Positions 1-64,000 of a DNA stretch of 64,000 nucleotides are shown in pieces. This DNA is from Streptobacillus moniliformis DSM 12112 (GTDB lineage: Bacteria; Fusobacteriota; Fusobacteriia; Fusobacteriales; Leptotrichiaceae), in contig NC_013515.1 of NCBI RefSeq assembly GCF_000024565.1, positions 434,001-498,000 on the forward strand. The letters are read 5' to 3'. The notes below the pieces were generated by a model that saw nothing but the letters and a program-made list of their open reading frames with translations, did no database searches and was not told the DNA's origin. A program made the translations under genes and the position numbers. The stretch's first letter is position 1; each line of letters begins with the position of its first letter.

Positions 1-224
1 AAGGTGAAAAATCAAATAATCCTATAGAAATGTATCTATCTGATATATATACAGTTTCAGTATCACTTGCAGGGTTACCAGCAATTTCCGTACCAGTAGG
101 ATTTGTAAATAAATTACCAGTAGGAATGCAGATAATTTCTAACTACTTTAGAGAAGACTTATTATTAAATGTTACGCATAAATATGAAATGGAAAGAGGA
201 AGAATTGATTATGAAAGAGTATGA
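1..224 (+). CDS. gatA: Asp/Glu-tRNA amidotransferase subunit A, C-terminal end (partial)
   Basis: Only the last about 73 codons are present; the frame is open from base 3 and the gene begins upstream of the window. The translation reads NPIEMYLSDIYTVSVSLAG, then PAISVPVGF and PVGMQIIS, which is the conserved C-terminal part of the amidase-signature family GatA. GatA releases ammonia from glutamine for the GatCAB complex, which amidates mischarged Glu-tRNA(Gln) or Asp-tRNA(Asn). The catalytic Ser-Ser-Lys region lies outside the window. The stop overlaps the start of gatB by 14 nt, which implies translational coupling. Confidence 0.93.
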   Translation, partial: GEKSNNPIEMYLSDIYTVSVSLAGLPAISVPVGFVNKLPVGMQIISNYFREDLLLNVTHKYEMERGRIDYERV

Positions 225-1638
225 TATAGTAATAGGTTTAGAGATTCACTGCCAATTAAAAACTAAAACTAAAATATGGTGTGATGCTGATGCAAATTAT
301 GATGAAAAAGAGCCTAATACTTGTATTTCACCAGTATCAACAGGTCAGCCAGGAGCTCTTCCTAGATTAAATGAAGAAGTTTTAGATTTTGCTATTAAAG
401 CAGCACTTGCTTTAAATTGTGATATTAATAAAATAAGCTATTTTGATAGAAAAAACTATTTTTATCCAGATTCACCTAAAAATTATCAAATTACACAATA
501 TTTTAAACCTTATGCAGAAAATGGATATTTAGAATTTAAAAGAAATGATAAAGATGTTAAAGTTGAGATAGAAAGAATACAAATAGAAGAAGATACAGCT
601 AAAAGTATACATACAAAACATGAATCTATATTAAACTTTAATAGAGCAAGCATACCTTTAATAGAAATAGTTACTAAACCATGCATTTCTAATCCTCAAG
701 ATGCTTACATATATTTAAATAATTTAAAAGAAAGAATTAAATATACTGGGGTAAGTGATGTGAGTATGGAACTTGGTTCACTTAGATGTGATGCTAATGT
801 ATCTATAAAAGAGAAAGGTTCAGATAAGCTTGGAACTAGAACTGAAACTAAAAATTTAAATTCATTTAAAGCAGTAGTTAGAGCTATAGAATATGAAGCT
901 AATAGACAAATGGAATTAATAGAAAAAGGTGAGAGAGTAGTTCAAGAAACAAGACTTTGGGATGATGAAAAAGGTATTACAAGACCTATGAGAAATAAAG
1001 AAGAAGCTATGGATTATAGATATTTCCCAGAACCAGATTTACCTCCAGTAGTAATTAGTGAGGAAAGAATTTCTAAATTAAAAGAAGAAATGCCTGAATT
1101 TGCTGATGAAAAATTAATTAGATTTATAAGTAAATATAATATTTCTGAAGTTGATGCTGGAAATTTAGTTACATCTATAAGTCTTGCAAACTATTTTGAA
1201 AATTTAGTTGAAGTTTCAGGAGATCCAAGACTTTCAACTAATTGGATGTTAACAGAAGTGTTAAGAGTACTTAAAGAAAAATATATTAGTATAGATGAAT
1301 TTAGTATTAGTAGTGAAAATTTAGGTAAATTAATTATTTTACTAAAATCTGAAACAATAAGTTCAAAAATAGCTAAGGAAGTATTTGAAATAATGCTTGA
1401 TGAGGATAAAGACCCTAATATTATAGTTAAAGAAAAGGGTATGTTACAAATATCTGATGAGGGAGAAATAGAAAATATTGTTAAACAAGTAATTTCTGAA
1501 AATCCTGAATCTGTACAAGATTTTCTAAATGGTAAAGATAGAGCTATTAAGGCTTTAATGGGTCAGGCTATGAAAATATCTAAGGGTAAAGCAAATCCTA
1601 AGCTTGTACAAGATTTATTAATAAAAAACATGAAATAA
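211..1638 (+). CDS. gatB: Asp/Glu-tRNA(Asn/Gln) amidotransferase subunit B
   Basis: The 475-residue protein matches usual GatB length. It opens MKEYDIVIGLEIHCQL, the GatB signature, followed by SPVSTGQPGALPRLN and the Zn/Mg-site region. The C-terminal part (from about residue 330) is the helical plus YqeY-like tRNA-binding tail. GatB carries the kinase/transamidase site that activates the Glu or Asp on tRNA and accepts ammonia from GatA. The ATG at 211 was chosen over the upstream in-frame ATG at 169 because GatB proteins begin at this methionine and an AGAGGA motif lies just before it. It overlaps gatA; gatC is not in the window. Confidence 0.97.
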   Translation: MKEYDIVIGLEIHCQLKTKTKIWCDADANYDEKEPNTCISPVSTGQPGALPRLNEEVLDFAIKAALALNCDINKISYFDRKNYFYPDSPKNYQITQYFKPYAENGYLEFKRNDKDVKVEIERIQIEEDTAKSIHTKHESILNFNRASIPLIEIVTKPCISNPQDAYIYLNNLKERIKYTGVSDVSMELGSLRCDANVSIKEKGSDKLGTRTETKNLNSFKAVVRAIEYEANRQMELIEKGERVVQETRLWDDEKGITRPMRNKEEAMDYRYFPEPDLPPVVISEERISKLKEEMPEFADEKLIRFISKYNISEVDAGNLVTSISLANYFENLVEVSGDPRLSTNWMLTEVLRVLKEKYISIDEFSISSENLGKLIILLKSETISSKIAKEVFEIMLDEDKDPNIIVKEKGMLQISDEGEIENIVKQVISENPESVQDFLNGKDRAIKALMGQAMKISKGKANPKLVQDLLIKNMK

Positions 1639-1647
1639 GGTAAATAT

Positions 1648-3660
1648 ATGAGTAAATTAGATAGATGGTTTTTAAAAGAAAAAAATAGAAAAAAAATATA
1701 TTTTACTTTTTTTCTTTTATTCCTATTTTTAATAATAGTAAGATTATTCTTTTTACAGATATTACATAAGGATTTTTCATTTAATGTGATTAATCCTATA
1801 AGATCGTATGTAAAGGAAATAAGGGCTAAGCGTGGTTCTATAATAACTAGTGATAATTTAGAATTAGCTGTTGATTTAGAATATCAAGGAATAGTTGTAG
1901 ATCCTACATTATTTAAAGATAGAGAAGAAATAGAAAAATTTGTAAACATTATTAATAAAGTAATCAAAAATATTAAAATAGAAGAAACTGTTGATAAGAT
2001 TTTTGAATTAAAAGAAAAAAATAAGAAGTATTATGAATTTAAAAATGTATTAATTAATGTTGATCAAAAAGATCAAATTGATGAGTTAATCAAAGAAGCA
2101 AGAAAAAATGATAGGGAAACTTTTAATGCAAGATTTGTATACTTTACTAGAAAATTTAAGAGAGAATATATAAATAGCTCTGTATTTGAAACTATAGTTG
2201 GATTTATTAATAAAGAAGAAAAAGGTGTCTATGGAGTAGAACACAAATATGATGAAATGCTTAAAGGAGAGAATGGACAAGCAACAGGTACAGCTCCATT
2301 TTCAGCATCTTTAGCAGAATATACACTTCCATATTTAATAGATGAGAAGATAGTTAAAAATGCAAAAGATGGGAATGATATTGTTTTAACTATAGATTCT
2401 TTACTGCAATATTCGCTTGATGATATTCTTAAGGATGCACATGAAAAATTTGAAGCAACAACTACTATGGGTATAGTAATGGAAAGTGATACAGGAAAAA
2501 TAGTAGCTATGAGTTCATACCCAAAAGCATCAAATAGGGCAGAGATAAAAAATCATAACATTACTTCTTTATTTGAGCCAGGCTCTATATTCAAACCTTT
2601 GACTGTAGCTATGGCTATGAATGAGGGTCTAATTAATGAAAATACATTAATACATTCTGAAGGATATATTAAAGTAAAAAATAGGATAATAAGGGATCAT
2701 GATGATAGTACTAAAGGTACACTACCTGTATCAAAAATAATGGTAAATTCAGGAAATGTAGGTTTAGTTAAGATTTCACAAATGATGAATCCAGAAACTT
2801 TCTATAACTATTTACCTAAATTTGGATTAGGTGAAAAAACTGGTATAGATATTTCATATGAAACTGTAAGTTCTTTAATCAATCCAAAAGATTTTACAGA
2901 AGTTAGAAGATCTAATGTATCTTTTGGACAAGGTATAAATATGACACAACTTCAAATGTTAGTTGCCTTAAATGCAACTATTAATGGTGGAGAATTAATA
3001 ACTCCTCAAATAGTTGAAAAAATAGTAGGAAGCGATGGAAAAATTGTTAAAAATTTTGAAATACATAATAAAGGAAAAGTAATTAATGAAAATGTAAGTG
3101 CTAAGATAAGAAAAATACTTGAAGAAGTAGTTTCAAGTGGTACTGGTCGTGGAATAAAACTTGATGGTTATAGAATAGGTGGAAAAACAGGTACAGCTCA
3201 AAAAGCAGGACCTAAGGGATATGAAGCAGGAAAATATTTCTCATCATTTTTCACATTTTTCCCAGCAGATAAACCTAAATACAGTATATTAATTACAGTA
3301 GATGAGCCACATGGACAGTATTATGGAGCTGCTGTTGCTCTTCCACTAGCAAGAGATATTTTAGATAAGATAATAAAATATAAAGATGTAACTCCAAGTG
3401 AAAAAGTAGTTCAAAATATTTCTGCAATAGAAATAGCAACGCCTAAAGAGAATAGAAATAATAAAATAGAAAATATAAAAAATGATTTTTCTATGGATAT
3501 CATGCCTAATTTAATAGGTGTAACTAAGAAAAATTTATTAGAATTAGGTATAGATAGATATTCAGTTTTTATGACTGGAAATGGAAAAGTAGTTAAACAG
3601 TATCCAGAAGCTGGATCTAAAATTAAGGTTGGCGATAAAATAAGGTTAGAACTAAAATAA
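1648..3660 (+). CDS. ftsI: Class B penicillin-binding protein (FtsI/SpoVD type) with PASTA domain
   Basis: This 670-residue protein is a peptidoglycan transpeptidase. One membrane anchor lies at about residues 15-38, followed by the periplasmic dimerisation domain. The transpeptidase domain has all three motifs: SIFK with Ser313 as nucleophile, SGN at about 368-370, and KTGTA starting at Lys513. The last about 55 residues (MPNLIGVTKKNLLELGI, ending GDKIRLELK) form a single PASTA domain. A PASTA tail on a class B PBP is common in SpoVD/PBP2x-type enzymes and fits a septal role. It sits 9 nt after gatB and 17 nt before priA, in the same transcription unit. Which division PBP it is cannot be settled from sequence alone. 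Confidence 0.9.
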   Translation: MSKLDRWFLKEKNRKKIYFTFFLLFLFLIIVRLFFLQILHKDFSFNVINPIRSYVKEIRAKRGSIITSDNLELAVDLEYQGIVVDPTLFKDREEIEKFVNIINKVIKNIKIEETVDKIFELKEKNKKYYEFKNVLINVDQKDQIDELIKEARKNDRETFNARFVYFTRKFKREYINSSVFETIVGFINKEEKGVYGVEHKYDEMLKGENGQATGTAPFSASLAEYTLPYLIDEKIVKNAKDGNDIVLTIDSLLQYSLDDILKDAHEKFEATTTMGIVMESDTGKIVAMSSYPKASNRAEIKNHNITSLFEPGSIFKPLTVAMAMNEGLINENTLIHSEGYIKVKNRIIRDHDDSTKGTLPVSKIMVNSGNVGLVKISQMMNPETFYNYLPKFGLGEKTGIDISYETVSSLINPKDFTEVRRSNVSFGQGINMTQLQMLVALNATINGGELITPQIVEKIVGSDGKIVKNFEIHNKGKVINENVSAKIRKILEEVVSSGTGRGIKLDGYRIGGKTGTAQKAGPKGYEAGKYFSSFFTFFPADKPKYSILITVDEPHGQYYGAAVALPLARDILDKIIKYKDVTPSEKVVQNISAIEIATPKENRNNKIENIKNDFSMDIMPNLIGVTKKNLLELGIDRYSVFMTGNGKVVKQYPEAGSKIKVGDKIRLELK

Positions 3661-3677
3661 TAGAAAGGGGAAATAAG

Positions 3678-5609
3678 ATGTATTATCAAATATATGTAAA
3701 AAAATATTCTAACACATATACTTATGAATCTGATTTCCCTTTGACTATTGGAAGTTTTGTTGAAATTGATTTTAGAAATAAGGATTTATTAGGTGTAGTC
3801 ATTAGAGAAAGTAAAAAAGAAGAAATAGGTGATTTTAAAATAAAAAAAATAAAAAAGGTTAAAGATGATATAGTAGAAATACCAGAAAGTATATTAAATT
3901 TAGCTATATTCATTAATTCCTATTACATCACTGATTTTAATGCTAGTTTTAAAATACTAGGTCCTTATGAGAAAATGTTTAAAGAAAAATTAGAAAAAGT
4001 AGAAAAAAAAGAAACAGTTATTAAAAATAATATAACATTAAATGAATATCAACAAAAAGCATATGAAGATATAGTAAATTCTGATGAAAATATTTTTCTA
4101 TTACATGGTATAACAAGTAGTGGAAAGACAGAAATATATATTAAATTAATAGAAGAGGCATTAAAAAAAGATAAATCAAGTATTTTCTTATTACCTGAGA
4201 TTTCTTTAAGTTCACAAATGGTTAAGGTTATAAAAAAAGTATTTGGTAGTTCTATTTCATTAATTCATAGTAAAATGACACCAGCTACTAAACTTAAAGA
4301 ATGGATTAATATCTATTCTGGTAATTCAAAAGTAATATTAGGTGCAAGATCTGCACTATTTGCTCCTGTTAAAAATTTAGGGTATATAATAATAGATGAA
4401 GAACATGAAAATTCATATAAACAGGAAGATAATGCTAGATATCATAGTAGAAATGTAGCAATAAAAAGAGCTATGCAAGAGGGTGCAAAAGTAATATTAG
4501 GTAGTGCAACCCCTTCATTTGAAAGCTATTATCTTGCTAAAAAGAATCTATTTAAATTAATTACTTTAAATAAAAGATTTAATAATATGGAACTGCCAGA
4601 AATGGAAGTAGTGGACTTATCTAATGAAAAATCAATGTTATCTGAAAAATTACTTCAAAATATGAAAACAGTGTTATCAAAAGGAGAACAGGTAATATTA
4701 ATATTAAATAGAAAATTGCATTCTTTGTTAGTTAGATGCATAGAGTGTAAAGAAAAGATGATTTGTCCAAGATGCAGTGTTAATTTAAGGTATTCAAAAT
4801 CTAAAAATATTTTAGAATGCTCACATTGTGAGTATAGAAGAAAAATGTATGAGACTTGCCCTTATTGTGAAAGTAAAAATTTAGAATTATTAGGTATTGG
4901 AATAGAAAAATTAGAAGAAGAGTTATCAGATTTATTTGGAAGTGAAAATATACTTAGAATGGATTCAAGTACTATGACTAGTCAAAAAGATTTTGATAAG
5001 GCATATAAAGAATTTAGTGAAAATAAGTATCAAATAGCTATTGGAACTCAAATACTTGCTAAGGGATTTCATTTTCCTAATGTAACCTTAGTTGGAATAA
5101 TTAATACAGATCAGATTTTATCTCTAAGTGATTTTAGAGTAGGAGAAAAAACTTACCAACTTGTAACACAGTCAGCAGGTAGAGCAGGTAGAGGAAATAA
5201 AAAAGGAAAAGTAATACTTCAAAGCTATATCCCTGATTCAAAATTAATTAATTCAATAATGTCTGGAGATTTTGAAGGATATTTTGAATATGATATGCAT
5301 ATTAGAAAATTACTTAATCTACCACCTTTTAGTAGAATGATTAAAATAATAGTTTCTGACAAAAAGGAAGAAAGAGCATTAAAAGTAACAAAAAAAATAC
5401 ATAAAGATATTAGCGAAAATTTTGCAGAAGTTTCTCATATTGAAAAAGCCCCCATATTTAAAATGAATGATGACTTTAGATATAATATATATATCAAAAG
5501 TGATAAAAATGAAATAGCAAAAAATAGAAAATTACTTTTTGCTATAAAAGGATCAAGTAATAATACAACAAGAATTTTAGTTGATATTGATCCTTTAACT
5601 TTATATTAG
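3678..5609 (+). CDS. priA: Primosomal protein N' (replication restart helicase)
   Basis: The 643-residue PriA is a superfamily 2 DNA helicase that reloads the replisome at stalled forks. Visible parts are an N-terminal 3'-DNA-binding region (about 1-105), Walker A GITSSGKT at about 144-151, the DEEH box at about 240-243, a GSATPS motif, and an eight-cysteine zinc-binding insert starting near Cys354 (CIECKEKMICPRC, then CSHC and CPYC). The helicase C-terminal lobe has GTQILAKGFHFPNV and QSAGRAGRG. Length is slightly short compared with enterobacterial PriA (about 730) but normal for this phylum. A GAAAGGGG ribosome-binding site precedes the ATG. Confidence 0.96.
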   Translation: MYYQIYVKKYSNTYTYESDFPLTIGSFVEIDFRNKDLLGVVIRESKKEEIGDFKIKKIKKVKDDIVEIPESILNLAIFINSYYITDFNASFKILGPYEKMFKEKLEKVEKKETVIKNNITLNEYQQKAYEDIVNSDENIFLLHGITSSGKTEIYIKLIEEALKKDKSSIFLLPEISLSSQMVKVIKKVFGSSISLIHSKMTPATKLKEWINIYSGNSKVILGARSALFAPVKNLGYIIIDEEHENSYKQEDNARYHSRNVAIKRAMQEGAKVILGSATPSFESYYLAKKNLFKLITLNKRFNNMELPEMEVVDLSNEKSMLSEKLLQNMKTVLSKGEQVILILNRKLHSLLVRCIECKEKMICPRCSVNLRYSKSKNILECSHCEYRRKMYETCPYCESKNLELLGIGIEKLEEELSDLFGSENILRMDSSTMTSQKDFDKAYKEFSENKYQIAIGTQILAKGFHFPNVTLVGIINTDQILSLSDFRVGEKTYQLVTQSAGRAGRGNKKGKVILQSYIPDSKLINSIMSGDFEGYFEYDMHIRKLLNLPPFSRMIKIIVSDKKEERALKVTKKIHKDISENFAEVSHIEKAPIFKMNDDFRYNIYIKSDKNEIAKNRKLLFAIKGSSNNTTRILVDIDPLTLY

Positions 5610-5615
5610 AAAGTA

Positions 5616-6125
5616 GTGATAAAATTGAATATTTATGTTTACGAAGCTCCAATTTTAAGAAAGAAATCAGAAGAAGTTGTTGAATTTAATGATGAATTAA
5701 GAAACACATTAGATGAAATGGTTAAAACTATGAGGCTTGCAAATGGTATAGGGCTTGCGGCTAATCAGGTTGGTATAGGTAAAAGATTTTTTGTTTTAGA
5801 AATTGATGATGAAATAACTAAGGTAGTAAATCCAGAGATATTAAGTTTTGGAGAGGAAATGGTAGAATTTCAAGAGGGATGTTTAAGTATACCTGGTATA
5901 TTTAAAAATGTATTAAGACCAGAAAGCATAGTAGTAAGATATCAAGATGAAAATGGTAATTTTGTAGAAAGAGAATTAAATGGTCTTAAATCTCGTGCTT
6001 TTCAGCATGAATTAGATCATATAGATGGGATATTATTCATAGATAAAATAAGCCCTATGAGTAGAAATCTTATCAGAAAAAAATTAGAAGTTATGAAAAA
6101 GAATAGTAAACCAAGAGAATTTTAG
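5616..6125 (+). CDS. def: Peptide deformylase
   Basis: The enzyme removes the formyl group from nascent N-terminal formyl-methionine using a catalytic metal. All three family motifs are present: GIGLAANQVG (Gln51), EGCLSIPG (metal ligand Cys89) and HELDH at 131-135 (two His ligands and the catalytic Glu). The 169 residues are a normal length. The start is uncertain: GTG at 5616 is used here, but TTG at 5625 (Asn-Ile-Tyr next) is equally reasonable and has better spacing from the AGAAAG motif. It is directly followed by fmt, the enzyme that adds the formyl group, which is the classical def-fmt pairing. Confidence 0.96.
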   Translation: MIKLNIYVYEAPILRKKSEEVVEFNDELRNTLDEMVKTMRLANGIGLAANQVGIGKRFFVLEIDDEITKVVNPEILSFGEEMVEFQEGCLSIPGIFKNVLRPESIVVRYQDENGNFVERELNGLKSRAFQHELDHIDGILFIDKISPMSRNLIRKKLEVMKKNSKPREF

Positions 6126-6134
6126 GGGATAGAA

Positions 6135-7061
6135 ATGAAAACAATATTTATGGGAACACCAGACTTTGCAATAGAAACTTTAAAATATTTACATGAAAAT
6201 ACTGAATTATTAGCTGTATTTACAAAAGTTGATAAAATTAATGCTCGTGGAAACAAGGTAGTTTTTTCTCCAGTTAAACAATATGCACTTGATAATAATA
6301 TAGAAATAGTGCAACCTAAGAGTTTAAGAACTGAAGAAATATATGAGATATTAAAAAAATATAATGCTGATTTGATAGTTGTAGTAGCCTATGGAATGAT
6401 AATACCTAAAAATATTATAGATCTTCCAAAATATGGTATAATAAATGTACACTCATCACTACTACCTAAGTATAGAGGTGCAGCTCCTATACATGCAGCA
6501 ATATTAAATGGTGATGATAAAACAGGTGTATCTATAATGTATATAAATGAAAAACTTGATGAAGGGGATATAATTTGTACACTTGAAACTGAAATATTAA
6601 AAGAAGATAATTTAGGTAGCCTACACGATAGATTAAAAATGTTAGGAGCATTAGGTGTAAAGCAAGCTATAGAAATGATGAAAAATAATACGGTTAAAGC
6701 TACTAAACAAGATCATAGTTTAGCAACTTTTGTAAAACCCATTAAAAAAGAAGAAACTAAAATAGATTTTAATTTAGATAGCTTAACTATATTTAATAAA
6801 ATTAGAGGATTAAATCCTTTTCCTGAAGCCTTTACCACTTTAAATGGTAAAATCTTAAAATTATATAGTTCAGATGTTTTAGATTATAGTGGCGATGAAA
6901 AACCAGGTACTGTAATAGATCTAACAAAAGAAGGAATAGTAGTTAAAACAGGAGATGGTGCTATAGTAATTAAAGAATTAAAATTAGAAGGTAAAAAGAA
7001 ACAAAGCTCTTTAGATTTTATTAATGGAAGAAAAATAAATAAATTAGATATATTAAAATGA
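6135..7061 (+). CDS. fmt: Methionyl-tRNA formyltransferase
   Basis: This 308-residue enzyme transfers a formyl group from 10-formyl-tetrahydrofolate to initiator Met-tRNA. The N-terminal Rossmann-type domain begins MKTIFMGTPDFAIETL. The folate-binding signature VHSSLLPKYRGAAPIHAAI lies at about residues 105-125 with the catalytic Asn-His-Asp arrangement. The C-terminal tRNA-binding domain contains KIRGLNPFPEAF. It lies 9 nt after def. The nearby folD (7733) supplies one-carbon folates, so the cluster links formyl donor, formylation and deformylation. Confidence 0.97.
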   Translation: MKTIFMGTPDFAIETLKYLHENTELLAVFTKVDKINARGNKVVFSPVKQYALDNNIEIVQPKSLRTEEIYEILKKYNADLIVVVAYGMIIPKNIIDLPKYGIINVHSSLLPKYRGAAPIHAAILNGDDKTGVSIMYINEKLDEGDIICTLETEILKEDNLGSLHDRLKMLGALGVKQAIEMMKNNTVKATKQDHSLATFVKPIKKEETKIDFNLDSLTIFNKIRGLNPFPEAFTTLNGKILKLYSSDVLDYSGDEKPGTVIDLTKEGIVVKTGDGAIVIKELKLEGKKKQSSLDFINGRKINKLDILK

Positions 7062-7071
7062 GGAGGTAAAA

Positions 7072-7740
7072 ATGACTAAAAAATATAGTGCAAGGGAAAT
7101 ATCGGGAAGGATAATTTCCAGACTAACTCTATATTTAAGTATTCTAAAAGATTTAGAGAGAATAAAACCAGAGGTTAATTCTGTAGAATTATCTAAAAAG
7201 ATGAATACTACAGCTGTACAAGTACGTAAAGATTTATCTACATTTGGAGAATTTGGTGTAAGGGGGAAAGGATATAATATTAGTGCCTTAATTAAAGAGA
7301 TAGAATCTATATTAGGAATAGATAAAGAAAATGAAGTAATTCTTTTAGGATATGGTAATGTAGGTACTATGATAGCACGCAACACTGATGTTTTAGGTAA
7401 AGGATTTAAGGTTACAGCAATATTTGATATAGATCCTAATAAAATTGGGCAAGAAATACCAAATTTAGATATTAAAGTATCAGATGCTAATGAATGTATA
7501 AACTATATTAAAGAAAATAAGGTACATACTGTAATACTTGCTATAAATAGTGAATTTGCTCAAACTGTGGCAGATGAATTAATAGAGGCAGGAATACAAG
7601 CAATACTTAATATGACAGATTACAAGTTAGAATTAAATACTAATACAGCAGTTGTAAATGCTGATATCTCAGCTAAATTAAAAGAATTAAACTTTTGGAG
7701 AATAAATCCTGAATTAAGAGGAGGAATTAATTTTGATTAA
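7072..7740 (+). CDS. rex: Redox-sensing transcriptional repressor Rex
   Basis: The 222-residue protein has a winged-helix DNA-binding domain at about 1-80 (ISGRIISRLTLYLSIL, then RKDLSTFGEFGVRGKGYN) and a Rossmann NAD(H)-binding domain with GYGNVGTMIA. Rex binds DNA when NAD+/NADH is high and releases it when NADH rises, so it controls fermentation genes. The ATG follows an AGGAGG site by 5 nt. It lies between fmt and folD in the housekeeping run; its stop overlaps the folD start. No clear Rex box was seen in front of this run, because the start of the transcription unit lies outside the window. Confidence 0.96.
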   Translation: MTKKYSAREISGRIISRLTLYLSILKDLERIKPEVNSVELSKKMNTTAVQVRKDLSTFGEFGVRGKGYNISALIKEIESILGIDKENEVILLGYGNVGTMIARNTDVLGKGFKVTAIFDIDPNKIGQEIPNLDIKVSDANECINYIKENKVHTVILAINSEFAQTVADELIEAGIQAILNMTDYKLELNTNTAVVNADISAKLKELNFWRINPELRGGINFD

Positions 7741-8590
7741 AAGTATGTTAGATGGTCGTTATGTATCAAATATACTATATGAAAAATTAAAAATAGAATA
7801 TCAAATTTTAATAGATAAAATAGGAAAAAGAGCAGGACTTGCATTTATTAAAGTAGGTAATGATAGAGCCTCAACTATATACTTGAAAAATAAGGCGAAA
7901 AAATGTGATGAATTAGGAATATATCAAAAAACTATAATATTTGAAGAAAATATAACTGAAACAGAATTAATATCTGAAATAAATAAATTAAATGATGATA
8001 AAAATATTGATGGAATATTATTACAACTTCCATTACCTTCACATATTAACTATATTTCAGTTATGTCAACAATAAATCCTAAAAAAGATGTAGATGGATT
8101 TCATCCTGAAAATGTTGGCAATCTATTATTTAAAGATAAAGGAATATATTCTTGTACTCCACAAGGTATAATGGAATTACTTAATTACTATAACATTAGC
8201 ATAGAATCTAAAGATATAGTGATTATAGGAAGATCTAATATAGTTGGAAAACCACTCGCACTTATGCTTATTAATGAAGGTGCTACAGTACAGGTATGTA
8301 ATAGTAAAACTAAAGATTTATTTAATAAAACAAAACAGGCAGATATATTAATTAGTGCAACAGGTGTATCACATTTAATTAAAAGTGAATATATCAAAGA
8401 TGGAGCTGTAGTTATAGATGTAGGTATATCAGAATTTGAAGGTAAAATTATAGGTGATGTTGATTTTGAAGATGTTATTCAAAATTCTAATGTTAGATAT
8501 ATTACTCCTGTACCAGGTGGTGTAGGACCTATGACTATCTATTCTTTAATTAAAAATACTATTAGAGCATTTGAACTTAATAATATGTAA
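7733..8590 (+). CDS. folD: Bifunctional methylene-THF dehydrogenase / methenyl-THF cyclohydrolase
   Basis: FolD interconverts 5,10-methylene-, methenyl- and 10-formyl-tetrahydrofolate with NADP. Family motifs are visible: YLKNKAKKCDELGI with the catalytic Lys, the DGILLQLPLP signature at about residue 95-105, the KDVDGFHPENVG motif, the NADP loop VVIGRSNIVGKP-like segment, and PVPGGVGPMT near the C-terminus. The 285 residues are normal. The start is TTG at 7733, overlapping rex by 8 nt. It is preferred over ATG 7745 because the GAGGAGG site ends about 9 nt upstream of the TTG but about 21 nt upstream of the ATG. Confidence 0.95.
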   Translation: MIKSMLDGRYVSNILYEKLKIEYQILIDKIGKRAGLAFIKVGNDRASTIYLKNKAKKCDELGIYQKTIIFEENITETELISEINKLNDDKNIDGILLQLPLPSHINYISVMSTINPKKDVDGFHPENVGNLLFKDKGIYSCTPQGIMELLNYYNISIESKDIVIIGRSNIVGKPLALMLINEGATVQVCNSKTKDLFNKTKQADILISATGVSHLIKSEYIKDGAVVIDVGISEFEGKIIGDVDFEDVIQNSNVRYITPVPGGVGPMTIYSLIKNTIRAFELNNM

Positions 8591-8619
8591 TTGAAAAAAA
8601 ATTTATGATATGATAAAAT
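8591..8619 (+). promoter_or_regulatory. Sigma-70-type promoter for the CNNM/CorC gene
   Basis: TTGAAA at 8591-8596, a 17-nt spacer, then TAAAAT at 8614-8619. Transcription would begin near 8626, just after folD ends. This places the TTG at 8623 outside the transcript and argues against it as the start codon of the next gene. Confidence 0.6.
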
Positions 8620-8667
8620 TAGTTGAAATATTCTTTAAAAAGGAGATGTATTAAGATAAGTATTAAT

Positions 8668-9882
8668 ATGATAATAGCTCTTTTAATAACTTTAATATTC
8701 TTTTCTATATTAACTGCATTTGATATAAGTTTCATTAATGTTAATTATATAGAAAAAATTTATTTAAAAGAAATTGAAGAGAATAATAAAAAAAAGGTAG
8801 CAAAATTTTTAGAAAGATTAATAAGATATAAGATAACATCTAATATTTTGAATTTAATATTAATAGCTATGTATTTTAAAATTGTAAATTTTAATATAGG
8901 AATATTTTTTGGTTTTAGTTTAGAATTTTTTGCTATATCTGTATTAATCTTAATATTATTTCAGACTTTTATAAAAGCTATATCTAAAATAGATGTATAT
9001 AAAACGCTGATATATACTATAGATTTTATTGATGTATTAATGATAGTTCTATTTCCATTGGTATTTGTTGTAGAATACATATATAAGTGGATTAATAATA
9101 TAGTTAGTAATGGTGAACATAAGGAAGAAATAGATCTTACTGAAGAAGATATTAGAAATATTATTAATTGTGCTAACAATACTGAAGTGGAAAAAGAAGA
9201 AAAAGAAATGATACATAGTATATTTAATTTTACTGATACTACAGTTAAAGAAATTATGACACCAAGAACCTCTATAATTGCATATGATGTTGAAGAGATT
9301 TTAGATAATGTATGGGATGATATAATAGAACATGAATTTTCACGTATACCACTATATAACGAAAGTATAGATAATATTTGTGGTATTATGTATACTAAAG
9401 ATTTACTAAAATGTAAAAATAGAAATATTAAATTGAAAAATTTAATGAAAGAAATGGTCTATGTTCCAGAAACAGTAACACTTACATACATGTTAGAATT
9501 TTTCAGACAAAAACAACAACATATGGCTATAATTATAGATGAATATGGTGGGACATTAGGGCTAATAACTATAGAAGATTTGCTTGAAGAAATAGTAGGT
9601 GAAATAAGAGATGAGTATGATATAGAAGAAGAAAATTTTAAATCTATATCAAAAAATGTATACGAGTTATTAGGAGAAACTTTAGTTGAAGAGATTAATG
9701 AGAAATATAATTTAGATATAGAAATATCTGAGGAATATGATACTATTTCAGGGTATATACAATATAAGCTTGAAAGAGTAGCAATAGAAGATGATAAGGT
9801 CATAAATAATGATTATATAATACAAGTTTTAAAAGTTGATAATAAGAAAATAGAAAAAGTAAAACTTATTATCAAAAGATAG
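8668..9882 (+). CDS. CNNM/CorC (HlyC-type) membrane protein with CBS pair
   Basis: The protein has hydrophobic segments at the N-terminus, near residues 50-85 and near 100-130, forming a diverged DUF21-like transmembrane module. A CBS-domain pair follows (TVKEIMTPRTSIIAYDVEE and the second repeat ending DEYGGTLGLITIEDLLEEIVGEIRDEYD in the full sequence), then a C-terminal CorC/HlyC domain. Members of this family are implicated in Mg2+ or Co2+ efflux; actual substrate is unknown here. The frame is open from TTG 8623, but the predicted promoter starts RNA near 8626. The AAAAAGGAG site at 8637-8645 lies about 22 nt before ATG 8668, which is longer than normal, so ATT 8650 or ATA 8656 are possible starts. 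ATG 8668 is given as the conservative choice. Confidence 0.85.
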   Translation: MIIALLITLIFFSILTAFDISFINVNYIEKIYLKEIEENNKKKVAKFLERLIRYKITSNILNLILIAMYFKIVNFNIGIFFGFSLEFFAISVLILILFQTFIKAISKIDVYKTLIYTIDFIDVLMIVLFPLVFVVEYIYKWINNIVSNGEHKEEIDLTEEDIRNIINCANNTEVEKEEKEMIHSIFNFTDTTVKEIMTPRTSIIAYDVEEILDNVWDDIIEHEFSRIPLYNESIDNICGIMYTKDLLKCKNRNIKLKNLMKEMVYVPETVTLTYMLEFFRQKQQHMAIIIDEYGGTLGLITIEDLLEEIVGEIRDEYDIEEENFKSISKNVYELLGETLVEEINEKYNLDIEISEEYDTISGYIQYKLERVAIEDDKVINNDYIIQVLKVDNKKIEKVKLIIKR

Positions 9883-9890
9883 GAGTGAAA

Positions 9891-10421
9891 ATGAATAAAT
9901 TAGAAATTCAAAAATTAGATGAAATGATTAGAAGTATCCCTGATTTTCCAGAAAAAGGTATAATATTTAGAGATATTACTACTGCATTAAAAGATAAAGA
10001 AGGATTAAAGCTAATAATTGAAGATTTCACTAATAGATACAAAGACAAGGGTATAGATTATGTATTAGGTGCTGATGCTAGAGGCTTTATTTTTGCATCT
10101 GCTATAGCATATAATATAGGTGCAGGATTTGTTCCAGCAAGAAAAGCAGGTAAATTACCAGCTGAAACTGTAAGAGCTGAATATTCATTAGAATATGGAA
10201 CTAATGTTTTAGAAATTCATAAGGATGCATTTGAAAAAGGTGCTAATGTTTTAATAGTTGATGATTTATTGGCTACAGGTGGAACTGCAAAAGCTATGGT
10301 AGATTTAGTAGAAGAATTAGGAGCAAAAGTATATGAGTTAGCTTTCTTAATAGAACTTGTAGACTTAAAAGGTAGAGATTCATTAAAAGATAAGGAAGTA
10401 TATTCAATATTAAAATTTTAA
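9891..10421 (+). CDS. apt: Adenine phosphoribosyltransferase
   Basis: Apt salvages adenine to AMP using PRPP. The 176-residue protein has IPDFPEKGIIFRDITT near the N-terminus, the ADARGFIFASAIAY segment, and the PRPP-binding motif VLIVDDLLATGGTAKAM at about residue 120. The ATG at 9891 lies 5 nt after an AGGAG site; the upstream GTG at 9885 overlaps that site and is rejected. It is probably co-transcribed with the preceding CNNM gene (8-nt gap) and ends in a strong terminator. Confidence 0.96.
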   Translation: MNKLEIQKLDEMIRSIPDFPEKGIIFRDITTALKDKEGLKLIIEDFTNRYKDKGIDYVLGADARGFIFASAIAYNIGAGFVPARKAGKLPAETVRAEYSLEYGTNVLEIHKDAFEKGANVLIVDDLLATGGTAKAMVDLVEELGAKVYELAFLIELVDLKGRDSLKDKEVYSILKF

Positions 10422-10428
10422 ATAACAT

Positions 10429-10459
10429 AAAAAATACTCACAGAATGAGTATTTTTTTT
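10429..10459. terminator. Bidirectional intrinsic terminator after apt
   Basis: A stem with arms AAAAATACTCA and TGAGTATTTTT around a 5-nt loop ends in a T run on the + strand and, because of the leading A run, also in T on the - strand. It separates apt from the convergent small gene at 10458-10655. Confidence 0.85.
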
Positions 10460-10655
10460 ATTCAAATATATCTGAAAGTTTAAATAATAAATAAACTTGT
10501 AATATAAATATTAAGGTAAGTATTAACACAGGTTTTACAGAAAGTTCTATTATAAATAAAGGTATAATATTAATTATCATTGTAAATGGTAATATATTAA
10601 CAGCTGTTTCTAATAAGTATTCAAAATTTGTTATTTTTAATAATGCTTCCATCAT
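10458..10655 (-). CDS. Small hydrophobic membrane protein, unknown function
   Basis: A 65-residue protein, mostly two hydrophobic stretches (about residues 14-35, ILPFTMIINIIPLFIIEL, and 40-58, VLILTLIFILQVYLLF) ending in a short charged tail. It is supported as a real gene by a GGAG site 7 nt before ATG and a good promoter on the - strand (TTGCGT, 17 nt, TATATT). I do not recognise a family. It is divergent from the XRE regulator at 10805, and the two promoters face away from each other with -35 boxes about 27 nt apart, so the regulator may control it. Either of two adjacent ATGs could start it. Confidence 0.6.
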   Translation of the reverse strand: MMEALLKITNFEYLLETAVNILPFTMIINIIPLFIIELSVKPVLILTLIFILQVYLLFKLSDIFE

Positions 10656-10688
10656 TTTATCACTCCATCGTTTTATTTTTATAACACT

Positions 10689-10717
10689 AATATACCATAT
10701 TTGCTTTAAAAACGCAA
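10689..10717 (-). promoter_or_regulatory. Promoter of the small membrane protein gene
   Basis: Read on the - strand: TTGCGT (10717-10712), 17-nt spacer, TATATT (10694-10689). It lies 34 nt upstream of the ATG of the 65-residue protein. Confidence 0.55.
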
Positions 10718-10744
10718 CAATAAATTTAAAAAAATAAAAAAATG

Positions 10745-10773
10745 TTGCTTTTTTCTAACTCTAATGATATAAT
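10745..10773 (+). promoter_or_regulatory. Promoter of the XRE regulator gene
   Basis: TTGCTT at 10745-10750, 17-nt spacer, TATAAT at 10768-10773; predicted start of RNA near 10780 and ATG at 10805. An inverted repeat GCAACA (10714-10719) / TGTTGC (10743-10748) spans the -35 boxes of both divergent promoters and is a candidate operator. Confidence 0.65.
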
Positions 10774-10804
10774 ATGTTATATTATTAAAGCTGGAGGGAA
10801 GTTT

Positions 10805-11170
10805 ATGATGGATCTAGGACAAACTTTAAAGAATGCCAGAGAAAGAAAAGGATATTCATTAAGGGAAGTTGAAGGTAAATTAAATGAAAAAGGAATAAGT
10901 TATGCACATACTAATATAAAGAGAATAGAAGATGGTGAAAATAATAAGACATCTATAAAAGTTTTGGCAGGACTTTGTGAAGTTTATTCTTTAGATAAAA
11001 TAAATATCATGAATTTAGCTGGTGCTAACATAGAAGAATTTGTAGAGTTAAATGATATAGTAAAAAAAGCGACTTTATTCTTTAATGATAAAAATGTAGA
11101 TGAAGATGATAAAAAGAAACTTTTAGAAGTTATGAATGAAATGTTCTATAAATCTAAATTTGATAAATAA
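10805..11170 (+). CDS. XRE-family helix-turn-helix transcriptional regulator
   Basis: The 121-residue protein has an N-terminal Cro/C1-type HTH at about residues 5-65 (LGQTLKNARERKGYSLREVE, then YAHTNIKRIEDGE and SIKVLAGLCEVYSLD). The C-terminal half is charged and helical with no recognised ligand domain. The start is ATG 10805 (or 10808), after the GGAGGG site at 10793-10798; the longer open frame from 10742 begins upstream of the -35 box and is rejected. It is a single gene between its own promoter and a terminator. Its target is unknown; the divergent membrane-protein gene is the obvious candidate. Confidence 0.85.
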   Translation: MMDLGQTLKNARERKGYSLREVEGKLNEKGISYAHTNIKRIEDGENNKTSIKVLAGLCEVYSLDKINIMNLAGANIEEFVELNDIVKKATLFFNDKNVDEDDKKKLLEVMNEMFYKSKFDK

Positions 11171-11173
11171 CTT

Positions 11174-11217
11174 AATGTCTTAAAACTAGTTTAGAAAGGT
11201 TTTAAGACATTTTTTAT
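11174..11217 (+). terminator. Intrinsic terminator after the XRE gene
   Basis: Perfect 13-bp stem AATGTCTTAAAAC / GTTTTAAGACATT around a 12-nt loop, followed by a T run. Confidence 0.9.
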
Positions 11218-11341
11218 TTGAAATCTATTAAATTTTAAATAAAAATATAGTTTCAGTTTTTTAATTAAAGTTGTAATAATATGATTAGAGAATTTATTCA
11301 CAAAGCTAGATTTTATGAAGTTTATGATACTTTATTAATCA

Positions 11342-11372
11342 TTGACAAAAAGGTCAGGGGGGGGGGTATAAT
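11342..11372 (+). promoter_or_regulatory. Candidate phase-variable promoter: poly-G tract in the -35/-10 spacer (OMP operon 1)
   Basis: TTGACA at 11342-11347 and TATAAT at 11367-11372, both perfect consensus, are separated by 19 nt. The last 10 nt of the spacer (11357-11366) are an uninterrupted G run in a genome region that is otherwise extremely AT-rich. Loss or gain of G by slipped-strand mispairing would change the spacer; 17 nt would need two fewer G. Neisseria porA is the known precedent for this type of switch. The 125 nt between the previous terminator and this promoter hold nothing I can name. Confidence 0.85.
11357..11366 (+). repeat. G homopolymer, 10 nt
   Basis: Ten consecutive G ending directly against the -10 box. 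One of only two long G runs in the window; the other is at 46780-46790 in an equivalent place. Confidence 0.97.
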
Positions 11373-11418
11373 TAACTGAAAACAATGAAAGATATTAATA
11401 ATAAATATAGGAGGAAAG

Positions 11419-13461
11419 ATGTCAAAGTATAAGATGATAAGCTTATTAGCTATAGGAGTAGCATCATTAAGTGCAGAATACTACGTTAAAAACGATAGTA
11501 AAACAGAATTTGGTTATGAAAATGCCTTTACCAAAAAAGCATCAACAGAATTAAACTGGGGAGGAATATTTGGTAAAAACAAAGAAGTATTTACATTTGT
11601 AGGAGGTGAAGTAAACTTAGATAAAGATACTAACTTTGGAGGAGAAATCCTTTTAGGAATAAATGTAAAAAAAGCAATAACAAAAGATATAGGCTTAATA
11701 TTAAATGCAGCCTATCAATATAATGATAAAGCAATGAATAAGAAAGCCTTTGAAGAAAATATAAGAGAAGTATTAAAAAGTAGAGGAGAATGGAAAGAAG
11801 AAATAGAAAAAGACAAATATAAACTAAAAAGATATTACCGTGGACAAGGATTAAGATTTAAAGGAGAAGAGACTTTATTTTCAGGAGTAGTAGATTATAA
11901 CCATAAACTATTTAAACTACAAAGTGGAGTAATATATACAGCAGGATATGCAGCAAATTCAAATAATAGATTAGAAAGCTTTTTAAATTTAAAGACAAAT
12001 AAATCAAACTATGATATAGAGTTAGACATAGATCATAAGTTTAAGTATGAAAGACCAGATCAAAAAACAGATAACGGCACTTATTCAAAAGGAGGAAGAT
12101 TAAACATAGAATTAAGTGCAAGAGGTAATGTAGGAAATTTAAATACATATAATAAGGGCATAGTATATTTAGGGACAATAATACCAAGTAAGAAGGATTA
12201 TCAAATAACAAGTGAGAATGAAGTTAAATATACTATTAATAACATTGAGCTATCAACAGCCTTTAATAATAAGTTAGCCTTTAGACAAGTAGAAAAAATA
12301 AATCCTGATAAATTAAAGATAAGATTACAACCAGAATTAAAACTAGGATTAAAGTATGCTAATAAGAATATAGACTTTGAAACAAATGGACTAATAAAGG
12401 GTAGGGTAGATCTTAAGAAAGAAAAACAGAAAAAAATAGAATTAGAAATGGATGAATACACTAAAGGAAATAATATATCAGCTAATAACACAGATATTAA
12501 GAGAGCAATTTCTAATATATATGTTGATAGTAGAGCAGGATATAAATTAGGAGTTTTCAACTTTAGGTTAGCAGGAAGATATGTAGGGGTAGTAAGTCTT
12601 AAAGAGAAAAGTAAAGACATTGATGCATATAACCAATATGCATTTGTAGGACCAGGAATAACATATGAGAGTAAGGTAAAGGAACTTAAATTAAGACATA
12701 GTTTTGATATAAGATATGAGATAGGGTATAAGGATAAGAAGACATTTAGTGTAATAAACTTTTGGAGTGATAATAGACAAGAGTATAAGGTAAATGATAA
12801 GTTATCATTAAAGGGAGAGGTAAACTTTACAAGTTCAAATAGATTCTCATTTATAGACAAGGACTCAGATAAAAATGAAATACTATTATTAGCAGACACA
12901 AAGGGGACAGTAGAATACAAACTAAATAACAAAACAGACCTTACTTCAACACTAGGGTTAAAGACTATATCACTGTTTAAAGAACATAATCAAAATGGTA
13001 TGAGCGATAATAACAAACATGGAGATGAAAGTTTACACTTAGATGTAAAATATGCATTTAAGGTTTCAAATGAAAATAAGGTAACATATCAATTAAATAA
13101 TAATATAGATATAGTAGGTAGAATAGATACAAGTTTTGCATATGGATTAAAATCAGATAAGTTATATGAGAGTTTAACAATGATAAAGAGAGAAAGAATA
13201 GGAGAAGATGGGATAATAACACATACAGAGGGAGATCTTAAGAAGATAAAGGAAGATGAACAAGCATTTGGAGCTGACAATAGAGCAATTTTATTAATAT
13301 CACCGAGTGCAGAATTAAGTTTAAAATACTTAAATGATAAGCTACATGTTAAGCCAAGCTTAGGGGTAGATGTAAGTGCTAAGGTAGGTAAGGATAAGAG
13401 TAAGTTAGAATACAAAGCAGTAAATGTAAAAGCAAGATTACAAGTGGAATATAGATGGTAG
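11419..13461 (+). CDS. Large outer-membrane beta-barrel protein (OMP operon 1, first gene)
   Basis: A 680-residue exported protein. A signal peptide (MSKYKMISLLAIGVASLSA) is followed by alternating, Lys/Asn/Tyr-rich strands typical of a transmembrane barrel, and the protein ends EYRW, a terminal aromatic as recognised by the Bam machinery. No passenger, autotransporter or TonB motif was seen. The mature part aligns along its length with the C-terminal about 670 residues of the next gene (shared GLRFK..E.L.SGV, GKNK..F.F.GGE and KSDKLY blocks). An AGGAGG site lies 4 nt before ATG. Expression would depend on the poly-G promoter. Specific role (porin, adhesin) cannot be told from sequence. Confidence 0.85.
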   Translation: MSKYKMISLLAIGVASLSAEYYVKNDSKTEFGYENAFTKKASTELNWGGIFGKNKEVFTFVGGEVNLDKDTNFGGEILLGINVKKAITKDIGLILNAAYQYNDKAMNKKAFEENIREVLKSRGEWKEEIEKDKYKLKRYYRGQGLRFKGEETLFSGVVDYNHKLFKLQSGVIYTAGYAANSNNRLESFLNLKTNKSNYDIELDIDHKFKYERPDQKTDNGTYSKGGRLNIELSARGNVGNLNTYNKGIVYLGTIIPSKKDYQITSENEVKYTINNIELSTAFNNKLAFRQVEKINPDKLKIRLQPELKLGLKYANKNIDFETNGLIKGRVDLKKEKQKKIELEMDEYTKGNNISANNTDIKRAISNIYVDSRAGYKLGVFNFRLAGRYVGVVSLKEKSKDIDAYNQYAFVGPGITYESKVKELKLRHSFDIRYEIGYKDKKTFSVINFWSDNRQEYKVNDKLSLKGEVNFTSSNRFSFIDKDSDKNEILLLADTKGTVEYKLNNKTDLTSTLGLKTISLFKEHNQNGMSDNNKHGDESLHLDVKYAFKVSNENKVTYQLNNNIDIVGRIDTSFAYGLKSDKLYESLTMIKRERIGEDGIITHTEGDLKKIKEDEQAFGADNRAILLISPSAELSLKYLNDKLHVKPSLGVDVSAKVGKDKSKLEYKAVNVKARLQVEYRW

Positions 13462-13471
13462 GGGCTAGATA

Positions 13472-16400
13472 ATGAAGGGAATAAAGACTTTAACATTATT
13501 ATCTATAATGATGGTTAATATATCATTATCAGATAATATAGAAACTAATGCATTAATATTATCATCTAAGAGAAGAAACACATCTATATCAAAGAAAGCA
13601 AATGAAATAAAGAAAGTAAATGAAGTAAAAGAGGAGGATGACTTTTTTAACTTTAGTAAGGCAAAGAAGATAGAGTTGTTATTAAAGGTTAATAGTGAGA
13701 GTACTATTTTAAGTACAAGGAATATGTTTTTAAAGAATGAACTTTATGGTTCTGCTAAAATATATGAATTTTTAAAATTATCTGGTGGATTGGATTTCGG
13801 AGCTAAAACATTTAAACCTCAAAATTACTATGGAGCATTAGGATTAGACTTTAAAGAATTTGGTAGTATAGAGTTAAAATTACATTCTAGTAAGAAATTA
13901 GATTTAAAGTATGAGTATGAGAAGAAATTAAAGGATTTAGATATTAATTTAAACACATCATATTCTCTTTTTAATGCAGCTCGTAAATTAGCTGGCACAG
14001 ATAATGAAATAAGGGTAGAACATCTTTATGCATTAAATGCTAATTTGGGATATAACCTAGGGAATAATTTTAAATTAATAACAGATTTAAATTTAAGTGC
14101 ATCTACTTGGAAATTACTTAATAATTTTTTTATGTATAATCTTTCAATAGGAGCAGGATTAGATTACAAGAATAATGTATTAGCTGGAATATATATAGCT
14201 CATTATAATAAAAGAGAACAACGATTTATAGATGATGAACTTAGTACAAATCATGATCTTAATTCAAGATATAATAAAGGCTTTAGCTTTAGGGGATATG
14301 TGGGATATGAATGGGAGAAGAGGTTAAATGAAAGTAGTAAGTTAGGACTTGTTGGTAAAGTGGGGGCTAATTTAGATAAACAAATCATTAGTGATAGGAG
14401 TGAACTTAATGATGATGGTGAGGTGGAGGTTATTAGAGATTGGGGACCAATTACTATAAATAATAACTCCTTTGCAACAATAAATCCACAATTAGGATTA
14501 AAATACAAGGTTAATGATAACCTTAATATAGAAGCAGAATATGAAGCTAGTATACTATTTCATAAAACTGGATATATAGTAATGGGTAATAAGATAAGAA
14601 CAGGATTGAAATATACATGGGAGAAATTAAGTGGTAAATCAATAATAGATGTATTAGCTTTAAATTCAAGTTCATCAAATGAGATATTTAAAAAGAATAT
14701 ATATGTAAGAGATAATACAGAATTAAGATTAAGACATGAAAAAAAAGAGAATAAACAATTAGCTAGTAATAATCCTTTAATTAAATATGAAGTGAAAAAA
14801 GAACTTAATATAGGAGCTTTAATAGGAAAGAATAAAGACCTATTTGTATTCCTTGGTGGAGAAGTAGTAGGAAAAGATTTAAAATACAAAATGGATAAAA
14901 AAACTAATTTAAAAACAATTGAAGGACTAGATGGGATAGCTAACATTGGATTAAACTTTAAAAGGAAGTTAAATAAGAATATAGAGCTTACATTTAATGG
15001 AGGATACCAACATAAAGGTGGAATGGAGGCAAATGTAAAAGAGGGGTTAAAGTTAAGAGGATTATGGGATAAGAAATATGAAGAAGATGAAATGGCAAGA
15101 AAAGAGTTTTATCATTCACAGGGATTAAGATTTAAAAATGATGAGGTATTAATATCAGGAGTATTAGATTTAGATTATGAGACAACTAAATCAAAGATAG
15201 GTATAATATATTCTGCTGAAGAACTAGTATATGAGAAAAGTAGGTTTGAAGGGTTCTTAAATCTAAATCAAAGATTAGGTAATTTTAACATAAATGGAAA
15301 TTTTAATTACAAACTAAAAGACATACATGAAGTATTAGATAGAATGGGTAGAGTAAAGGGAGATGTATCTTTATCAGGAAAAGTAGGAAATTTAGAAATA
15401 ATAGGGAAAACATATGTACACATAGGTTCTATAATAAGGAGTGATAAGGATAGAACATTTGGAGGAGAAGGAAGTTTAGTATATAAAAACAGAAATCTTA
15501 ATTTAAAGACAACTTTAAAACATGAAACTATGTATGATTATAGTGAGAATGAAAGTAAAGAGATATATAGTAAACCAAGACCTAAAAAAGACAAGACTAA
15601 TAGCTTGGTTCAAAAAGAAGAGTTTTTATTTAATTTAGGATACATCAATAAGAATATTGAACTTAAATCAAATATTAAAGTAAGAAGTAAAATATTAACA
15701 GATATTAAAAATGGAATTAAAATAGATACTAATAAATATAAGAAAAATGATACAAACAATAAGAACAAAGATTTTACAGTCTTATTAGCTTACACAGATA
15801 ATGAGTTAAATACAAAGCTAGGAGATATTACTTTAAGACTTTCATCAAAATATAGATACAATATGGATATGAATGATATTAAAAAATTAACACATAAACA
15901 TTTAGGATTAGCAGGGATTGGTATAACATATGATATTAAAACTGATGATCTAATGTTAAAAAATAGTGTTGATGCAAGATATTTAATATCATATTCTGAT
16001 AATGAGGATTATTCTATAATAAATGCATGGATGGATAATAATGTAGACTATAGAGTAAACAATAATTTAAGATTAAAAGGAGAACTAAACTTAACTAGTT
16101 CAAATAAGGTTAAATTATTAGAGAAAAAAGGAATGGAAATATTAGCTTTAGGAGATTTAAAAGGTATAATAGAAGCTAATTTAAGTGATAAAGTTGAGCT
16201 TAAGAATGAAACAGGATTAAATGCAATAGTATTATTTGACTTTAAAAATGGAAATAATTCTATATCAAGTTCTTCAAAACAACAAAGTCCAGTATTAAAA
16301 GAATTGTTATTAGACACTACTCATAGTTATAAGGTGTATAATAAAAATAGTTTAGGTTATGAAATAGTAGATGGAATAAAGTTAATAAGTAATTTAGAAT

Positions 16401-16732
16401 TTTCATATTTAAGTGGGTATAAATCAGATAAGTTATACAGTGTATTAAAAGATATAAAAAGAAAATTAATGGATGAAAATGGAATAATAGGAATAGGGAA
16501 TAATGAAAAGAAAAAAATAGAAGAAGAAAAGTCTAAATATGAATCTAAAAGTGGCTTATCAGTAATAGCAATAAAACCTGGTATAGAGGGAGAATTTAAA
16601 ATTTTAAATGATAGATTAACTGTAAAACCAAAAGTAGAAGTTCAAGTAAACTTTACTAATGATTCATATACAACATACAAGTATAAATCAACAAATGCAA
16701 AAGCAATATTAAATATTGACTATAAGTGGTAA
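13472..16732 (+). CDS. Double-length outer-membrane beta-barrel protein, paralogous fusion (OMP operon 1, second gene)
   Basis: A 1086-residue exported protein: signal peptide about 1-20 (MKGIKTLTLLSIMMVNISLS), a low-complexity charged linker with coiled-coil look (about 30-60), an N-terminal beta-rich region (about 65-400), then a region from about 411 to 1086 paralogous to the whole mature protein of the preceding gene. The joint is visible as NIYVRDNTELRLRHEKKE, matching the mature N-terminus of the first protein, followed by GKNKDLFVFLGGE. It ends DYKW, again a terminal aromatic. It starts 10 nt after the previous stop with a GGGG site, so both are one operon. Function unknown; surface exposure is inferred. 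Confidence 0.85.
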   Translation: MKGIKTLTLLSIMMVNISLSDNIETNALILSSKRRNTSISKKANEIKKVNEVKEEDDFFNFSKAKKIELLLKVNSESTILSTRNMFLKNELYGSAKIYEFLKLSGGLDFGAKTFKPQNYYGALGLDFKEFGSIELKLHSSKKLDLKYEYEKKLKDLDINLNTSYSLFNAARKLAGTDNEIRVEHLYALNANLGYNLGNNFKLITDLNLSASTWKLLNNFFMYNLSIGAGLDYKNNVLAGIYIAHYNKREQRFIDDELSTNHDLNSRYNKGFSFRGYVGYEWEKRLNESSKLGLVGKVGANLDKQIISDRSELNDDGEVEVIRDWGPITINNNSFATINPQLGLKYKVNDNLNIEAEYEASILFHKTGYIVMGNKIRTGLKYTWEKLSGKSIIDVLALNSSSSNEIFKKNIYVRDNTELRLRHEKKENKQLASNNPLIKYEVKKELNIGALIGKNKDLFVFLGGEVVGKDLKYKMDKKTNLKTIEGLDGIANIGLNFKRKLNKNIELTFNGGYQHKGGMEANVKEGLKLRGLWDKKYEEDEMARKEFYHSQGLRFKNDEVLISGVLDLDYETTKSKIGIIYSAEELVYEKSRFEGFLNLNQRLGNFNINGNFNYKLKDIHEVLDRMGRVKGDVSLSGKVGNLEIIGKTYVHIGSIIRSDKDRTFGGEGSLVYKNRNLNLKTTLKHETMYDYSENESKEIYSKPRPKKDKTNSLVQKEEFLFNLGYINKNIELKSNIKVRSKILTDIKNGIKIDTNKYKKNDTNNKNKDFTVLLAYTDNELNTKLGDITLRLSSKYRYNMDMNDIKKLTHKHLGLAGIGITYDIKTDDLMLKNSVDARYLISYSDNEDYSIINAWMDNNVDYRVNNNLRLKGELNLTSSNKVKLLEKKGMEILALGDLKGIIEANLSDKVELKNETGLNAIVLFDFKNGNNSISSSSKQQSPVLKELLLDTTHSYKVYNKNSLGYEIVDGIKLISNLEFSYLSGYKSDKLYSVLKDIKRKLMDENGIIGIGNNEKKKIEEEKSKYESKSGLSVIAIKPGIEGEFKILNDRLTVKPKVEVQVNFTNDSYTTYKYKSTNAKAILNIDYKW

Positions 16733-16737
16733 TATTA

Positions 16738-16772
16738 AAGGTGTTTAGGGTAAAACTTAAACATCTTTTTAA
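16738..16772 (+). terminator. Terminator of OMP operon 1
   Basis: Stem AAGGTGTTTA / TAAACATCTT (one G-T pair) around a 10-nt loop, followed by T-rich sequence. Confidence 0.75.
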
Positions 16773-16782
16773 TAAAATTAAT

Positions 16783-16829
16783 ACATGTATCAACAATCAA
16801 GAAAATTTACAATAAATAGTTTTTAATTT
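16783..16829 (+). repeat. Dispersed repeat, copy A (imperfect)
   Basis: This segment resembles 17700-17746 in the same orientation. The last 26 nt (16804-16829, beginning AATTTACAATAAATAG) are identical to 17721-17746; the first part is diverged. The two copies bracket the decayed insertion sequence. Confidence 0.7.
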
Positions 16830-16867
16830 GTAATGTGATAAAACATATGTAACAAAAAATAAAAAAA

Positions 16868-16929
16868 GAGAGATACATTTGATATAATAGAGTTTGACAA
16901 AAACTAAAACAATCAAAGGAGTATCTCTC
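16868..16929 (+). promoter_or_regulatory. Leader inverted repeat masking the IS ribosome-binding site
   Basis: GAGAGATAC at 16868-16876 and GTATCTCTC at 16921-16929 are a perfect 9-bp inverted repeat. The second arm lies directly between the AAAGGAG site and the transposase ATG. An RNA entering from outside would fold and hide the start, as known for several insertion sequences that limit read-through transposase synthesis. Confidence 0.6.
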
Positions 16930-17553
16930 ATGAGTATTATAACAGAAGAAATGAAATTTCGCCATAGATTATGTGAATATGCAATAAAAAATGGAGTAAC
17001 TAAAGCAGCAAGGCGTTATCATACAAATAGACAATAGGTTCAAGAAAGCCCCATACAGAAGAAGAATTAATACTAATAAAGAATATGTTAAAAAAACATG
17101 GAAGTTATGGATTAGCCCAAGTATATGTTAGTTGTAAGAATAAGGGGTATAATAGAAGCTTTGGTAGTATGTGTAGGATCAAAGGGGATTAGATATTATC
17201 AGATAACTGCTATAGATGAGTATAGTAGGAAGAGGGTATTAAAGGTTGTAAAGGAAAAGAGTACATATGAGACATCAAAGTACATTAAGGAGTTAGAAAG
17301 GGCTATAGGCTTTAAGATAGAGACTATACAGGTAGATAATGGATATGAGTTTGTAAATGATAAAGATGTAACGGATAGGGAAGATGGAAAGATATTGTAT
17401 AGTAGGAAAGAATTTAGGAGCGAGGAAGAATTAATAGAAAATGTTAAAAGGCATGAAAGGCTGTATAATAATAGGGCAAAGACAGTGCTTAATTTTAAGA
17501 GTCCAAATGAGGTTGTGAGGGAATACTTCACTAAGGTTAAGAAAGAGGCTTAA
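16930..17553 (+). pseudogene. Decayed IS transposase (rve/DDE, IS3-like) with internal deletions
   Basis: Three fragments of one transposase are visible. 16930-17037 encodes MSIITEEMKFRHRLCEYAI to NRQ then a stop (helix-turn-helix region). About 17045-17190 encodes RKPHTEEELILIKNMLKK to SFGSMCR in another frame. About 17180-17553 encodes the integrase core with YYQITAIDEYSRKR (first catalytic Asp) and QVDNGYEF (second Asp). The block that should carry the catalytic Glu is deleted between DVTDR and EDGKILY. The remaining C-terminus (NFKSPNEVVREYF) is intact. The element cannot make active transposase. The open frame from 17125 is a chance join of the last two pieces. Confidence 0.85.
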
Positions 17554-17680
17554 AAGGGCAACCCCAATCTCACTTCACACACTCTAACAATCAATTAAAC
17601 ACTAAACATTAAACAACACTTAACTAAACTAAACACTTAATTAAACACTTAGACAATTAACTAACTCTAACTTATATTAA
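17554..17680 (+). other. Non-coding IS-flank, ACT/AAC-rich
   Basis: No gene is seen. The sequence is a degenerate run of short TAAACAC/TTAAACA-like units after the transposase stop, probably part of the right side of the old IS plus decayed flank. The following repeat copy starts at 17681. Confidence 0.4.
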
Positions 17681-17746
17681 ATTTATTTCTTATTATGTAA
17701 CATATGTATTGACAATTAAGAATTTACAATAAATAGTTTTTAATTT
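17681..17746 (+). repeat. Dispersed repeat, copy B
   Basis: 17681-17719 (39 nt, containing TTATGTAACATATGTATTG) is identical to the reverse complement of 34995-35033. 17721-17746 is identical to the end of copy A. A diverged ACATATGTAACA-like motif also lies just left of the IS remnant (about 16843), so part of this may be the IS terminal inverted repeat. Confidence 0.75.
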
Positions 17747-17749
17747 TAA

Positions 17750-17778
17750 TTGAAAAAATATATAAAAGAATGTATAAT
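17750..17778 (+). promoter_or_regulatory. Promoter of the M32 carboxypeptidase gene
   Basis: TTGAAA at 17750-17755, 17-nt spacer, TATAAT at 17773-17778. It lies just right of the IS remnant; the ATG is at 17815. Confidence 0.75.
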
Positions 17779-17814
17779 TAAGATAAAAATAAAAAAATAG
17801 AAAAGGTGATTTAA

Positions 17815-19326
17815 ATGGATAAAATAACTAGATTAAAAGAGATACTTGAAAAAAATAGAGCATATCAACATGCAATGACAATTTTATCTTGGGATTTAGA
17901 AACTGAAGCACCAGTAAATGCTGCTGTAAGTATATCTAAAACGTTAGGAACTTTAAGCGAACTTTCTTATTTAACATTAGTAAATGATGAAGTAAAAGAT
18001 ATAGTGTACGGTTTAAATTTTGATGAACTTAATGAAATAGATAAGAAATTAGTATTAAATCTAAAAAAAGATATTTTTGATAAAATGAGTAAGATACCTG
18101 TAGATGTGTATTCTAAATATTCTGAACTTTCTACTATATCTACTCAAAAATGGGGAGAAGCTAAAAGAAGTAATAATTTAGAAGTATATGCTCCATATTT
18201 AGAAGAAATAATAAGATATAATAAGGAGTTTATAAAATATAGAGGATATAATGGGCATCCATATAATCTTTTATTAAGTGATTATGAAAATGAATTGACA
18301 GTAGAAATAGTTGATGAATTTTTCAAAAATATTAAAGATGAATTAACACCATTTATTAAGGAAGTAATTACTAAAAAAAGAGAAGAATTAAAAGATATTA
18401 AAGCTAGATTTTTATCAAAATCTTACCCTATAGATAAACAAAAGAAATTATCTAAGGAAATATCAGAAATCTTAAGATTTGACTATAACTCAGGTGTTAT
18501 TAAAGAAAGTGAGCATCCATTTACAACTAATACAAGCAATAAGGATGTTAGAATTACTACTCACTATTATGAAAATGATCCTCTTTCAGCAATATATTCA
18601 ACTATACATGAAACAGGACATGCACTATATGAACAACAAATATTAAATGTATACCAAGATAATTTCCTAGGTGGTGGAGTATCTATGGGTATACATGAAT
18701 CACAATCAAGAATATTTGAAAATATGTTCTGTAAAAATGATAGCTTTACTAAATCTTTATATAACTTAATGGATAAATACTTTGGTATGGACATTACATT
18801 AGATGAATTTAAATTATTATTAAATGAAGTAAATGCATCACTTATTAGAGTTGAAGCAGATGAGCTAACTTATCCTATACATGTAATGATAAGATATGAA
18901 TTAGAAAAAGAAATATTTTCTGATTTAGAAAGAAAAGAAAATGCAGAAGATATAGCTAAAAAATGGGCAGATAAATATGAGGAATATTTAAGTGTTAGAC
19001 CTATGACTTATTCTGAAGGAATTTTACAAGATGTGCATTGGTCTCAAGGTTCATTTGGATACTTTTCATCATATGCATTAGGATCAGCTTATTCAGCACA
19101 GATATATAATGCTATGGAAAAAGATATAGACATATCTAAAGAATTAGAAAATAATGAATTTAGTAATATTAATAGTTGGCTTAAGGAAAAATTACATCAA
19201 TATGGTTCATTTAAAGATCCTAAAGATCTAATATTAAATGCAACAGGAGAGGAATTTTCTCCTAAATACTATGTAGATTACTTAAAAAATAAATTTTCTA
19301 AAATATATGAAGTAGAGGTGAAATAA
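17815..19326 (+). CDS. Metallocarboxypeptidase, M32 (Taq carboxypeptidase) family
   Basis: The 503-residue enzyme removes C-terminal residues from peptides in the cytoplasm; no signal peptide is present. The zinc-site motif HETGH starts at about His265 (YSTIHETGHALYEQQ), followed by the M32 signature GIHESQSRIFEN and RVEADELTYPIHVMIRYELE. Length is that of the family. An AAAAGGTG site precedes ATG. Its stop overlaps the next start by one base (19326), so it is coupled to the M18 aminopeptidase gene; together they would complete degradation of imported peptides. Confidence 0.95.
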   Translation: MDKITRLKEILEKNRAYQHAMTILSWDLETEAPVNAAVSISKTLGTLSELSYLTLVNDEVKDIVYGLNFDELNEIDKKLVLNLKKDIFDKMSKIPVDVYSKYSELSTISTQKWGEAKRSNNLEVYAPYLEEIIRYNKEFIKYRGYNGHPYNLLLSDYENELTVEIVDEFFKNIKDELTPFIKEVITKKREELKDIKARFLSKSYPIDKQKKLSKEISEILRFDYNSGVIKESEHPFTTNTSNKDVRITTHYYENDPLSAIYSTIHETGHALYEQQILNVYQDNFLGGGVSMGIHESQSRIFENMFCKNDSFTKSLYNLMDKYFGMDITLDEFKLLLNEVNASLIRVEADELTYPIHVMIRYELEKEIFSDLERKENAEDIAKKWADKYEEYLSVRPMTYSEGILQDVHWSQGSFGYFSSYALGSAYSAQIYNAMEKDIDISKELENNEFSNINSWLKEKLHQYGSFKDPKDLILNATGEEFSPKYYVDYLKNKFSKIYEVEVK

Positions 19327-20663
19327 TGAATAATAAGAAACTTAAGGCAGAATTTCTTGATTTAGAAATTAAAAGCTTTGCCAGAGAAATGATAGAATTT
19401 ATTGATGATTCACCTAGTACTTATCATGTGGTTGGAAATTGTTCAACAATATTACTTGAAAATAATTTTGAAAGATTAGAACCAACATCAAAATGGGAAT
19501 TAAAAAAAGGTGGAAAATATTTTATTAAAAGATCTAATTCATCAATTGTTGCATTTACTATAGGTGAGAAATTAGATGTAAATAAAGGATTTAAAATATT
19601 TGGTTCTCATACAGATTCTCCTGGATTTAGAATTAAACCTAATCCTGAGATGACTGTAAATGGATTAATAAGATTAAATACAGAAGTTTATGGTGGACCT
19701 ATATTAAGCACTTGGTTTGATAGACCTTTATCTGTAGCAGGTAGGGTTATAATAAAAACTGATGATATATTTAGACCAAAAACTATAAAAGTTAAGATAG
19801 ATGAACCTGTATTAATTATACCTAATTTAGCTATACATCAAAATAGAGAAGTTAATAATGGTATTAAAATAGATAAACAAAATGATATATTACCAATAAT
19901 AGGATTAGTAAATGAAAATTTTGAAAAAGATGGATATTTAATAGACTTAATTTCAAAGAAATGTAATATTAAAAAAGAAGATATACTTGATTTTGACCTA
20001 TATGTATATGCAACTGAAAAAGGTTCTTTAGTAGGTGTAAATCAAGAATTTGTATCTGCTCCAAAGCTTGATAATTTAGTTTCAGTTTATTCTGGATTAT
20101 TAGGATTAGTAGAGGCGGAAAATGCAAATAATCAAATTAATGTATTTGTAGGATTTGATAATGAAGAAATAGGTTCTGCTACAAAACAAGGAGCAGATTC
20201 TAATTATTTATCTAATATATTAGAAAGAATAATATATTCACTTGGTATGGATAGAAATACTTTCCTTACTATGCTTTCTTCTTCATTTATTTTATCTGCT
20301 GATGGAGCACATGCTGCTCACCCTGCATACCTAGGTAAAAGTGATCCAACTAACCTTGGAAAAATAAATAATGGAGTTCAGCTTAAAATAAGTGCAAATC
20401 AAAGATATACATCAGATGGTTTCTCTATAGCAGTGGTAAAACAAATCATAGAAGGAACTGATATTAAAATACAATTTTTTGTAAACCAATCAAATGAGAT
20501 TGGAGGTTCAACTATAGGACCTATATCATCAACACATTTAGATATAGATTCAATAGATTTAGGAGTTCCTATGTTAGCAATGCATTCAGTTAGAGAATTA
20601 TGTGGAGTAAGAGATTTATTCTATTTAAAAGAGTTAGCAAAGGAGTTTTTCAGTAAAAATTAA
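19326..20663 (+). CDS. apeB: M18 family aminopeptidase
   Basis: The 445-residue dinuclear-zinc aminopeptidase (aspartyl aminopeptidase family) has FGSHTDSPGFRIKPNP (His-Asp metal motif near 95), VFVGFDNEEIGSATKQGA (catalytic Glu and metal ligands), SADGAHAAHPAY, and the C-terminal MHSVRELCG motif. Family proteins are about 430-460 residues. It has no export signal. It is translated from an ATG overlapping the M32 stop with a GAGGTG site. The gene symbol reflects the common name for bacterial M18 members; exact residue preference is not predictable. Confidence 0.92.
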   Translation: MNNKKLKAEFLDLEIKSFAREMIEFIDDSPSTYHVVGNCSTILLENNFERLEPTSKWELKKGGKYFIKRSNSSIVAFTIGEKLDVNKGFKIFGSHTDSPGFRIKPNPEMTVNGLIRLNTEVYGGPILSTWFDRPLSVAGRVIIKTDDIFRPKTIKVKIDEPVLIIPNLAIHQNREVNNGIKIDKQNDILPIIGLVNENFEKDGYLIDLISKKCNIKKEDILDFDLYVYATEKGSLVGVNQEFVSAPKLDNLVSVYSGLLGLVEAENANNQINVFVGFDNEEIGSATKQGADSNYLSNILERIIYSLGMDRNTFLTMLSSSFILSADGAHAAHPAYLGKSDPTNLGKINNGVQLKISANQRYTSDGFSIAVVKQIIEGTDIKIQFFVNQSNEIGGSTIGPISSTHLDIDSIDLGVPMLAMHSVRELCGVRDLFYLKELAKEFFSKN

Positions 20664-20683
20664 AGCATAAAGGAGATCGATAA

Positions 20684-21787
20684 TTGGAAAGAAGTGATAT
20701 AATAATTAAAAATATTTCAAAAAGTTTTGGGGGAGATAAAATACTTAAAAATGTAAGTTTAGAAATAAAAAAGGGAGAGTTTTTTTCTATACTTGGACCT
20801 AGTGGATGTGGAAAAACTACACTTTTAAGAATGATAGCAGGATTTATTTATCCTGATAGTGGTGAGATTATAGTTAATGGTGAAAGAATAGATAAATTAC
20901 CACCTGAGAAAAGAAATGTTAATACAGTTTTTCAAAACTATGCACTATTTCCAACTATGTCTGTATATGATAATGTTGCATTTCCATTGAAACTTAAGGG
21001 TTATTCCAAAAGTGAAATAGAAAAAGAAGTAAATAAATATTTAGATTTAGTTGGATTATTAGAACATAAAAATAAGATGCCTGAAAATTTATCTGGTGGT
21101 CAAAAACAAAGGGTTGCTATTGCAAGAGCCCTAATAGGTAAACCAGATGTATTATTACTTGATGAACCATTATCAGCACTTGATGCTAAATTACGTCAAA
21201 AATTATTAATAGAACTTGATAGTATACATGATGAAGTAGGTATTACTTTCGTATTTGTAACTCATGATCAAGAAGAAGCTCTTTCAGTATCTGATAGAAT
21301 AGCTGTAATGAATAAAGGTGATATTTTACAAATTGGAACACCTAATGAAATCTATGAAAAACCTAAAGATGAGTTTATAGCAGATTTTATAGGTGAAACT
21401 AATTTTTTAACTGGAGAAATTACAGAAGTTTATGATAATTATGCAGTTGCAATTTCAGATGAAATTGGAGAATATAAGGTTGAACTTGATAAACCTGTTA
21501 AATTAGGAGATAAGGTTAAACTAACTCTAAGACCAGAAAAAATTAAAGTTGATGTAAAACCACCACGTGAAAATTCTAAATATAAGGTTCTAAGAGGAGT
21601 AGTTGACGAGGTTATTTATTCTGGATTCCAATCAAAACTATTTATTAAAGTTGAGGGATCAAATAGAATAATTAGAGCCTTTGATCAACATAGAGAATTT
21701 TTAGAAGAAGAAGAATTATTTGAATGGAAAGAAAAGGTGTATTTCTACTGGAATTATGAAGATGCTTATCTAGTGGAGGTGTACTAA
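20684..21787 (+). CDS. potA: Spermidine/putrescine ABC transporter ATPase
   Basis: A 367-residue ABC ATPase with Walker A GPSGCGKTT, the Q-loop NYALFPTMSV, signature LSGGQKQRVAIARAL, Walker B VLLLDEPLSALDAK and the switch His in FVTHDQEEAL. The C-terminal TOBE regulatory domain starts near residue 240. It powers PotBC. The start is TTG at 20684 with AAGGAG 8 nt upstream. It is followed directly by potB, whose ATG overlaps its stop. Assignment to polyamine rather than another small substrate rests on similarity and on the potB/potC style permeases. Confidence 0.92.
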   Translation: MERSDIIIKNISKSFGGDKILKNVSLEIKKGEFFSILGPSGCGKTTLLRMIAGFIYPDSGEIIVNGERIDKLPPEKRNVNTVFQNYALFPTMSVYDNVAFPLKLKGYSKSEIEKEVNKYLDLVGLLEHKNKMPENLSGGQKQRVAIARALIGKPDVLLLDEPLSALDAKLRQKLLIELDSIHDEVGITFVFVTHDQEEALSVSDRIAVMNKGDILQIGTPNEIYEKPKDEFIADFIGETNFLTGEITEVYDNYAVAISDEIGEYKVELDKPVKLGDKVKLTLRPEKIKVDVKPPRENSKYKVLRGVVDEVIYSGFQSKLFIKVEGSNRIIRAFDQHREFLEEEELFEWKEKVYFYWNYEDAYLVEVY

Positions 21788-22650
21788 TGGCACAAAAAGA
21801 TATATTACAAGAAAAATCAACACTAAAATATCTATATTTTTTGCCCATTACTATATGGATGAGTATATTTTTTGCAATACCTACAGCTATAATAGTATAT
21901 TTTAGTTTTTTGAAAAAAGGTGCTTATGGAGGTATATCAAGTTATAGTACTTTTACTTTTAAGGCGTATATTGATATATTTTCATCAAAAGATATATTTA
22001 AAATAGTTTTGAAAACATTAAATTTATCTATAGTTATAACTATAATCACTATATTAATAGCAATACCTACAGCCTACTTTATTTCTCGTTCAAAGAGAAA
22101 AAATATATGGCTGTTATTAATAGTAATACCTTTTTGGACTAATTTTTTAGTTAGAATTTTTTCCATAGTTGCATTAATAGGAAATAATGGGATATTAAAT
22201 AAATTTTTGGTTAAACTATTTTTCTTAGATAAACCACTAGATTTATTGTACAATAGAAATGCAGTAATAATAATATCTGTATATATATTTCTACCTTATG
22301 CTATACTTCCTTTATACACTGCAATAGAAAAATTCGATTTTTCATTAATAGATGCAGCAAGAGATTTAGGTGCTAGTAATTTTACAGCACATATGAAAAT
22401 ATTTTTACCAGGAATAAAAAATGGTATAATTACAGCATTAGTATTAACATTTGTTCCAGCTATAGGTTCATATGCTGTTCCAGATATTGTTGGAGGAACT
22501 GATGGAATAATGCTTGGAAATATTATTGCAACAAGAATGTTTAGTTTAAGAGATTGGCCATCAGCATCGGCTATTTCTACTATATTTATACTTATTACTT
22601 CCGTATTTGTATGGATAGGAATTAAAGCAGATAAGGATGGTGATGAATAA
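21787..22650 (+). CDS. potB: Spermidine/putrescine ABC transporter permease PotB
   Basis: The 287-residue membrane protein has six predicted transmembrane segments and the EAA-type loop LIDAARDLGASNFTAHMKIFLPG near residue 195, which docks on PotA. Family segments such as NFLVRIFSIVALIGNNGILN and VPAIGSYAVPDIVGG are characteristic of PotB. It overlaps potA by one base and potC by one base, so the three are translationally coupled. Confidence 0.93.
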   Translation: MAQKDILQEKSTLKYLYFLPITIWMSIFFAIPTAIIVYFSFLKKGAYGGISSYSTFTFKAYIDIFSSKDIFKIVLKTLNLSIVITIITILIAIPTAYFISRSKRKNIWLLLIVIPFWTNFLVRIFSIVALIGNNGILNKFLVKLFFLDKPLDLLYNRNAVIIISVYIFLPYAILPLYTAIEKFDFSLIDAARDLGASNFTAHMKIFLPGIKNGIITALVLTFVPAIGSYAVPDIVGGTDGIMLGNIIATRMFSLRDWPSASAISTIFILITSVFVWIGIKADKDGDE

Positions 22651-23432
22651 TGAATGAAAAAAGAAGATTTTCTTTATTCTTTTTTGTATTAGTTATGATA
22701 TTTTTTTACTTACCAATAATAATGTTGATTGTCTTATCATTTAATTCTAGTAAAGGCTATGAATTTAAATCATTTTCTTTAAGATGGTACATAGATCTAT
22801 TTACTAAATCACCAAGACTTTGGCAGGCTTTTGGAAGAAGCGTAATTATAGCTATATCTTCTTCTATGATTTCTGTGGCTATAGCTATATTAGGTGCAAT
22901 AGGAATTAAATGGTATAACTTTAGATTTAAATCATATGTCAAAGTATTAAACTATATTCCTTTGGTTATACCAGATTTAATAATAGGGGTATCTTTATTA
23001 CTGTTTTTTAATATGAATTTTGCTAAAATACCTTTAGGAATGGTTACAATATTTATTGCACATACAACATTTAATATACCTTTTTCATTGTTTATACTGA
23101 TGTCAAGACTTTCAGAATTTGATTTTTCTATAGTGGAAGCCTCAAGAGATTTAGGTGCAACAGAACTGCAAACATTAAATAAGGTAATACTTCCAACTAT
23201 GATACCAGGAATAATATCAGCATTTTTAATGTCTTTAACATTATCACTTGATGATTTTGTAATAACAAGTTTTGTTACAGGAACTAATTCTGATACTTTA
23301 CCTATACAGATATATTCAATGTTAAAATTTGGTGTAAGTCCAACTATTAATGCACTTTCAACTATATTAATATTTGGTACTTTAATACTAGCTTTATCTA
23401 GTAGAAAATTACAAAAATATATGCTAAGTTAG
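22650..23432 (+). CDS. potC: Spermidine/putrescine ABC transporter permease PotC
   Basis: The 260-residue permease carries about six transmembrane segments. The ATPase-docking loop is VEASRDLGATELQTLNKVILP, and SLDDFVITSFVTG is a PotC hallmark. It ends the operon at a terminator. In most bacteria the polyamine-binding protein gene potD follows potC; here it does not, and no potD is present elsewhere in the window. Confidence 0.93.
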   Translation: MNEKRRFSLFFFVLVMIFFYLPIIMLIVLSFNSSKGYEFKSFSLRWYIDLFTKSPRLWQAFGRSVIIAISSSMISVAIAILGAIGIKWYNFRFKSYVKVLNYIPLVIPDLIIGVSLLLFFNMNFAKIPLGMVTIFIAHTTFNIPFSLFILMSRLSEFDFSIVEASRDLGATELQTLNKVILPTMIPGIISAFLMSLTLSLDDFVITSFVTGTNSDTLPIQIYSMLKFGVSPTINALSTILIFGTLILALSSRKLQKYMLS

Positions 23433-23452
23433 AAAATAAATATCTTTAAAAT

Positions 23453-23495
23453 AAGGAGAATCTATATAAATTATGGAAATTCTCCTTTTATTTTT
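23453..23495 (+). terminator. Terminator after potC
   Basis: Stem AAGGAGAAT / ATTCTCCTT with a 16-18-nt loop followed by TTTATTTTT. Confidence 0.85.
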
Positions 23496-23516
23496 CTTAG
23501 AATATCCATAACCATA

Positions 23517-23545
23517 TTGTAATACCAAAGTATATTTAGTATAAT
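23517..23545 (+). promoter_or_regulatory. Promoter of the META lipoprotein gene
   Basis: TTGTAA at 23517-23522, 17-nt spacer, TATAAT at 23540-23545; ATG at 23579. Confidence 0.65.
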
Positions 23546-23578
23546 GAATATATATATAAGGTGTGGAAAGGAAATATT

Positions 23579-24307
23579 ATGAAAAAGATTATTTTGACAA
23601 TATTATCAGCTATAACATTGTTTGCTTGTAGTAGTATTAAACCAATGGATGTTGAAAATCAAAATTTTGTTCTTGAAACTATAGAATATACAGAAAATAA
23701 TATTTTAAATACTATAGGAAAGGGAATGACTTTACAATTTAAATCAAAAAAATTATCAGGTAAGAGTTCAATAAATAATTTTTTTACTGGATATAAAATA
23801 GAAAATAACAAATTAATATTAGATGGTATAAATTTAACTAGAATGGCTGGAAGTCAAGAAGATATGACTTTAGAAAGCGAATATTTAAATGCTTTATCAA
23901 CTAATAAACATATTAACAAAAAGGGTGAAAAGTTAATACTTGAAGCTCAAAATGGAATGAAGCTTGTATATATACAAGAACTAAACAGTGAAAACTTAGA
24001 AAATAAGAACTTTAAATTAGTTAATGATGAATTTAAAGAAAATGAATTTACTATAGGATTTAAAGAAAATAATATTTTTGGTAGAAGTGGAATAAATAGA
24101 TACTTCAGTACTTATGAAATTGAAAACAATGTATTATTCTTACAAAATATAGGAACAACTTTAATGGCAGGAGAAGCCAAACTTATGGAACTTGAATCAA
24201 AATATTTAGGAATGTTAAGTAATGTAAATGGAATAAAATATGAAAACAACATATTAACTCTTTATACTAAAGATAATCAAAAGTTAGTATTTGAAGAAAT
24301 AAAATAA
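23579..24307 (+). CDS. Lipoprotein with two META (HslJ-like) domains
   Basis: The 242-residue protein begins with a lipoprotein signal peptide (MKKIILTILSAITLFACSS; lipid-bearing Cys about residue 17). Two repeats of about 105 residues follow, each with the pattern NFxL, FKxxxxxGxSxxNxFxxxYxxxNNxLxLxxIxxTxMAG, LxSKYLxxL, and ending with LxxxxxxKLVxxE. This is the META/HslJ fold, found in secreted stress- or motility-associated proteins; its function is unclear. ATG 23579 (after AAAGGA) is preferred over GTG 23561. It is a single gene with its own promoter and terminator. Confidence 0.85.
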   Translation: MKKIILTILSAITLFACSSIKPMDVENQNFVLETIEYTENNILNTIGKGMTLQFKSKKLSGKSSINNFFTGYKIENNKLILDGINLTRMAGSQEDMTLESEYLNALSTNKHINKKGEKLILEAQNGMKLVYIQELNSENLENKNFKLVNDEFKENEFTIGFKENNIFGRSGINRYFSTYEIENNVLFLQNIGTTLMAGEAKLMELESKYLGMLSNVNGIKYENNILTLYTKDNQKLVFEEIK

Positions 24308-24353
24308 TAAACCGATTAAACCAATTAAACCTATTTAATTTAACCGAAACAAT

Positions 24354-24395
24354 AAAAAGATTAATTTCTACTACGGTAGAGTTAATCTTTTTTAT
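24354..24395 (+). terminator. Terminator after the META lipoprotein gene
   Basis: Long stem AAAAAGATTAA / TTAATCTTTTTT with an inner CTAC/GTAG stem, ending in T-rich sequence. Confidence 0.85.
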
Positions 24396-24408
24396 TTACA
24401 TAATTTGC

Positions 24409-24444
24409 TTGTCGTTGACAAATATTTGTCGTGAGGTGTATAAT
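24409..24444 (+). promoter_or_regulatory. Autotransporter promoter with overlapping TTGTC/GACAA motif
   Basis: TTGACA at 24415-24420, 18-nt spacer, TATAAT at 24439-24444. A small palindrome TTGTC-GTT-GACAA covers the -35 box, and TTGTCGT occurs again at 24426-24432 inside the spacer (first copy 24409-24415). The repeats are candidate regulator sites. Confidence 0.65.
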
Positions 24445-24475
24445 GTCTATATATTTATTAATAAGTGAGGGTTTT

Positions 24476-27400
24476 ATGAATATTAAGGAATTTCGTTTTC
24501 ATTTTGTATTTTTATTTATACTAACAAATTGTTCATCGTATCATGCTGATGAATATGTAGTTAAACAACTAAAAAATAAACCAGTAGAATATGTTCCATC
24601 AAGTGATGTTTCAAAAAAGAATTTAGGTATAAATGAATCATTAGAAGAAGTAAAAAAAGCCGAAAAAATATTAAATGAAAATGAAAACCCCGTTATAATA
24701 TACGAACTATTATTAAGTAGAGAAACAAATGATAAGACAAGAAATAAATATAGTTTTTTAAATAATGATGAAAATATAAATTACAGTAGCTTAGGAGAAT
24801 CTGGTATTTTTAATAGTCATGCATTTGATGTAACTGAAGCATTTATGGATACAGATAGTAATGGTGTTGTAAGTGATGCTGAAAAAAATGCTTTTAATGG
24901 AAAAAATCCAAAAATAAAGCTACTTAGAAGAGATGCTGATGTTCTTAATGCTGTAGGAATAATAAATATGTCATATAGTATAGTTAATCATAATAAAAAT
25001 CTTTCATATTTACAGAGTAGTAGTAAATATTTAGATAAAATAGATCCTAGAGATATAAATCGTTTAGAAGATTTTTTAACTACAAAATTAATAGATAGAA
25101 ATTATGTATATAATCAAAGATTATTAATAAGTGCTATAGGTAATGGAAATTTTAATGATATAAAAACAGAAAAATTTTCTAGTGAAATATTAAATATATA
25201 TCAAGTTATGTCGCCTGAAATGCAAGCCCTTGCAAGAAGTGAAAGTATTTTTGTAAAAAATTCATTTAAAAAAGATAATGAACTTATGAAAAAATTTAGT
25301 AAGGATTTTCCAATATCGTATACAGATATTGATAATGTTCAGTACATAGATAGATTTAAAAAAGATATACCTCAAGTTTACCCCTTATTACTAAGAAGTG
25401 CTACTGTTGGAGAAAATGGTCTTTTAAAGGCAGATAAAGAAGGAGAAATACCTAAGTTTGGTTCATCATTTTCATCACCAAGAATAGCAAGACTAGCCTA
25501 TGATATTAAAGAGAAATATCCATTTTTAACATATCAACAAGTAAAACAGGTAATACTTGGAACAGCAAGTCATGCAAATGATGGTTATTTAAGTGATAGT
25601 GTAGGTTGGGGTAATGCAAATAGAGAAAAGGCATTAAAAGGACCATCAGATTTTAATGCAGGATTAATAGATGAGATGAAATACTTTAAAGGTAATTATG
25701 ATAAAATATTTGATGAAAATGGTAACAGATATTTTTATGTAGATATAAAAAAAGATAAAGAATACACTTTTGAAAATGATATAACTAGTGGATTAACAGG
25801 GGATGGTAAGAGTACTGAAGAAAGCATCATAAAAATAAAAGGTGTAAAAAACTGGTATGATTATGAATATAACGCTACAGAACATTCTTATAGAATCCCA
25901 AAGGTATTAGAAAGTGAGAAACTATTTTATTCAAATGTAGCCCAAGCAGGACTAAGAAAAGATGGGGAAGGTAAGTTAATCTTAACAGGAAAGCAAGAAT
26001 ACAGTGCTCCATCACAAGTATTAGATGGAACTCTTGTTTTAAAAAATGATAGTAATTCAGATTATACTGTATATGAAAAAGGAACATTAGTTGTAGAAAA
26101 TATTAAAGGAAATGAAGACAAAGAAATCAAATTAAAGAACATATACACAGATGGAAATGTAAAGATAGATAGTAGTAAAACTAGCATAGAAAAATTACAT
26201 GGAACATATATGTCCAATGTTGAATTTAGTGGAAAAGAAATAAAGATAAAAGAGTTTAAGACAACAGGTGAATATATAGTAAGATTAAAAGAAGAAGATA
26301 TTAAAAATATTAATGGAGCATCTATAGGTCCTAAACTAACTATTGATAATTATGTGAAAGAAGATGCAGATTTTTTAAATAATCTATCAAACCCATTTTT
26401 AAAACCAGTAGTAATGAATGATGATAAGATAGTTAGTGTAAAATTTGTTAGCACATTAGATAATGAATTTAAGAAATTAGGGCAATTAGATGAAGATAAA
26501 TTAAAAGATATACCAAGCTATGATAGAAATAAGAAAAACTTCTTTGAAGAATATGGTAAAGTTGAAGCAATGCCTAGTCAAGTAAAATCTATGTTATTAA
26601 GTTCAAGCAGTAGTGAAGCAAAGAACCTATTTACAGATAATTATGCAAGTATAGTAGGAAATGTTATTAAAAATGAGATAGATAATAAGTATAATAGGAA
26701 TAATATAATATTAAATAATCTTGAAAAGGATAATAGATTATTCTTTGACACTTATGCAAGAACTAATATATTAAATGATAAGAAATTTAGTCCATTTGTT
26801 GATAATAATATAGGGGCAATATTAGGATATTCAAGAAAATTAAAAAATGGTAATAGACTAGACCTATATGGAATATATCAATATGGTAATGTTATATTTA
26901 ATAATAGTGGAAGTAATAAAACTAAAAGTATAAACCATTTATATAACATAGGATACAATTTAAGTAAAAGATTTATTGATATAATCATATTAGACATGGA
27001 AAATAGTGTAGGATATACTAAAAGTGATGTATATAATAATACTTCAAATGCAAGTGATAAAACAAATATAATTCATAGTTTAAGTATAAATCCTGGTATA
27101 AAGATAGGGCTTGAATTAAATTTTGATAAAATAAAGACAATATTTAGACCTTATGCAGGATATAATTTTAGTTTTGTGTTAGCTTGGGGAAAGAAAGATA
27201 ATACGTCTAGTAATACTGATTTAATAAATAAATTAAGAAATATAGCATTAACAAAATTAATAAATCATAATGTAGAATTTGGAATAGAAGTAGATAGTAA
27301 GATAAATAAACATTTTAGCATTCAAAATAGATTAACTTTTGACTATAATAGTCTTGATAAGATAGAGTTAAATCAAATTATAGCTGAAAAATTACATAAA

Positions 27401-27550
27401 ACATTAGGAAAAGGACTAGATAAGATAAGTGTAGGATATAATTTGGCGGCTAAGTTAAGACTTTTAGAAGGTATGAATGTTATAGGGAAAGTTAATATAA
27501 ATAGTAAGTTAAATATAGGATTAAATTTAGGTTTTGACTATAATTTTTAA
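24476..27550 (+). CDS. Autotransporter with subtilase-like (S8) passenger, possibly catalytically degenerate
   Basis: The 1024-residue protein begins with an export signal that includes a lipobox-like LTNC (Cys19). An EF-hand-like loop DTDSNGVVSDAE lies at about 125-136. Subtilase blocks follow: IINMSYS near 162, a GNGN segment near 222, and the serine motif GSSFSSPR with Ser331, then a GWGNANREKALKGP segment typical of fusobacterial S8 autotransporters. I cannot find the catalytic Asp or His motifs. A beta-helical or linker region spans about 430-720. The last about 280 residues form the autotransporter barrel and end in Phe. Start ATG 24476 follows GTGAGGG; an earlier in-frame GTG is upstream of the -10 box. 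Confidence 0.85.
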   Translation: MNIKEFRFHFVFLFILTNCSSYHADEYVVKQLKNKPVEYVPSSDVSKKNLGINESLEEVKKAEKILNENENPVIIYELLLSRETNDKTRNKYSFLNNDENINYSSLGESGIFNSHAFDVTEAFMDTDSNGVVSDAEKNAFNGKNPKIKLLRRDADVLNAVGIINMSYSIVNHNKNLSYLQSSSKYLDKIDPRDINRLEDFLTTKLIDRNYVYNQRLLISAIGNGNFNDIKTEKFSSEILNIYQVMSPEMQALARSESIFVKNSFKKDNELMKKFSKDFPISYTDIDNVQYIDRFKKDIPQVYPLLLRSATVGENGLLKADKEGEIPKFGSSFSSPRIARLAYDIKEKYPFLTYQQVKQVILGTASHANDGYLSDSVGWGNANREKALKGPSDFNAGLIDEMKYFKGNYDKIFDENGNRYFYVDIKKDKEYTFENDITSGLTGDGKSTEESIIKIKGVKNWYDYEYNATEHSYRIPKVLESEKLFYSNVAQAGLRKDGEGKLILTGKQEYSAPSQVLDGTLVLKNDSNSDYTVYEKGTLVVENIKGNEDKEIKLKNIYTDGNVKIDSSKTSIEKLHGTYMSNVEFSGKEIKIKEFKTTGEYIVRLKEEDIKNINGASIGPKLTIDNYVKEDADFLNNLSNPFLKPVVMNDDKIVSVKFVSTLDNEFKKLGQLDEDKLKDIPSYDRNKKNFFEEYGKVEAMPSQVKSMLLSSSSSEAKNLFTDNYASIVGNVIKNEIDNKYNRNNIILNNLEKDNRLFFDTYARTNILNDKKFSPFVDNNIGAILGYSRKLKNGNRLDLYGIYQYGNVIFNNSGSNKTKSINHLYNIGYNLSKRFIDIIILDMENSVGYTKSDVYNNTSNASDKTNIIHSLSINPGIKIGLELNFDKIKTIFRPYAGYNFSFVLAWGKKDNTSSNTDLINKLRNIALTKLINHNVEFGIEVDSKINKHFSIQNRLTFDYNSLDKIELNQIIAEKLHKTLGKGLDKISVGYNLAAKLRLLEGMNVIGKVNINSKLNIGLNLGFDYNF

Positions 27551-27581
27551 AAATGGGGATTTTTAAAATTCTCATTTTTTT
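27548..27581 (+). terminator. Terminator after the autotransporter gene
   Basis: Stem AAAAATGGGGA / TCTCATTTTT (with G-T pair) followed by T run. Confidence 0.75.
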
Positions 27582-27618
27582 AACTTTTATGATATAATTT
27601 AAATAAAAAGGTGTAAAT

Positions 27619-29394
27619 ATGATAAATAAATTTGATGAACTTATTAATGAAAGAAAAGAATTTCAAAGAATATCAGATAATGTATCTGAAGTAAAAATAT
27701 TGTCCGAAATAGTAAAAATGGCTAAAGACATTTATGGTGAAATGTCTAATGAGTATATCTATTATCTAAATGAGCTTGGAGGAGTTTCTAAATATATAGG
27801 AGAATATGAATTAGGAATTAAAAACTTAAAAAAAGCTCTATCTTTAATAGAAATTAGAGAGGGTAAAAGATCAATTCCTTATGCTACATCTTTGTTAAAT
27901 CTTGCAGAAATATATAGATTTAGTGGTGATTTAGATAATATAGAGGATATATATTTAGAAACTTTATCTATTTTTGATGAAAATAAGTTAGAAAAAGAAT
28001 ATGTTTATGCAGGTTTATGTAATAATATAGGGCTTTTTTATCAAAATATTGGAAAAATAGAAAAAGCTATTAAATATCATGAAAAAAGTTTAGAAATATT
28101 ATTATATATGCCAGATCATTTAGTTGAACTTGCAACTACATATAATAATCTAGTTATGCCATATAAGGAAATAGGTAAAATAAGACAGGCATATTCTAAT
28201 TTAGATAATGCTTTAGAAATATATGAAAAAACTTTAGGTAAGGAACATTCAATGTATGGTGCTGCACTTAATAATAAGGCTATACTTAAATTTGAAGAAG
28301 GAGAGTATAGGAGTGCTTTAAATATATCTGAAATAGCATTAGAAATCACCAAAAAATCCTTTGGAGAAAATAGTTTAAATTACAAAAATCTATTATCTAA
28401 TGTAGAATATATTAGAGATATAGTTAAAAAAAGTGAGAAAGAAATAAGTGTAGAAGTTACAAATGATTCAAAACTTATAGATAAATCAAGGGAATATACT
28501 AAAAAATATATTTTACCAAAGATTAAAGAAAAAAATGAAAAACTTTTATCTAAAATTACTATAGCTCTGATAGGAGAAGGTTCAGAAGTAATAGGATATG
28601 ATGATGAATATTCAAAAGATCATGATTATACATTTATGCCTATAATTTTCTTAAATGATGAGGACTATGAAAAATATCATAAAGAACTTGAAGATATTTT
28701 ACTATCTTTACCTCAAGAGTTTTTAGGTATAAAGCATGTAAATAATAATGTGGTAAATGAAAGACGTGGAGTTAAAAAAATAGGAGATTATCTATATAGA
28801 TTTATAGGAAAAGAAAATGCAAATTTAACTATAGAAGATTATAGGAAAATACCTGAACATGCTCTATTTTCATTAACAAGTGGAGAAATATTTTTTGCAG
28901 GTAATGAAGAATTAAGCTCTATATTATCAACATTAAAATATTATCCTGATGTTATTAGAGAAAATAAGATAGCTACAGTATGTACTCGTATTGCTCAAAG
29001 TGGACAATATAATTATTTAAGATTAATGAAAAGAGAAGATAAAATTGCTGCAAGTATAGCAAAAAATATATTTATAGAAAATGTAATACATTTAATATAT
29101 TTACTAAACTTTAAATATATGCCTTTCTATAAATGGTCAGCAAGAGGATTAAAAGATTTACCTATATTAGGTAAGGAAATAGAAAAAAGATTATTTGAAT
29201 TAATAGATAATACTACACTTGATAAACATCAAATGTCTAATAGAATTGAAGAAATATGCTATTTTCTTGTAGAAGAAATTAAAAAACAGGGATTAAGTAA
29301 AGAAAAAGGATATTTTTTAATAAATCATGCAATAGCAATACAAAAAAATATAGATGATGAATTTTTAAAATTATGGACAGCATTTGAAGATTAG
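27619..29394 (+). CDS. TPR protein with C-terminal DUF4037 nucleotidyltransferase-like domain
   Basis: The 591-residue cytoplasmic protein has about six tetratricopeptide repeats over residues 40-265 (for example YAGLCNNIGLFYQNIGKIEKA and ATTYNNLVMPYKEIGKI). The C-terminal half matches the DUF4037 type, which looks like a nucleotidyltransferase fold: GEGSEVIGYDDEYSKDHDY gives a GS then D-x-D pattern, and later blocks include MPIIFLNDEDY and ATVCTRIAQSGQYNYLRLM. A TATAAT lies at 27593-27598 but without a convincing -35 box. It is followed 8 nt later by a DUF4125 gene. The two types co-occur in other Firmicutes and Fusobacteria, as I recall; the substrate is unknown. Confidence 0.8.
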   Translation: MINKFDELINERKEFQRISDNVSEVKILSEIVKMAKDIYGEMSNEYIYYLNELGGVSKYIGEYELGIKNLKKALSLIEIREGKRSIPYATSLLNLAEIYRFSGDLDNIEDIYLETLSIFDENKLEKEYVYAGLCNNIGLFYQNIGKIEKAIKYHEKSLEILLYMPDHLVELATTYNNLVMPYKEIGKIRQAYSNLDNALEIYEKTLGKEHSMYGAALNNKAILKFEEGEYRSALNISEIALEITKKSFGENSLNYKNLLSNVEYIRDIVKKSEKEISVEVTNDSKLIDKSREYTKKYILPKIKEKNEKLLSKITIALIGEGSEVIGYDDEYSKDHDYTFMPIIFLNDEDYEKYHKELEDILLSLPQEFLGIKHVNNNVVNERRGVKKIGDYLYRFIGKENANLTIEDYRKIPEHALFSLTSGEIFFAGNEELSSILSTLKYYPDVIRENKIATVCTRIAQSGQYNYLRLMKREDKIAASIAKNIFIENVIHLIYLLNFKYMPFYKWSARGLKDLPILGKEIEKRLFELIDNTTLDKHQMSNRIEEICYFLVEEIKKQGLSKEKGYFLINHAIAIQKNIDDEFLKLWTAFED

Positions 29395-29402
29395 GAGATA
29401 AT

Positions 29403-30017
29403 ATGGAAAAAGAAGAATTAATAAATGAAATAATATTAAGGGAATGGGAAATGTTTAAGGTTTTAAAAAATACAGGAGGGCCTGCTGAATGTCAGAATAA
29501 TAAGCCTGAATTTGAAATTATGAGAAAAGGTCAATGGGAAAAATTACCTATTAATATATTACAAAGCTATCTTATAGACCTAAAAAATGCAGAAGAAGTA
29601 GGAAGAAATTTATTGGAAGAGAAATATATTAGAATGATGAAATTTTCAGCTCCAAAAGAATTTGAAGAAGTTAAACATCTACTTCCTGAACTATCACCAG
29701 GTATAGAGGTATTGATTAATAAAATAGAAAAAATATATCTTATGTGGGGAGATGAATTTGAAAAAAAGTTTCCTAAATTTTCAAAATTATGTAGACCTTT
29801 AAGAAATGAAGGAGATATACCAGAAAAAGCATCATTACAAACATATTTAAGAGGAGAATTATCTAGTTATTCTTTAAAAACAGTTCTATTTTATTCAGAC
29901 TATATAGAAGAATGTGTTAAAAAAGGAGTTAATTTAATTTATGAAACACATAAAGAAGTTGTAAAAATGAAAGGCTTTGAATCTATAGAATCAGTAGAAA
30001 ATGCACTTGTAATATAG
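29403..30017 (+). CDS. DUF4125 family protein
   Basis: This 204-residue cytoplasmic protein has the DUF4125 layout: LINEIILREWEMFKVLKNTGG, PAECQNNKPEFEIMRKGQW, and LLEEKYIRMMKFSAPKEFEE. It is mostly helical, with no known catalytic motif visible. It lies in an apparent two-gene unit after the TPR-DUF4037 gene (8 nt). Its role is unknown; a joint function with DUF4037 is inferred from adjacency. Confidence 0.8.
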   Translation: MEKEELINEIILREWEMFKVLKNTGGPAECQNNKPEFEIMRKGQWEKLPINILQSYLIDLKNAEEVGRNLLEEKYIRMMKFSAPKEFEEVKHLLPELSPGIEVLINKIEKIYLMWGDEFEKKFPKFSKLCRPLRNEGDIPEKASLQTYLRGELSSYSLKTVLFYSDYIEECVKKGVNLIYETHKEVVKMKGFESIESVENALVI

Positions 30018-30067
30018 TAGTGAAATGTGGTAAAATTATGAATAGAAAACAAAATTTAGGAGGAAAA

Positions 30068-31969
30068 ATGTTAAAGATTACTTTGCCAGATGGAGCACTG
30101 AAAGAAGTAGAGAATATGACTGTCATAGAATTTGCTAAAACTATCTCTACTAGTTTAGCCAAAAAAACTGTTGGAGCTTTCTTTAATGGGACCCAAGTAG
30201 ATATTACATATAATTTAGATAAAGATGGAACTTTAGAATTAATAACAACTGATAGTAAAAAAGGATTAGAAATTTTAAGACATAGTTCAGCTCATGTTAT
30301 GGCTGAAGCTGTGATGAGTTTATTCCCTAATACTAAAGTAACAATAGGACCTGCTATAGAAAATGGGTTCTATTATGATTTTGATACAGAAAGACCATTT
30401 ACTGAAGAAGATTTAGTTAAAATAGAAAAAGAAATGAAAAAAATAATTAAATTAAATGAAAAGTTTTCAAGAGAAGTTTGGAGTAGAGAAAAAGCTAGAG
30501 CTTATTTTGAAAATGCAGGTCAAAATTATAAGGTGGAAATACTTGATTCTCTTGAAGAAGATGAATTTACTATATATACTCAAGGGAAATTTGTTGATCT
30601 TTGTAGAGGAACACATGTTCCATCTACTGGATATATCAAAGCATTTAAATTATTAAATGCTGCTGGGGCTTATTGGAGAGGAGATTCTAATAATAAGATG
30701 CTTCAAAGAATATATGGTACATCTTTTTACAGTCAAGATGAATTAGATGCATATATAAAGCAAGTTGAAGAAGCAGAAAAAAGAGATCATAGAAAATTAG
30801 GTAAACAACTTAATTTATTCTTTATAGATGAGCATGGACCAGGTTTCCCATTCTTTATGCCTAAAGGAATGAGATTATTTAATAGATTACAACAATTATG
30901 GAGAATAGAACATAATAAACAAGGATATGATGAAATTAGAACCCCTATAATGCTTGATAAAGAATTATGGGAAATTTCAGGGCATTGGTTTAATTATAGA
31001 GAAAATATGTATGTATCTGAAATAGATGAAAAAGTTTATGCTATTAAGCCTATGAACTGCCCAGGTTCTATAATTGCATATAAGAATAATTTACATTCAT
31101 ATAAAGATTTACCTTTAAAATATGCTGAAATGGGACATGTTCATAGACATGAATTTTCTGGAGCTTTACATGGATTAATGAGAGTTAGAGCATTTACTCA
31201 AGATGATGCACATGTATTCTGTACTCCTGATCAAATTAAAGATAGTATTAAAGAAATTGTAAATCTTTATGATAAATACTATAAATTATTTGGATTTGAT
31301 TTCCATGTAGAATTATCAACTAAGCCTGAAAAAGCTGTTGGAGATGCTAAAGTTTGGGAAATTTCTGAAAGAGCTTTAGAGGAAACTTTAAAAGAATTAA
31401 ATATAGATTATAGAATTAATGCTGGAGATGGAGCATTTTATGGACCTAAGATAGACTTCAAAATGAAAGATTCTATAGGAAGAATTTGGCAAACTGGAAC
31501 TATACAGCTTGATATGAATTTACCAAAGAGATTTAATATGAGCTATATAGGTAAAGATGGAGAAAAACATGAAACTGTAATGATACATAGAGCTATGTTT
31601 GGATCGCTTGAAAGATTTATTGGAATATTAATAGAACATTATGCAGGAGCATTCCCAGTTTGGCTTGCACCAACTCAAGTAAAAATAATGACTATATCTG
31701 CTGAACAAGTAGAATATGCAACTAAATTACATAAGAAATTGATTGATTTAGGAATATATTCAGAACTTGATATTAGAGATGAAAAAATTGGATATAAGAT
31801 AAGAGAAGCAAATGGAGAACAAAAAATACCAGTTCAACTTGTAATTGGTAAAAATGAAGTATTAGAAAATACTGTAAATGTCAGAAGATTTGGTTCAACT
31901 GATAGTGTAACTAAGAATGTTGATGAGTTTATAAATGAATTACTTGATGAAATTAACATAAAATTTTAG
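30068..31969 (+). CDS. thrS: Threonyl-tRNA synthetase
   Basis: A 633-residue class II aminoacyl-tRNA synthetase. Domains in order: TGS (about 1-62), the N2 editing domain with HSSAHVMAEAV and CRGTHVPSTGYIKAF, the catalytic core with motif 2 region RAFTQDDAHVFC, PMNCPGSI (zinc Cys), GAFYGPKIDF, and a C-terminal anticodon-binding domain (APTQVKIMTIS onward). Start ATG 30068 is preferred because it follows AGGAGG by 4 nt; the GTG at 30020 would add an unrelated tail. A weak promoter TTGTAA (30007-30012), 18 nt, TAAAAT (30031-30036) lies just upstream. No T-box leader was seen. Confidence 0.96.
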   Translation: MLKITLPDGALKEVENMTVIEFAKTISTSLAKKTVGAFFNGTQVDITYNLDKDGTLELITTDSKKGLEILRHSSAHVMAEAVMSLFPNTKVTIGPAIENGFYYDFDTERPFTEEDLVKIEKEMKKIIKLNEKFSREVWSREKARAYFENAGQNYKVEILDSLEEDEFTIYTQGKFVDLCRGTHVPSTGYIKAFKLLNAAGAYWRGDSNNKMLQRIYGTSFYSQDELDAYIKQVEEAEKRDHRKLGKQLNLFFIDEHGPGFPFFMPKGMRLFNRLQQLWRIEHNKQGYDEIRTPIMLDKELWEISGHWFNYRENMYVSEIDEKVYAIKPMNCPGSIIAYKNNLHSYKDLPLKYAEMGHVHRHEFSGALHGLMRVRAFTQDDAHVFCTPDQIKDSIKEIVNLYDKYYKLFGFDFHVELSTKPEKAVGDAKVWEISERALEETLKELNIDYRINAGDGAFYGPKIDFKMKDSIGRIWQTGTIQLDMNLPKRFNMSYIGKDGEKHETVMIHRAMFGSLERFIGILIEHYAGAFPVWLAPTQVKIMTISAEQVEYATKLHKKLIDLGIYSELDIRDEKIGYKIREANGEQKIPVQLVIGKNEVLENTVNVRRFGSTDSVTKNVDEFINELLDEINIKF

Positions 31970-31988
31970 TTAATAAAAGGAGAATGAA

Positions 31989-32675
31989 ATGTATAATGAA
32001 AAAAATTTAAATGAAAATATAGAAATGGGGATATTAGGTTCATATCTATGGATGGGTTTAGGGCTTTTAATTACTTTTGGAATAATGTATTCTTCACTTT
32101 ATTCTGTAAAACTTGTAAATATATCTATTATGATACAAAGATTTTCTATAATATTAATGATAGCTATAGCAGTACTTATTAGATATATAGTTGTAAATTC
32201 TAGTGCCTCTGTTTTAAAGTTAGTATTTATAGGATATTCTGCATTTTTAGGAATATTACTTATACCTATAATGTATGCTTATCAAATGGTATCTATAATT
32301 ACTTTACTTGGTTCAACATCTGCAATGTTTGTAGGTATGAGTGCTTATGGATACTTTACAAGAAGTAATTTACAAAGTTATTCTAAATATTTATTTGGTG
32401 GTTTATTAGGGATAATAGTAATGTCTGTTTTAAATATCTATATATTTAAAAGTAATACTGGAGATATTATGCTTTCTATGGCAGGACTATTAATATTTAT
32501 AATATATACAGCAGTAGATACTCAAAGAATTAAAAGTATGATTTTAGATGCATACTATGAAGGAAATAAGGATTTATTAGACAAAGTTAAAATTTTTGGA
32601 GCTTTAATGCTTTATTCTGATTTTATTAATATGTTCCTTTATCTGTTATCATTATTTGGTAAAAGAAGAGATTAA
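31989..32675 (+). CDS. BI-1/YccA family membrane protein
   Basis: A 228-residue protein with about seven transmembrane segments, matching the Bax inhibitor-1 (UPF0005) family. The conserved blocks are MFVGMSAYGYFTRSNLQSYS near residues 110-130 and the C-terminal IIYTAVDTQRIKSMI. Bacterial members are pH-sensitive Ca2+ leak or membrane-stress proteins; the specific role here is not known. It lies 19 nt after thrS, probably co-transcribed, with AAAGGAG before ATG. Confidence 0.88.
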   Translation: MYNEKNLNENIEMGILGSYLWMGLGLLITFGIMYSSLYSVKLVNISIMIQRFSIILMIAIAVLIRYIVVNSSASVLKLVFIGYSAFLGILLIPIMYAYQMVSIITLLGSTSAMFVGMSAYGYFTRSNLQSYSKYLFGGLLGIIVMSVLNIYIFKSNTGDIMLSMAGLLIFIIYTAVDTQRIKSMILDAYYEGNKDLLDKVKIFGALMLYSDFINMFLYLLSLFGKRRD

Positions 32676-32715
32676 GATTTATTTATAATGAAATGAGAAA
32701 GGTAATGTAAATATA

Positions 32716-33753
32716 ATGAAATCATTTTTGAAATATCCTGGTGGAAAACAAAAAGAGATAGGAATTATAAGAGATAATTTACCTAGTAAAATATATGATT
32801 ATTATGAACCTTTTATAGGTGGTGGATCAGTTTATTTAGCTCTTGATTTTGAAAAGAAATATTATATAAATGATTTATCAGAAGATTTAATAAATCTTTA
32901 CAATTGCATTAAAAATCAAAATGAACTATTTTTTAAAGAATTAGATAAAATAAACTATAATATAAAATTAGCTAAGGAAATATCAGTTAAGGAAGCATAT
33001 GATTTCTATGAAAATTATCAAAATTATGATGAATTTTTAACCTACTTTTTAACTAATGCTAAAATAGATGATTTAGATAATTTGAAAAATAAATTATACA
33101 TCTCTTTAAATAGAAAGTTAAAGTTAATAGATAGACTAGATAAAAGAAATATAGAAAAAATAGATATATTTAAAAACATAAAGACAGGAATAACTTCTGG
33201 TCTTTATGTTTATTATAGAGAGTTATACAATAATTTAAAATATGACAGTAAAAAAGAACTTAAAGCAGCTCTGTTTTACTATATAAGAGATTTTTGTTAT
33301 TCATCTATGTTTAGATATAACAGTTTTGGTGAGTTTAATGTTCCTTATGGTGGGATAAGTTATGATAATAAAAATTTAGATTCAAAAATAGAATTTTTAA
33401 AAAATGAAAATGTAGTTTCAAAATTAAAGAAATCGAAAATCACAAATGAAGATTTTGAAATATTTTTTAGGAAAAATAAACCTAAAAAAGAGGATTTCAT
33501 ATTTTTAGATCCACCTTATGATACTGAATTTTCTACTTATGATAATAATCCTTTTGGATTAGAAGATCATATAAGATTAAGAGATTTTTGTAAAAATACA
33601 GAAGCAAATTTTATGCTAATAATAAAAGAAACAGACTTTATTTTAGAACTATATAAGAATTTTAATATAAAGAAATTTAAAAAAAACTATACAGTAAGCT
33701 TTAAAGATAGAAACAAAAAAGATGTAAATCATCTTTTAATTACAAATTATTAA
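32716..33753 (+). CDS. Type II DNA adenine-N6 methyltransferase (D12/Dam class)
   Basis: The 345-residue enzyme has the D12-class motifs: KYPGGK at 6-11 (motif X), FIGGGSVYL at about 34-42 (motif I, SAM binding), and DPPY at about 265-268 (motif IV, catalytic), in the alpha-class order with the target-recognition domain between them. It would methylate adenine in a short site. It is followed 15 nt later by a restriction endonuclease gene, making a type II restriction-modification system. The recognised sequence cannot be read from the protein. Confidence 0.92.
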   Translation: MKSFLKYPGGKQKEIGIIRDNLPSKIYDYYEPFIGGGSVYLALDFEKKYYINDLSEDLINLYNCIKNQNELFFKELDKINYNIKLAKEISVKEAYDFYENYQNYDEFLTYFLTNAKIDDLDNLKNKLYISLNRKLKLIDRLDKRNIEKIDIFKNIKTGITSGLYVYYRELYNNLKYDSKKELKAALFYYIRDFCYSSMFRYNSFGEFNVPYGGISYDNKNLDSKIEFLKNENVVSKLKKSKITNEDFEIFFRKNKPKKEDFIFLDPPYDTEFSTYDNNPFGLEDHIRLRDFCKNTEANFMLIIKETDFILELYKNFNIKKFKKNYTVSFKDRNKKDVNHLLITNY

Positions 33754-33768
33754 GGGTGTGAGGGTTAT

Positions 33769-34593
33769 ATGACAGAATTTAATAAGAAGGCAATAGAGGA
33801 AATAGTTGATTCTAATATAAAAAAATTTGCTATGGGATTAGAAGAAAGATATATTAATGAATTAAATGATCCTAATGGAGTAATACATAGAAAGAAAAAT
33901 AACTGTTTTATTTCAGAATTAGGTAGAGAATTTATGTTTTATAGTGCATTTGTTAGAAGTTTTGATAGTTCATTTGGAAAAGTTTTAGAAAATATAGGAA
34001 ATTCAATAGCTAAATTAAACTATAAAGTTAAATCAGAAGTTTCATCTTTTTTACTTCCACAACAAAGTCAACATATAGATTATTTAATGTTAAATTATGA
34101 AAAGCATATGAAACCAAAAGTGGAAGATTATAAAAAATATAATATAATGATACCTAATGATGTAAGAAGTTTTGCAAAAAAACATAAAACGGATCATTAT
34201 TTTTATGATGAAGAAAATAAAACACATTATTTGATAGAATTAAAATCAAGTGGAGATTTAGATAATAAAAAAGCTAAAACTGAAAAAATAGCATTGTTAC
34301 AAGAATACTTCATTTTGAAAAATAGTATAAATTTAGATGAAGATATAAAAATATTTTTGGCTACAGCATATAATATATATGGTGAAGGAAATTATTGGAA
34401 ACAAGATAGAGTAAGACAGTTTTTTTCTGATGATGAATTAATGATAGGAAGAAAATACTGGAATTTTGTTTGTAAAGATGAAAAAGGTTTTGAAATTTTT
34501 TTTAATCAATATAAAAAAAGTTGTAATTATATAAGAAAAGTTTTATCTCAAATAAAAAATCTATATTTTTTAGATGAAACAGAAATAGATTAA
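33769..34593 (+). CDS. Type II restriction endonuclease (TdeIII-like)
   Basis: A 274-residue protein with a PD-(D/E)xK type core: ELK at about 157-159 (YLIELKSSGDLDNKKAKTEK, split here), preceded by HIDYLMLN and DHYFYDEENKTH. The ELKxxGDLDNKKA block recalls the TdeIII/MjaII group of type II enzymes. Its place right after the adenine methyltransferase supports the assignment. The recognition site is unknown. It starts at ATG 33769 with a GAGGG site and ends before a strong terminator. Confidence 0.8.
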   Translation: MTEFNKKAIEEIVDSNIKKFAMGLEERYINELNDPNGVIHRKKNNCFISELGREFMFYSAFVRSFDSSFGKVLENIGNSIAKLNYKVKSEVSSFLLPQQSQHIDYLMLNYEKHMKPKVEDYKKYNIMIPNDVRSFAKKHKTDHYFYDEENKTHYLIELKSSGDLDNKKAKTEKIALLQEYFILKNSINLDEDIKIFLATAYNIYGEGNYWKQDRVRQFFSDDELMIGRKYWNFVCKDEKGFEIFFNQYKKSCNYIRKVLSQIKNLYFLDETEID

Positions 34594-34618
34594 GAAAACT
34601 ATTTATATATTTTCAAGC

Positions 34619-34669
34619 AAGGACTAATTCCTGTAAAATGCAGTACAAGATTAGTCCTTTTGTTTTTTT
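34619..34669. terminator. Bidirectional terminator between restriction gene and antitoxin
   Basis: Stem AAGGACTAAT / ATTAGTCCTT around an inner CTG..CAG hairpin, flanked by T-rich sequence on the right. The right arm overlaps the last codons of the - strand antitoxin gene. Confidence 0.8.
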
Positions 34670-34911
34670 CTTACTTTATTGAAAATTTCAGATTTAGAAA
34701 GACGAGTAGAAGATTTTTTTGTAAAATTATCTGCCTTATCAAGTTCTTTTTCAATATTATCAGTAAGTTCAGAATATTGTTCTATACTAATTAACACCAT
34801 AGTTCCATAACCATTTTTAGTTAGAAATACTGGTGAATTTGAATTAATAACAATTTCTTCTATCTCAGGAAACTTATTTCTTAAATCAGATACTGGACGA
34901 ATATTAATCAT
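34651..34911 (-). CDS. Phd/YefM-type antitoxin, orphan
   Basis: An 86-residue protein with the Phd/YefM fold at about 1-60 (MINIRPVSDLRNKFPEI, PVFLTKNGYGTMVLISIEQY), and a charged C-terminal tail that would bind a toxin. A strong AAAGGAGGT site lies 9 nt before ATG on the - strand. A RelE/YoeB or Doc toxin gene is normally next to it, but the terminator follows at once and no toxin frame is present on either side. It could be a leftover or a trans-acting regulator. Confidence 0.85.
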   Translation of the reverse strand: MINIRPVSDLRNKFPEIEEIVINSNSPVFLTKNGYGTMVLISIEQYSELTDNIEKELDKADNFTKKSSTRLSKSEIFNKVRKKQKD

Positions 34912-35166
34912 AATGACCTACCTCCTTTTATATCAATATAATATCATAATTTTATCTTAACTTGCAATAAAAAAATAGGTCGTGATATATTTAATTAATT
35001 GTCAATACATATGTTACATAATAAGAAATAAATCATAGGAGGCTATTTTTTCAATTTATAAACTTTTTTACACTCTCTTCTTTTATTTAAAAAGGAAAAC
35101 TCTCACTTTTGTAGAAATTCCCCTATATTTTTATTTTAGTTCGGAACAACCACAATTGTGGGATAA
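34912..35166 (+). other. Non-coding accessory flank with decayed sequence
   Basis: No intact gene is seen. It holds the - strand antitoxin ribosome-binding site (about 34918-34926), dispersed repeat copy C, and about 130 nt of unrecognised sequence up to an in-frame stop (35164-35166) that truncates the nuclease gene. Confidence 0.5.
34995..35033 (-). repeat. Dispersed repeat, copy C
   Basis: 39 nt identical to 17681-17719 in reverse orientation. Here it stands alone, next to the restriction-modification and nuclease remnants, about 17 kb from the other copy. Confidence 0.9.
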
Positions 35167-35982
35167 GGTTTTTCTAAAGAAAATTTAAAGCATATTAGGT
35201 ATTGGTATCAATTTTATTCTAATGGTTTAATTGGGTTACAGCCTGTAACCCAATTGAAAAAGATAGAACAAATGATAAAAAGTATCCCTTGGGGACATAA
35301 TCAAAGAATTATGTATAAGTGTAAAACAGTAGAAGAAGCTTTGTTTTATGTAGGAAGAACACTTGAGAATGGTTGGAGTAGAACAGTCCTTGAACATCAA
35401 ATTGAAAGCAACTTATACAAAAGATTAGGAAGTGCAATTACAAATTTTGAAACAATCTTACCTGCACTTCAATCAGATTTAGCTAAACAGACAATTAAAG
35501 ATCCTTATAATTTTGATTTTTTAACATTAACAGAAGATTATAATGAGAAAGAGCTAGAAAAAGAATTAGTTTCTCGAATAACGGATTTTTTATTAGAACT
35601 TGGTGCAGGTTTTTCTTATGTTGGAAAGCAGGTACATATAAAAGTTGGAGAAAGTGATTTTTATATTGACTTATTATTTTATCATATCAAATTGCACTGT
35701 TATGTTGTTGTTGAATTAAAAACAGAAAAATTCAAGCCTGAATTTGTAGGACAGCTTAATTTTTATGTAACAGCAGTAAATAGAGATTTAAAAGGTAAAG
35801 AAGATAATCAAACAATTGGTATATTAATTTGTAAAGACAAAGATAATGTAGTAGCAGAGTATGCACTAGCAGATACATCTCAGCCAATAGGGATAAGTAA
35901 ATATGAAATTAGTGAGTTATTAGAAAAAGAATTTAAAAGCAGTTTACCAAGTATTGATGAGATAGAGAAAGAATTTAAATAA
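35167..35982 (+). pseudogene. 5'-truncated PDDEXK nuclease (DUF1016/YhcG type)
   Basis: The frame is open from 35167 but has no start until TTG 35254. The visible part reads GFSKENLKHIRYWYQFYSNG, then SIPWGHNQRIM, ALFYVGRTLENGWSRTVLEHQI, and the PDDEXK core GESDFYIDLLFYHIKLHCYV followed by VELKTEKFKPEFVGQLNFY. This is the middle and C-terminal part of DUF1016 family proteins, which are normally about 340 residues. The N-terminal about 80 residues are missing or out of frame behind a TAA. A shorter product from TTG 35254 (242 residues) retains the nuclease domain, so activity is not excluded. Confidence 0.75.
35229..35255. repeat. 27-nt near-perfect palindrome inside the nuclease remnant
   Basis: AATTGGGTTACAG and CTGTAACCCAATT face each other across a single C. 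It covers the codons just before TTG 35254. Confidence 0.9.
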
Positions 35983-36008
35983 TATAAAATCAAAGATGAT
36001 AGACATGT

Positions 36009-36045
36009 GGTGTAATTTTAGGGGTTACACCTATTTATTTTTTAA
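36009..36045 (+). terminator. Probable terminator after the nuclease remnant
   Basis: Stem GGTGTAA / TTACACC with a 9-nt loop followed by TATTTATTTTTT. Confidence 0.6.
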
Positions 36046-36078
36046 AAAGTTAAATAATTATGACAAATATCACTAGAA

Positions 36079-36107
36079 TTGAAAAAGTAATAAAAATATG
36101 TTAAAAT
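36079..36107 (+). promoter_or_regulatory. Promoter of pnp
   Basis: TTGAAA at 36079-36084, 17-nt spacer, TAAAAT at 36102-36107. The RNA would start near 36114, giving a leader of about 98 nt. Confidence 0.65.
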
Positions 36108-36119
36108 ATAAAGAAATAA

Positions 36120-36187
36120 AAAGAGTGGAGTAAGTAATTTTAAAGGACTTTTGATGAGAGTTTTTTAATGTTATTTGCTCACTCTTA
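36120..36187 (+). promoter_or_regulatory. pnp 5' leader stem
   Basis: AAGAGTG near 36120-36127 can pair with CACTCTT near 36179-36187, enclosing a 50-nt loop, upstream of the AGGAGG site. A leader stem before pnp recalls the RNase III/PNPase autoregulation known from enterobacteria; here it is inference. Confidence 0.35.
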
Positions 36188-36211
36188 TAAAACATAAAAT
36201 AGGAGGATAGA

Positions 36212-38410
36212 ATGTTTGACAAAAAAACATACATTTTAGATGTAGCAGGAAAAGAAGTTAAAATTGAAACAGGTGAAATTGCAAGACAAGCAGGAGGATC
36301 TGTTTTAGTAACTAGTGGAGGAACAACAGTACTTGTTACAACAACAAGAAGTAAAGAAGTTAAAGAAGGGCAAGATTTCTTTCCATTAACTGTAGATTAT
36401 ATAGAAAAATTTTATGCTACAGGTAAATTCCCGGGTGGATTTATTAAAAGAGAATCTAAGCCATCAACAGAGGAAGTTTTAATTTCAAGATTAATTGATA
36501 GACCAATAAGACCCTTATTTCCAGAAGGATTTTTTAATGCAGTACATGTAGTAATTAATGTAGTTAGTTTTGATGGTATAAATATGCCAGAAGATATTGC
36601 TACTATAGGGGTATCATTTGCATTAGGTTTATCAGATATTCCATTTAGTGGACCAGTTGCAGGAGTTACTGTAGGATATGTAAATGGTGAATATATTATT
36701 AATCCAGATAAAGAACAAAGAGCTAATATGGATATTTACTTATCTGTTGCAGGGACTAAAAGTGCAATAACTATGGTTGAAGCTGGAGCAAGTGAAGTAA
36801 GTGAAGAAGAAATGTTAAATGCAATAATGTTGGGACATGAAGAAATTAAAAAAATATGTGAACAACAAGAAACTATTTTAAATAGTTTAAATATTACAAA
36901 AATGGAATTTAAAGGCATAAATTATGATGAAAGAGTAACAACTTTTTTAAATAAATATCAAGGTGAATTAAAAAATGCAATTTTAGTACCTGGAAAATTA
37001 GAAAAATATGAAGCTATAGATAATTTATGTGAAAGTTTACTTTCAACATTTAAATTAGAAATAGCAAAAGAAATTTTATCAAAAGAAAAAACTGAAGAAG
37101 AGAAATTATTAGAATTAATTGGAGAAAATAAGGAAAAATCTGTTGATGAATTAGTTAAAGAATTTAAAAAATATTATCATGATTTAGAAAAGAAAATAGT
37201 AAGAGAATTAATAATATTTGATAAATATAGAGCAGATGGAAGAAAAATTGATGAAATCAGACCATTAAATGCACAAATTGATGTACTTAAAATGCCACAT
37301 GGTTCAGCCTTATTTACTCGTGGAGAAACTCAAGCTTTAGTTACTGCAACTTTAGGTTCTAAAGAAGATGAACAAATTATAGATGGTATGGAAGGTGAAT
37401 ATAATAAGAAGTTTTTCCTGCACTATAATTTCCCACCATTTTCAGTTGGAGAAGCAGGATTTATGAGAGCACCTGGTAGAAGAGAGTTAGGGCATGGTAA
37501 TTTAGCAGAAAGAGCACTTAAGGCTGTAATGCCATTAATAGATGATTTCCCATATACAGTTAGAGTTGTATCAGAAATAACTGAATCTAATGGTTCATCA
37601 TCTCAAGCCTCTATATGTGGTGGTTCTCTTGCATTAATGGCAGCAGGAGTTCCTATAAAAGGAACTGTAGCAGGTATAGCTATGGGATTAATTAAAGAAG
37701 CAGAGAATTTCACAGTACTTACAGATATTCAAGGATTAGAAGATCATCTAGGAGATATGGACTTTAAAGTAGCAGGTACTAAAAAAGGAATTACAGCTAT
37801 ACAAATGGATATTAAAATAGAAGGTATTAATAAAGAAATAATGGAAATAGCATTAACTCAAGCACATAAGGGAAGAATGCATATAATAGAAGTTATGGAA
37901 GCTACTATACCAGAATCAAGACCAAATTTACCTGAAAATGCACCTAAGATAATTAATCTAAAAATAGATCCAAGTAAAATAGCAGGATTAATAGGACCAG
38001 CAGGTAAGATAATTAAATCTATCATTGAAGAAACAGGAGTTAAAATTGATGTTGAAGATGATGGAAGAGTATCAATATTTGGTGTAGATCAAGAAAAAAT
38101 GAATAGAGCATTTGAACTTGTAACACAATATACACTTACAGTTGAATTAGATAAGGTATATAAAGGAAGAGTTACTAAACTTGCAAAATTTGGTGCTTTT
38201 GTTGAACTTGTACCTGGTACAGAAGGATTATTACATATATCTGAAATATCACATAAGAGAATTAAACAAGTTGAAGATGTCTTAAAAGTTGATGACATAG
38301 TTGATGTTAAAGTTATAGCTTTAGAAGATAATAATAAATTCAGTTTAAGTATGAAAGCATTAATAGAAAAGGAAGAAGCTAAAGAAGAAAATTCAAATGA
38401 AGGAGAATAA
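36212..38410 (+). CDS. pnp: Polyribonucleotide nucleotidyltransferase (PNPase)
   Basis: The 732-residue exoribonuclease degrades RNA 3' to 5' with phosphate. Two RNase PH-like cores are present (FFPLTVDYIEKFYATGKFPGG at about 68-90 and the second with FPPFSVGEAGFMRAPGRRELGHG near 410), separated by a helical domain. A KH domain (KIAGLIGPAGKIIKSIIEETG) and a C-terminal S1 domain (YKGRVTKLAKFGAFVELVPG) follow. AGGAGG precedes ATG by 7 nt. It leads an operon with pgsA and the P-type ATPase gene. Confidence 0.97.
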   Translation: MFDKKTYILDVAGKEVKIETGEIARQAGGSVLVTSGGTTVLVTTTRSKEVKEGQDFFPLTVDYIEKFYATGKFPGGFIKRESKPSTEEVLISRLIDRPIRPLFPEGFFNAVHVVINVVSFDGINMPEDIATIGVSFALGLSDIPFSGPVAGVTVGYVNGEYIINPDKEQRANMDIYLSVAGTKSAITMVEAGASEVSEEEMLNAIMLGHEEIKKICEQQETILNSLNITKMEFKGINYDERVTTFLNKYQGELKNAILVPGKLEKYEAIDNLCESLLSTFKLEIAKEILSKEKTEEEKLLELIGENKEKSVDELVKEFKKYYHDLEKKIVRELIIFDKYRADGRKIDEIRPLNAQIDVLKMPHGSALFTRGETQALVTATLGSKEDEQIIDGMEGEYNKKFFLHYNFPPFSVGEAGFMRAPGRRELGHGNLAERALKAVMPLIDDFPYTVRVVSEITESNGSSSQASICGGSLALMAAGVPIKGTVAGIAMGLIKEAENFTVLTDIQGLEDHLGDMDFKVAGTKKGITAIQMDIKIEGINKEIMEIALTQAHKGRMHIIEVMEATIPESRPNLPENAPKIINLKIDPSKIAGLIGPAGKIIKSIIEETGVKIDVEDDGRVSIFGVDQEKMNRAFELVTQYTLTVELDKVYKGRVTKLAKFGAFVELVPGTEGLLHISEISHKRIKQVEDVLKVDDIVDVKVIALEDNNKFSLSMKALIEKEEAKEENSNEGE

Positions 38411-38414
38411 TACT

Positions 38415-38984
38415 ATGATAAGTAAATTTAATTTACCTAATAAATTAACTTTAATAAGAATAATATTAACACCTATATTAATTTTATTGATGTTATTTAA
38501 GTACGGATTTAATCATTCTATTTTGATTACAATATTATTACATATTTTAGTTGTTTTACTTTTTGCAACAATAGCATTAACAGATTTTTTTGATGGGTAT
38601 ATAGCTAGAAGAGATAATTTAGTTACTAATTTTGGTAAATTATTTGATCCTATAGCAGATAAAGTATTTGTATTTTCAGTATTAATTGTACTTGCAAAAT
38701 ACAATGTGTTTTCAATTTGGTTAGTATTAATATTACTTGCTAGAGAGTTTGTTGTCATGGCTATTAGAATGTTAATTTTAGAAAATGGAGGAGATGTTGT
38801 TCCTGCAAGTCCTATAGCTAAATTAAAAACAGCAACTCAAATGGGAGCATTATTATTTGCCCTTATTTTTCCTTTTGGTAATTTTGTAAATTCTGTAATT
38901 TTATTGCCTTCAGTAATATTTTCTATAATTTCAATGTTAGAATATTATGAAATGGTAAAAAAATATTTAATGGAGGATATGTAA
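38415..38984 (+). CDS. pgsA: CDP-diacylglycerol--glycerol-3-phosphate phosphatidyltransferase
   Basis: A 189-residue membrane enzyme of phosphatidylglycerol synthesis. It begins FNLPNKLTLIRIILTP and carries the CDP-alcohol phosphatidyltransferase signature DFFDGYIARR followed by NFGKLFDPIADK (the D-G-x2-A-R-x8-G-x3-D-x3-D pattern). It has about five membrane segments. ATG 38415 fits PgsA N-termini and lies after AAGGAGAA; the longer frame from 38397 overlaps pnp by 14 nt and is not needed. Confidence 0.93.
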   Translation: MISKFNLPNKLTLIRIILTPILILLMLFKYGFNHSILITILLHILVVLLFATIALTDFFDGYIARRDNLVTNFGKLFDPIADKVFVFSVLIVLAKYNVFSIWLVLILLAREFVVMAIRMLILENGGDVVPASPIAKLKTATQMGALLFALIFPFGNFVNSVILLPSVIFSIISMLEYYEMVKKYLMEDM

Positions 38985-38985
38985 C

Positions 38986-41598
38986 TTGGAATTTAAACAA
39001 AGTATAGAAGAAGTATTAGAAAAACAAAATGTAGATAAAAATTTAGGTCTTAGTGAAGAAGAAGCAATAAAAAGACTTGAAATATATGGAGAAAATAAAT
39101 TAGAAGAAACTAAGAAGAAAAGTTTAATTTCAAGATTTATAGATCAATTAAAAGATGTATTAATATATGTTTTAATTATTGCCTCTATATTAAATGTCAT
39201 TGCACATTATCCTGATGGCTTTACAGAAGCAGCAATAATATTGATGGTTGTATTAATTAATGCTGTAGTAGGAGTTGTACAGGAAGCTAAGGCTGAAAAA
39301 ACACTTGAAGCATTAAAAAAATTATCATCTCCTAAAGCTGTAGTTAAAAGAGAAGGTAAAATATATGAAATAGATTCTAAATATCTAGTTCCTGGTGATA
39401 TATTGATAATAGATGCAGGTAGATTTATTCCAGCAGATTTAAGGTTAATAGAAACTCAGAATTTACAGGTTGAAGAATCAGCATTTACAGGTGAATCACA
39501 TGTAGTAAATAAAGATGCGAAATATATATCAGAAAAAGATAATATACCTATGGGAGATAAAATTAATTTAGCTTATTCTTCAACTCTTGCAACTTATGGA
39601 AGAGGAGAAGGTGTTGTTATTAAAACTGGTATGAATACAGAAATAGGTAAAATAGCTAAGGCATTAAATTCTGATGAAGATAATACAACACCATTACAAA
39701 AAAAGCTTGATAAATTAGGTAAAACATTAGGATATATAGCTATAGTTGTATGTATAATTATCTTTGGTTTAGGTGTGCTTCAAGGTAGAGGTGCAGTTGA
39801 GATGATGATAACAGCTGTTTCACTTGCAGTAGCAGCTATACCTGAAGGACTTATAGCAATAGTTGCAATAGTACTTTCAACAGGTGTTACTAGAATGAGT
39901 AGAAATAAGGCTATAGTTAAAAGATTACCAGCTGTTGAAACCCTAGGTTCTGTTAATGTTATTTGTTCAGATAAAACTGGAACATTAACTCAAAATAAGA
40001 TGACAGTAGTTAGAGATTACTCTATGGATAATAAGGAGCTTTTAATTTCAGGGCTTGCTCTTTGTTCAGATGCTACTGAAACTATAGGAGATCCTACAGA
40101 AATAGCCTTAGTAGTTTACGCAAATAATCATGGATTAAGTAAAAATGAGTTAAATATTAAAAACAAGCGTGTAAATGAATTTGCATTTGATTCAGATAGA
40201 AAATTAATGTCAACTCTGCATGAAAATGGAGATAAATATATTTCATTTACTAAGGGTGCTATAGATAATATTATTTCATTATGTAAATATGTTAAAGTAG
40301 GTAATGAAATAGTAGAAATGACAGATGAATATAGAAAAAATATATTGGAAAAAAGTATAGAAATGTCAAATGATGCTCTAAGAGTTTTAGGGCTTGGTTA
40401 TAAGGAAAGTGATATATACTTAGAATGTGAAGATTTAGAAAAAGATTTAATATTAGTTGGTATAGTTGGTATGATAGATCCTCCAAGAGAGGAAGTTAAA
40501 GATTCTATAATAACAGCTCAAAAAGCAGGTATTAAAGTAGTTATGATAACAGGAGATCATAAAAATACAGCTGTTGCTATAGCTAAAGAATTAAATATAG
40601 CTAAAGATATTACAGAAAGTATAACTGGACCTGAAATAGATGAATTAGATAAAGAATACTTTTATGAAAATGTAGATAAATATTCTGTATTTGCAAGAGT
40701 ATCACCTGAGCATAAGGTTAATATAGTAGAAGCATTAAAATTAAAAGGAAATATAGTATCTATGACAGGTGATGGAGTTAATGATGCCCCATCTCTTAAA
40801 AAAGCTGATATAGGTGTAGCTATGGGTATTACTGGAACTGATGTTTCTAAAGGTGCTGCTGATATGATATTATTAGATGATAATTTTACTACTATAGTTA
40901 AAGCTGTAGAAGAAGGTAGAAATATATATAATAATATTAAAAAGACTATAATGTTCTTACTTTCATGTAATTTAGGGGAAGTAATATGTATATTCTTTGC
41001 AACATTACTTGGTCTTCCTATACCTTTAGTTGCAACACAATTATTATGGATTAATCTTGTTACTGATACACTTCCAGCTATTTCATTAGGGCTTGATCCT
41101 GGAAATAAATTGGTTATGGATGAAAAACCTCGTTTACCTAAAGAAAGTTTCTTTGCAAGAGGTGCAGCAATTCGTGCATTAATAGGTGGAACATTAATAG
41201 GATTATTTACTTTACTTGCTTTTTATATAGGGTTAAGAGAAGAAGGATTTAAAACTTTATCTGAAATTAAAATGCTTAATGAAGGTCATAGTGCTTTAAT
41301 TCATGCAAGAACTATGGCATTTATAGTACTTACAGTATCACAATTATTCTATTCATATACTATGAGGGTAGAAGATACAACTACATTAAAAGTTGGATTA
41401 TTTACTAATAAGTATTTAAATATTTCTTTTGTTATAGGAATAGTTTTACAAATACTATTAATAAATATACCATTCATAGCAAAGATATTTAAAGTACAAT
41501 CATTAGGAATTTTTGACTGGGATATAGTTATAATATTAGCAATTATTCCATTTATAATAAATGAATTAATAAAAGTATTTTTTAAATTTAAAAAATAG
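38986..41598 (+). CDS. Calcium-type P-type ATPase (P2A)
   Basis: An 870-residue cation pump. It has the N-terminal cation-ATPase domain, TGES in the actuator domain (FTGESHVVNKD), PEGL in the fourth membrane helix, the phosphorylation motif DKTGTLT at Asp329, a nucleotide domain with FTKGA, and the hinge TGDGVNDAPSLKKADIG. The C-terminal six helices include NLVTDTLPAISLGLDPG, as in SERCA-like bacterial pumps, so Ca2+ (possibly Mn2+) export is likely. The start is TTG 38986 with GGAGGA 8 nt upstream, one base after pgsA. Confidence 0.93.
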   Translation: MEFKQSIEEVLEKQNVDKNLGLSEEEAIKRLEIYGENKLEETKKKSLISRFIDQLKDVLIYVLIIASILNVIAHYPDGFTEAAIILMVVLINAVVGVVQEAKAEKTLEALKKLSSPKAVVKREGKIYEIDSKYLVPGDILIIDAGRFIPADLRLIETQNLQVEESAFTGESHVVNKDAKYISEKDNIPMGDKINLAYSSTLATYGRGEGVVIKTGMNTEIGKIAKALNSDEDNTTPLQKKLDKLGKTLGYIAIVVCIIIFGLGVLQGRGAVEMMITAVSLAVAAIPEGLIAIVAIVLSTGVTRMSRNKAIVKRLPAVETLGSVNVICSDKTGTLTQNKMTVVRDYSMDNKELLISGLALCSDATETIGDPTEIALVVYANNHGLSKNELNIKNKRVNEFAFDSDRKLMSTLHENGDKYISFTKGAIDNIISLCKYVKVGNEIVEMTDEYRKNILEKSIEMSNDALRVLGLGYKESDIYLECEDLEKDLILVGIVGMIDPPREEVKDSIITAQKAGIKVVMITGDHKNTAVAIAKELNIAKDITESITGPEIDELDKEYFYENVDKYSVFARVSPEHKVNIVEALKLKGNIVSMTGDGVNDAPSLKKADIGVAMGITGTDVSKGAADMILLDDNFTTIVKAVEEGRNIYNNIKKTIMFLLSCNLGEVICIFFATLLGLPIPLVATQLLWINLVTDTLPAISLGLDPGNKLVMDEKPRLPKESFFARGAAIRALIGGTLIGLFTLLAFYIGLREEGFKTLSEIKMLNEGHSALIHARTMAFIVLTVSQLFYSYTMRVEDTTTLKVGLFTNKYLNISFVIGIVLQILLINIPFIAKIFKVQSLGIFDWDIVIILAIIPFIINELIKVFFKFKK

Positions 41599-41617
41599 GT
41601 AGGAAGGAGCTGAATTT

Positions 41618-42532
41618 ATGAAAAAATTAATCTATATATTCTGTTTATTTTTAATTTCATGTTCTAATAATGTAGAAGAAAAAGTTAGTATAAATAAATT
41701 AGATGAAAATGGAATAGAAGTAGAGATTGTTAATGTAGATTCAGCTCATTTTACTAAATTATTAGATGGTAAAAATGATTTAAATGAAAAATATTTTACT
41801 AAAAGTGAACTTAATAAATTTAGAGAAAAGAATATAGATGCAAATCAGGTATATAGATATATAGAAGAAGCTAAAAATGGAGATGTTAATGCTATTAATT
41901 CTCTTTCATATGTATATTATCTTTTAGAAGATAGTAAGAAATTAAAGGAAATATTAGAATTAGGTCTTAAAAATAATGTGAAGGAAGCAATATTTAATTT
42001 AGCTTTATTAGAATTAGGTGAACAAAATTATGAAAAGGTTTTATCATATTTTGATAAATTACCTAAGGATTATAAGAAAAAGGAAATAGAAAATTTAAAA
42101 TCAGTAATATATTTAAATATTGCTTCAATTGCATTAAAAAACAATGACTATGACAAAGGAGTTGTAAACTTAATTAATGCATATAATTTAGGATTTAAAG
42201 AATTAGATTATGAGATTGCAAATATATATAGAATAAAGGGAGATGAAGGAAACTTAATTAAGTGGCTAACTATATCATCTAATGCCCAAAATATTAATGC
42301 AAAAAAAGATTTATCTGAAATATATTATCATAGTGGTCAAATCGAAAAATCACTTAAATTATTTGAAGAATTATATATTTTAGGTGAAATAGAATATGCA
42401 AGAATGCTATATTTTGTTAATTATAGATTGTTAAATAACAGGGAAGCACTTAAATGGTATAGAATATCTAGGGTTTTAGGTATAGTTGAGAGAAATTTAG
42501 AGTTAGAGAAACTAAAAGGTTTCTATAATTAA
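41618..42532 (+). CDS. Lipoprotein with Sel1/TPR-like repeats
   Basis: The 304-residue protein begins MKKLIYIFCLFLISCSNN, a lipoprotein signal with Cys15 as lipidated residue. The rest is helical with repeat-like units (AKNGDVNAINSLSYVYYLLED, KNNVKEAIFNLALLELGEQ, ALKNNDYDKGVVNLINAY), resembling Sel1/TPR arrays used for protein contacts. It is anchored to a membrane facing the periplasm. It lies 19 nt after the P-ATPase with AGGAAGGAG before ATG. No specific partner can be named. Confidence 0.75.
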   Translation: MKKLIYIFCLFLISCSNNVEEKVSINKLDENGIEVEIVNVDSAHFTKLLDGKNDLNEKYFTKSELNKFREKNIDANQVYRYIEEAKNGDVNAINSLSYVYYLLEDSKKLKEILELGLKNNVKEAIFNLALLELGEQNYEKVLSYFDKLPKDYKKKEIENLKSVIYLNIASIALKNNDYDKGVVNLINAYNLGFKELDYEIANIYRIKGDEGNLIKWLTISSNAQNINAKKDLSEIYYHSGQIEKSLKLFEELYILGEIEYARMLYFVNYRLLNNREALKWYRISRVLGIVERNLELEKLKGFYN

Positions 42533-42559
42533 TATAAAGAGAAAGAAGAGGAAAAATAA

Positions 42560-42895
42560 ATGATAACAATTTTAAGTTTTTACTATCTTGTAGTTTTAGA
42601 AGGTTTAAAAAAACTTACTTTTTTAACGGCTTTAATATTATTAACAATTATTACATTATCATATTTTAAAATAATAGAACTAAAAAAATCTTTAAAATTT
42701 GTTGATATGTTAGTTAATGCATATATTTTATTTATAATCCCAATTATTGTGGTTACTATAAGGTATAACTTAGAAAATTTTGATTTTATTATTGATTTTT
42801 TAAGAGAATATATGCTATTAGAATATATAGTCTTTAAACTTGTGATTATACAAATTCTAAGATATATTGATGAAACTGAAAAAAAAGAAGAATAA
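42560..42895 (+). CDS. Small integral membrane protein, unknown
   Basis: A 111-residue protein with three hydrophobic segments (about residues 18-36, 48-68 and 85-103) and a charged C-terminus EKKEE. GAAAGAAGAGG precedes ATG. It lies between the Sel1-like lipoprotein and the D,D-carboxypeptidase, probably in the same transcript. I recognise no family. Confidence 0.65.
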   Translation: MITILSFYYLVVLEGLKKLTFLTALILLTIITLSYFKIIELKKSLKFVDMLVNAYILFIIPIIVVTIRYNLENFDFIIDFLREYMLLEYIVFKLVIIQILRYIDETEKKEE

Positions 42896-42928
42896 AAAGT
42901 AGAAAATGAACAAAATTAAGAGGTTAAA

Positions 42929-43774
42929 ATGAAAAAAATTCTGTTATTTATTTTATCTGCTATTTTTTCATTTTCTATAAACTTATCTGAAAATTTAGAA
43001 AATGAAATGTATGCCATATTAAATTATGATCATAGACTATATAAAAGTATGTATATAGGAGATGATGAGAATAATAAATATTATTCATATAATGAAACAA
43101 GTACAAGACCTTTAGCATCACTTACTAAACTTATGACAGCATTAATAATATTTGATGATATACAAGAAGGCAAATATGAACTTAATACAGAAGTTGTAGT
43201 TAGCAAAGAAGCTTCTAAAGTTCCATATGGAGTAGTAATTAAAGAAAATAGGATATATACTATAGAAGAATTATTACATTTATTATTGATAAATTCATCT
43301 AATTCTTCTGCATATCAATTAGCACTATTTTCTAGCTTTGGTAATGTAGATGAATTTGTTGATAAAATGAATAAAAAAGCTAAATCTTTAGGTCTTAGAT
43401 CTTTAAGATTTAGAACACCTCATGGATTGCCACCAGTAGATACAAATAAGGCTATGGATATTGGTAATGCAAGAGATATATATTTATTAGCACTTAATGC
43501 TTTAAATAATGAAAAACTAATTGAGATATCTAAAAAATATTCTTATGAAACATCTGATGGAATTAAGATTAAATCGACTAATACTTTAGTTCAACTTGAT
43601 GAAGTTTTAGGGCTTAAAACAGGTTTTCATAGAAGAGCAGGATATAATATAGTATATTTGATTGATAATGGAGATAAGAAAATTATACAGGTTATTTTAG
43701 GAGCTAATACTATTAGTAGTAGAGAAAAACTTGGATTAAAAACTTTAGAATTGATGAAAGAGAGTGATAAATAA
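42929..43774 (+). CDS. dacA: D-alanyl-D-alanine carboxypeptidase (PBP5/S11 family)
   Basis: The 281-residue exported enzyme trims the terminal D-Ala of peptidoglycan pentapeptides. A signal peptide spans about 1-18. Catalytic motifs: SLTK with Ser64/Lys67, SSN in LLINSSNSSAYQLA, and KTG in VLGLKTGFHRRAGY. It is shorter than E. coli PBP5 (about 400) and lacks the C-terminal amphipathic anchor domain, so it may be soluble in the periplasm. The stop overlaps lgt by one base. Confidence 0.92.
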   Translation: MKKILLFILSAIFSFSINLSENLENEMYAILNYDHRLYKSMYIGDDENNKYYSYNETSTRPLASLTKLMTALIIFDDIQEGKYELNTEVVVSKEASKVPYGVVIKENRIYTIEELLHLLLINSSNSSAYQLALFSSFGNVDEFVDKMNKKAKSLGLRSLRFRTPHGLPPVDTNKAMDIGNARDIYLLALNALNNEKLIEISKKYSYETSDGIKIKSTNTLVQLDEVLGLKTGFHRRAGYNIVYLIDNGDKKIIQVILGANTISSREKLGLKTLELMKESDK

Positions 43775-44649
43775 TGAGGCCATATTTATTTAAAATAGGA
43801 AGTTTTGAAATTAGAATTTATTCATTAATGTATATTATATCTCTATTTTTAGGAATATTTGTTGCCAAAAAAGATGAAATTGCAAAAAAAAGAGGAATAA
43901 AAGAAAATATTATTGAAGATTATGCATACTTTGTAATTATTGCAGGATTAATTGGAGCAAGAATATATTATGTATTACTTAAATGGGGATATTATAGTCA
44001 AAATCTGTTAGAAGTATTTAAAGTTTGGAATGGTGGACTTGCTATACATGGTGGAATTATAGGTGGGTTAATAGGGACTATAATTTTTGCTAAAATGAAA
44101 AATGTAGATTCATTGGTACTAATGGATATGGCAGTAGGGCCTTTGATTTTAGGGCAAGGATTAGGAAGAATAGGAAATTTAGCAAATGGAGAAATACATG
44201 GATTTCCTACTATTACACCATTTTCAGTGATATTAAAAGGTAATTTTTCGATTTGGTGGCAAGAATTTCAAGCCATGCCTTTAATGAAACAACTTGAATT
44301 TAAAGAATTAGTACCTTGGGGACTTAAGTTTCCATTAGATACACCAGCTGGACAAGAATTTCCAAACATGAGTTTACATCCAGCCATGATATATGAAATG
44401 ATACTTAATTTTATAGCCTTTTATATAATATGGTTTATATTAAGAAAAAAAGAATATTCAAAAGGTATACTTACTATGATATATATTATTACATATGGTA
44501 TTATTAGAATAATTGTTTCAACATTTAGAGCAGAAGATCTGTTAATATCAGGTATAAGAGCACCATATATAGTGAGTTTAATAATGATATTAGCTGGAAT
44601 AGTAGGTATTTATTATTTTAAAAATAAGAATAATAAATATTTAGGGTAG
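43774..44649 (+). CDS. lgt: Prolipoprotein diacylglyceryl transferase
   Basis: The 291-residue inner-membrane enzyme transfers diacylglycerol from phosphatidylglycerol to the lipobox Cys of prolipoproteins. Family motifs: VWNGGLAIHGGIIGGLIG (with the essential His), GQGLGRIGNLANGEIHG (the Lgt signature with Arg), and SLHPAMIYEM. About seven membrane helices are present. It would act on the several lipoproteins encoded in this window (META, Sel1-like, OppA-like, MalE-like). Confidence 0.96.
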   Translation: MRPYLFKIGSFEIRIYSLMYIISLFLGIFVAKKDEIAKKRGIKENIIEDYAYFVIIAGLIGARIYYVLLKWGYYSQNLLEVFKVWNGGLAIHGGIIGGLIGTIIFAKMKNVDSLVLMDMAVGPLILGQGLGRIGNLANGEIHGFPTITPFSVILKGNFSIWWQEFQAMPLMKQLEFKELVPWGLKFPLDTPAGQEFPNMSLHPAMIYEMILNFIAFYIIWFILRKKEYSKGILTMIYIITYGIIRIIVSTFRAEDLLISGIRAPYIVSLIMILAGIVGIYYFKNKNNKYLG

Positions 44650-44665
44650 TTTGAAAGGAGATATT

Positions 44666-45640
44666 ATGAGAAGTTTATCAGGAATACAACCTAGTGGAAT
44701 GCTTCATTTAGGTAATTATTTTGGAGCTTTAAAACAATTTGTTGATTTACAAGATAGTTATGAAGGAATTTATTTTGTAGCAGATTATCATTCGCTTACA
44801 AGTCAAATAAATCCTGAAATGTTAAGAACAAAAAGTATGAATATAGTTATGGACTATATAGCAGCAGGCTTAGATCCTAAAAAATCTACAATATTTTTAC
44901 AATCATCTATACCTTTGCATACAGAACTTATGTGGATATTATCTAATCTTACTCCTATGGCATTACTTGAAAGAGGGCATGCATATAAGGATAAGGTGGC
45001 AAAGGGTATAAAAGCAAATGTTGGATTATTTAATTATCCTGTATTAATGGCAGCAGATATTTTACTTTATGAACCTGATTTTGTTCCAGTAGGAAAAGAT
45101 CAAAAACAACATATTGAATTTACTAGAGATTTTGCTGTTAAATTTAATGAATTTTATGGTAAGGAAGTATTTAAATTACCTGAAGCTTTAATTCTTGATA
45201 ATGTTGCAACTGTTATAGGTACAGATGGTGAGAAAATGTCTAAATCGTATGGGAATACAATAAACATATATGCACCTGAAAAAATAGTGAAAAAACAAGT
45301 TATGAGTATAGTTACAGATTCAGCAGGGCTTGAAGATTCAAAAAATCCAGATAATAATATTACTAAACTTTATTCTTTATTTGCTGATGAAAATGAAATA
45401 AAAGCAATGAAAGAAAAATTCATTGCGGGGAACTATGGATATGGTCATGCTAAAAAAGAATTACTAGAAAGAATTTTAGACTATTTTAAAGAACAAAGAG
45501 AAAAAAGGTTTGCATTAGAAAATAATTTAGATTATGTAAAAGAAGTGTTAAGAGCTGGAAGAGAAGCTGCAAATAAAATAGCAGAAGCTAAAATGAAAGA
45601 AGTTAGAAAAACTGTTGGTCTTATAAGTGATGAGATATGA
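44666..45640 (+). CDS. trpS: Tryptophanyl-tRNA synthetase
   Basis: A 324-residue class I synthetase. It opens MRSLSGIQPSGMLHLGNYFGAL with the HIGH-like HLGN, has YPVLMAADILLYEPDFVPVGKDQKQH in the centre, and EKMSKSYGN as the KMSKS motif. ATG 44666 lies after GAAAGGAG; TTG 44651 would add five residues not seen in the family. The last codons overlap the next gene (ATGA). Confidence 0.97.
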   Translation: MRSLSGIQPSGMLHLGNYFGALKQFVDLQDSYEGIYFVADYHSLTSQINPEMLRTKSMNIVMDYIAAGLDPKKSTIFLQSSIPLHTELMWILSNLTPMALLERGHAYKDKVAKGIKANVGLFNYPVLMAADILLYEPDFVPVGKDQKQHIEFTRDFAVKFNEFYGKEVFKLPEALILDNVATVIGTDGEKMSKSYGNTINIYAPEKIVKKQVMSIVTDSAGLEDSKNPDNNITKLYSLFADENEIKAMKEKFIAGNYGYGHAKKELLERILDYFKEQREKRFALENNLDYVKEVLRAGREAANKIAEAKMKEVRKTVGLISDEI

Positions 45641-46098
45641 AAAAAATACTAGTAGCATTATTTGCTGGAATATTTTTATTATCTTGCTCGAGTATAAATA
45701 TATCAACATCTTCAATTAAAAATTCTCTTTCTAAAAGATTTGATGGTGAGCAAAATTTCTATATCTTTAAAGCTGAAACTAAAGTAACCAAGGTTTTTAT
45801 TGAAAATAGAAAATTAAATATAGAAGTAGAACTTAAATTAAAAAAATTAGAAAAACCTATAGTTGCTTTAATTGAAACTGAATTAAAATATAATTTACCT
45901 AAACTATATGCTACAAATGCATATATTAAAAGTGTATCTAATGTTGAATATGAAAAAATTGTAAAAGAATTATTTAATATAATAGCTAAGACCGTATTAT
46001 TTAATAAGGAAATATTAGATGTTAGAGAAAAAATAAATCCAGATAAGGTTAAAGATATATATGTAGGAGAAAAAGCAATAGTTGTTGAATTTAAATAA
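45637..46098 (+). CDS. Small periplasmic-facing lipoprotein, unknown
   Basis: The 153-residue protein starts MKKILVALFAGIFLLSCSS, a lipoprotein signal with Cys17. The mature part is beta/alpha with FYIFKAETKVTKVFIENRKL and VGEKAIVVEFK; it loosely resembles DUF1439-type lipoproteins but I am not certain. It overlaps trpS by ATGA and so is translationally coupled. No ribosome-binding site of its own is obvious. Confidence 0.7.
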   Translation: MKKILVALFAGIFLLSCSSINISTSSIKNSLSKRFDGEQNFYIFKAETKVTKVFIENRKLNIEVELKLKKLEKPIVALIETELKYNLPKLYATNAYIKSVSNVEYEKIVKELFNIIAKTVLFNKEILDVREKINPDKVKDIYVGEKAIVVEFK

Positions 46099-46114
46099 AA
46101 AAATATGATATAAT
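46085..46114 (+). promoter_or_regulatory. Promoter of the EIIA gene
   Basis: TTGAAT at 46085-46090, 18-nt spacer, TATAAT at 46109-46114, inside the last codons of the preceding gene; ATG at 46136. Confidence 0.6.
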
Positions 46115-46135
46115 GAATGAAATTAGGAGGAAAAT

Positions 46136-46657
46136 ATGGGATTTTTATGTCGTTTATTCGGTAAATGCAAAAGGGAAGAAACAAAAAAAAGTAATGAGAT
46201 TAAAATCATATCACCATTAGATGGAAAGGTAATTCCATTAGAAGAAGTTCCAGATCCAACATTTGCACAAGCATTACTTGGTAATGGTGTGGGTATAGAG
46301 CCTTTAACAAGTGGAGTTATTAAATCACCAGTAGATGGAACTATTATACAATTATTTGAAACTAAGCATGCTTTTGTTGTTGAAACTGAAGATGGTGTTC
46401 AAGTATTAACACATTTTGGTTTAAATACAGTTAAATTAAAAGGAGAAGGTTTTGAAATAATTACTAAAGAAGGAAGTAAGGTTAAGGCAGGAGATCCTAT
46501 AGTTAAATTTGATTATGATTTCTTAAAATCTAATGCAGCTTCTTTAATAACACCTGTTGTTATACTTGAAACTGAGGAATATAAATCAGTTATACCAGTA
46601 AAAGGAATTGATACAGCAATTTCAGGAGAAACAGTAATAATTAATATAGAAAAGTAA
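46136..46657 (+). CDS. crr: PTS glucose-type EIIA component
   Basis: The 173-residue phosphocarrier protein has both active-site histidines: His78 (ETKHAFVVE) and the phosphorylated His93 (VQVLTHFGLNTVKL), plus ISPLDGKVIPLEEVPDPTFA. It is a stand-alone EIIA that takes phosphate from HPr and passes it to glucose- or maltose-family EIIB/C proteins. No EIIBC, HPr or EI gene lies in the window. It has its own promoter, an AGGAGG site and a terminator. Confidence 0.95.
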   Translation: MGFLCRLFGKCKREETKKSNEIKIISPLDGKVIPLEEVPDPTFAQALLGNGVGIEPLTSGVIKSPVDGTIIQLFETKHAFVVETEDGVQVLTHFGLNTVKLKGEGFEIITKEGSKVKAGDPIVKFDYDFLKSNAASLITPVVILETEEYKSVIPVKGIDTAISGETVIINIEK

Positions 46658-46663
46658 TTATGT

Positions 46664-46697
46664 AAAATGAATATATTTAATATATATTCATTTTTTT
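46664..46697 (+). terminator. Terminator after the EIIA gene
   Basis: Stem AAAATGAATATAT / ATATATTCATTTT around a 4-nt loop with a T run. Confidence 0.85.
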
Positions 46698-46765
46698 AAT
46701 TATACATATATTCGTATTTAATTTCTTATACTATATGAAAATATAATTAAATTATTTTTAAAATA

Positions 46766-46796
46766 TTGACAAAATATGTGGGGGGGGGGGTATAAT
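46766..46796 (+). promoter_or_regulatory. Candidate phase-variable promoter: poly-G tract in the -35/-10 spacer (OMP operon 2)
   Basis: TTGACA at 46766-46771 and TATAAT at 46791-46796 are 19 nt apart. The last 11 nt of the spacer (46780-46790) are G. Arrangement and spacing match the promoter at 11342-11372, including AAA after the -35 box and TAA after the -10 box. Spacer length would vary with the G count. Confidence 0.85.
46780..46790 (+). repeat. G homopolymer, 11 nt
   Basis: Eleven consecutive G directly before the -10 box of OMP operon 2. Confidence 0.97.
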
Positions 46797-46828
46797 TAAA
46801 TATATAAGAAAGAATAGGAGAATAGTTA

Positions 46829-47362
46829 ATGAAAAAGTTGTTATTAATACCAATATTTATAGGATTAATTTCATTTTCAGTTGATATTATTGGGCCAAGA
46901 TATAGAATAGAAAGTTCTTTAGGAACTTTAAGTGGTAGAGAAAAATATATTTTTAGAAGTTATAAATTTTTTTCAAGTTCTATTTCATTATTTACGGAAT
47001 GGAAAGCAGAGATTAATCAAAAATTAGATATAACATTTGGGCCTAAAATTACAGGAAATGTTGCAGTTAACTTTGATAATCCCAGTCAACCAACAATAAG
47101 ACCTAGTATACTTTTAGGAGGAGAAGTAGATTTTAATTATAAAATAAAAGAAAATATTAAAGTGTATACAGGTATAGAAGTAGGAACAGGAATAGGATTT
47201 CAGGTTCCAATTATTTCAGGAGATAAACATATCCAAGGTCCAGAATTTACATCTATAAGTAAATTTGCATTAGGTATAAAATTAAAAGATAGATATAACA
47301 TTGCTATTTATACAGGGGATATAAATGGAATGATTGGAATAGAGTTAGGATATACTTTTTAA
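46829..47362 (+). CDS. Small outer-membrane beta-barrel protein, tandem copy 1
   Basis: A 177-residue exported protein: signal peptide about 1-17 (MKKLLLIPIFIGLISFS), then an 8-strand-sized beta barrel with the family blocks GPRYRIESSLG, LDITFGPKITGNV, LLGGEVDFNYKIKENIKVYTG, and a C-terminal IELGYTF ending in Phe. It is the first of four paralogs in a row, directly behind the poly-G promoter. Role (porin-like, adhesion, immune target) is not readable. Confidence 0.85.
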   Translation: MKKLLLIPIFIGLISFSVDIIGPRYRIESSLGTLSGREKYIFRSYKFFSSSISLFTEWKAEINQKLDITFGPKITGNVAVNFDNPSQPTIRPSILLGGEVDFNYKIKENIKVYTGIEVGTGIGFQVPIISGDKHIQGPEFTSISKFALGIKLKDRYNIAIYTGDINGMIGIELGYTF

Positions 47363-47378
47363 AAGAAAGGAATAATAT

Positions 47379-47945
47379 ATGAAAAAATTAATATTATCAA
47401 TAATGCTATCTGTTGTAGGAATGATTTCATTTTCAACGAATATTACTGGTGGAAAATATAGGGTTGAAGGAGCATTAGGTTTTATTAGTACTAAACAAGA
47501 AAGTAAATTTGAAAATATTAGATATACTTCAGGATCTATTTCAATATTGCCTGAATTTAAAGCTCAAATTAATAAAAAGATAGATATAACATTTGGGCCT
47601 AAAGTTACAGTAAATATTGACTTTCATAGTTATCAAAGTAAATCAAAAATTAGACCTAGTGTAATTTTAGGAGGAGAAGTAGATTTTAACTATAAATTAA
47701 AAGATAATATTAAAATATATACTGGTATAGAAATTGGAACAGGAGTTGCAATACACATGAATTATATACCTTTAGATAAAAGAGTTAGCAACAATAATAA
47801 TTCTCCTTTAGAATTAAAGAGGACAGAATTAGCTACTATAGGTAAAATGTCATTAGGAGTTAAAATAAAAGATAAATTTAATGTAGCTCTTTATACAGGA
47901 AATACTAAAGGAGTGTTAGGAATAGAATTAGGCTATACTTTTTAG
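47379..47945 (+). CDS. Small outer-membrane beta-barrel protein, tandem copy 2
   Basis: A 188-residue paralog of the preceding gene, and the closest to it: signal MKKLILSIMLSVVGMISFS, then GGKYRVEGALG, IDITFGPKVTVNI, ILGGEVDFNYKLKDNIKIYTG and the end IELGYTF. It has an extra loop of about ten residues (DKRVSNNNNSPLELK), probably surface-exposed. Spacing to copy 1 is 16 nt and contains GAAAGGAATAATAT before ATG, the same spacer sequence as in front of copy 3. Confidence 0.85.
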   Translation: MKKLILSIMLSVVGMISFSTNITGGKYRVEGALGFISTKQESKFENIRYTSGSISILPEFKAQINKKIDITFGPKVTVNIDFHSYQSKSKIRPSVILGGEVDFNYKLKDNIKIYTGIEIGTGVAIHMNYIPLDKRVSNNNNSPLELKRTELATIGKMSLGVKIKDKFNVALYTGNTKGVLGIELGYTF

Positions 47946-47961
47946 AAGAAGGGAATAATAT

Positions 47962-48582
47962 ATGAAAAAGATATTAATAATATTGTTTATTGGATTAGGA
48001 TTAAATTCTTTTTCAATTTCAACGAAAGCAAATAATAGAAAAAATGTAACTAAAAAAGTTTCAACTAAATCTTCAGACTTTAGAAATAAAGTTAATAATA
48101 GTGAGACTTTAAATAAAATAATAGGACCAAGATATAAGATTGATGGATCATTAGGTATAATAAGTAGTAGATATGTTCAGAATTATGCTGAAAATTATAT
48201 TTCTCTTTCTGCTGGATTTTCATCTGAATGGAAAACTATAGTCAATAAAAATTTTGATATAACATTTGGACCAAAGATAACTTTAAATGTCTATAGTGAT
48301 TCATCAGGAGCTTCTATTGAAATTAATCATGGTTTAATTTTAGGTGTAGTATCTGATTTTAATTATAGATTAATTGAAAATTTTAAATTATACACAGGAA
48401 TAGAGTTTGGAATAGGAGGAGGTATTAGGATTTTGTATCCAAAATTAATTCCAAGTGGAGAAAATTTATTATCTATAGCTAAAATTTCTTTAGGATTTAA
48501 ATTAAATGATAAGTATAATGTAGGATTTTATGTAGGAAATGTTAAAGGATTAGTTGGAATAGAAGCAGGGTATACTTTTTAG
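47962..48582 (+). CDS. Small outer-membrane beta-barrel protein, tandem copy 3 with basic N-terminal insert
   Basis: A 206-residue paralog. After the signal peptide (about 1-18) it has an extra Lys/Asn/Ser-rich stretch of about 35 residues (about 20-54, beginning TKANNRKNVTKKV) before the common GPRYKIDGSLG start of the barrel. Then FDITFGPKITLNV, NYRLIENFKLYTGIEFG, and the end IEAGYTF. The insert would sit at the periplasmic N-terminus, perhaps as a peptidoglycan contact; this is inference. Confidence 0.85.
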   Translation: MKKILIILFIGLGLNSFSISTKANNRKNVTKKVSTKSSDFRNKVNNSETLNKIIGPRYKIDGSLGIISSRYVQNYAENYISLSAGFSSEWKTIVNKNFDITFGPKITLNVYSDSSGASIEINHGLILGVVSDFNYRLIENFKLYTGIEFGIGGGIRILYPKLIPSGENLLSIAKISLGFKLNDKYNVGFYVGNVKGLVGIEAGYTF

Positions 48583-48600
48583 AAGAAAGGAATAAAATAT

Positions 48601-49119
48601 ATGAAAAAAATGTTATTAATAATATTATTTGTTGGAATAGGGTTAATTTCATTTTCAAATAATATTATTGGACCAAGATATAGAGTAGATTTGTCTTTAG
48701 GATTTGGTTATATTCTAAGTGAAAAAGACAATGGTAATGAGTTTATTTCTACATCTATAGGGGTTTTGCCTGAATGGAAATATCAGATTAATAATAAGTT
48801 AGATTTAACTTTTGGTCCAAAAGTTAATTTAATTTTTTCAAATTATATTTCTTCAAAAACTAAATTTTTAAATGGGTTAGTTTTGGGAGGAGAAGGAGAC
48901 TTTAATTATAGATTAAAAGAAAATGTTAGATTATATTCTGGTATAGAAGTTGGTATAGGTGGATTAATTAAATTTATGCCTAATAAAGTTGAAAGTTATG
49001 AAATTATAAATGTAAGTAAAATTTCATTAGGAGCTAAAATAAAAGATAAGTTTAATATTGCTTTTTATATAGGATATAGTAAAGGATTGCTTGGAATAGA
49101 AACAGGATATACATTTTAA
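48601..49119 (+). CDS. Small outer-membrane beta-barrel protein, tandem copy 4
   Basis: A 172-residue paralog ending the array: signal MKKMLLIILFVGIGLISFS, GPRYRVDLSLG, LDLTFGPKVNLIF, LGGEGDFNYRLKENVRLYSGIEVG, ending IETGYTF. It lacks the insert of copy 3. Spacing to copy 3 is 18 nt with GAAAGGAATAAAAT. A strong terminator follows at once, so all four genes form one operon. Confidence 0.85.
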   Translation: MKKMLLIILFVGIGLISFSNNIIGPRYRVDLSLGFGYILSEKDNGNEFISTSIGVLPEWKYQINNKLDLTFGPKVNLIFSNYISSKTKFLNGLVLGGEGDFNYRLKENVRLYSGIEVGIGGLIKFMPNKVESYEIINVSKISLGAKIKDKFNIAFYIGYSKGLLGIETGYTF

Positions 49120-49146
49120 AACAGTAGTTAATACTACTGTTTTTTT
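49119..49146 (+). terminator. Terminator of OMP operon 2
   Basis: Stem AAACAGTAG / CTACTGTTT with a 6-nt loop, followed by T run. Confidence 0.9.
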
Positions 49147-49161
49147 AAATAATGATATATA

Positions 49162-49190
49162 TTGATTTTTTTGCTAAAAAATGATAGAAT
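49162..49190 (+). promoter_or_regulatory. Promoter of pfkA
   Basis: TTGATT at 49162-49167, 17-nt spacer, TAGAAT at 49185-49190; ATG at 49232. Confidence 0.55.
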
Positions 49191-49231
49191 ATTTAAGTAA
49201 TTAATAAAGTTAGAATGAAACGGAGGACATA

Positions 49232-50197
49232 ATGAAAAAGATAGCAATCTTAACTAGTGGTGGAGATTCACAAGGAATGAATACCGCTATAAGAGTAGTT
49301 GCTAAAACTGCTATGCATAAGGGTATAGAAGTTTATGGAATTAGAAGAGGGTATAAAGGAATTTTGAATAGAGATATATTTAAAATGTCATTACTTGATG
49401 TAGCTGGTCTTGCAGGAAAAGGTGGTACTATGTTATTATCAGCAAGATTACCAGAATTTAAGGACCCAGAAGTAAGAACTAGAGCAGCTAATATTTTAAA
49501 AGAATTTGGTATTGAAGGATTAGTAGTAATAGGTGGAGATGGTTCTTTCCACGGTGCTCATTATTTATATGAAGAGCATGGAATAAAAACTATAGGAATA
49601 CCTGGAACTATAGATAATGATATTGCAGGAACAGATTATACTATAGGTTATGATACAGCATTAAATATAATACTTGAATCATTTAACCAAATTAGAGATA
49701 CTGCTAAATCTCATGATAGAACTTTCTTTATAGAAGTTATGGGAAGAAATTGTGGAGATCTAGCTTTAAATGCTGGAATTGCAGCAGGAGCAAATGGTAT
49801 ATTAATTCCAGAGGTTGAAACTTCTATTGAGGATATAATAAATATTATACAAAAAAGAAGAGAAGCTGGAAAATTCTATGATGTAATAATAATGTCAGAA
49901 GGATATAAAAACAAAGAGAATATACTTAAGGAATTAAAAGAAAGAATGCCTGAGTTAGATGTTAAACATACTGCATTATCACATATTCAAAGAGGTGGAA
50001 ATCCTACAGCAGCAGATAGATTACTTGCTACAAGATTAGGAGTTAGAGCAGTAGAATTATTATTAGAAGGAAAATCAGGTTTAATGGTTGGAATTGAAAG
50101 CTCAACTGTAGTAACTCACAAATTATCATATGCATGGGAAAATTATCATAAAAAATCTCAAGAAGATTATGATATTGCAATGATGTTATCAGTTTAA
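49232..50197 (+). CDS. pfkA: ATP-dependent 6-phosphofructokinase
   Basis: A 321-residue glycolytic enzyme. Motifs: TSGGDSQGMNTAIR (ATP site; the usual GGDAPG is GGDSQG here), GGDGSFHGA, the catalytic PGTIDNDIAGTDYTIGYDTA, MGRNCGDLAL, and LSHIQRGGNPTAADR. The length is that of the bacterial allosteric form. CGGAGGA precedes ATG. It lies 30 nt before pyk, giving a two-gene glycolysis operon. Confidence 0.95.
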   Translation: MKKIAILTSGGDSQGMNTAIRVVAKTAMHKGIEVYGIRRGYKGILNRDIFKMSLLDVAGLAGKGGTMLLSARLPEFKDPEVRTRAANILKEFGIEGLVVIGGDGSFHGAHYLYEEHGIKTIGIPGTIDNDIAGTDYTIGYDTALNIILESFNQIRDTAKSHDRTFFIEVMGRNCGDLALNAGIAAGANGILIPEVETSIEDIINIIQKRREAGKFYDVIIMSEGYKNKENILKELKERMPELDVKHTALSHIQRGGNPTAADRLLATRLGVRAVELLLEGKSGLMVGIESSTVVTHKLSYAWENYHKKSQEDYDIAMMLSV

Positions 50198-50227
50198 ACT
50201 TTAAAATAAATATTTAGGAGGATTTAG

Positions 50228-51667
50228 ATGAAAATTAAAATGACTAAGGTTGTATGTACTATAGGGCCAAAAAGTGAAAAGAAAGAAGTTTTAAAACAAT
50301 TAATTTTAAGTGGAATGAATGTTATGAGATTAAACTTCTCACACGGAGATTTTGAAGAACATGGAAATAGAATTAAAACTATAAGAGAAATATCAAAAGA
50401 AACAGGAAAGCATGTTGCAATTTTATTAGACACTAAAGGACCAGAAATTAGAACAGGTTCTCATGCTGAAGGTGACGTTAAATATGAATTAGTTGAAGGA
50501 CAAGATTTCATAGTTACTACAGATTATGAATTTAAAGGAACACCTGAAAAAATTTCAGTTTCTTACCCTAACATGACTAAAGACTTAAAACCAGGAGATA
50601 CTATATTAATAGATGATGGATTAATAGGTTTAGAAGTTAAGAAAATAGAAGGAAATGAAATTTTCTGTAAAGTTAAAAACTCTGGAGCATTAGGGCAAAA
50701 GAAAGGTGTTAACTTACCAGGAGTATCAGTTTCATTACCAGCTTTAGCTGAAAAAGATAAAGGAGATTTAAAATTCGGTTGTGAAGTTGGAGTTGACTTT
50801 ATAGCTGCTTCATTTATAAGAAAGGCATCAGACGTTGCTGAAGTTAGAAGAGTTTTAGATGAAAATGGTGGAGAACATATTAAAATAATTTCTAAGATAG
50901 AAAATCAAGAAGGTATAGATAACTTTGATGAAATATTAGAATTATCTGATGGAATCATGGTTGCAAGAGGAGATTTAGGAGTAGAAATTCCAGTAGAAGA
51001 AGTTCCATTTGCACAAAAAATGATGATCAAAAAATGTAATGCAGCTGGTAAACCAGTAATTACAGCAACACAAATGTTAGATTCTATGCAAAAAAATCCA
51101 AGACCTACAAGAGCAGAAGCAGGAGATGTTGCTAATGCGATTTTAGATGGAACAGATGCAGTTATGTTATCTGGGGAATCTGCAAACGGTAAATATCCAG
51201 TAGAAGCTGTTAAAACTATGGCTACAATTTCTGCTAAAACAGATGAATATGGAGTACCAAAAATTTACTACAGTCATGATGTAACAATTACTGAAGCTGT
51301 ATCAAAAGGTGCAGTAGAAGCTGCTGAAAATTTAGGAGCTAAATTAATAGTTTGTTGGACAAAGACTGGAAGAGCTGCTAAAATGATTAGAAAATACAAC
51401 CCAACTATGCCAATTATTGCTTTAACTGATTGTGAAGTTACTGCAAGACAATTAGCATTAGTAAGAGGAGTTAGAGCAGTTGTTGCTAAAGATTTAGATA
51501 ATGCTGAGCATTTCTTCGCAAAAGCATTAGAAGTAGCTGCATCAAATGCATCAACTACTGAAGATGAAGCATACACAGGATTTAAAAAAGGTGATTTAGT
51601 TGTATTAGTAACAGGAATTTCTGAAACAGGAACAACTAATACATTTAAAGTTGCAAGAATAGGATAA
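50228..51667 (+). CDS. pyk: Pyruvate kinase
   Basis: A 479-residue enzyme making pyruvate and ATP from phosphoenolpyruvate. Motifs: [16 protein letters not shown] at the start, [48 protein letters not shown] (catalytic Lys), [14 protein letters not shown], and a C-terminal regulatory domain ending in FKVARIG. AGGAGG lies 5 nt before ATG. Confidence 0.97.
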
Positions 51668-51680
51668 TAAAATATAAAAT

Positions 51681-51712
51681 AGAAAAAGAACTGTTTATTC
51701 AGTTCTTTTTCT
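51681..51712 (+). terminator. Terminator after pyk
   Basis: Perfect 13-bp stem AGAAAAAGAACTG / CAGTTCTTTTTCT with a 6-nt loop. The stem itself supplies the T run. Confidence 0.9.
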
Positions 51713-51726
51713 ATGAAAGGTAATGT

Positions 51727-52314
51727 ATGAAAAAAATTGATGAATTAGTGCTAGTATTATCTAATTTAAAGGGTATAGGTAAAAAAAATGCAACTAGAAT
51801 TGCTTTTGATTTACTTTCAAAAGATGAAGATGATATAAACTATCTGTTATATACCATTAAGAGTGCATATGAAAATATAAAGCCATGCAGTGTATGCCAT
51901 AATTTAACTGATTTAGGCATATGTGATATATGTAGTTCTACTAATAGAAATAAAAATGTAATTTGTGTAGTAGAAGACACAAGGGATATTTATGCTTTCA
52001 ATAAGGCAAGTTCATATAATGGACTATATCATGTATTAGGTGGTAAAATAGATCCATTAAATGGTATAGGTATAGATGAATTAAATATAGATAGTCTTTT
52101 ATCGAGAATAGATGAAAATATAAATGAGGTAATTCTCGCACTAAATCCTGATTTAGAAGGAGAAACAACTATACTTTATCTGACAAAATTATTAAGTAAT
52201 ATGAATGTTAAAGTTAGTAGAATAGCAAGTGGAATACCTATAGGTGGAAATATAGAGTATTCTGATAGTGCTACTTTAATTAAATCATTAGAAGGTAGAG
52301 TAATAATAAAATAA
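51727..52314 (+). CDS. recR: Recombination protein RecR
   Basis: The 195-residue DNA-clamp protein of RecF-pathway repair has an N-terminal helix-hairpin-helix ([20 protein letters not shown]), a C4 zinc finger with Cys54, Cys57, Cys66 and Cys69, and a Toprim domain with [14 protein letters not shown] and [19 protein letters not shown] precedes ATG. The usual partner dnaX is not adjacent. It overlaps no other gene and is followed by metK 14 nt later. Confidence 0.96.
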
Positions 52315-52328
52315 GGAGATTAAAAATA

Positions 52329-53480
52329 ATGGAAAAAATATATTTTACTTCAGAATTTGTATCACCAGGTCATCCAGATAAAATTTGTGATCAAATTTCT
52401 GATGCAGTACTTGATGCGTGTTTATCACAAGATGAAGATTCAAGAGTTGCATGTGAAACATTCGCTACAACTGGATTTGTATTAGTGGGAGGAGAAATAA
52501 CAACTAAAACCTATGTTGACATACAAAAGTTAGTTAGGGATAAAATTAAAGAAATAGGATATATTCCAGGTCTTGGCTTTGATTATGATTGTGGAGTTGT
52601 AAATATGATACATTCACAATCACCTGATATTGCACAAGGTGTAGATGTAGGAGGGGCAGGAGATCAAGGAATAATGTTTGGTGGAGCTGTAGATGAAACT
52701 CCAGAACTTATGCCTCTTGCTTTAAGTTTAGCTAGAAATATAATAATGAAATTAACTACATTAACTAGAAATAAAACTTTATCTTGGGCAAGACCAGATG
52801 CAAAGGCTCAAGTTACATTGGAATATGACAAAAATGGGAAAATACAAAAAGTTGAATCTATAGTTTTATCGGTACAACATGATGAAGAGGTAACTATTGA
52901 TGTTATAAAAAAAGAATTAAAAGAATTAGTAATAAAACCAGCTCTTTCTGAATATGGTAGAGATATTTTAGAAGTTGAAAACTTCTTTATTAATCCTACA
53001 GGTCGTTTTGTAATAGGAGGACCTCATGGAGATACAGGGCTTACGGGTAGAAAAATAATAGTTGATACATATGGTGGATACTTTAGACATGGTGGAGGAG
53101 CATTTTCAGGAAAAGATAGTTCTAAAGTAGATAGATCAGCTGCCTATGCTGCAAGATGGATAGCTAAAAATATAGTAGCATCAGGGATAGCAAAAAAATG
53201 TGAAGTTCAATTATCATATGCTATAGGTGTAGTAGAACCAACATCAATATTAGTAGATACATTCGGTACTTCAAGTATTGAAGATAGCAAAATATCTAAG
53301 GTAGTTAAAGAAATATTTGATTTAACTCCACGTGGAATAGAGAAATCTTTATCTTTAAGAAAACCAACTTTTAGATATCAAGATTTAGCAGCGTTTGGTC
53401 ATATGGGTAGAAAAGATATAGATCTACCTTGGGAAAAATTAGATAAAGTAGAGGAATTAAAAAATAGATTGAAAGGATAA
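52329..53480 (+). CDS. metK: S-adenosylmethionine synthetase
   Basis: The 383-residue enzyme makes SAM from methionine and ATP. Motifs: [37 protein letters not shown] (the hexapeptide GAGDQG), [21 protein letters not shown], and [19 protein letters not shown]. Length matches the family. AAGGAG precedes ATG. SAM made here also feeds the DNA methyltransferase at 32716, but there is no regulatory link in the sequence; no SAM riboswitch was seen in the short gap before it. Confidence 0.97.
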
Positions 53481-53487
53481 AGAAAAT

Positions 53488-54981
53488 ATGAAAAAAATTT
53501 TAAACAGATTGATGTGGATATTAAGCTTTTTCATTTTATTTATGTCTTGTTTTAAAGCAGAGGTAAATACAGAAGATAAAGTATTGGTATACAACTTATT
53601 TTCAACACCGAGAACTTTAGATCCGCATAAATTTAATGATAATATTTCTATGCAAATATCTAATTCTATTTATGAAGGGTTATTAAGATTTGATGATAAA
53701 GGTAAGATTACAGGTGGACTTGCTAAAAGCTATATCAAGGAAGGTAATAAGTATTCATTTGAATTAAGAGATAATCTTAAATATTCAGATGGGACAGAAA
53801 TTAAACTTGAAGATATAGAGGCTTCTTTAATAAGAGCACTTAACAAAGCTTTTCTTTCTCAATATGCCTCAAATTTATTTGTAATAAAAAATGCAAGACC
53901 TTATTATGAAGGTAAGGTATCAAGAGAAGATTTAGGTATTAAGATTGAAAATAATATGTTAGTTATTGAACTTGAAAAAGATTATAACTATTTCCCTTAT
54001 TTAATGACATTACCTGTTAGTGCACCATATAAAGAGGGGAAATATAACGGTCCATATAAGTTAGAATTACAAACAGAGCAGGAAATATTTATCAGCAAAA
54101 ATGAAAATTATTGGAGAAGTTCAGAAGTACATGTTAATAAGGTTAAATATGTTTATTTTAAAGATTTTTCAGTATTAAATAATTTAATAAAAAATGAAGA
54201 TATAGATATTTCAAGAGTAGATATTGAATTATTAGATTCTAAAAACATTAATTCATATTATGATGGAAGAATTTGGTACTTAGACTATAACTTAGTAAAC
54301 AATGAAATGTTAAAAAACTTACATTTAAGAAAAGCTATATCTCTTGCTATAGATAGAGATGCATATATGAAATTAAAAAATGATGGTTCTAAAAAAGCAT
54401 TTAATTTAGTAGATGAATTATTTGGTTATAAGCCAGATTATTTAATTGAAGATTTTAATTTAGAACTTGCTAAATTTGAATTAGAGCTTGCCAAAAAAGA
54501 ATTAGGAAAAGATAATTTCAAAATAGAATTATTATCAGGAAATAGTTCTATAGAAGTTAAAGAAATACAATTTATACAAGAGCAATTAAAGAAAAATTTA
54601 GGATTGGATGTAGAAGTTAAGACTGTACCATTTAATGATAGATTAGCTTTAATTAGAGAAAATAAATATGATATTGCATTAAATACTTGGTCAGCTAAAT
54701 ACAAAGATCCAGTATCTATATTAGAGAGATTTAGATATAGAAATAAGAAAATAGAAGTTTTTGAACAAGAAAAATACATAAATTTACTTGAAGAAGGTAG
54801 AATATTTACAGAAAATAGAATTAGTAAAATAAAAGAGGCAGAAAAGATGTTATTAGAAAATCTAATAGTATCACCACTTTATTTCTCTATAGAAAATCAA
54901 TATATTAGTGATAGAATTACTAATATAGTGAATTATCCTATAGGAAGTGTTACTGATTTATCATATATTATGTGGAAATAA
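53488..54981 (+). CDS. oppA: Oligopeptide ABC transporter substrate-binding lipoprotein (SBP family 5)
   Basis: A 497-residue lipoprotein with signal MKKILNRLMWILSFFILFMSCF (Cys21 or so lipidated). The SBP_bac_5 features are YNLFSTPRTLDPHKFND, SNSIYEGLLRFDDKGKI, YSFELRDNLKYSDGTEI, LRKAISLAIDRDAYM, and NKYDIALNTWSAKYKDPVSILERF. It would capture peptides for an Opp/Dpp permease, but no permease or ATPase gene is adjacent. It follows metK by 7 nt. The gene name is by similarity; dppA-type use is possible. Confidence 0.88.
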   Translation: MKKILNRLMWILSFFILFMSCFKAEVNTEDKVLVYNLFSTPRTLDPHKFNDNISMQISNSIYEGLLRFDDKGKITGGLAKSYIKEGNKYSFELRDNLKYSDGTEIKLEDIEASLIRALNKAFLSQYASNLFVIKNARPYYEGKVSREDLGIKIENNMLVIELEKDYNYFPYLMTLPVSAPYKEGKYNGPYKLELQTEQEIFISKNENYWRSSEVHVNKVKYVYFKDFSVLNNLIKNEDIDISRVDIELLDSKNINSYYDGRIWYLDYNLVNNEMLKNLHLRKAISLAIDRDAYMKLKNDGSKKAFNLVDELFGYKPDYLIEDFNLELAKFELELAKKELGKDNFKIELLSGNSSIEVKEIQFIQEQLKKNLGLDVEVKTVPFNDRLALIRENKYDIALNTWSAKYKDPVSILERFRYRNKKIEVFEQEKYINLLEEGRIFTENRISKIKEAEKMLLENLIVSPLYFSIENQYISDRITNIVNYPIGSVTDLSYIMWK

Positions 54982-55026
54982 AAAAGTGCACCAAAAATCT
55001 TGAAATCAAGATTGGAGGTGCTTTTT
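54982..55026. terminator. Bidirectional terminator between oppA and ruvX
   Basis: Outer stem GCACC / GGTGC framed by A and T runs, with an inner ATCTTG / CAAGAT hairpin. Works in both directions, because the ruvX-alaS unit ends here on the - strand. Confidence 0.8.
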
Positions 55027-55032
55027 TAATAT

Positions 55033-55461
55033 CTATATTTTTCCTCTATATTTATCTAAAAAATTTTGTAATATTATTTGAGCTGCAACCATATCTACAA
55101 CTTTTCTTCTTTCTTTACCATTTTTTTTTGAAAAGTTTTTCAAATAATATTCTGCCTCTTTAGTTGTGTATCTTTCATCTATATAATGTATTGGAAGATT
55201 TTCAGGTATAAATAGTTTTAATTCAGAAACAAATCTTTCTATTTTTTCAACTTGTATTGAATTTTGCCCATCTTTTGTTTTAGGTAAACCTAATACAAGA
55301 GCTATTACTTTTTCACTATTTATTATCTCTTTTATTCTTTCAAATGGATCTGTTATATTTCTATCTATTACTTCATAACTTGAAGCAAACATTGCAAGTC
55401 CATCAGATTTAGCAACACCTATTCTTACATCTCCAATATCTAAACCTAGATATATTTTCAT
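55033..55461 (-). CDS. ruvX: Putative pre-16S rRNA nuclease / Holliday junction resolvase-like (YqgF)
   Basis: A 142-residue RNase H-like protein. It opens MKIYLGLDIGDVRIGVAKSD with the first catalytic Asp in DIG, then VLGLPKTKDG, and IHYIDERYTTKEAEYYLK (catalytic Glu region) and KVVDMVAAQIILQ with the last Asp. YqgF/RuvX trims the 5' end of 16S rRNA in E. coli. It lies 1 nt downstream of alaS on the - strand; alaS-yqgF linkage is common. Confidence 0.93.
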   Translation of the reverse strand: MKIYLGLDIGDVRIGVAKSDGLAMFASSYEVIDRNITDPFERIKEIINSEKVIALVLGLPKTKDGQNSIQVEKIERFVSELKLFIPENLPIHYIDERYTTKEAEYYLKNFSKKNGKERRKVVDMVAAQIILQNFLDKYRGKI

Positions 55462-55462
55462 A

Positions 55463-58060
55463 TTATATACCTTTTATGTATTCTAAAGTTTTCTCTAATG
55501 CTTCTTTTACTTTATTTCCATCTTTTCCACCAGCTTGTGCAAAATCTGGTCTTCCTCCACCATTACCATCAGCAATGGTAGCAGCATTTTTAACTATATT
55601 TCCTGCATGATATTTATTAATTAAATCTTTAGTAACACCTGAAACAAATATTGCTTTTTCATTATTAGAACCAAATAAGATAACACATGATTTAAGGATT
55701 TCCTTAGCTCTATCTACTAAATCTTTTAATTCATTTACATCTTTATCTTTAAATGATTTAACTAATACTTTTACGCCATTAATATCTATAGCTTCATTAG
55801 TTAAATCATTAATTTCAAATTTAACTAATCTTCTTTGTAATTCTTTAATAGTATTTTCTTGAACCTTTACTTCTTCCCTATATTTATTTATAGCAGGAAT
55901 TAGATTAACAGGAGAAGTTTTAAATTTATTTGAAATATCTTGTATATCTTTTTCTAAGTTATGAACATATTCTAAACTCTTATATCCTGTTGTAGCTTCT
56001 ATTCTTCTTATACCAGAAGCTTTTCCTTGTTCAGACTTTATTTTAAATAATCCAATTTCACCAGTAGAAGATACATGAGTTCCTCCGCAAAGTTCTAAGG
56101 ACACACCTGAAATGTCAATAACTCTTACAACATCGCCATATTTATCACTGAATAATGCCATAGCACCTTTTTTAACTGCATCATTAATGTTTTCATAATT
56201 AATGTATACAGGTAGATTTTCTAAAATTAATTCATTTACTTTATTTTCAATTATATTAACTTGTTCTTGACTTACTTGCTCATAATATGAAAAGTCAAAC
56301 CTTAAGCCATCATCACTAACAAGTGAACCAGCTTGTTCTACAGCACTTCCTAGTACATCTTTTAATACTTTATGTAAAAGATGTGTTGCAGTATGATTCT
56401 TTTTGATGTCATTTCTTCTTTTTTTATCAACTTCTAAAATGTATTCTATATCAAATTTAAGTTCTTCACCTGAGATATAGTGTATAAATACATCAGATTT
56501 TTTAATTACATCTTTAACTTCTGCTATGACCTTATTATCATATTTAATTACACCTTTATCGGCTATTTGTCCTCCACCTTCAGCATAAAATGGAGTTCTA
56601 TTAAATATTACTTCATATAATTCATTTTCTAAATTTTTAATATGTAATACTTTTGCCTCATCATTTAAAGTGTCATATCCTGTAAATAGAGTTTTACCAT
56701 TTTCTTTATAGAATTTATCAATAAATTCATCTTTAATCATATCAGAATTTTTTACTCTTGAATCTTGAGATCTTTTAACTTGTTCTTCTAATTTTTGATT
56801 AAATTCATCTTCTGAAACTATCATTTTGTTGTTCTCAACTATTAATCTTGTAAATTCAAATGGGAATCCATAAGTATCATAAAGTTTAAATGATACATCA
56901 CTTGGTAATTTACTTATATTTTCTGATTTACATTTTTTTATTTCTTCAAATAATATTTCAGTTCCAGATTTTAATGTTCTTGAGAACTTATCTTCTTCTG
57001 ATTTTATAATATTTTTAATATATTCTCTTTTTTCATCAAGTTCTATATATGCTTCTTTCATATTATCTATGATAGAGTCAACTATATTATGTAAGAAAGT
57101 AAGAGATTTATTGAAAATTTCTCTATTTTCAATAGCTCCAGCACCATAAGCTCTTCTAATTAATTTTTTAAGTATGTATCCACGTCCTTCATTAGAAGGT
57201 AATACTCCATCACAAATTAAGAAAGTTGAAGCTTTTAGATGATCAGCAATTATTTTAACTGAAGTTGAAATTTCTTCTTCCTTTATACTTAAAACCTCTT
57301 TAATATTTTCAATAATTGGAATGAATAAATCAGTTTCAAAATTATTACTCTTATTTTGCACAACTGAAGCTATTCTTTCAAGACCTGCTCCTGTATCAAT
57401 ATTTTTTTCTGGAAGTGGGACAAGCGATCCATCTTCAAGTCTATTCCATTCAGTAAATACTAGATTCCAAATTTCTAAGAATCTATTACCCTCATCACCA
57501 GGTTTAGAATTTATTTCCTCATTATTTTCTCCCATAATTTGAGTATCATAATATATTTCAGAACAAGGACCACAAGAACCTATTTCTCCTGCTGCCCACC
57601 AGTTATCATCATCACCTAGTCTTACCATGTGATCTTCTGGCACTCCAACTTCTTTAGTCCATATATCATATGCTTCATCATCTGTTAAATAAACAGATAC
57701 ATATAATCTGTTTGGATCTAATTTTAATATTTCAGTTATGTATTCCCAAGACCATTTAATTGATTCTCTTTTAAAATAATCTCCAAAAGAAAAATTACCT
57801 AACATTTCAAAGAAAGTATGGTGTCTTGGTGTAACTCCAACATTTTCTAAGTCGTTAGTTCTTATACATTTTTGATATGTAGTTATTCTATTATATGGTG
57901 CTTTTTTTTCACCTAAGAAAAATGATTTAAAAGGTACCATACCAGCAACTGTTAATAATAATGTTTTATCATCTGGTATTAGGGATGCACTTTCAAAATG
58001 TTTGTGCTCTTTAGATTTAAAAAACTCAATAAAGCTTTTTCTTAATTCATTTCCAGTCAT
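55463..58060 (-). CDS. alaS: Alanyl-tRNA synthetase
   Basis: An 865-residue class II synthetase with the catalytic domain at about 1-240 (MTGNELRKSFIEFFKSKEHKHF, GMVPFKSFFLGEKKAPYNRI, RHHTFFEMLGNFSFGDYFK), a tRNA-recognition domain, the editing domain with THLLHKVLKDVLG and LCGGTHVSSTGEIG (zinc ligands), and the C-terminal DHHA1 region with GGGRPDFAQAGGKD. AAAGGTGATAAAAA precedes ATG. It is co-transcribed with ruvX. Confidence 0.97.
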   Translation of the reverse strand: MTGNELRKSFIEFFKSKEHKHFESASLIPDDKTLLLTVAGMVPFKSFFLGEKKAPYNRITTYQKCIRTNDLENVGVTPRHHTFFEMLGNFSFGDYFKRESIKWSWEYITEILKLDPNRLYVSVYLTDDEAYDIWTKEVGVPEDHMVRLGDDDNWWAAGEIGSCGPCSEIYYDTQIMGENNEEINSKPGDEGNRFLEIWNLVFTEWNRLEDGSLVPLPEKNIDTGAGLERIASVVQNKSNNFETDLFIPIIENIKEVLSIKEEEISTSVKIIADHLKASTFLICDGVLPSNEGRGYILKKLIRRAYGAGAIENREIFNKSLTFLHNIVDSIIDNMKEAYIELDEKREYIKNIIKSEEDKFSRTLKSGTEILFEEIKKCKSENISKLPSDVSFKLYDTYGFPFEFTRLIVENNKMIVSEDEFNQKLEEQVKRSQDSRVKNSDMIKDEFIDKFYKENGKTLFTGYDTLNDEAKVLHIKNLENELYEVIFNRTPFYAEGGGQIADKGVIKYDNKVIAEVKDVIKKSDVFIHYISGEELKFDIEYILEVDKKRRNDIKKNHTATHLLHKVLKDVLGSAVEQAGSLVSDDGLRFDFSYYEQVSQEQVNIIENKVNELILENLPVYINYENINDAVKKGAMALFSDKYGDVVRVIDISGVSLELCGGTHVSSTGEIGLFKIKSEQGKASGIRRIEATTGYKSLEYVHNLEKDIQDISNKFKTSPVNLIPAINKYREEVKVQENTIKELQRRLVKFEINDLTNEAIDINGVKVLVKSFKDKDVNELKDLVDRAKEILKSCVILFGSNNEKAIFVSGVTKDLINKYHAGNIVKNAATIADGNGGGRPDFAQAGGKDGNKVKEALEKTLEYIKGI

Positions 58061-58095
58061 TTTTTATCACCTTTATATTTAATTTATACTTTAAA

Positions 58096-58124
58096 AGTAT
58101 ATCACAAAAAGTGAACTATTTCAA
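58096..58124 (-). promoter_or_regulatory. Promoter of alaS-ruvX
   Basis: On the - strand TTGAAA (58124-58119), 17-nt spacer, TATACT (58101-58096). A TCAC-N5-GTGA palindrome (58102-58114) lies in the spacer. Confidence 0.65.
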
Positions 58125-58230
58125 TAAAATTGAAGGCTGTGAAATAAATAAAATGAAGATAATATCAATGTTTTTAGATATAATGTATGAATTAGAGAAA
58201 AACTATGCAATTTTTTTTGCATAAATGCTA

Positions 58231-58259
58231 TTGAAAAAACGAATAAATGATAGTATACT
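58231..58259 (+). promoter_or_regulatory. Promoter of the maltodextrin operon regulator
   Basis: TTGAAA at 58231-58236, 17-nt spacer, TATACT at 58254-58259; predicted RNA start near 58266. Confidence 0.7.
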
Positions 58260-58265
58260 TTCTAA

Positions 58266-58279
58266 TGAAAATGCTTGCA
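58266..58279 (+). promoter_or_regulatory. LacI/CcpA-type operator at the regulator gene
   Basis: TGAAAATGCTTGCA fits 13 of 14 positions of the cre-like consensus TGWAARCGYTWNCW. It lies at the predicted RNA start, where a bound repressor would block transcription. It resembles the site at 62735-62748 before the maltose-binding protein gene, which points to control by the encoded LacI-family protein. Confidence 0.6.
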
Positions 58280-58294
58280 CAAAAAGGAGTAAAT

Positions 58295-59299
58295 ATGAAA
58301 AAAATTACGATTAAGGATGTTGCAAAGAAAGCAAATGTGAGTGAGGCTACAGTATCAAGGGTAATGTCTAATAGTCCTTTAATTAGTGATAAGACTAAAA
58401 GAAAAGTTCTTAAGGTTATAAAAGAGCTTGACTATTTTCCAAATTCTGCTGCTGTTTCACTAACTAAAAGTAGTAGTAGAATTATAGGGATAGTTATAGA
58501 GGATCATAATGATAATCCTTTACAAAATGATTTCTTTACAGAAACTTTATCATATATTAGTACTTATGCACTTGAAAGAGGTTACTATATACTATACATA
58601 CATTCAAAAGATAATCAAGAATCACATGAAAACATTGAAAGATTGATAAAAACAAATAGAATAGATGGGCTTGTATTCTTGAATTTAGTTGAAAATGATA
58701 GAAATATTAACTATTTACAGAAAATAAATTTTCCTTATGTAATATTAGGAACTCCTAAAGAACTTAGCATGGGAATGTGGGTGGATAATGACAATATTAA
58801 AGCTACAAAAGAAGTAACTAAAAAAATGATAGAGAAAGGATACAGTAACTTTGCATTTCTTTCTGGACCTACTAATTTAACTGTTTCAAATTATAGGAAA
58901 GAGGGATTTTTAATAGCATTAAAAGAGGCTAAAATTAAAAGTAAACATCAAATTTCTTCTGATTTTGATTCATATGAGGCATATTTTACGACTAAAAAAT
59001 TACTTGAAATGGATGAGAATATAGAAGTAATAGTAACTACAGATGATATTTTAGCTATAGGAGCTATTAGAGCAATAGAGGAATTAGGTAGAAAAGTTGA
59101 GGTTACTGGGTTTAATAACTCTAAATTAAGAAAATATCTTAAATTAGATTTTATTACTGTAGATATACGTTATGAGGAACTTGCAAATAAATCAGTTAAT
59201 ATACTTATAGACAGTATAGAAAATATTAAAAGAGAAAAGAACTTTGTAATAGTTCAATCAGATATTTTAGAGGGAGATAATAATGGAACAAAATTTTGA
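58295..59299 (+). CDS. malR: LacI-family transcriptional regulator of maltodextrin genes
   Basis: A 334-residue repressor. The HTH is at about 3-22 (ITIKDVAKKANVSEATVSRV) with the hinge PNSAAVSLTKSSS near 45-57, followed by a periplasmic-binding-like sugar domain (SRIIGIVIEDHNDNPLQ onward). ATG 58295 lies after AAAAGGAG; the upstream ATG at 58247 precedes the -10 box and is rejected. It overlaps malQ by 17 nt. The neighbours (malQ, pullulanase, maltose-binding protein) point to maltodextrin sensing; the symbol is by context. Confidence 0.88.
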   Translation: MKKITIKDVAKKANVSEATVSRVMSNSPLISDKTKRKVLKVIKELDYFPNSAAVSLTKSSSRIIGIVIEDHNDNPLQNDFFTETLSYISTYALERGYYILYIHSKDNQESHENIERLIKTNRIDGLVFLNLVENDRNINYLQKINFPYVILGTPKELSMGMWVDNDNIKATKEVTKKMIEKGYSNFAFLSGPTNLTVSNYRKEGFLIALKEAKIKSKHQISSDFDSYEAYFTTKKLLEMDENIEVIVTTDDILAIGAIRAIEELGRKVEVTGFNNSKLRKYLKLDFITVDIRYEELANKSVNILIDSIENIKREKNFVIVQSDILEGDNNGTKF

Positions 59300-60779
59300 T
59301 TACAAACATATTAATAAGAATAGGAAAAGTGCAATAATTATGCACATTTCTTCATTATGGAATGAATACGGAATAGGTAATTTAGGAAAAGAAGCTTATG
59401 AATTTGCTGATTTTCTTAAAGCATCTGGTCAATATTATTGGCAAATATTACCTACAGGTCCTACAGGTTATGGAGATTCACCTTATCAATCTTTTTCATC
59501 ATTTGCAGGTAATCCATATTTCATAGATTTTAGAATACTTGAAGAAGAAGGATTACTTAACAGAGAAGATTATGAAAATTTAGATTATGGAAATGACCCT
59601 AATAGAGTAGATTTTGGTAAAATTTATTTAACAAGAAAAGAAGTACTTTCAAAAGCTTTTGAAAACTTTAAAAATATAGAAGATGAAAAATATAATATAT
59701 TTATAACTGAAAATTCTGATTGGATTCATGACTATTCTTTATTTATGGCATTAAAGGAACATTTTGGTAATATTTCTTGGGAAGATTTTCCACAAGAAAT
59801 TAAAGATAGAAATTTAGAAGAATTAGATAAGTATGAAATATTATTAAAAGATAAGATAAATTATCAAAAATTTATACAGTATAAATTCTTTTCTCAGTAT
59901 AAAAAATGGAAAGAATATGTTAATTCTTTAGGTATTAAAATTATAGGTGATATGCCTATTTATGTTTCGCCTGATAGTTTAGAGGTTTGGAAGGATAGAG
60001 AATTATTCTTAGATAATATAGTAGGAGGTTGCCCACCAGATGGATTTAGTGCAGGAGGGCAAAAATGGGGAAATCCTGTATATGCTTGGGAAAAACATAT
60101 GGAAACTGGATTTAAATGGTGGATAAATAGAATAGAAAAAACAATGAAATATATTGATGTATTAAGAATAGATCATTTTAGAGGATTTGAATCATATTGG
60201 GCAGTTCCTAAATTTGATGAAGATGCAAGAAATGGTAAATGGGTAAAAGCACCTGGAGTAGAATTATTTGAAGCTATAGAAAAAGCTTTAGGTAAAATAG
60301 ATATAGTTGCTGAAGATTTAGGATATACAACTGTAGAAGTAGTTAAATTTAGAGAAAAAACAGGATTTCCAGGTATGAAAATGTTACAGTTTGCATTTAA
60401 TCCTGAAAATGAAAGTGATTTCCTGCCACATCAAATAGAAAGAAATTGGGCAGTATATACAGGAACTCATGATAGTGATACTGTTAAAACATGGTTTGAT
60501 AGAGCAAATCCTATAGAGGTAGAATTTGCTAAAAAATATCTACATTTAACAGATCCTAAAGATTATGTTAAAGGATTTATTAGAGCTGCATGGTCATCTG
60601 TAGCTAATTTAGCAGTAGCACAAATGCAAGACTTTTTAGAACTTGGTGATGAAGGTAGAATGAATACGCCTTCAACTTTAGGAAATTGGTCTTGGAGAGT
60701 TAGAAAAGAAATGTTGACTAAAGAATTAAGTAAAGAAATTTATGATTTAACAAAAACATATTTCAGATTAAATGATTAA
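59283..60779 (+). CDS. malQ: 4-alpha-glucanotransferase (amylomaltase)
   Basis: A 498-residue GH77 enzyme that disproportionates maltodextrins. Family motifs: SSLWNEYGIGNLGKEAYEF and GPTGYGDSPYQSFSSFAGNPYFIDF near the start, GDMPIYVSPDSLEVW, DVLRIDHFRGFESYW (catalytic Asp), DIVAEDLGYTT (acid/base Glu), and YTGTHDSDTV. GAGGGAG precedes ATG. It is coupled to the regulator gene upstream and to the pullulanase gene downstream. Confidence 0.96.
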   Translation: MEQNFDYKHINKNRKSAIIMHISSLWNEYGIGNLGKEAYEFADFLKASGQYYWQILPTGPTGYGDSPYQSFSSFAGNPYFIDFRILEEEGLLNREDYENLDYGNDPNRVDFGKIYLTRKEVLSKAFENFKNIEDEKYNIFITENSDWIHDYSLFMALKEHFGNISWEDFPQEIKDRNLEELDKYEILLKDKINYQKFIQYKFFSQYKKWKEYVNSLGIKIIGDMPIYVSPDSLEVWKDRELFLDNIVGGCPPDGFSAGGQKWGNPVYAWEKHMETGFKWWINRIEKTMKYIDVLRIDHFRGFESYWAVPKFDEDARNGKWVKAPGVELFEAIEKALGKIDIVAEDLGYTTVEVVKFREKTGFPGMKMLQFAFNPENESDFLPHQIERNWAVYTGTHDSDTVKTWFDRANPIEVEFAKKYLHLTDPKDYVKGFIRAAWSSVANLAVAQMQDFLELGDEGRMNTPSTLGNWSWRVRKEMLTKELSKEIYDLTKTYFRLND

Positions 60780-60789
60780 GGATGTAATA

Positions 60790-62595
60790 ATGATAACAAG
60801 AAAAATAGATAATGATTTAAGAAATTTAGGATTAGATTTAAGATATAGATATGACGGTAAATTAGGAATAGAATATTCTAAAGAAAATACAATTTTTAGA
60901 TTATTTGCACCTACTGCAACTAAAGTTGAATTATTAATTAATAATCAAAATTTAGAAATGAGAAAAGATACTGATAAAGGTATTTTTGAGTTAACTGTAA
61001 ATGGTGATTTAGATAAAATTCCATATATGTATAAAACATTTTTTGAAGGAGAAGTTTTTGAAACTACTGATCCATATGCTATTTCTAGTGAAGCAAATTC
61101 TGCTAGATCAGTTGTAGTGGATTTATCTAAAACTTTAAAAGGTAATAGAATGCCTAAATTTAATATGTTAGATTCAGTAATATATGAATTACATATTAGA
61201 GATTTTACATTAAATGCCAAAAATAAAGGGAAATATTTAGGTGTTGTTGAAGAAAAGCAATTAAATTATTTGAAAAAATTAGGTATTACTCATGTACAAC
61301 TTTTACCAATATATGATTATTCAACTGATTCAGTAGATGAATTAAATCCAGACCTAAGATATAACTGGGGGTATGATCCAGTAAATTATAATGTGCCTGA
61401 GGGTTCATATTCAAGTGATCCTAAAGATCCTTATTCAAGAATAAATGAATTAAAGGAAATGATAGAAATCTTACATAAAAATGGTATAAGAGTAATTATG
61501 GATGTAGTGTATAATCATGTATATGATGCTTTAGCCCATTCTTTATCTAAATGTATACCAAATTATGCTTTTAGAAAAACAGAATATTTTCATTTTAGTA
61601 ATGGTACTGGTTGTGGAAATGATGTTGCAAGTGAAAGAGTAATGATAAGAAAATATATAGTTGATAGTGTTAAATATTGGGCTAGTGAATTTAATCTTGA
61701 TGGATTTAGATTTGACTTAATGGGAATATTAGATGTTGAAACTATGAACGAGATTAGAAAAGAATTAGATAAAATAGATGAAAGTATAATAATACTTGGT
61801 GAAGGTTGGGATCTTGCTACATCATTAAGTGATGATTTAAAAGCTAATCAGTTAAATGCAAATAAAATGCCTAATATAGCATTTTTTAATGATGATATTA
61901 GAGATGGATTAAGAGGTTCTACATATGAAAAACTTGGGCAAGGTTTTGTAAGTGGCGGAAGATTTGAAAAAAGACTTATACCTAGTATTAAAGGTGGTCA
62001 AGGTTTAAAATCATATATTGCACCAAATCAATTAATACAATATATTGAAGCACATGATAATAATACAGTTTTTGATCATATTGAAATAACTAATGGAAAT
62101 GAAAGCTTAGATGATAGAATTAAAATGCAATCTATTGCAACTAGCTTAATTATGATGTCTCAAGGGATTCCATTTATACATGCTGGTCAAGAATTTTTTA
62201 GAACTAAAAATGGTGTAGAAAATTCATATAAATCAAGTGATGAAATAAATAAATTTGATTTTGAAAGAGCGGAAAAATATAGTAGTTTTGTAAAATATTT
62301 ATCTGATTTAATAAATTATAGAAAAGATAAAAAAATACTTAAATTAGAAAGCTATGAAAAAATAAATGAAATATTTAACCTTATTAAAGCAGATGATAAT
62401 GTATTAGCATATTCATTTGGAAATATATATATTATAGCTAATGTAAGTAAAGAAGAGCAAAATATTAATTTGGTTAATGGAAGATATAAGGTAATTTTTG
62501 ATGAATTTAATAAGATTGAAAATGAAAGTATAAATATAGTAAATGAATATAGAATTAAACCACTAAATATTTTAATATTAGAAAAAGATATTTAA
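60790..62595 (+). CDS. pulA: Type I pullulanase (GH13)
   Basis: A 601-residue cytoplasmic debranching enzyme that cuts alpha-1,6 links in branched maltodextrin or glycogen. Parts seen: N-terminal CBM48-like beta domain (FRLFAPTATKVELLI), then the GH13 core with VIMDVVYNHVYD, NLDGFRFDLMGILD (nucleophile Asp), ILGEGWDLA (acid/base Glu) and YIEAHDNNTVFDH, and a C-terminal beta domain. There is no signal peptide. ATG 60790 follows AAGGATG at good spacing; ATG 60772 inside malQ is an alternative that adds six residues. Confidence 0.93.
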   Translation: MITRKIDNDLRNLGLDLRYRYDGKLGIEYSKENTIFRLFAPTATKVELLINNQNLEMRKDTDKGIFELTVNGDLDKIPYMYKTFFEGEVFETTDPYAISSEANSARSVVVDLSKTLKGNRMPKFNMLDSVIYELHIRDFTLNAKNKGKYLGVVEEKQLNYLKKLGITHVQLLPIYDYSTDSVDELNPDLRYNWGYDPVNYNVPEGSYSSDPKDPYSRINELKEMIEILHKNGIRVIMDVVYNHVYDALAHSLSKCIPNYAFRKTEYFHFSNGTGCGNDVASERVMIRKYIVDSVKYWASEFNLDGFRFDLMGILDVETMNEIRKELDKIDESIIILGEGWDLATSLSDDLKANQLNANKMPNIAFFNDDIRDGLRGSTYEKLGQGFVSGGRFEKRLIPSIKGGQGLKSYIAPNQLIQYIEAHDNNTVFDHIEITNGNESLDDRIKMQSIATSLIMMSQGIPFIHAGQEFFRTKNGVENSYKSSDEINKFDFERAEKYSSFVKYLSDLINYRKDKKILKLESYEKINEIFNLIKADDNVLAYSFGNIYIIANVSKEEQNINLVNGRYKVIFDEFNKIENESINIVNEYRIKPLNILILEKDI

Positions 62596-62694
62596 ATATT
62601 TTTGTAAACTAAACTAATATAGAAAATATAAGGAGTTTAATAGTAAATATACACCTTAATTTAAGAAAAATAATAAAAAAAATAAATACACATA

Positions 62695-62722
62695 TTGACA
62701 ATATAGATTATCGTAATATAAT
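62695..62722 (+). promoter_or_regulatory. Promoter of the maltose-binding protein gene
   Basis: TTGACA at 62695-62700, 16-nt spacer, TATAAT at 62717-62722. Confidence 0.75.
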
Positions 62723-62734
62723 GTTAATGTGAAT

Positions 62735-62748
62735 TGCAAACGATTGCA
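62735..62748 (+). promoter_or_regulatory. LacI-type operator at malE
   Basis: TGCAAACGATTGCA is a near-palindrome (TGCAA-N4-TTGCA) at about +6 to +20 of the predicted transcript. It fits 12 of 14 positions of the LacI/CcpA-type consensus and shares the layout of the site at 58266-58279. Confidence 0.7.
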
Positions 62749-62777
62749 TAAATAAATTAAATTAGGAGTGAAGATTT

Positions 62778-64000
62778 ATGAATTTAAAAAAAGTTGTTAC
62801 AGGTGGAATCTTAATGTTTTCTTTATTAATGTCGTGTGGAACTAAAGAAAGTGAAAAAACAGAAAATGGTTTAACTGGACATATAGTAGTACAAGCCGAA
62901 AAAACTTGGGCACCTTATTATAAGGAAGCAATAGCTAGAGTTAAAGAAAAAAATCCTAAAGCTAAAATAGATTTAAAAGTTATAGGTTCTTTTGATCATA
63001 TTAAAGCTATTGAAGAAACTAATGCTGAAAATGAAGATGTGGCTGATGTGTTTGCTGTACCATTACATAAAATGGAATCATTATATAAAAAGGATGTATT
63101 AGCTCCATTTGATGCAAAAGCTTTAGGAAAGAAACTTGGAGGATTTGGGGACTTTGACAGTGGGCTTGGCGGACATTTAAAATTCAATGATTCATATTTT
63201 GGATTCCCATTTAATATAGAAACATTATTATTAGGATATAATACAAAAAATGTTGTAGCAAATGGAGTAGATTTATCTAATTTAGATTTTGCTGAACTTT
63301 CTCCAGAAGTTGGAATGATACCAGTAATTAATGGTTGGTGGGGAGTTGCTATAACTAATGCATTTGGAGTAGAACTATTAGCTAAAAATGGAGATAAATT
63401 TTTCTCAGATTTAATAAAAGATTGGTCAGAATTAACTCCAGAAATGCAAAAAATGTTTGTTGGATTACATAAATATTGGAAGGCTTCAAATGATAAAAAA
63501 CTTTCTTTATTTGACACAACAGCAGTTTATGGATATATGGATGATAATTTTAGAACTGGTAAAAAGGGTTCAGTTAGAATTGCTGGACCATGGGAATTAT
63601 CTGCTTGGTCAGGATTAGTTGGAGATGATTTTGATGTTGCAGCATTAAACACAGCAAAATTTGCAGGTAAAGAATTAAAACACTGGCAAGGTGGATGGTC
63701 TTTATCAATAAATGCTAGAAATGAAGAAGATGCTAATAAACTAGCTTTATCTGAAGCTGTAATAGCTGAAATTATGAATCCTAAACATGCTGCTGATTTC
63801 TATAAATACACAAGTAAAGTTATGCCACATGTTTCTAAGGAAGATTATGCTAAGCTAACTTTATCTGAATTAGATAAAAAGGCTATAAATGCTGTTATAG
63901 ACGGATATGAAGTGGCTGTATCAAGACCATTATTTAAAGAATGGGAACAAGTATGGGAAACATGGGAAAATGCTATTCTTTCATGGGAAGCTAAAAAACC
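62778..64000 (+). CDS. malE: Maltose/maltodextrin-binding lipoprotein (3' end beyond window)
   Basis: 407 codons are present and the frame is still open at the window end. Signal MNLKKVVTGGILMFSLLMSCG has Cys20 as lipidated residue. The mature part is a family 1 solute-binding protein: TWAPYYKEAIARVKEKNPKA, DVFAVPLHKMESLYKKDVL, FGFPFNIETLLLGYNTK, NGWWGVAITNAFG, and RIAGPWELSAW. It would deliver maltodextrins to a MalFG-type permease, which is expected downstream. ATG 62778 follows AGGAGTG. Expression is probably repressed by the upstream LacI-family protein. Confidence 0.92.
   Translation, partial: MNLKKVVTGGILMFSLLMSCGTKESEKTENGLTGHIVVQAEKTWAPYYKEAIARVKEKNPKAKIDLKVIGSFDHIKAIEETNAENEDVADVFAVPLHKMESLYKKDVLAPFDAKALGKKLGGFGDFDSGLGGHLKFNDSYFGFPFNIETLLLGYNTKNVVANGVDLSNLDFAELSPEVGMIPVINGWWGVAITNAFGVELLAKNGDKFFSDLIKDWSELTPEMQKMFVGLHKYWKASNDKKLSLFDTTAVYGYMDDNFRTGKKGSVRIAGPWELSAWSGLVGDDFDVAALNTAKFAGKELKHWQGGWSLSINARNEEDANKLALSEAVIAEIMNPKHAADFYKYTSKVMPHVSKEDYAKLTLSELDKKAINAVIDGYEVAVSRPLFKEWEQVWETWENAILSWEAKK

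Follow-up and report, generated by a model that had tools for sequence, protein, structure and literature searches.

The question raised by this locus is what is done by two neighbouring genes whose products are recognisable mainly by domains of unknown function, and whether they belong to one system. They lie in a stretch of 64,000 nucleotides from Streptobacillus moniliformis DSM 12112 (NC_013515.1, positions 434,001 to 498,000), the whole of which is referred to here as the window. The original prediction had described a TPR-DUF4037 gene followed after 8 nt by a DUF4125 gene, and both the open reading frames and the Pfam searches bear this out: the genes share one strand and are separated by 8 nt, the 591-aa upstream protein matches TPR_12 (1.4e-27) and DUF4037 (106.5 bits against a Pfam cut-off of 22.1), and DUF4125 spans almost all of the 204-aa downstream protein (243.4 bits against a cut-off of 25), whose closest named relative among the matches listed is a DUF4125 protein of Streptobacillus notomytis (90% identical). 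In the following, T denotes the TPR repeats, N the nucleotidyltransferase (NTase) together with the DUF4037 helical domain and D the DUF4125 protein or domain:

27619..29394, + strand: TPR-nucleotidyltransferase-DUF4037 protein (T and N), 591 aa; open reading frame with Pfam TPR and DUF4037 matches
27706..28467, + strand: TPR array, about aa 30-283; Pfam TPR_12 and TPR_10 matches, limits approximate
28477..28839, + strand: predicted NTase catalytic core, about aa 287-407; alignment to homologues that start here, the fold of the relative L118 being kanamycin NTase-like
28573..28626, + strand: motif G-E-G-S...D-H-D, aa 319-336; conserved across 122 homologues
28840..29136, + strand: DUF4037 (PF13228) helical domain, aa 408-506; Pfam 1.3e-30, with R468, K505 and W506 present in 122/122 homologues
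29403..30017, + strand: DUF4125 protein (D), 204 aa; PF13526, 2e-72; model with pLDDT 96.6 and pTM 0.91

The 591-aa protein scores 45.5 bits with the FxSxx-COOH system TPR protein family (NF040586), below the NCBIfam cut-off of 300 bits, and a defence-system library returned a single generic TPR match to the same protein and nothing else; a sequence search against solved structures gave nothing meaningful for either protein. A promoter-like site at 27569-27598 was discarded as being at chance level (21 such sites found, 21.9 expected). Directly upstream of the pair, positions 24431-27550 encode a large protein with a subtilase domain, the C-terminal end of which we take to resemble an autotransporter barrel. 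Further downstream lie a type II restriction-modification pair (32716-34593: a D12-class adenine DNA methyltransferase and then a TdeIII-type restriction endonuclease) and, at 34651-35982, a minus-strand gene for a Phd/YefM-type antitoxin followed by a DUF1016/YhcG-type PDDEXK nuclease-domain protein; among the listed open reading frames near this antitoxin gene no obvious toxin was found.

With respect to N, the catalytic motif (aa 319-336) precedes the segment that Pfam recognises (aa 408-506), and DUF4037 therefore names the helical half of N and not its catalytic core: the GS...DxD pattern that had been ascribed to DUF4037 is present, but it lies in front of that domain. Among 122 homologues (six partial N loci were left out of the alignment and two more of the tree), G321 and S322 are found in 120, D334 and H335 in 121 and D336 in 116. 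For the fold we turned to L118, a natural N-D fusion whose N is 33% identical to that of the window, and modelled the part downstream of its TPR region (pLDDT 96.3; pTM 0.78, so that the arrangement of N relative to D is uncertain). Residues 1-287 align with kanamycin NTase (1kny) at a VIA Z of 12.7 (rmsd 6.2, 232 aligned), followed by ANT(4') (6un8, 12.6), 3c18 (12.1), LinB (3jyy, 10.7) and ANT(6) (8vxb, 9.0); these Z values are middling (best unrelated row 8.6), and Foldseek alone gave nothing at E <= 0.001 (best row 3c18, 4.5e-3, probability 1.00). Judged from this model, N resembles a polymerase-beta-type NTase with an ANT/KNT-like fold and an intact motif, in line with the NTase-like fold that had been predicted. 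The NTase reading of DUF4037 itself was already known, since the accessible part of PMC3710099 places DUF4037 together with the C-terminal domain found in aminoglycoside NTases and describes it as "occasionally fused to TPRs". Kanamycin NTase/ANT(4'), LinB and ANT(6), whose alignments extend over most of N, share with N both the combination of an NTase core and a helical C-terminal domain and the G-S...D-x-D motif; N differs from them in the TPR array in front and in the DUF4125 partner, and antibiotic substrates for it are without support. An outgroup subfamily of NTase-DUF4037 proteins (L151, L153, L154 and L155) carries D-H-M in place of D-H-D and clusters in the tree with DUF4037 genes carried by plasmids of Streptomyces and Rhizobium; its members are possibly degenerate NTases.

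The DUF4125 protein had been described as helical and devoid of catalytic motifs. The first part agrees with the model of the window protein, which is helical almost throughout; the second is not supported as it stands, as about a dozen polar residues are nearly invariant: E14, C30, Q31, R41, N69, K74, Y75, R131, Y148, E152 and Y156 are each present in at least 109 of 111 sequences, as are, among others, F18, F37 and M78 (the set includes seven sequences from the benzylsuccinate-synthase operons described below; one partial D was left out). Such nearly invariant residues may mark a binding or active site. Comparison of the model with the PDB gave no match at E <= 0.001, although a missing match is not proof of a new fold; the best VIA row (an F-BAR domain, Z 4.4) is not significant, and no viral structure matched at E <= 0.001.

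A scan of GTDB confirmed at least 555 relatives of DUF4125, and the best 80 of these, together with the window and 19 loci of related genomes, make up 100 distinct D loci (L049 was left out as a duplicate of L096). In 66/100 N immediately precedes D on the same strand, with 64 within 150 bp (median gap 15.5), and it is joined to D in one open reading frame in a further 24 (four of them cut by a contig end); one locus has N and D in another order, and in nine N was not found in cis. T is present in or within 6 kb of 88/100, and 18 complete T-N-D polypeptides were found, 13 of them in records titled Lachnospiraceae; an apparent T-D-N layout in L088 proved to be an artefact of domain ordering. 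T-N-D is one conserved three-part module that occurs as separate genes, partly fused or as a single polypeptide: the proposed layout of repeats, enzyme and small partner is kept across phyla. When the neighbourhoods of D loci were clustered, the only families shared between unrelated groups were those of the module and broad ones, regulators for example.

Dependence between the two genes is one-sided. In eight genomes with a D locus devoid of N in cis, N was found elsewhere in seven, including L131 and L132, where the N of the genome sits beside another D; the ninth such locus (L039) belongs to a genome in which another D is part of a complete module (L038). A strong DUF4037 match accompanies D in 32/32 D genomes among 120 genomes centred on the window and in 33/35 of a second sample; one of the two remaining cases is a divergent D, the other a fragment with a stop. 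By contrast, 18 of 51 genomes with strong DUF4037 have no DUF4125; four of these 18 hold the outgroup subfamily, two could not be placed because they are too partial, and one is located at the end of a contig. Of the 20 N-centred loci examined, 9 have a recognisable T adjoining N. Strict co-occurrence, which the original prediction had proposed to survey, thus applies from D to N but not from N to D, and the frequent separate occurrence that it had named as counting against a joint system is seen for the NTase and not for DUF4125. The dependence of D on N, together with the N-D fusions, suggests that D is a substrate or an adaptor of N.

The same features bear on a reading in which the pair would be a HEPN-MNT-like toxin-antitoxin system, with D as toxin and N as an antitoxin that modifies it. 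HEPN-MNT pairs likewise consist of an NTase followed by a small helical partner, D is seldom found without N whereas N can stand alone, and DUF4037 is listed in the HEPN superfamily in the available text of PMC3710099. Nevertheless, no histidine is conserved in at least 90% of the 111 D sequences and DUF4125 therefore has no Rx4-6H motif, unlike HEPN-MNT pairs, even though the same text mentions some HEPN proteins that do without it. N and D form one chain in 24/100 loci, which fits poorly with a toxin and its antitoxin, and D is a core gene in one family: within the window's own (f1, taken as Leptotrichiaceae) it is present in 28/28 genomes that are at least 90% complete. Of the less complete members, one (G004, 88% complete) shows neither D nor N nor a PFL-like glycyl-radical enzyme (GRE), and in three others this GRE is present and D absent. 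D was furthermore not found in phage records nor, with a single query, in viral contigs. Taken together, we consider a toxin-antitoxin function very improbable. Among plasmid records, D occurs in only one, of chromosome size and from Fusobacterium (L169, NZ_CP084075.1, Fusobacterium vincentii: a 2.1-Mb circular "plasmid" with DUF4125 and an NTase, most likely a chromosome); N-like genes were found on 11 plasmid records, and plasmid-borne DUF4037-like genes of the outgroup kind exist as well.

GREs serve in formate metabolism, choline cleavage, deoxynucleotide synthesis and the activation of toluene without oxygen, and are destroyed by oxygen; to our knowledge, how cells care for them beyond the activase is poorly known. 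All 61 distinct D genomes tested hold a GRE gene (PF01228 or PF02901). PF01228 is present in 18/18 D genomes hand-picked for diversity (NrdD in 14/18) and in 3/14 control genomes. Among 398 relatives of an Uliginosibacterium genome, 15 have D and 44 a PFL-like GRE, which is found in 14/15 genomes with D against 30/383 without (Fisher p 7e-14), the exception (G372) having PF01228 only in NrdD and in a 180-aa fragment; among the 120 window-centred genomes the counts are 32/32 with D against 59/88 without (p 5e-5), and none of these p-values, nor the one given below, takes account of kinship. Many genomes thus have a GRE without D, as the 59/88 above, and among the controls E. coli, Bacteroides ihuae and Lactococcus lactis do likewise. 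Shared anaerobic life could account for part of the correlation, and it is the basis of a further explanation, by which the link is indirect: the module would regulate another trait of fermenting or anaerobic bacteria, and both module and GREs would simply mark anaerobic life. Many D carriers are found in Lachnospiraceae, Bifidobacterium and Desulfovibrio, groups known as anaerobes, and GREs are also frequent without D in the Fusobacteriota sample (59/88). Against it stand the Uliginosibacterium relatives, where GREs are rare (44/398) and yet accompany D in 14/15 genomes, and where 7/8 D genomes still have a GRE (p 3e-7) after the seven genomes with D linked to benzylsuccinate-synthase (bss) genes are set aside.

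These seven of the 15 D genomes also provide a physical link: their D genes are located at a distance of 3.4-3.7 kb from a gene for a PFL-like GRE, and D and N both lie inside bss operons; the seven loci form one clade in the tree. In L162 the order is BssD (TIGR04003, 577 bits, cut-off 496), BssA (PF02901), BssB (PF18512), an AAA protein, a protein of 580 aa that matches VWA weakly, DUF4125, DUF4258, a 307-aa NTase-DUF4037 protein, an epimerase and an amidohydrolase. Homologous genes for BssE, BssF, DUF4258, the epimerase and the amidohydrolase recur in the other six loci; a TPR gene was detected in none of the seven. According to the accessible part of PMC5874301, BssF has 580 aa, BssJ 307 aa and bssG comes after bssF. 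Because gene order and lengths match, DUF4125 probably corresponds to BssG and N to BssJ, both assigned from position and length: here too DUF4125 follows a 580-aa BssF-like gene and the NTase-DUF4037 gene precedes a BssK-like epimerase, but unlike in the window N and D are not adjacent and T was not found. In the same source a bssJ disruption mutant still grows on toluene and m-xylene, from which, if N is BssJ, a non-essential role of the module would follow; disruption of bssF, possibly polar on bssG, abolishes growth on both. BssG-J are given as of unknown function in the text available from PMC7285207. A similar arrangement is described in excerpts of PMC12583861, where LrcL (DUF4125) and LrcM (DUF4037) are expressed from genes after bssE in a limonene-degradation locus: likened here by domain description, they place both domains side by side in a GRE-dependent pathway, and these excerpts assign them no function.

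The first signs of a link to GREs had come from reading gene neighbourhoods, where in some loci D or T-D adjoins a GRE activase and N is followed by nrdG-nrdD. A GRE or activase is found nearby in 8 of 121 D- or N-centred loci, representing five independent groups: L039 has a choline TMA-lyase (TIGR04394, 1647 bits) and its activase, in L063 T-D is directly preceded by a GRE activase, in L078 D is followed by an activase and a hydroxyproline-dehydratase-like GRE, and in L085 a PFL-like GRE lies about 6.3 kb away from T-N-D, separated from it by BssK- and BssL-like genes; in one clade (L140, L143, L146 and L147) nrdG-nrdD follows N, and T was seen upstream in the first three of these. The GREs of L078 and L085, to which the initial scan (one PFL, two NrdD/NrdG and two other radical-SAM queries) was blind, were detected with an enlarged query set. 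About 1.5 GRE genes are expected by chance in the 1.63 Mb examined (density 53 matches in about 56 Mb), and the linkage is therefore a modest excess; its weight lies in the variety of the GREs. Four further candidates were not counted: the PFL gene about 3 kb from N in L153, as that N belongs to the outgroup subfamily with D-H-M; the radical-SAM neighbour in L069, for which no match to an NCBIfam family was obtained at 1e-30; in L040, an NrdD fragment at some 7 kb distance from the module; and a weak radical-SAM match in L141. Most D loci do not adjoin a GRE gene, the window included: its genome has one DUF4125, one DUF4037 and one PFL-like GRE, and since the pair lies about 0.69 Mb from the latter there is no GRE linkage in the window. 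That only 8/121 loci have a GRE or activase nearby speaks for an indirect link, and the operon linkage to chemically different GREs speaks against it; on balance we regard an indirect link as unlikely.

We favour a direct connection, in which the T-N-D module is a dedicated, non-essential and general GRE accessory whose N transfers a nucleotide to a protein. For this explanation as a whole our confidence is evenly poised, and it is no higher owing to the modest linkage in the unselected sample and its absence in the window; a GRE-accessory role of the module, considered by itself, appears reasonably probable. It is this link between module and GREs that is new here: it has no part in the original prediction, and in the literature searched we found nothing that ties the DUF4125/DUF4037 pair to GREs in general, PMC12583861 being, in the portions available, the closest. 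As to mechanism, the following account of the reaction catalysed by N, of its NTP and target and of its physiological consequences is inferred. The TPR array would recognise a protein of the GRE system, either the GRE or its radical-SAM activase; N would move a nucleotide from an NTP onto a protein, with D as its adaptor or substrate; and the modification would adjust, park or protect the radical enzyme while being dispensable for basic catalysis. TPR arrays usually bind proteins, and their presence suggests a protein target; that N modifies a protein is, as a step on its own, a tentative proposal in which our confidence falls short of even.

The target could also be a small molecule, such as a metabolite resembling a sugar or a side product of radical chemistry, which N would modify and for which D would provide a second step or a binding protein. 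The top structural matches of N are aminoglycoside and lincosamide NTases, an epimerase is present in the bss operons and in one natural fusion, and an amidohydrolase comes next in the operon, all of which would suit such a role. It is less easily reconciled with T in or near 88/100 D loci, given the usual preference of TPR arrays for proteins, or with the lack of antibiotic-type mobility (D in no phage record and in one chromosome-sized plasmid record), and we hold a small-molecule target to be rather improbable. For tRNA, another target named in the original prediction, the results speak neither in favour nor against.

Should a protein indeed be modified, the module might constitute an unrecognised general layer of GRE control, in which nucleotidylation by a TPR-guided NTase acts on the GRE, on its activase or on the DUF4125 adaptor; we put this forward as a possibility that is on the doubtful side. 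It would allow a radical enzyme to be parked, shielded or released as conditions change, and would be shared by gut anaerobes that ferment, by bacteria that degrade toluene and by some anaerobic ribonucleotide reductases. A role as general GRE helper would in turn help to explain two genes of the toluene operons that are still uncharacterised and tie them to a widespread module of gut anaerobes, and it could be tested in strains that have already been genetically manipulated.

Two further loci have unusual surroundings. In L095 (7998-13545) DUF4125 and TPR genes are immediately followed by a MoxR-type AAA ATPase, and near DUF4125 the bss operons likewise encode one AAA and one VWA protein, the former being BssE. 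In L170 (4572-7859, minus strand) a single open reading frame of 1095 aa combines an NAD-dependent epimerase domain, TPRs, NTase-DUF4037 and DUF4125. Its epimerase domain is 32% identical to the bss epimerase, and the fusion recalls the BssK-BssJ-BssG set, a likeness that is a hint at most because epimerases form a very large family.
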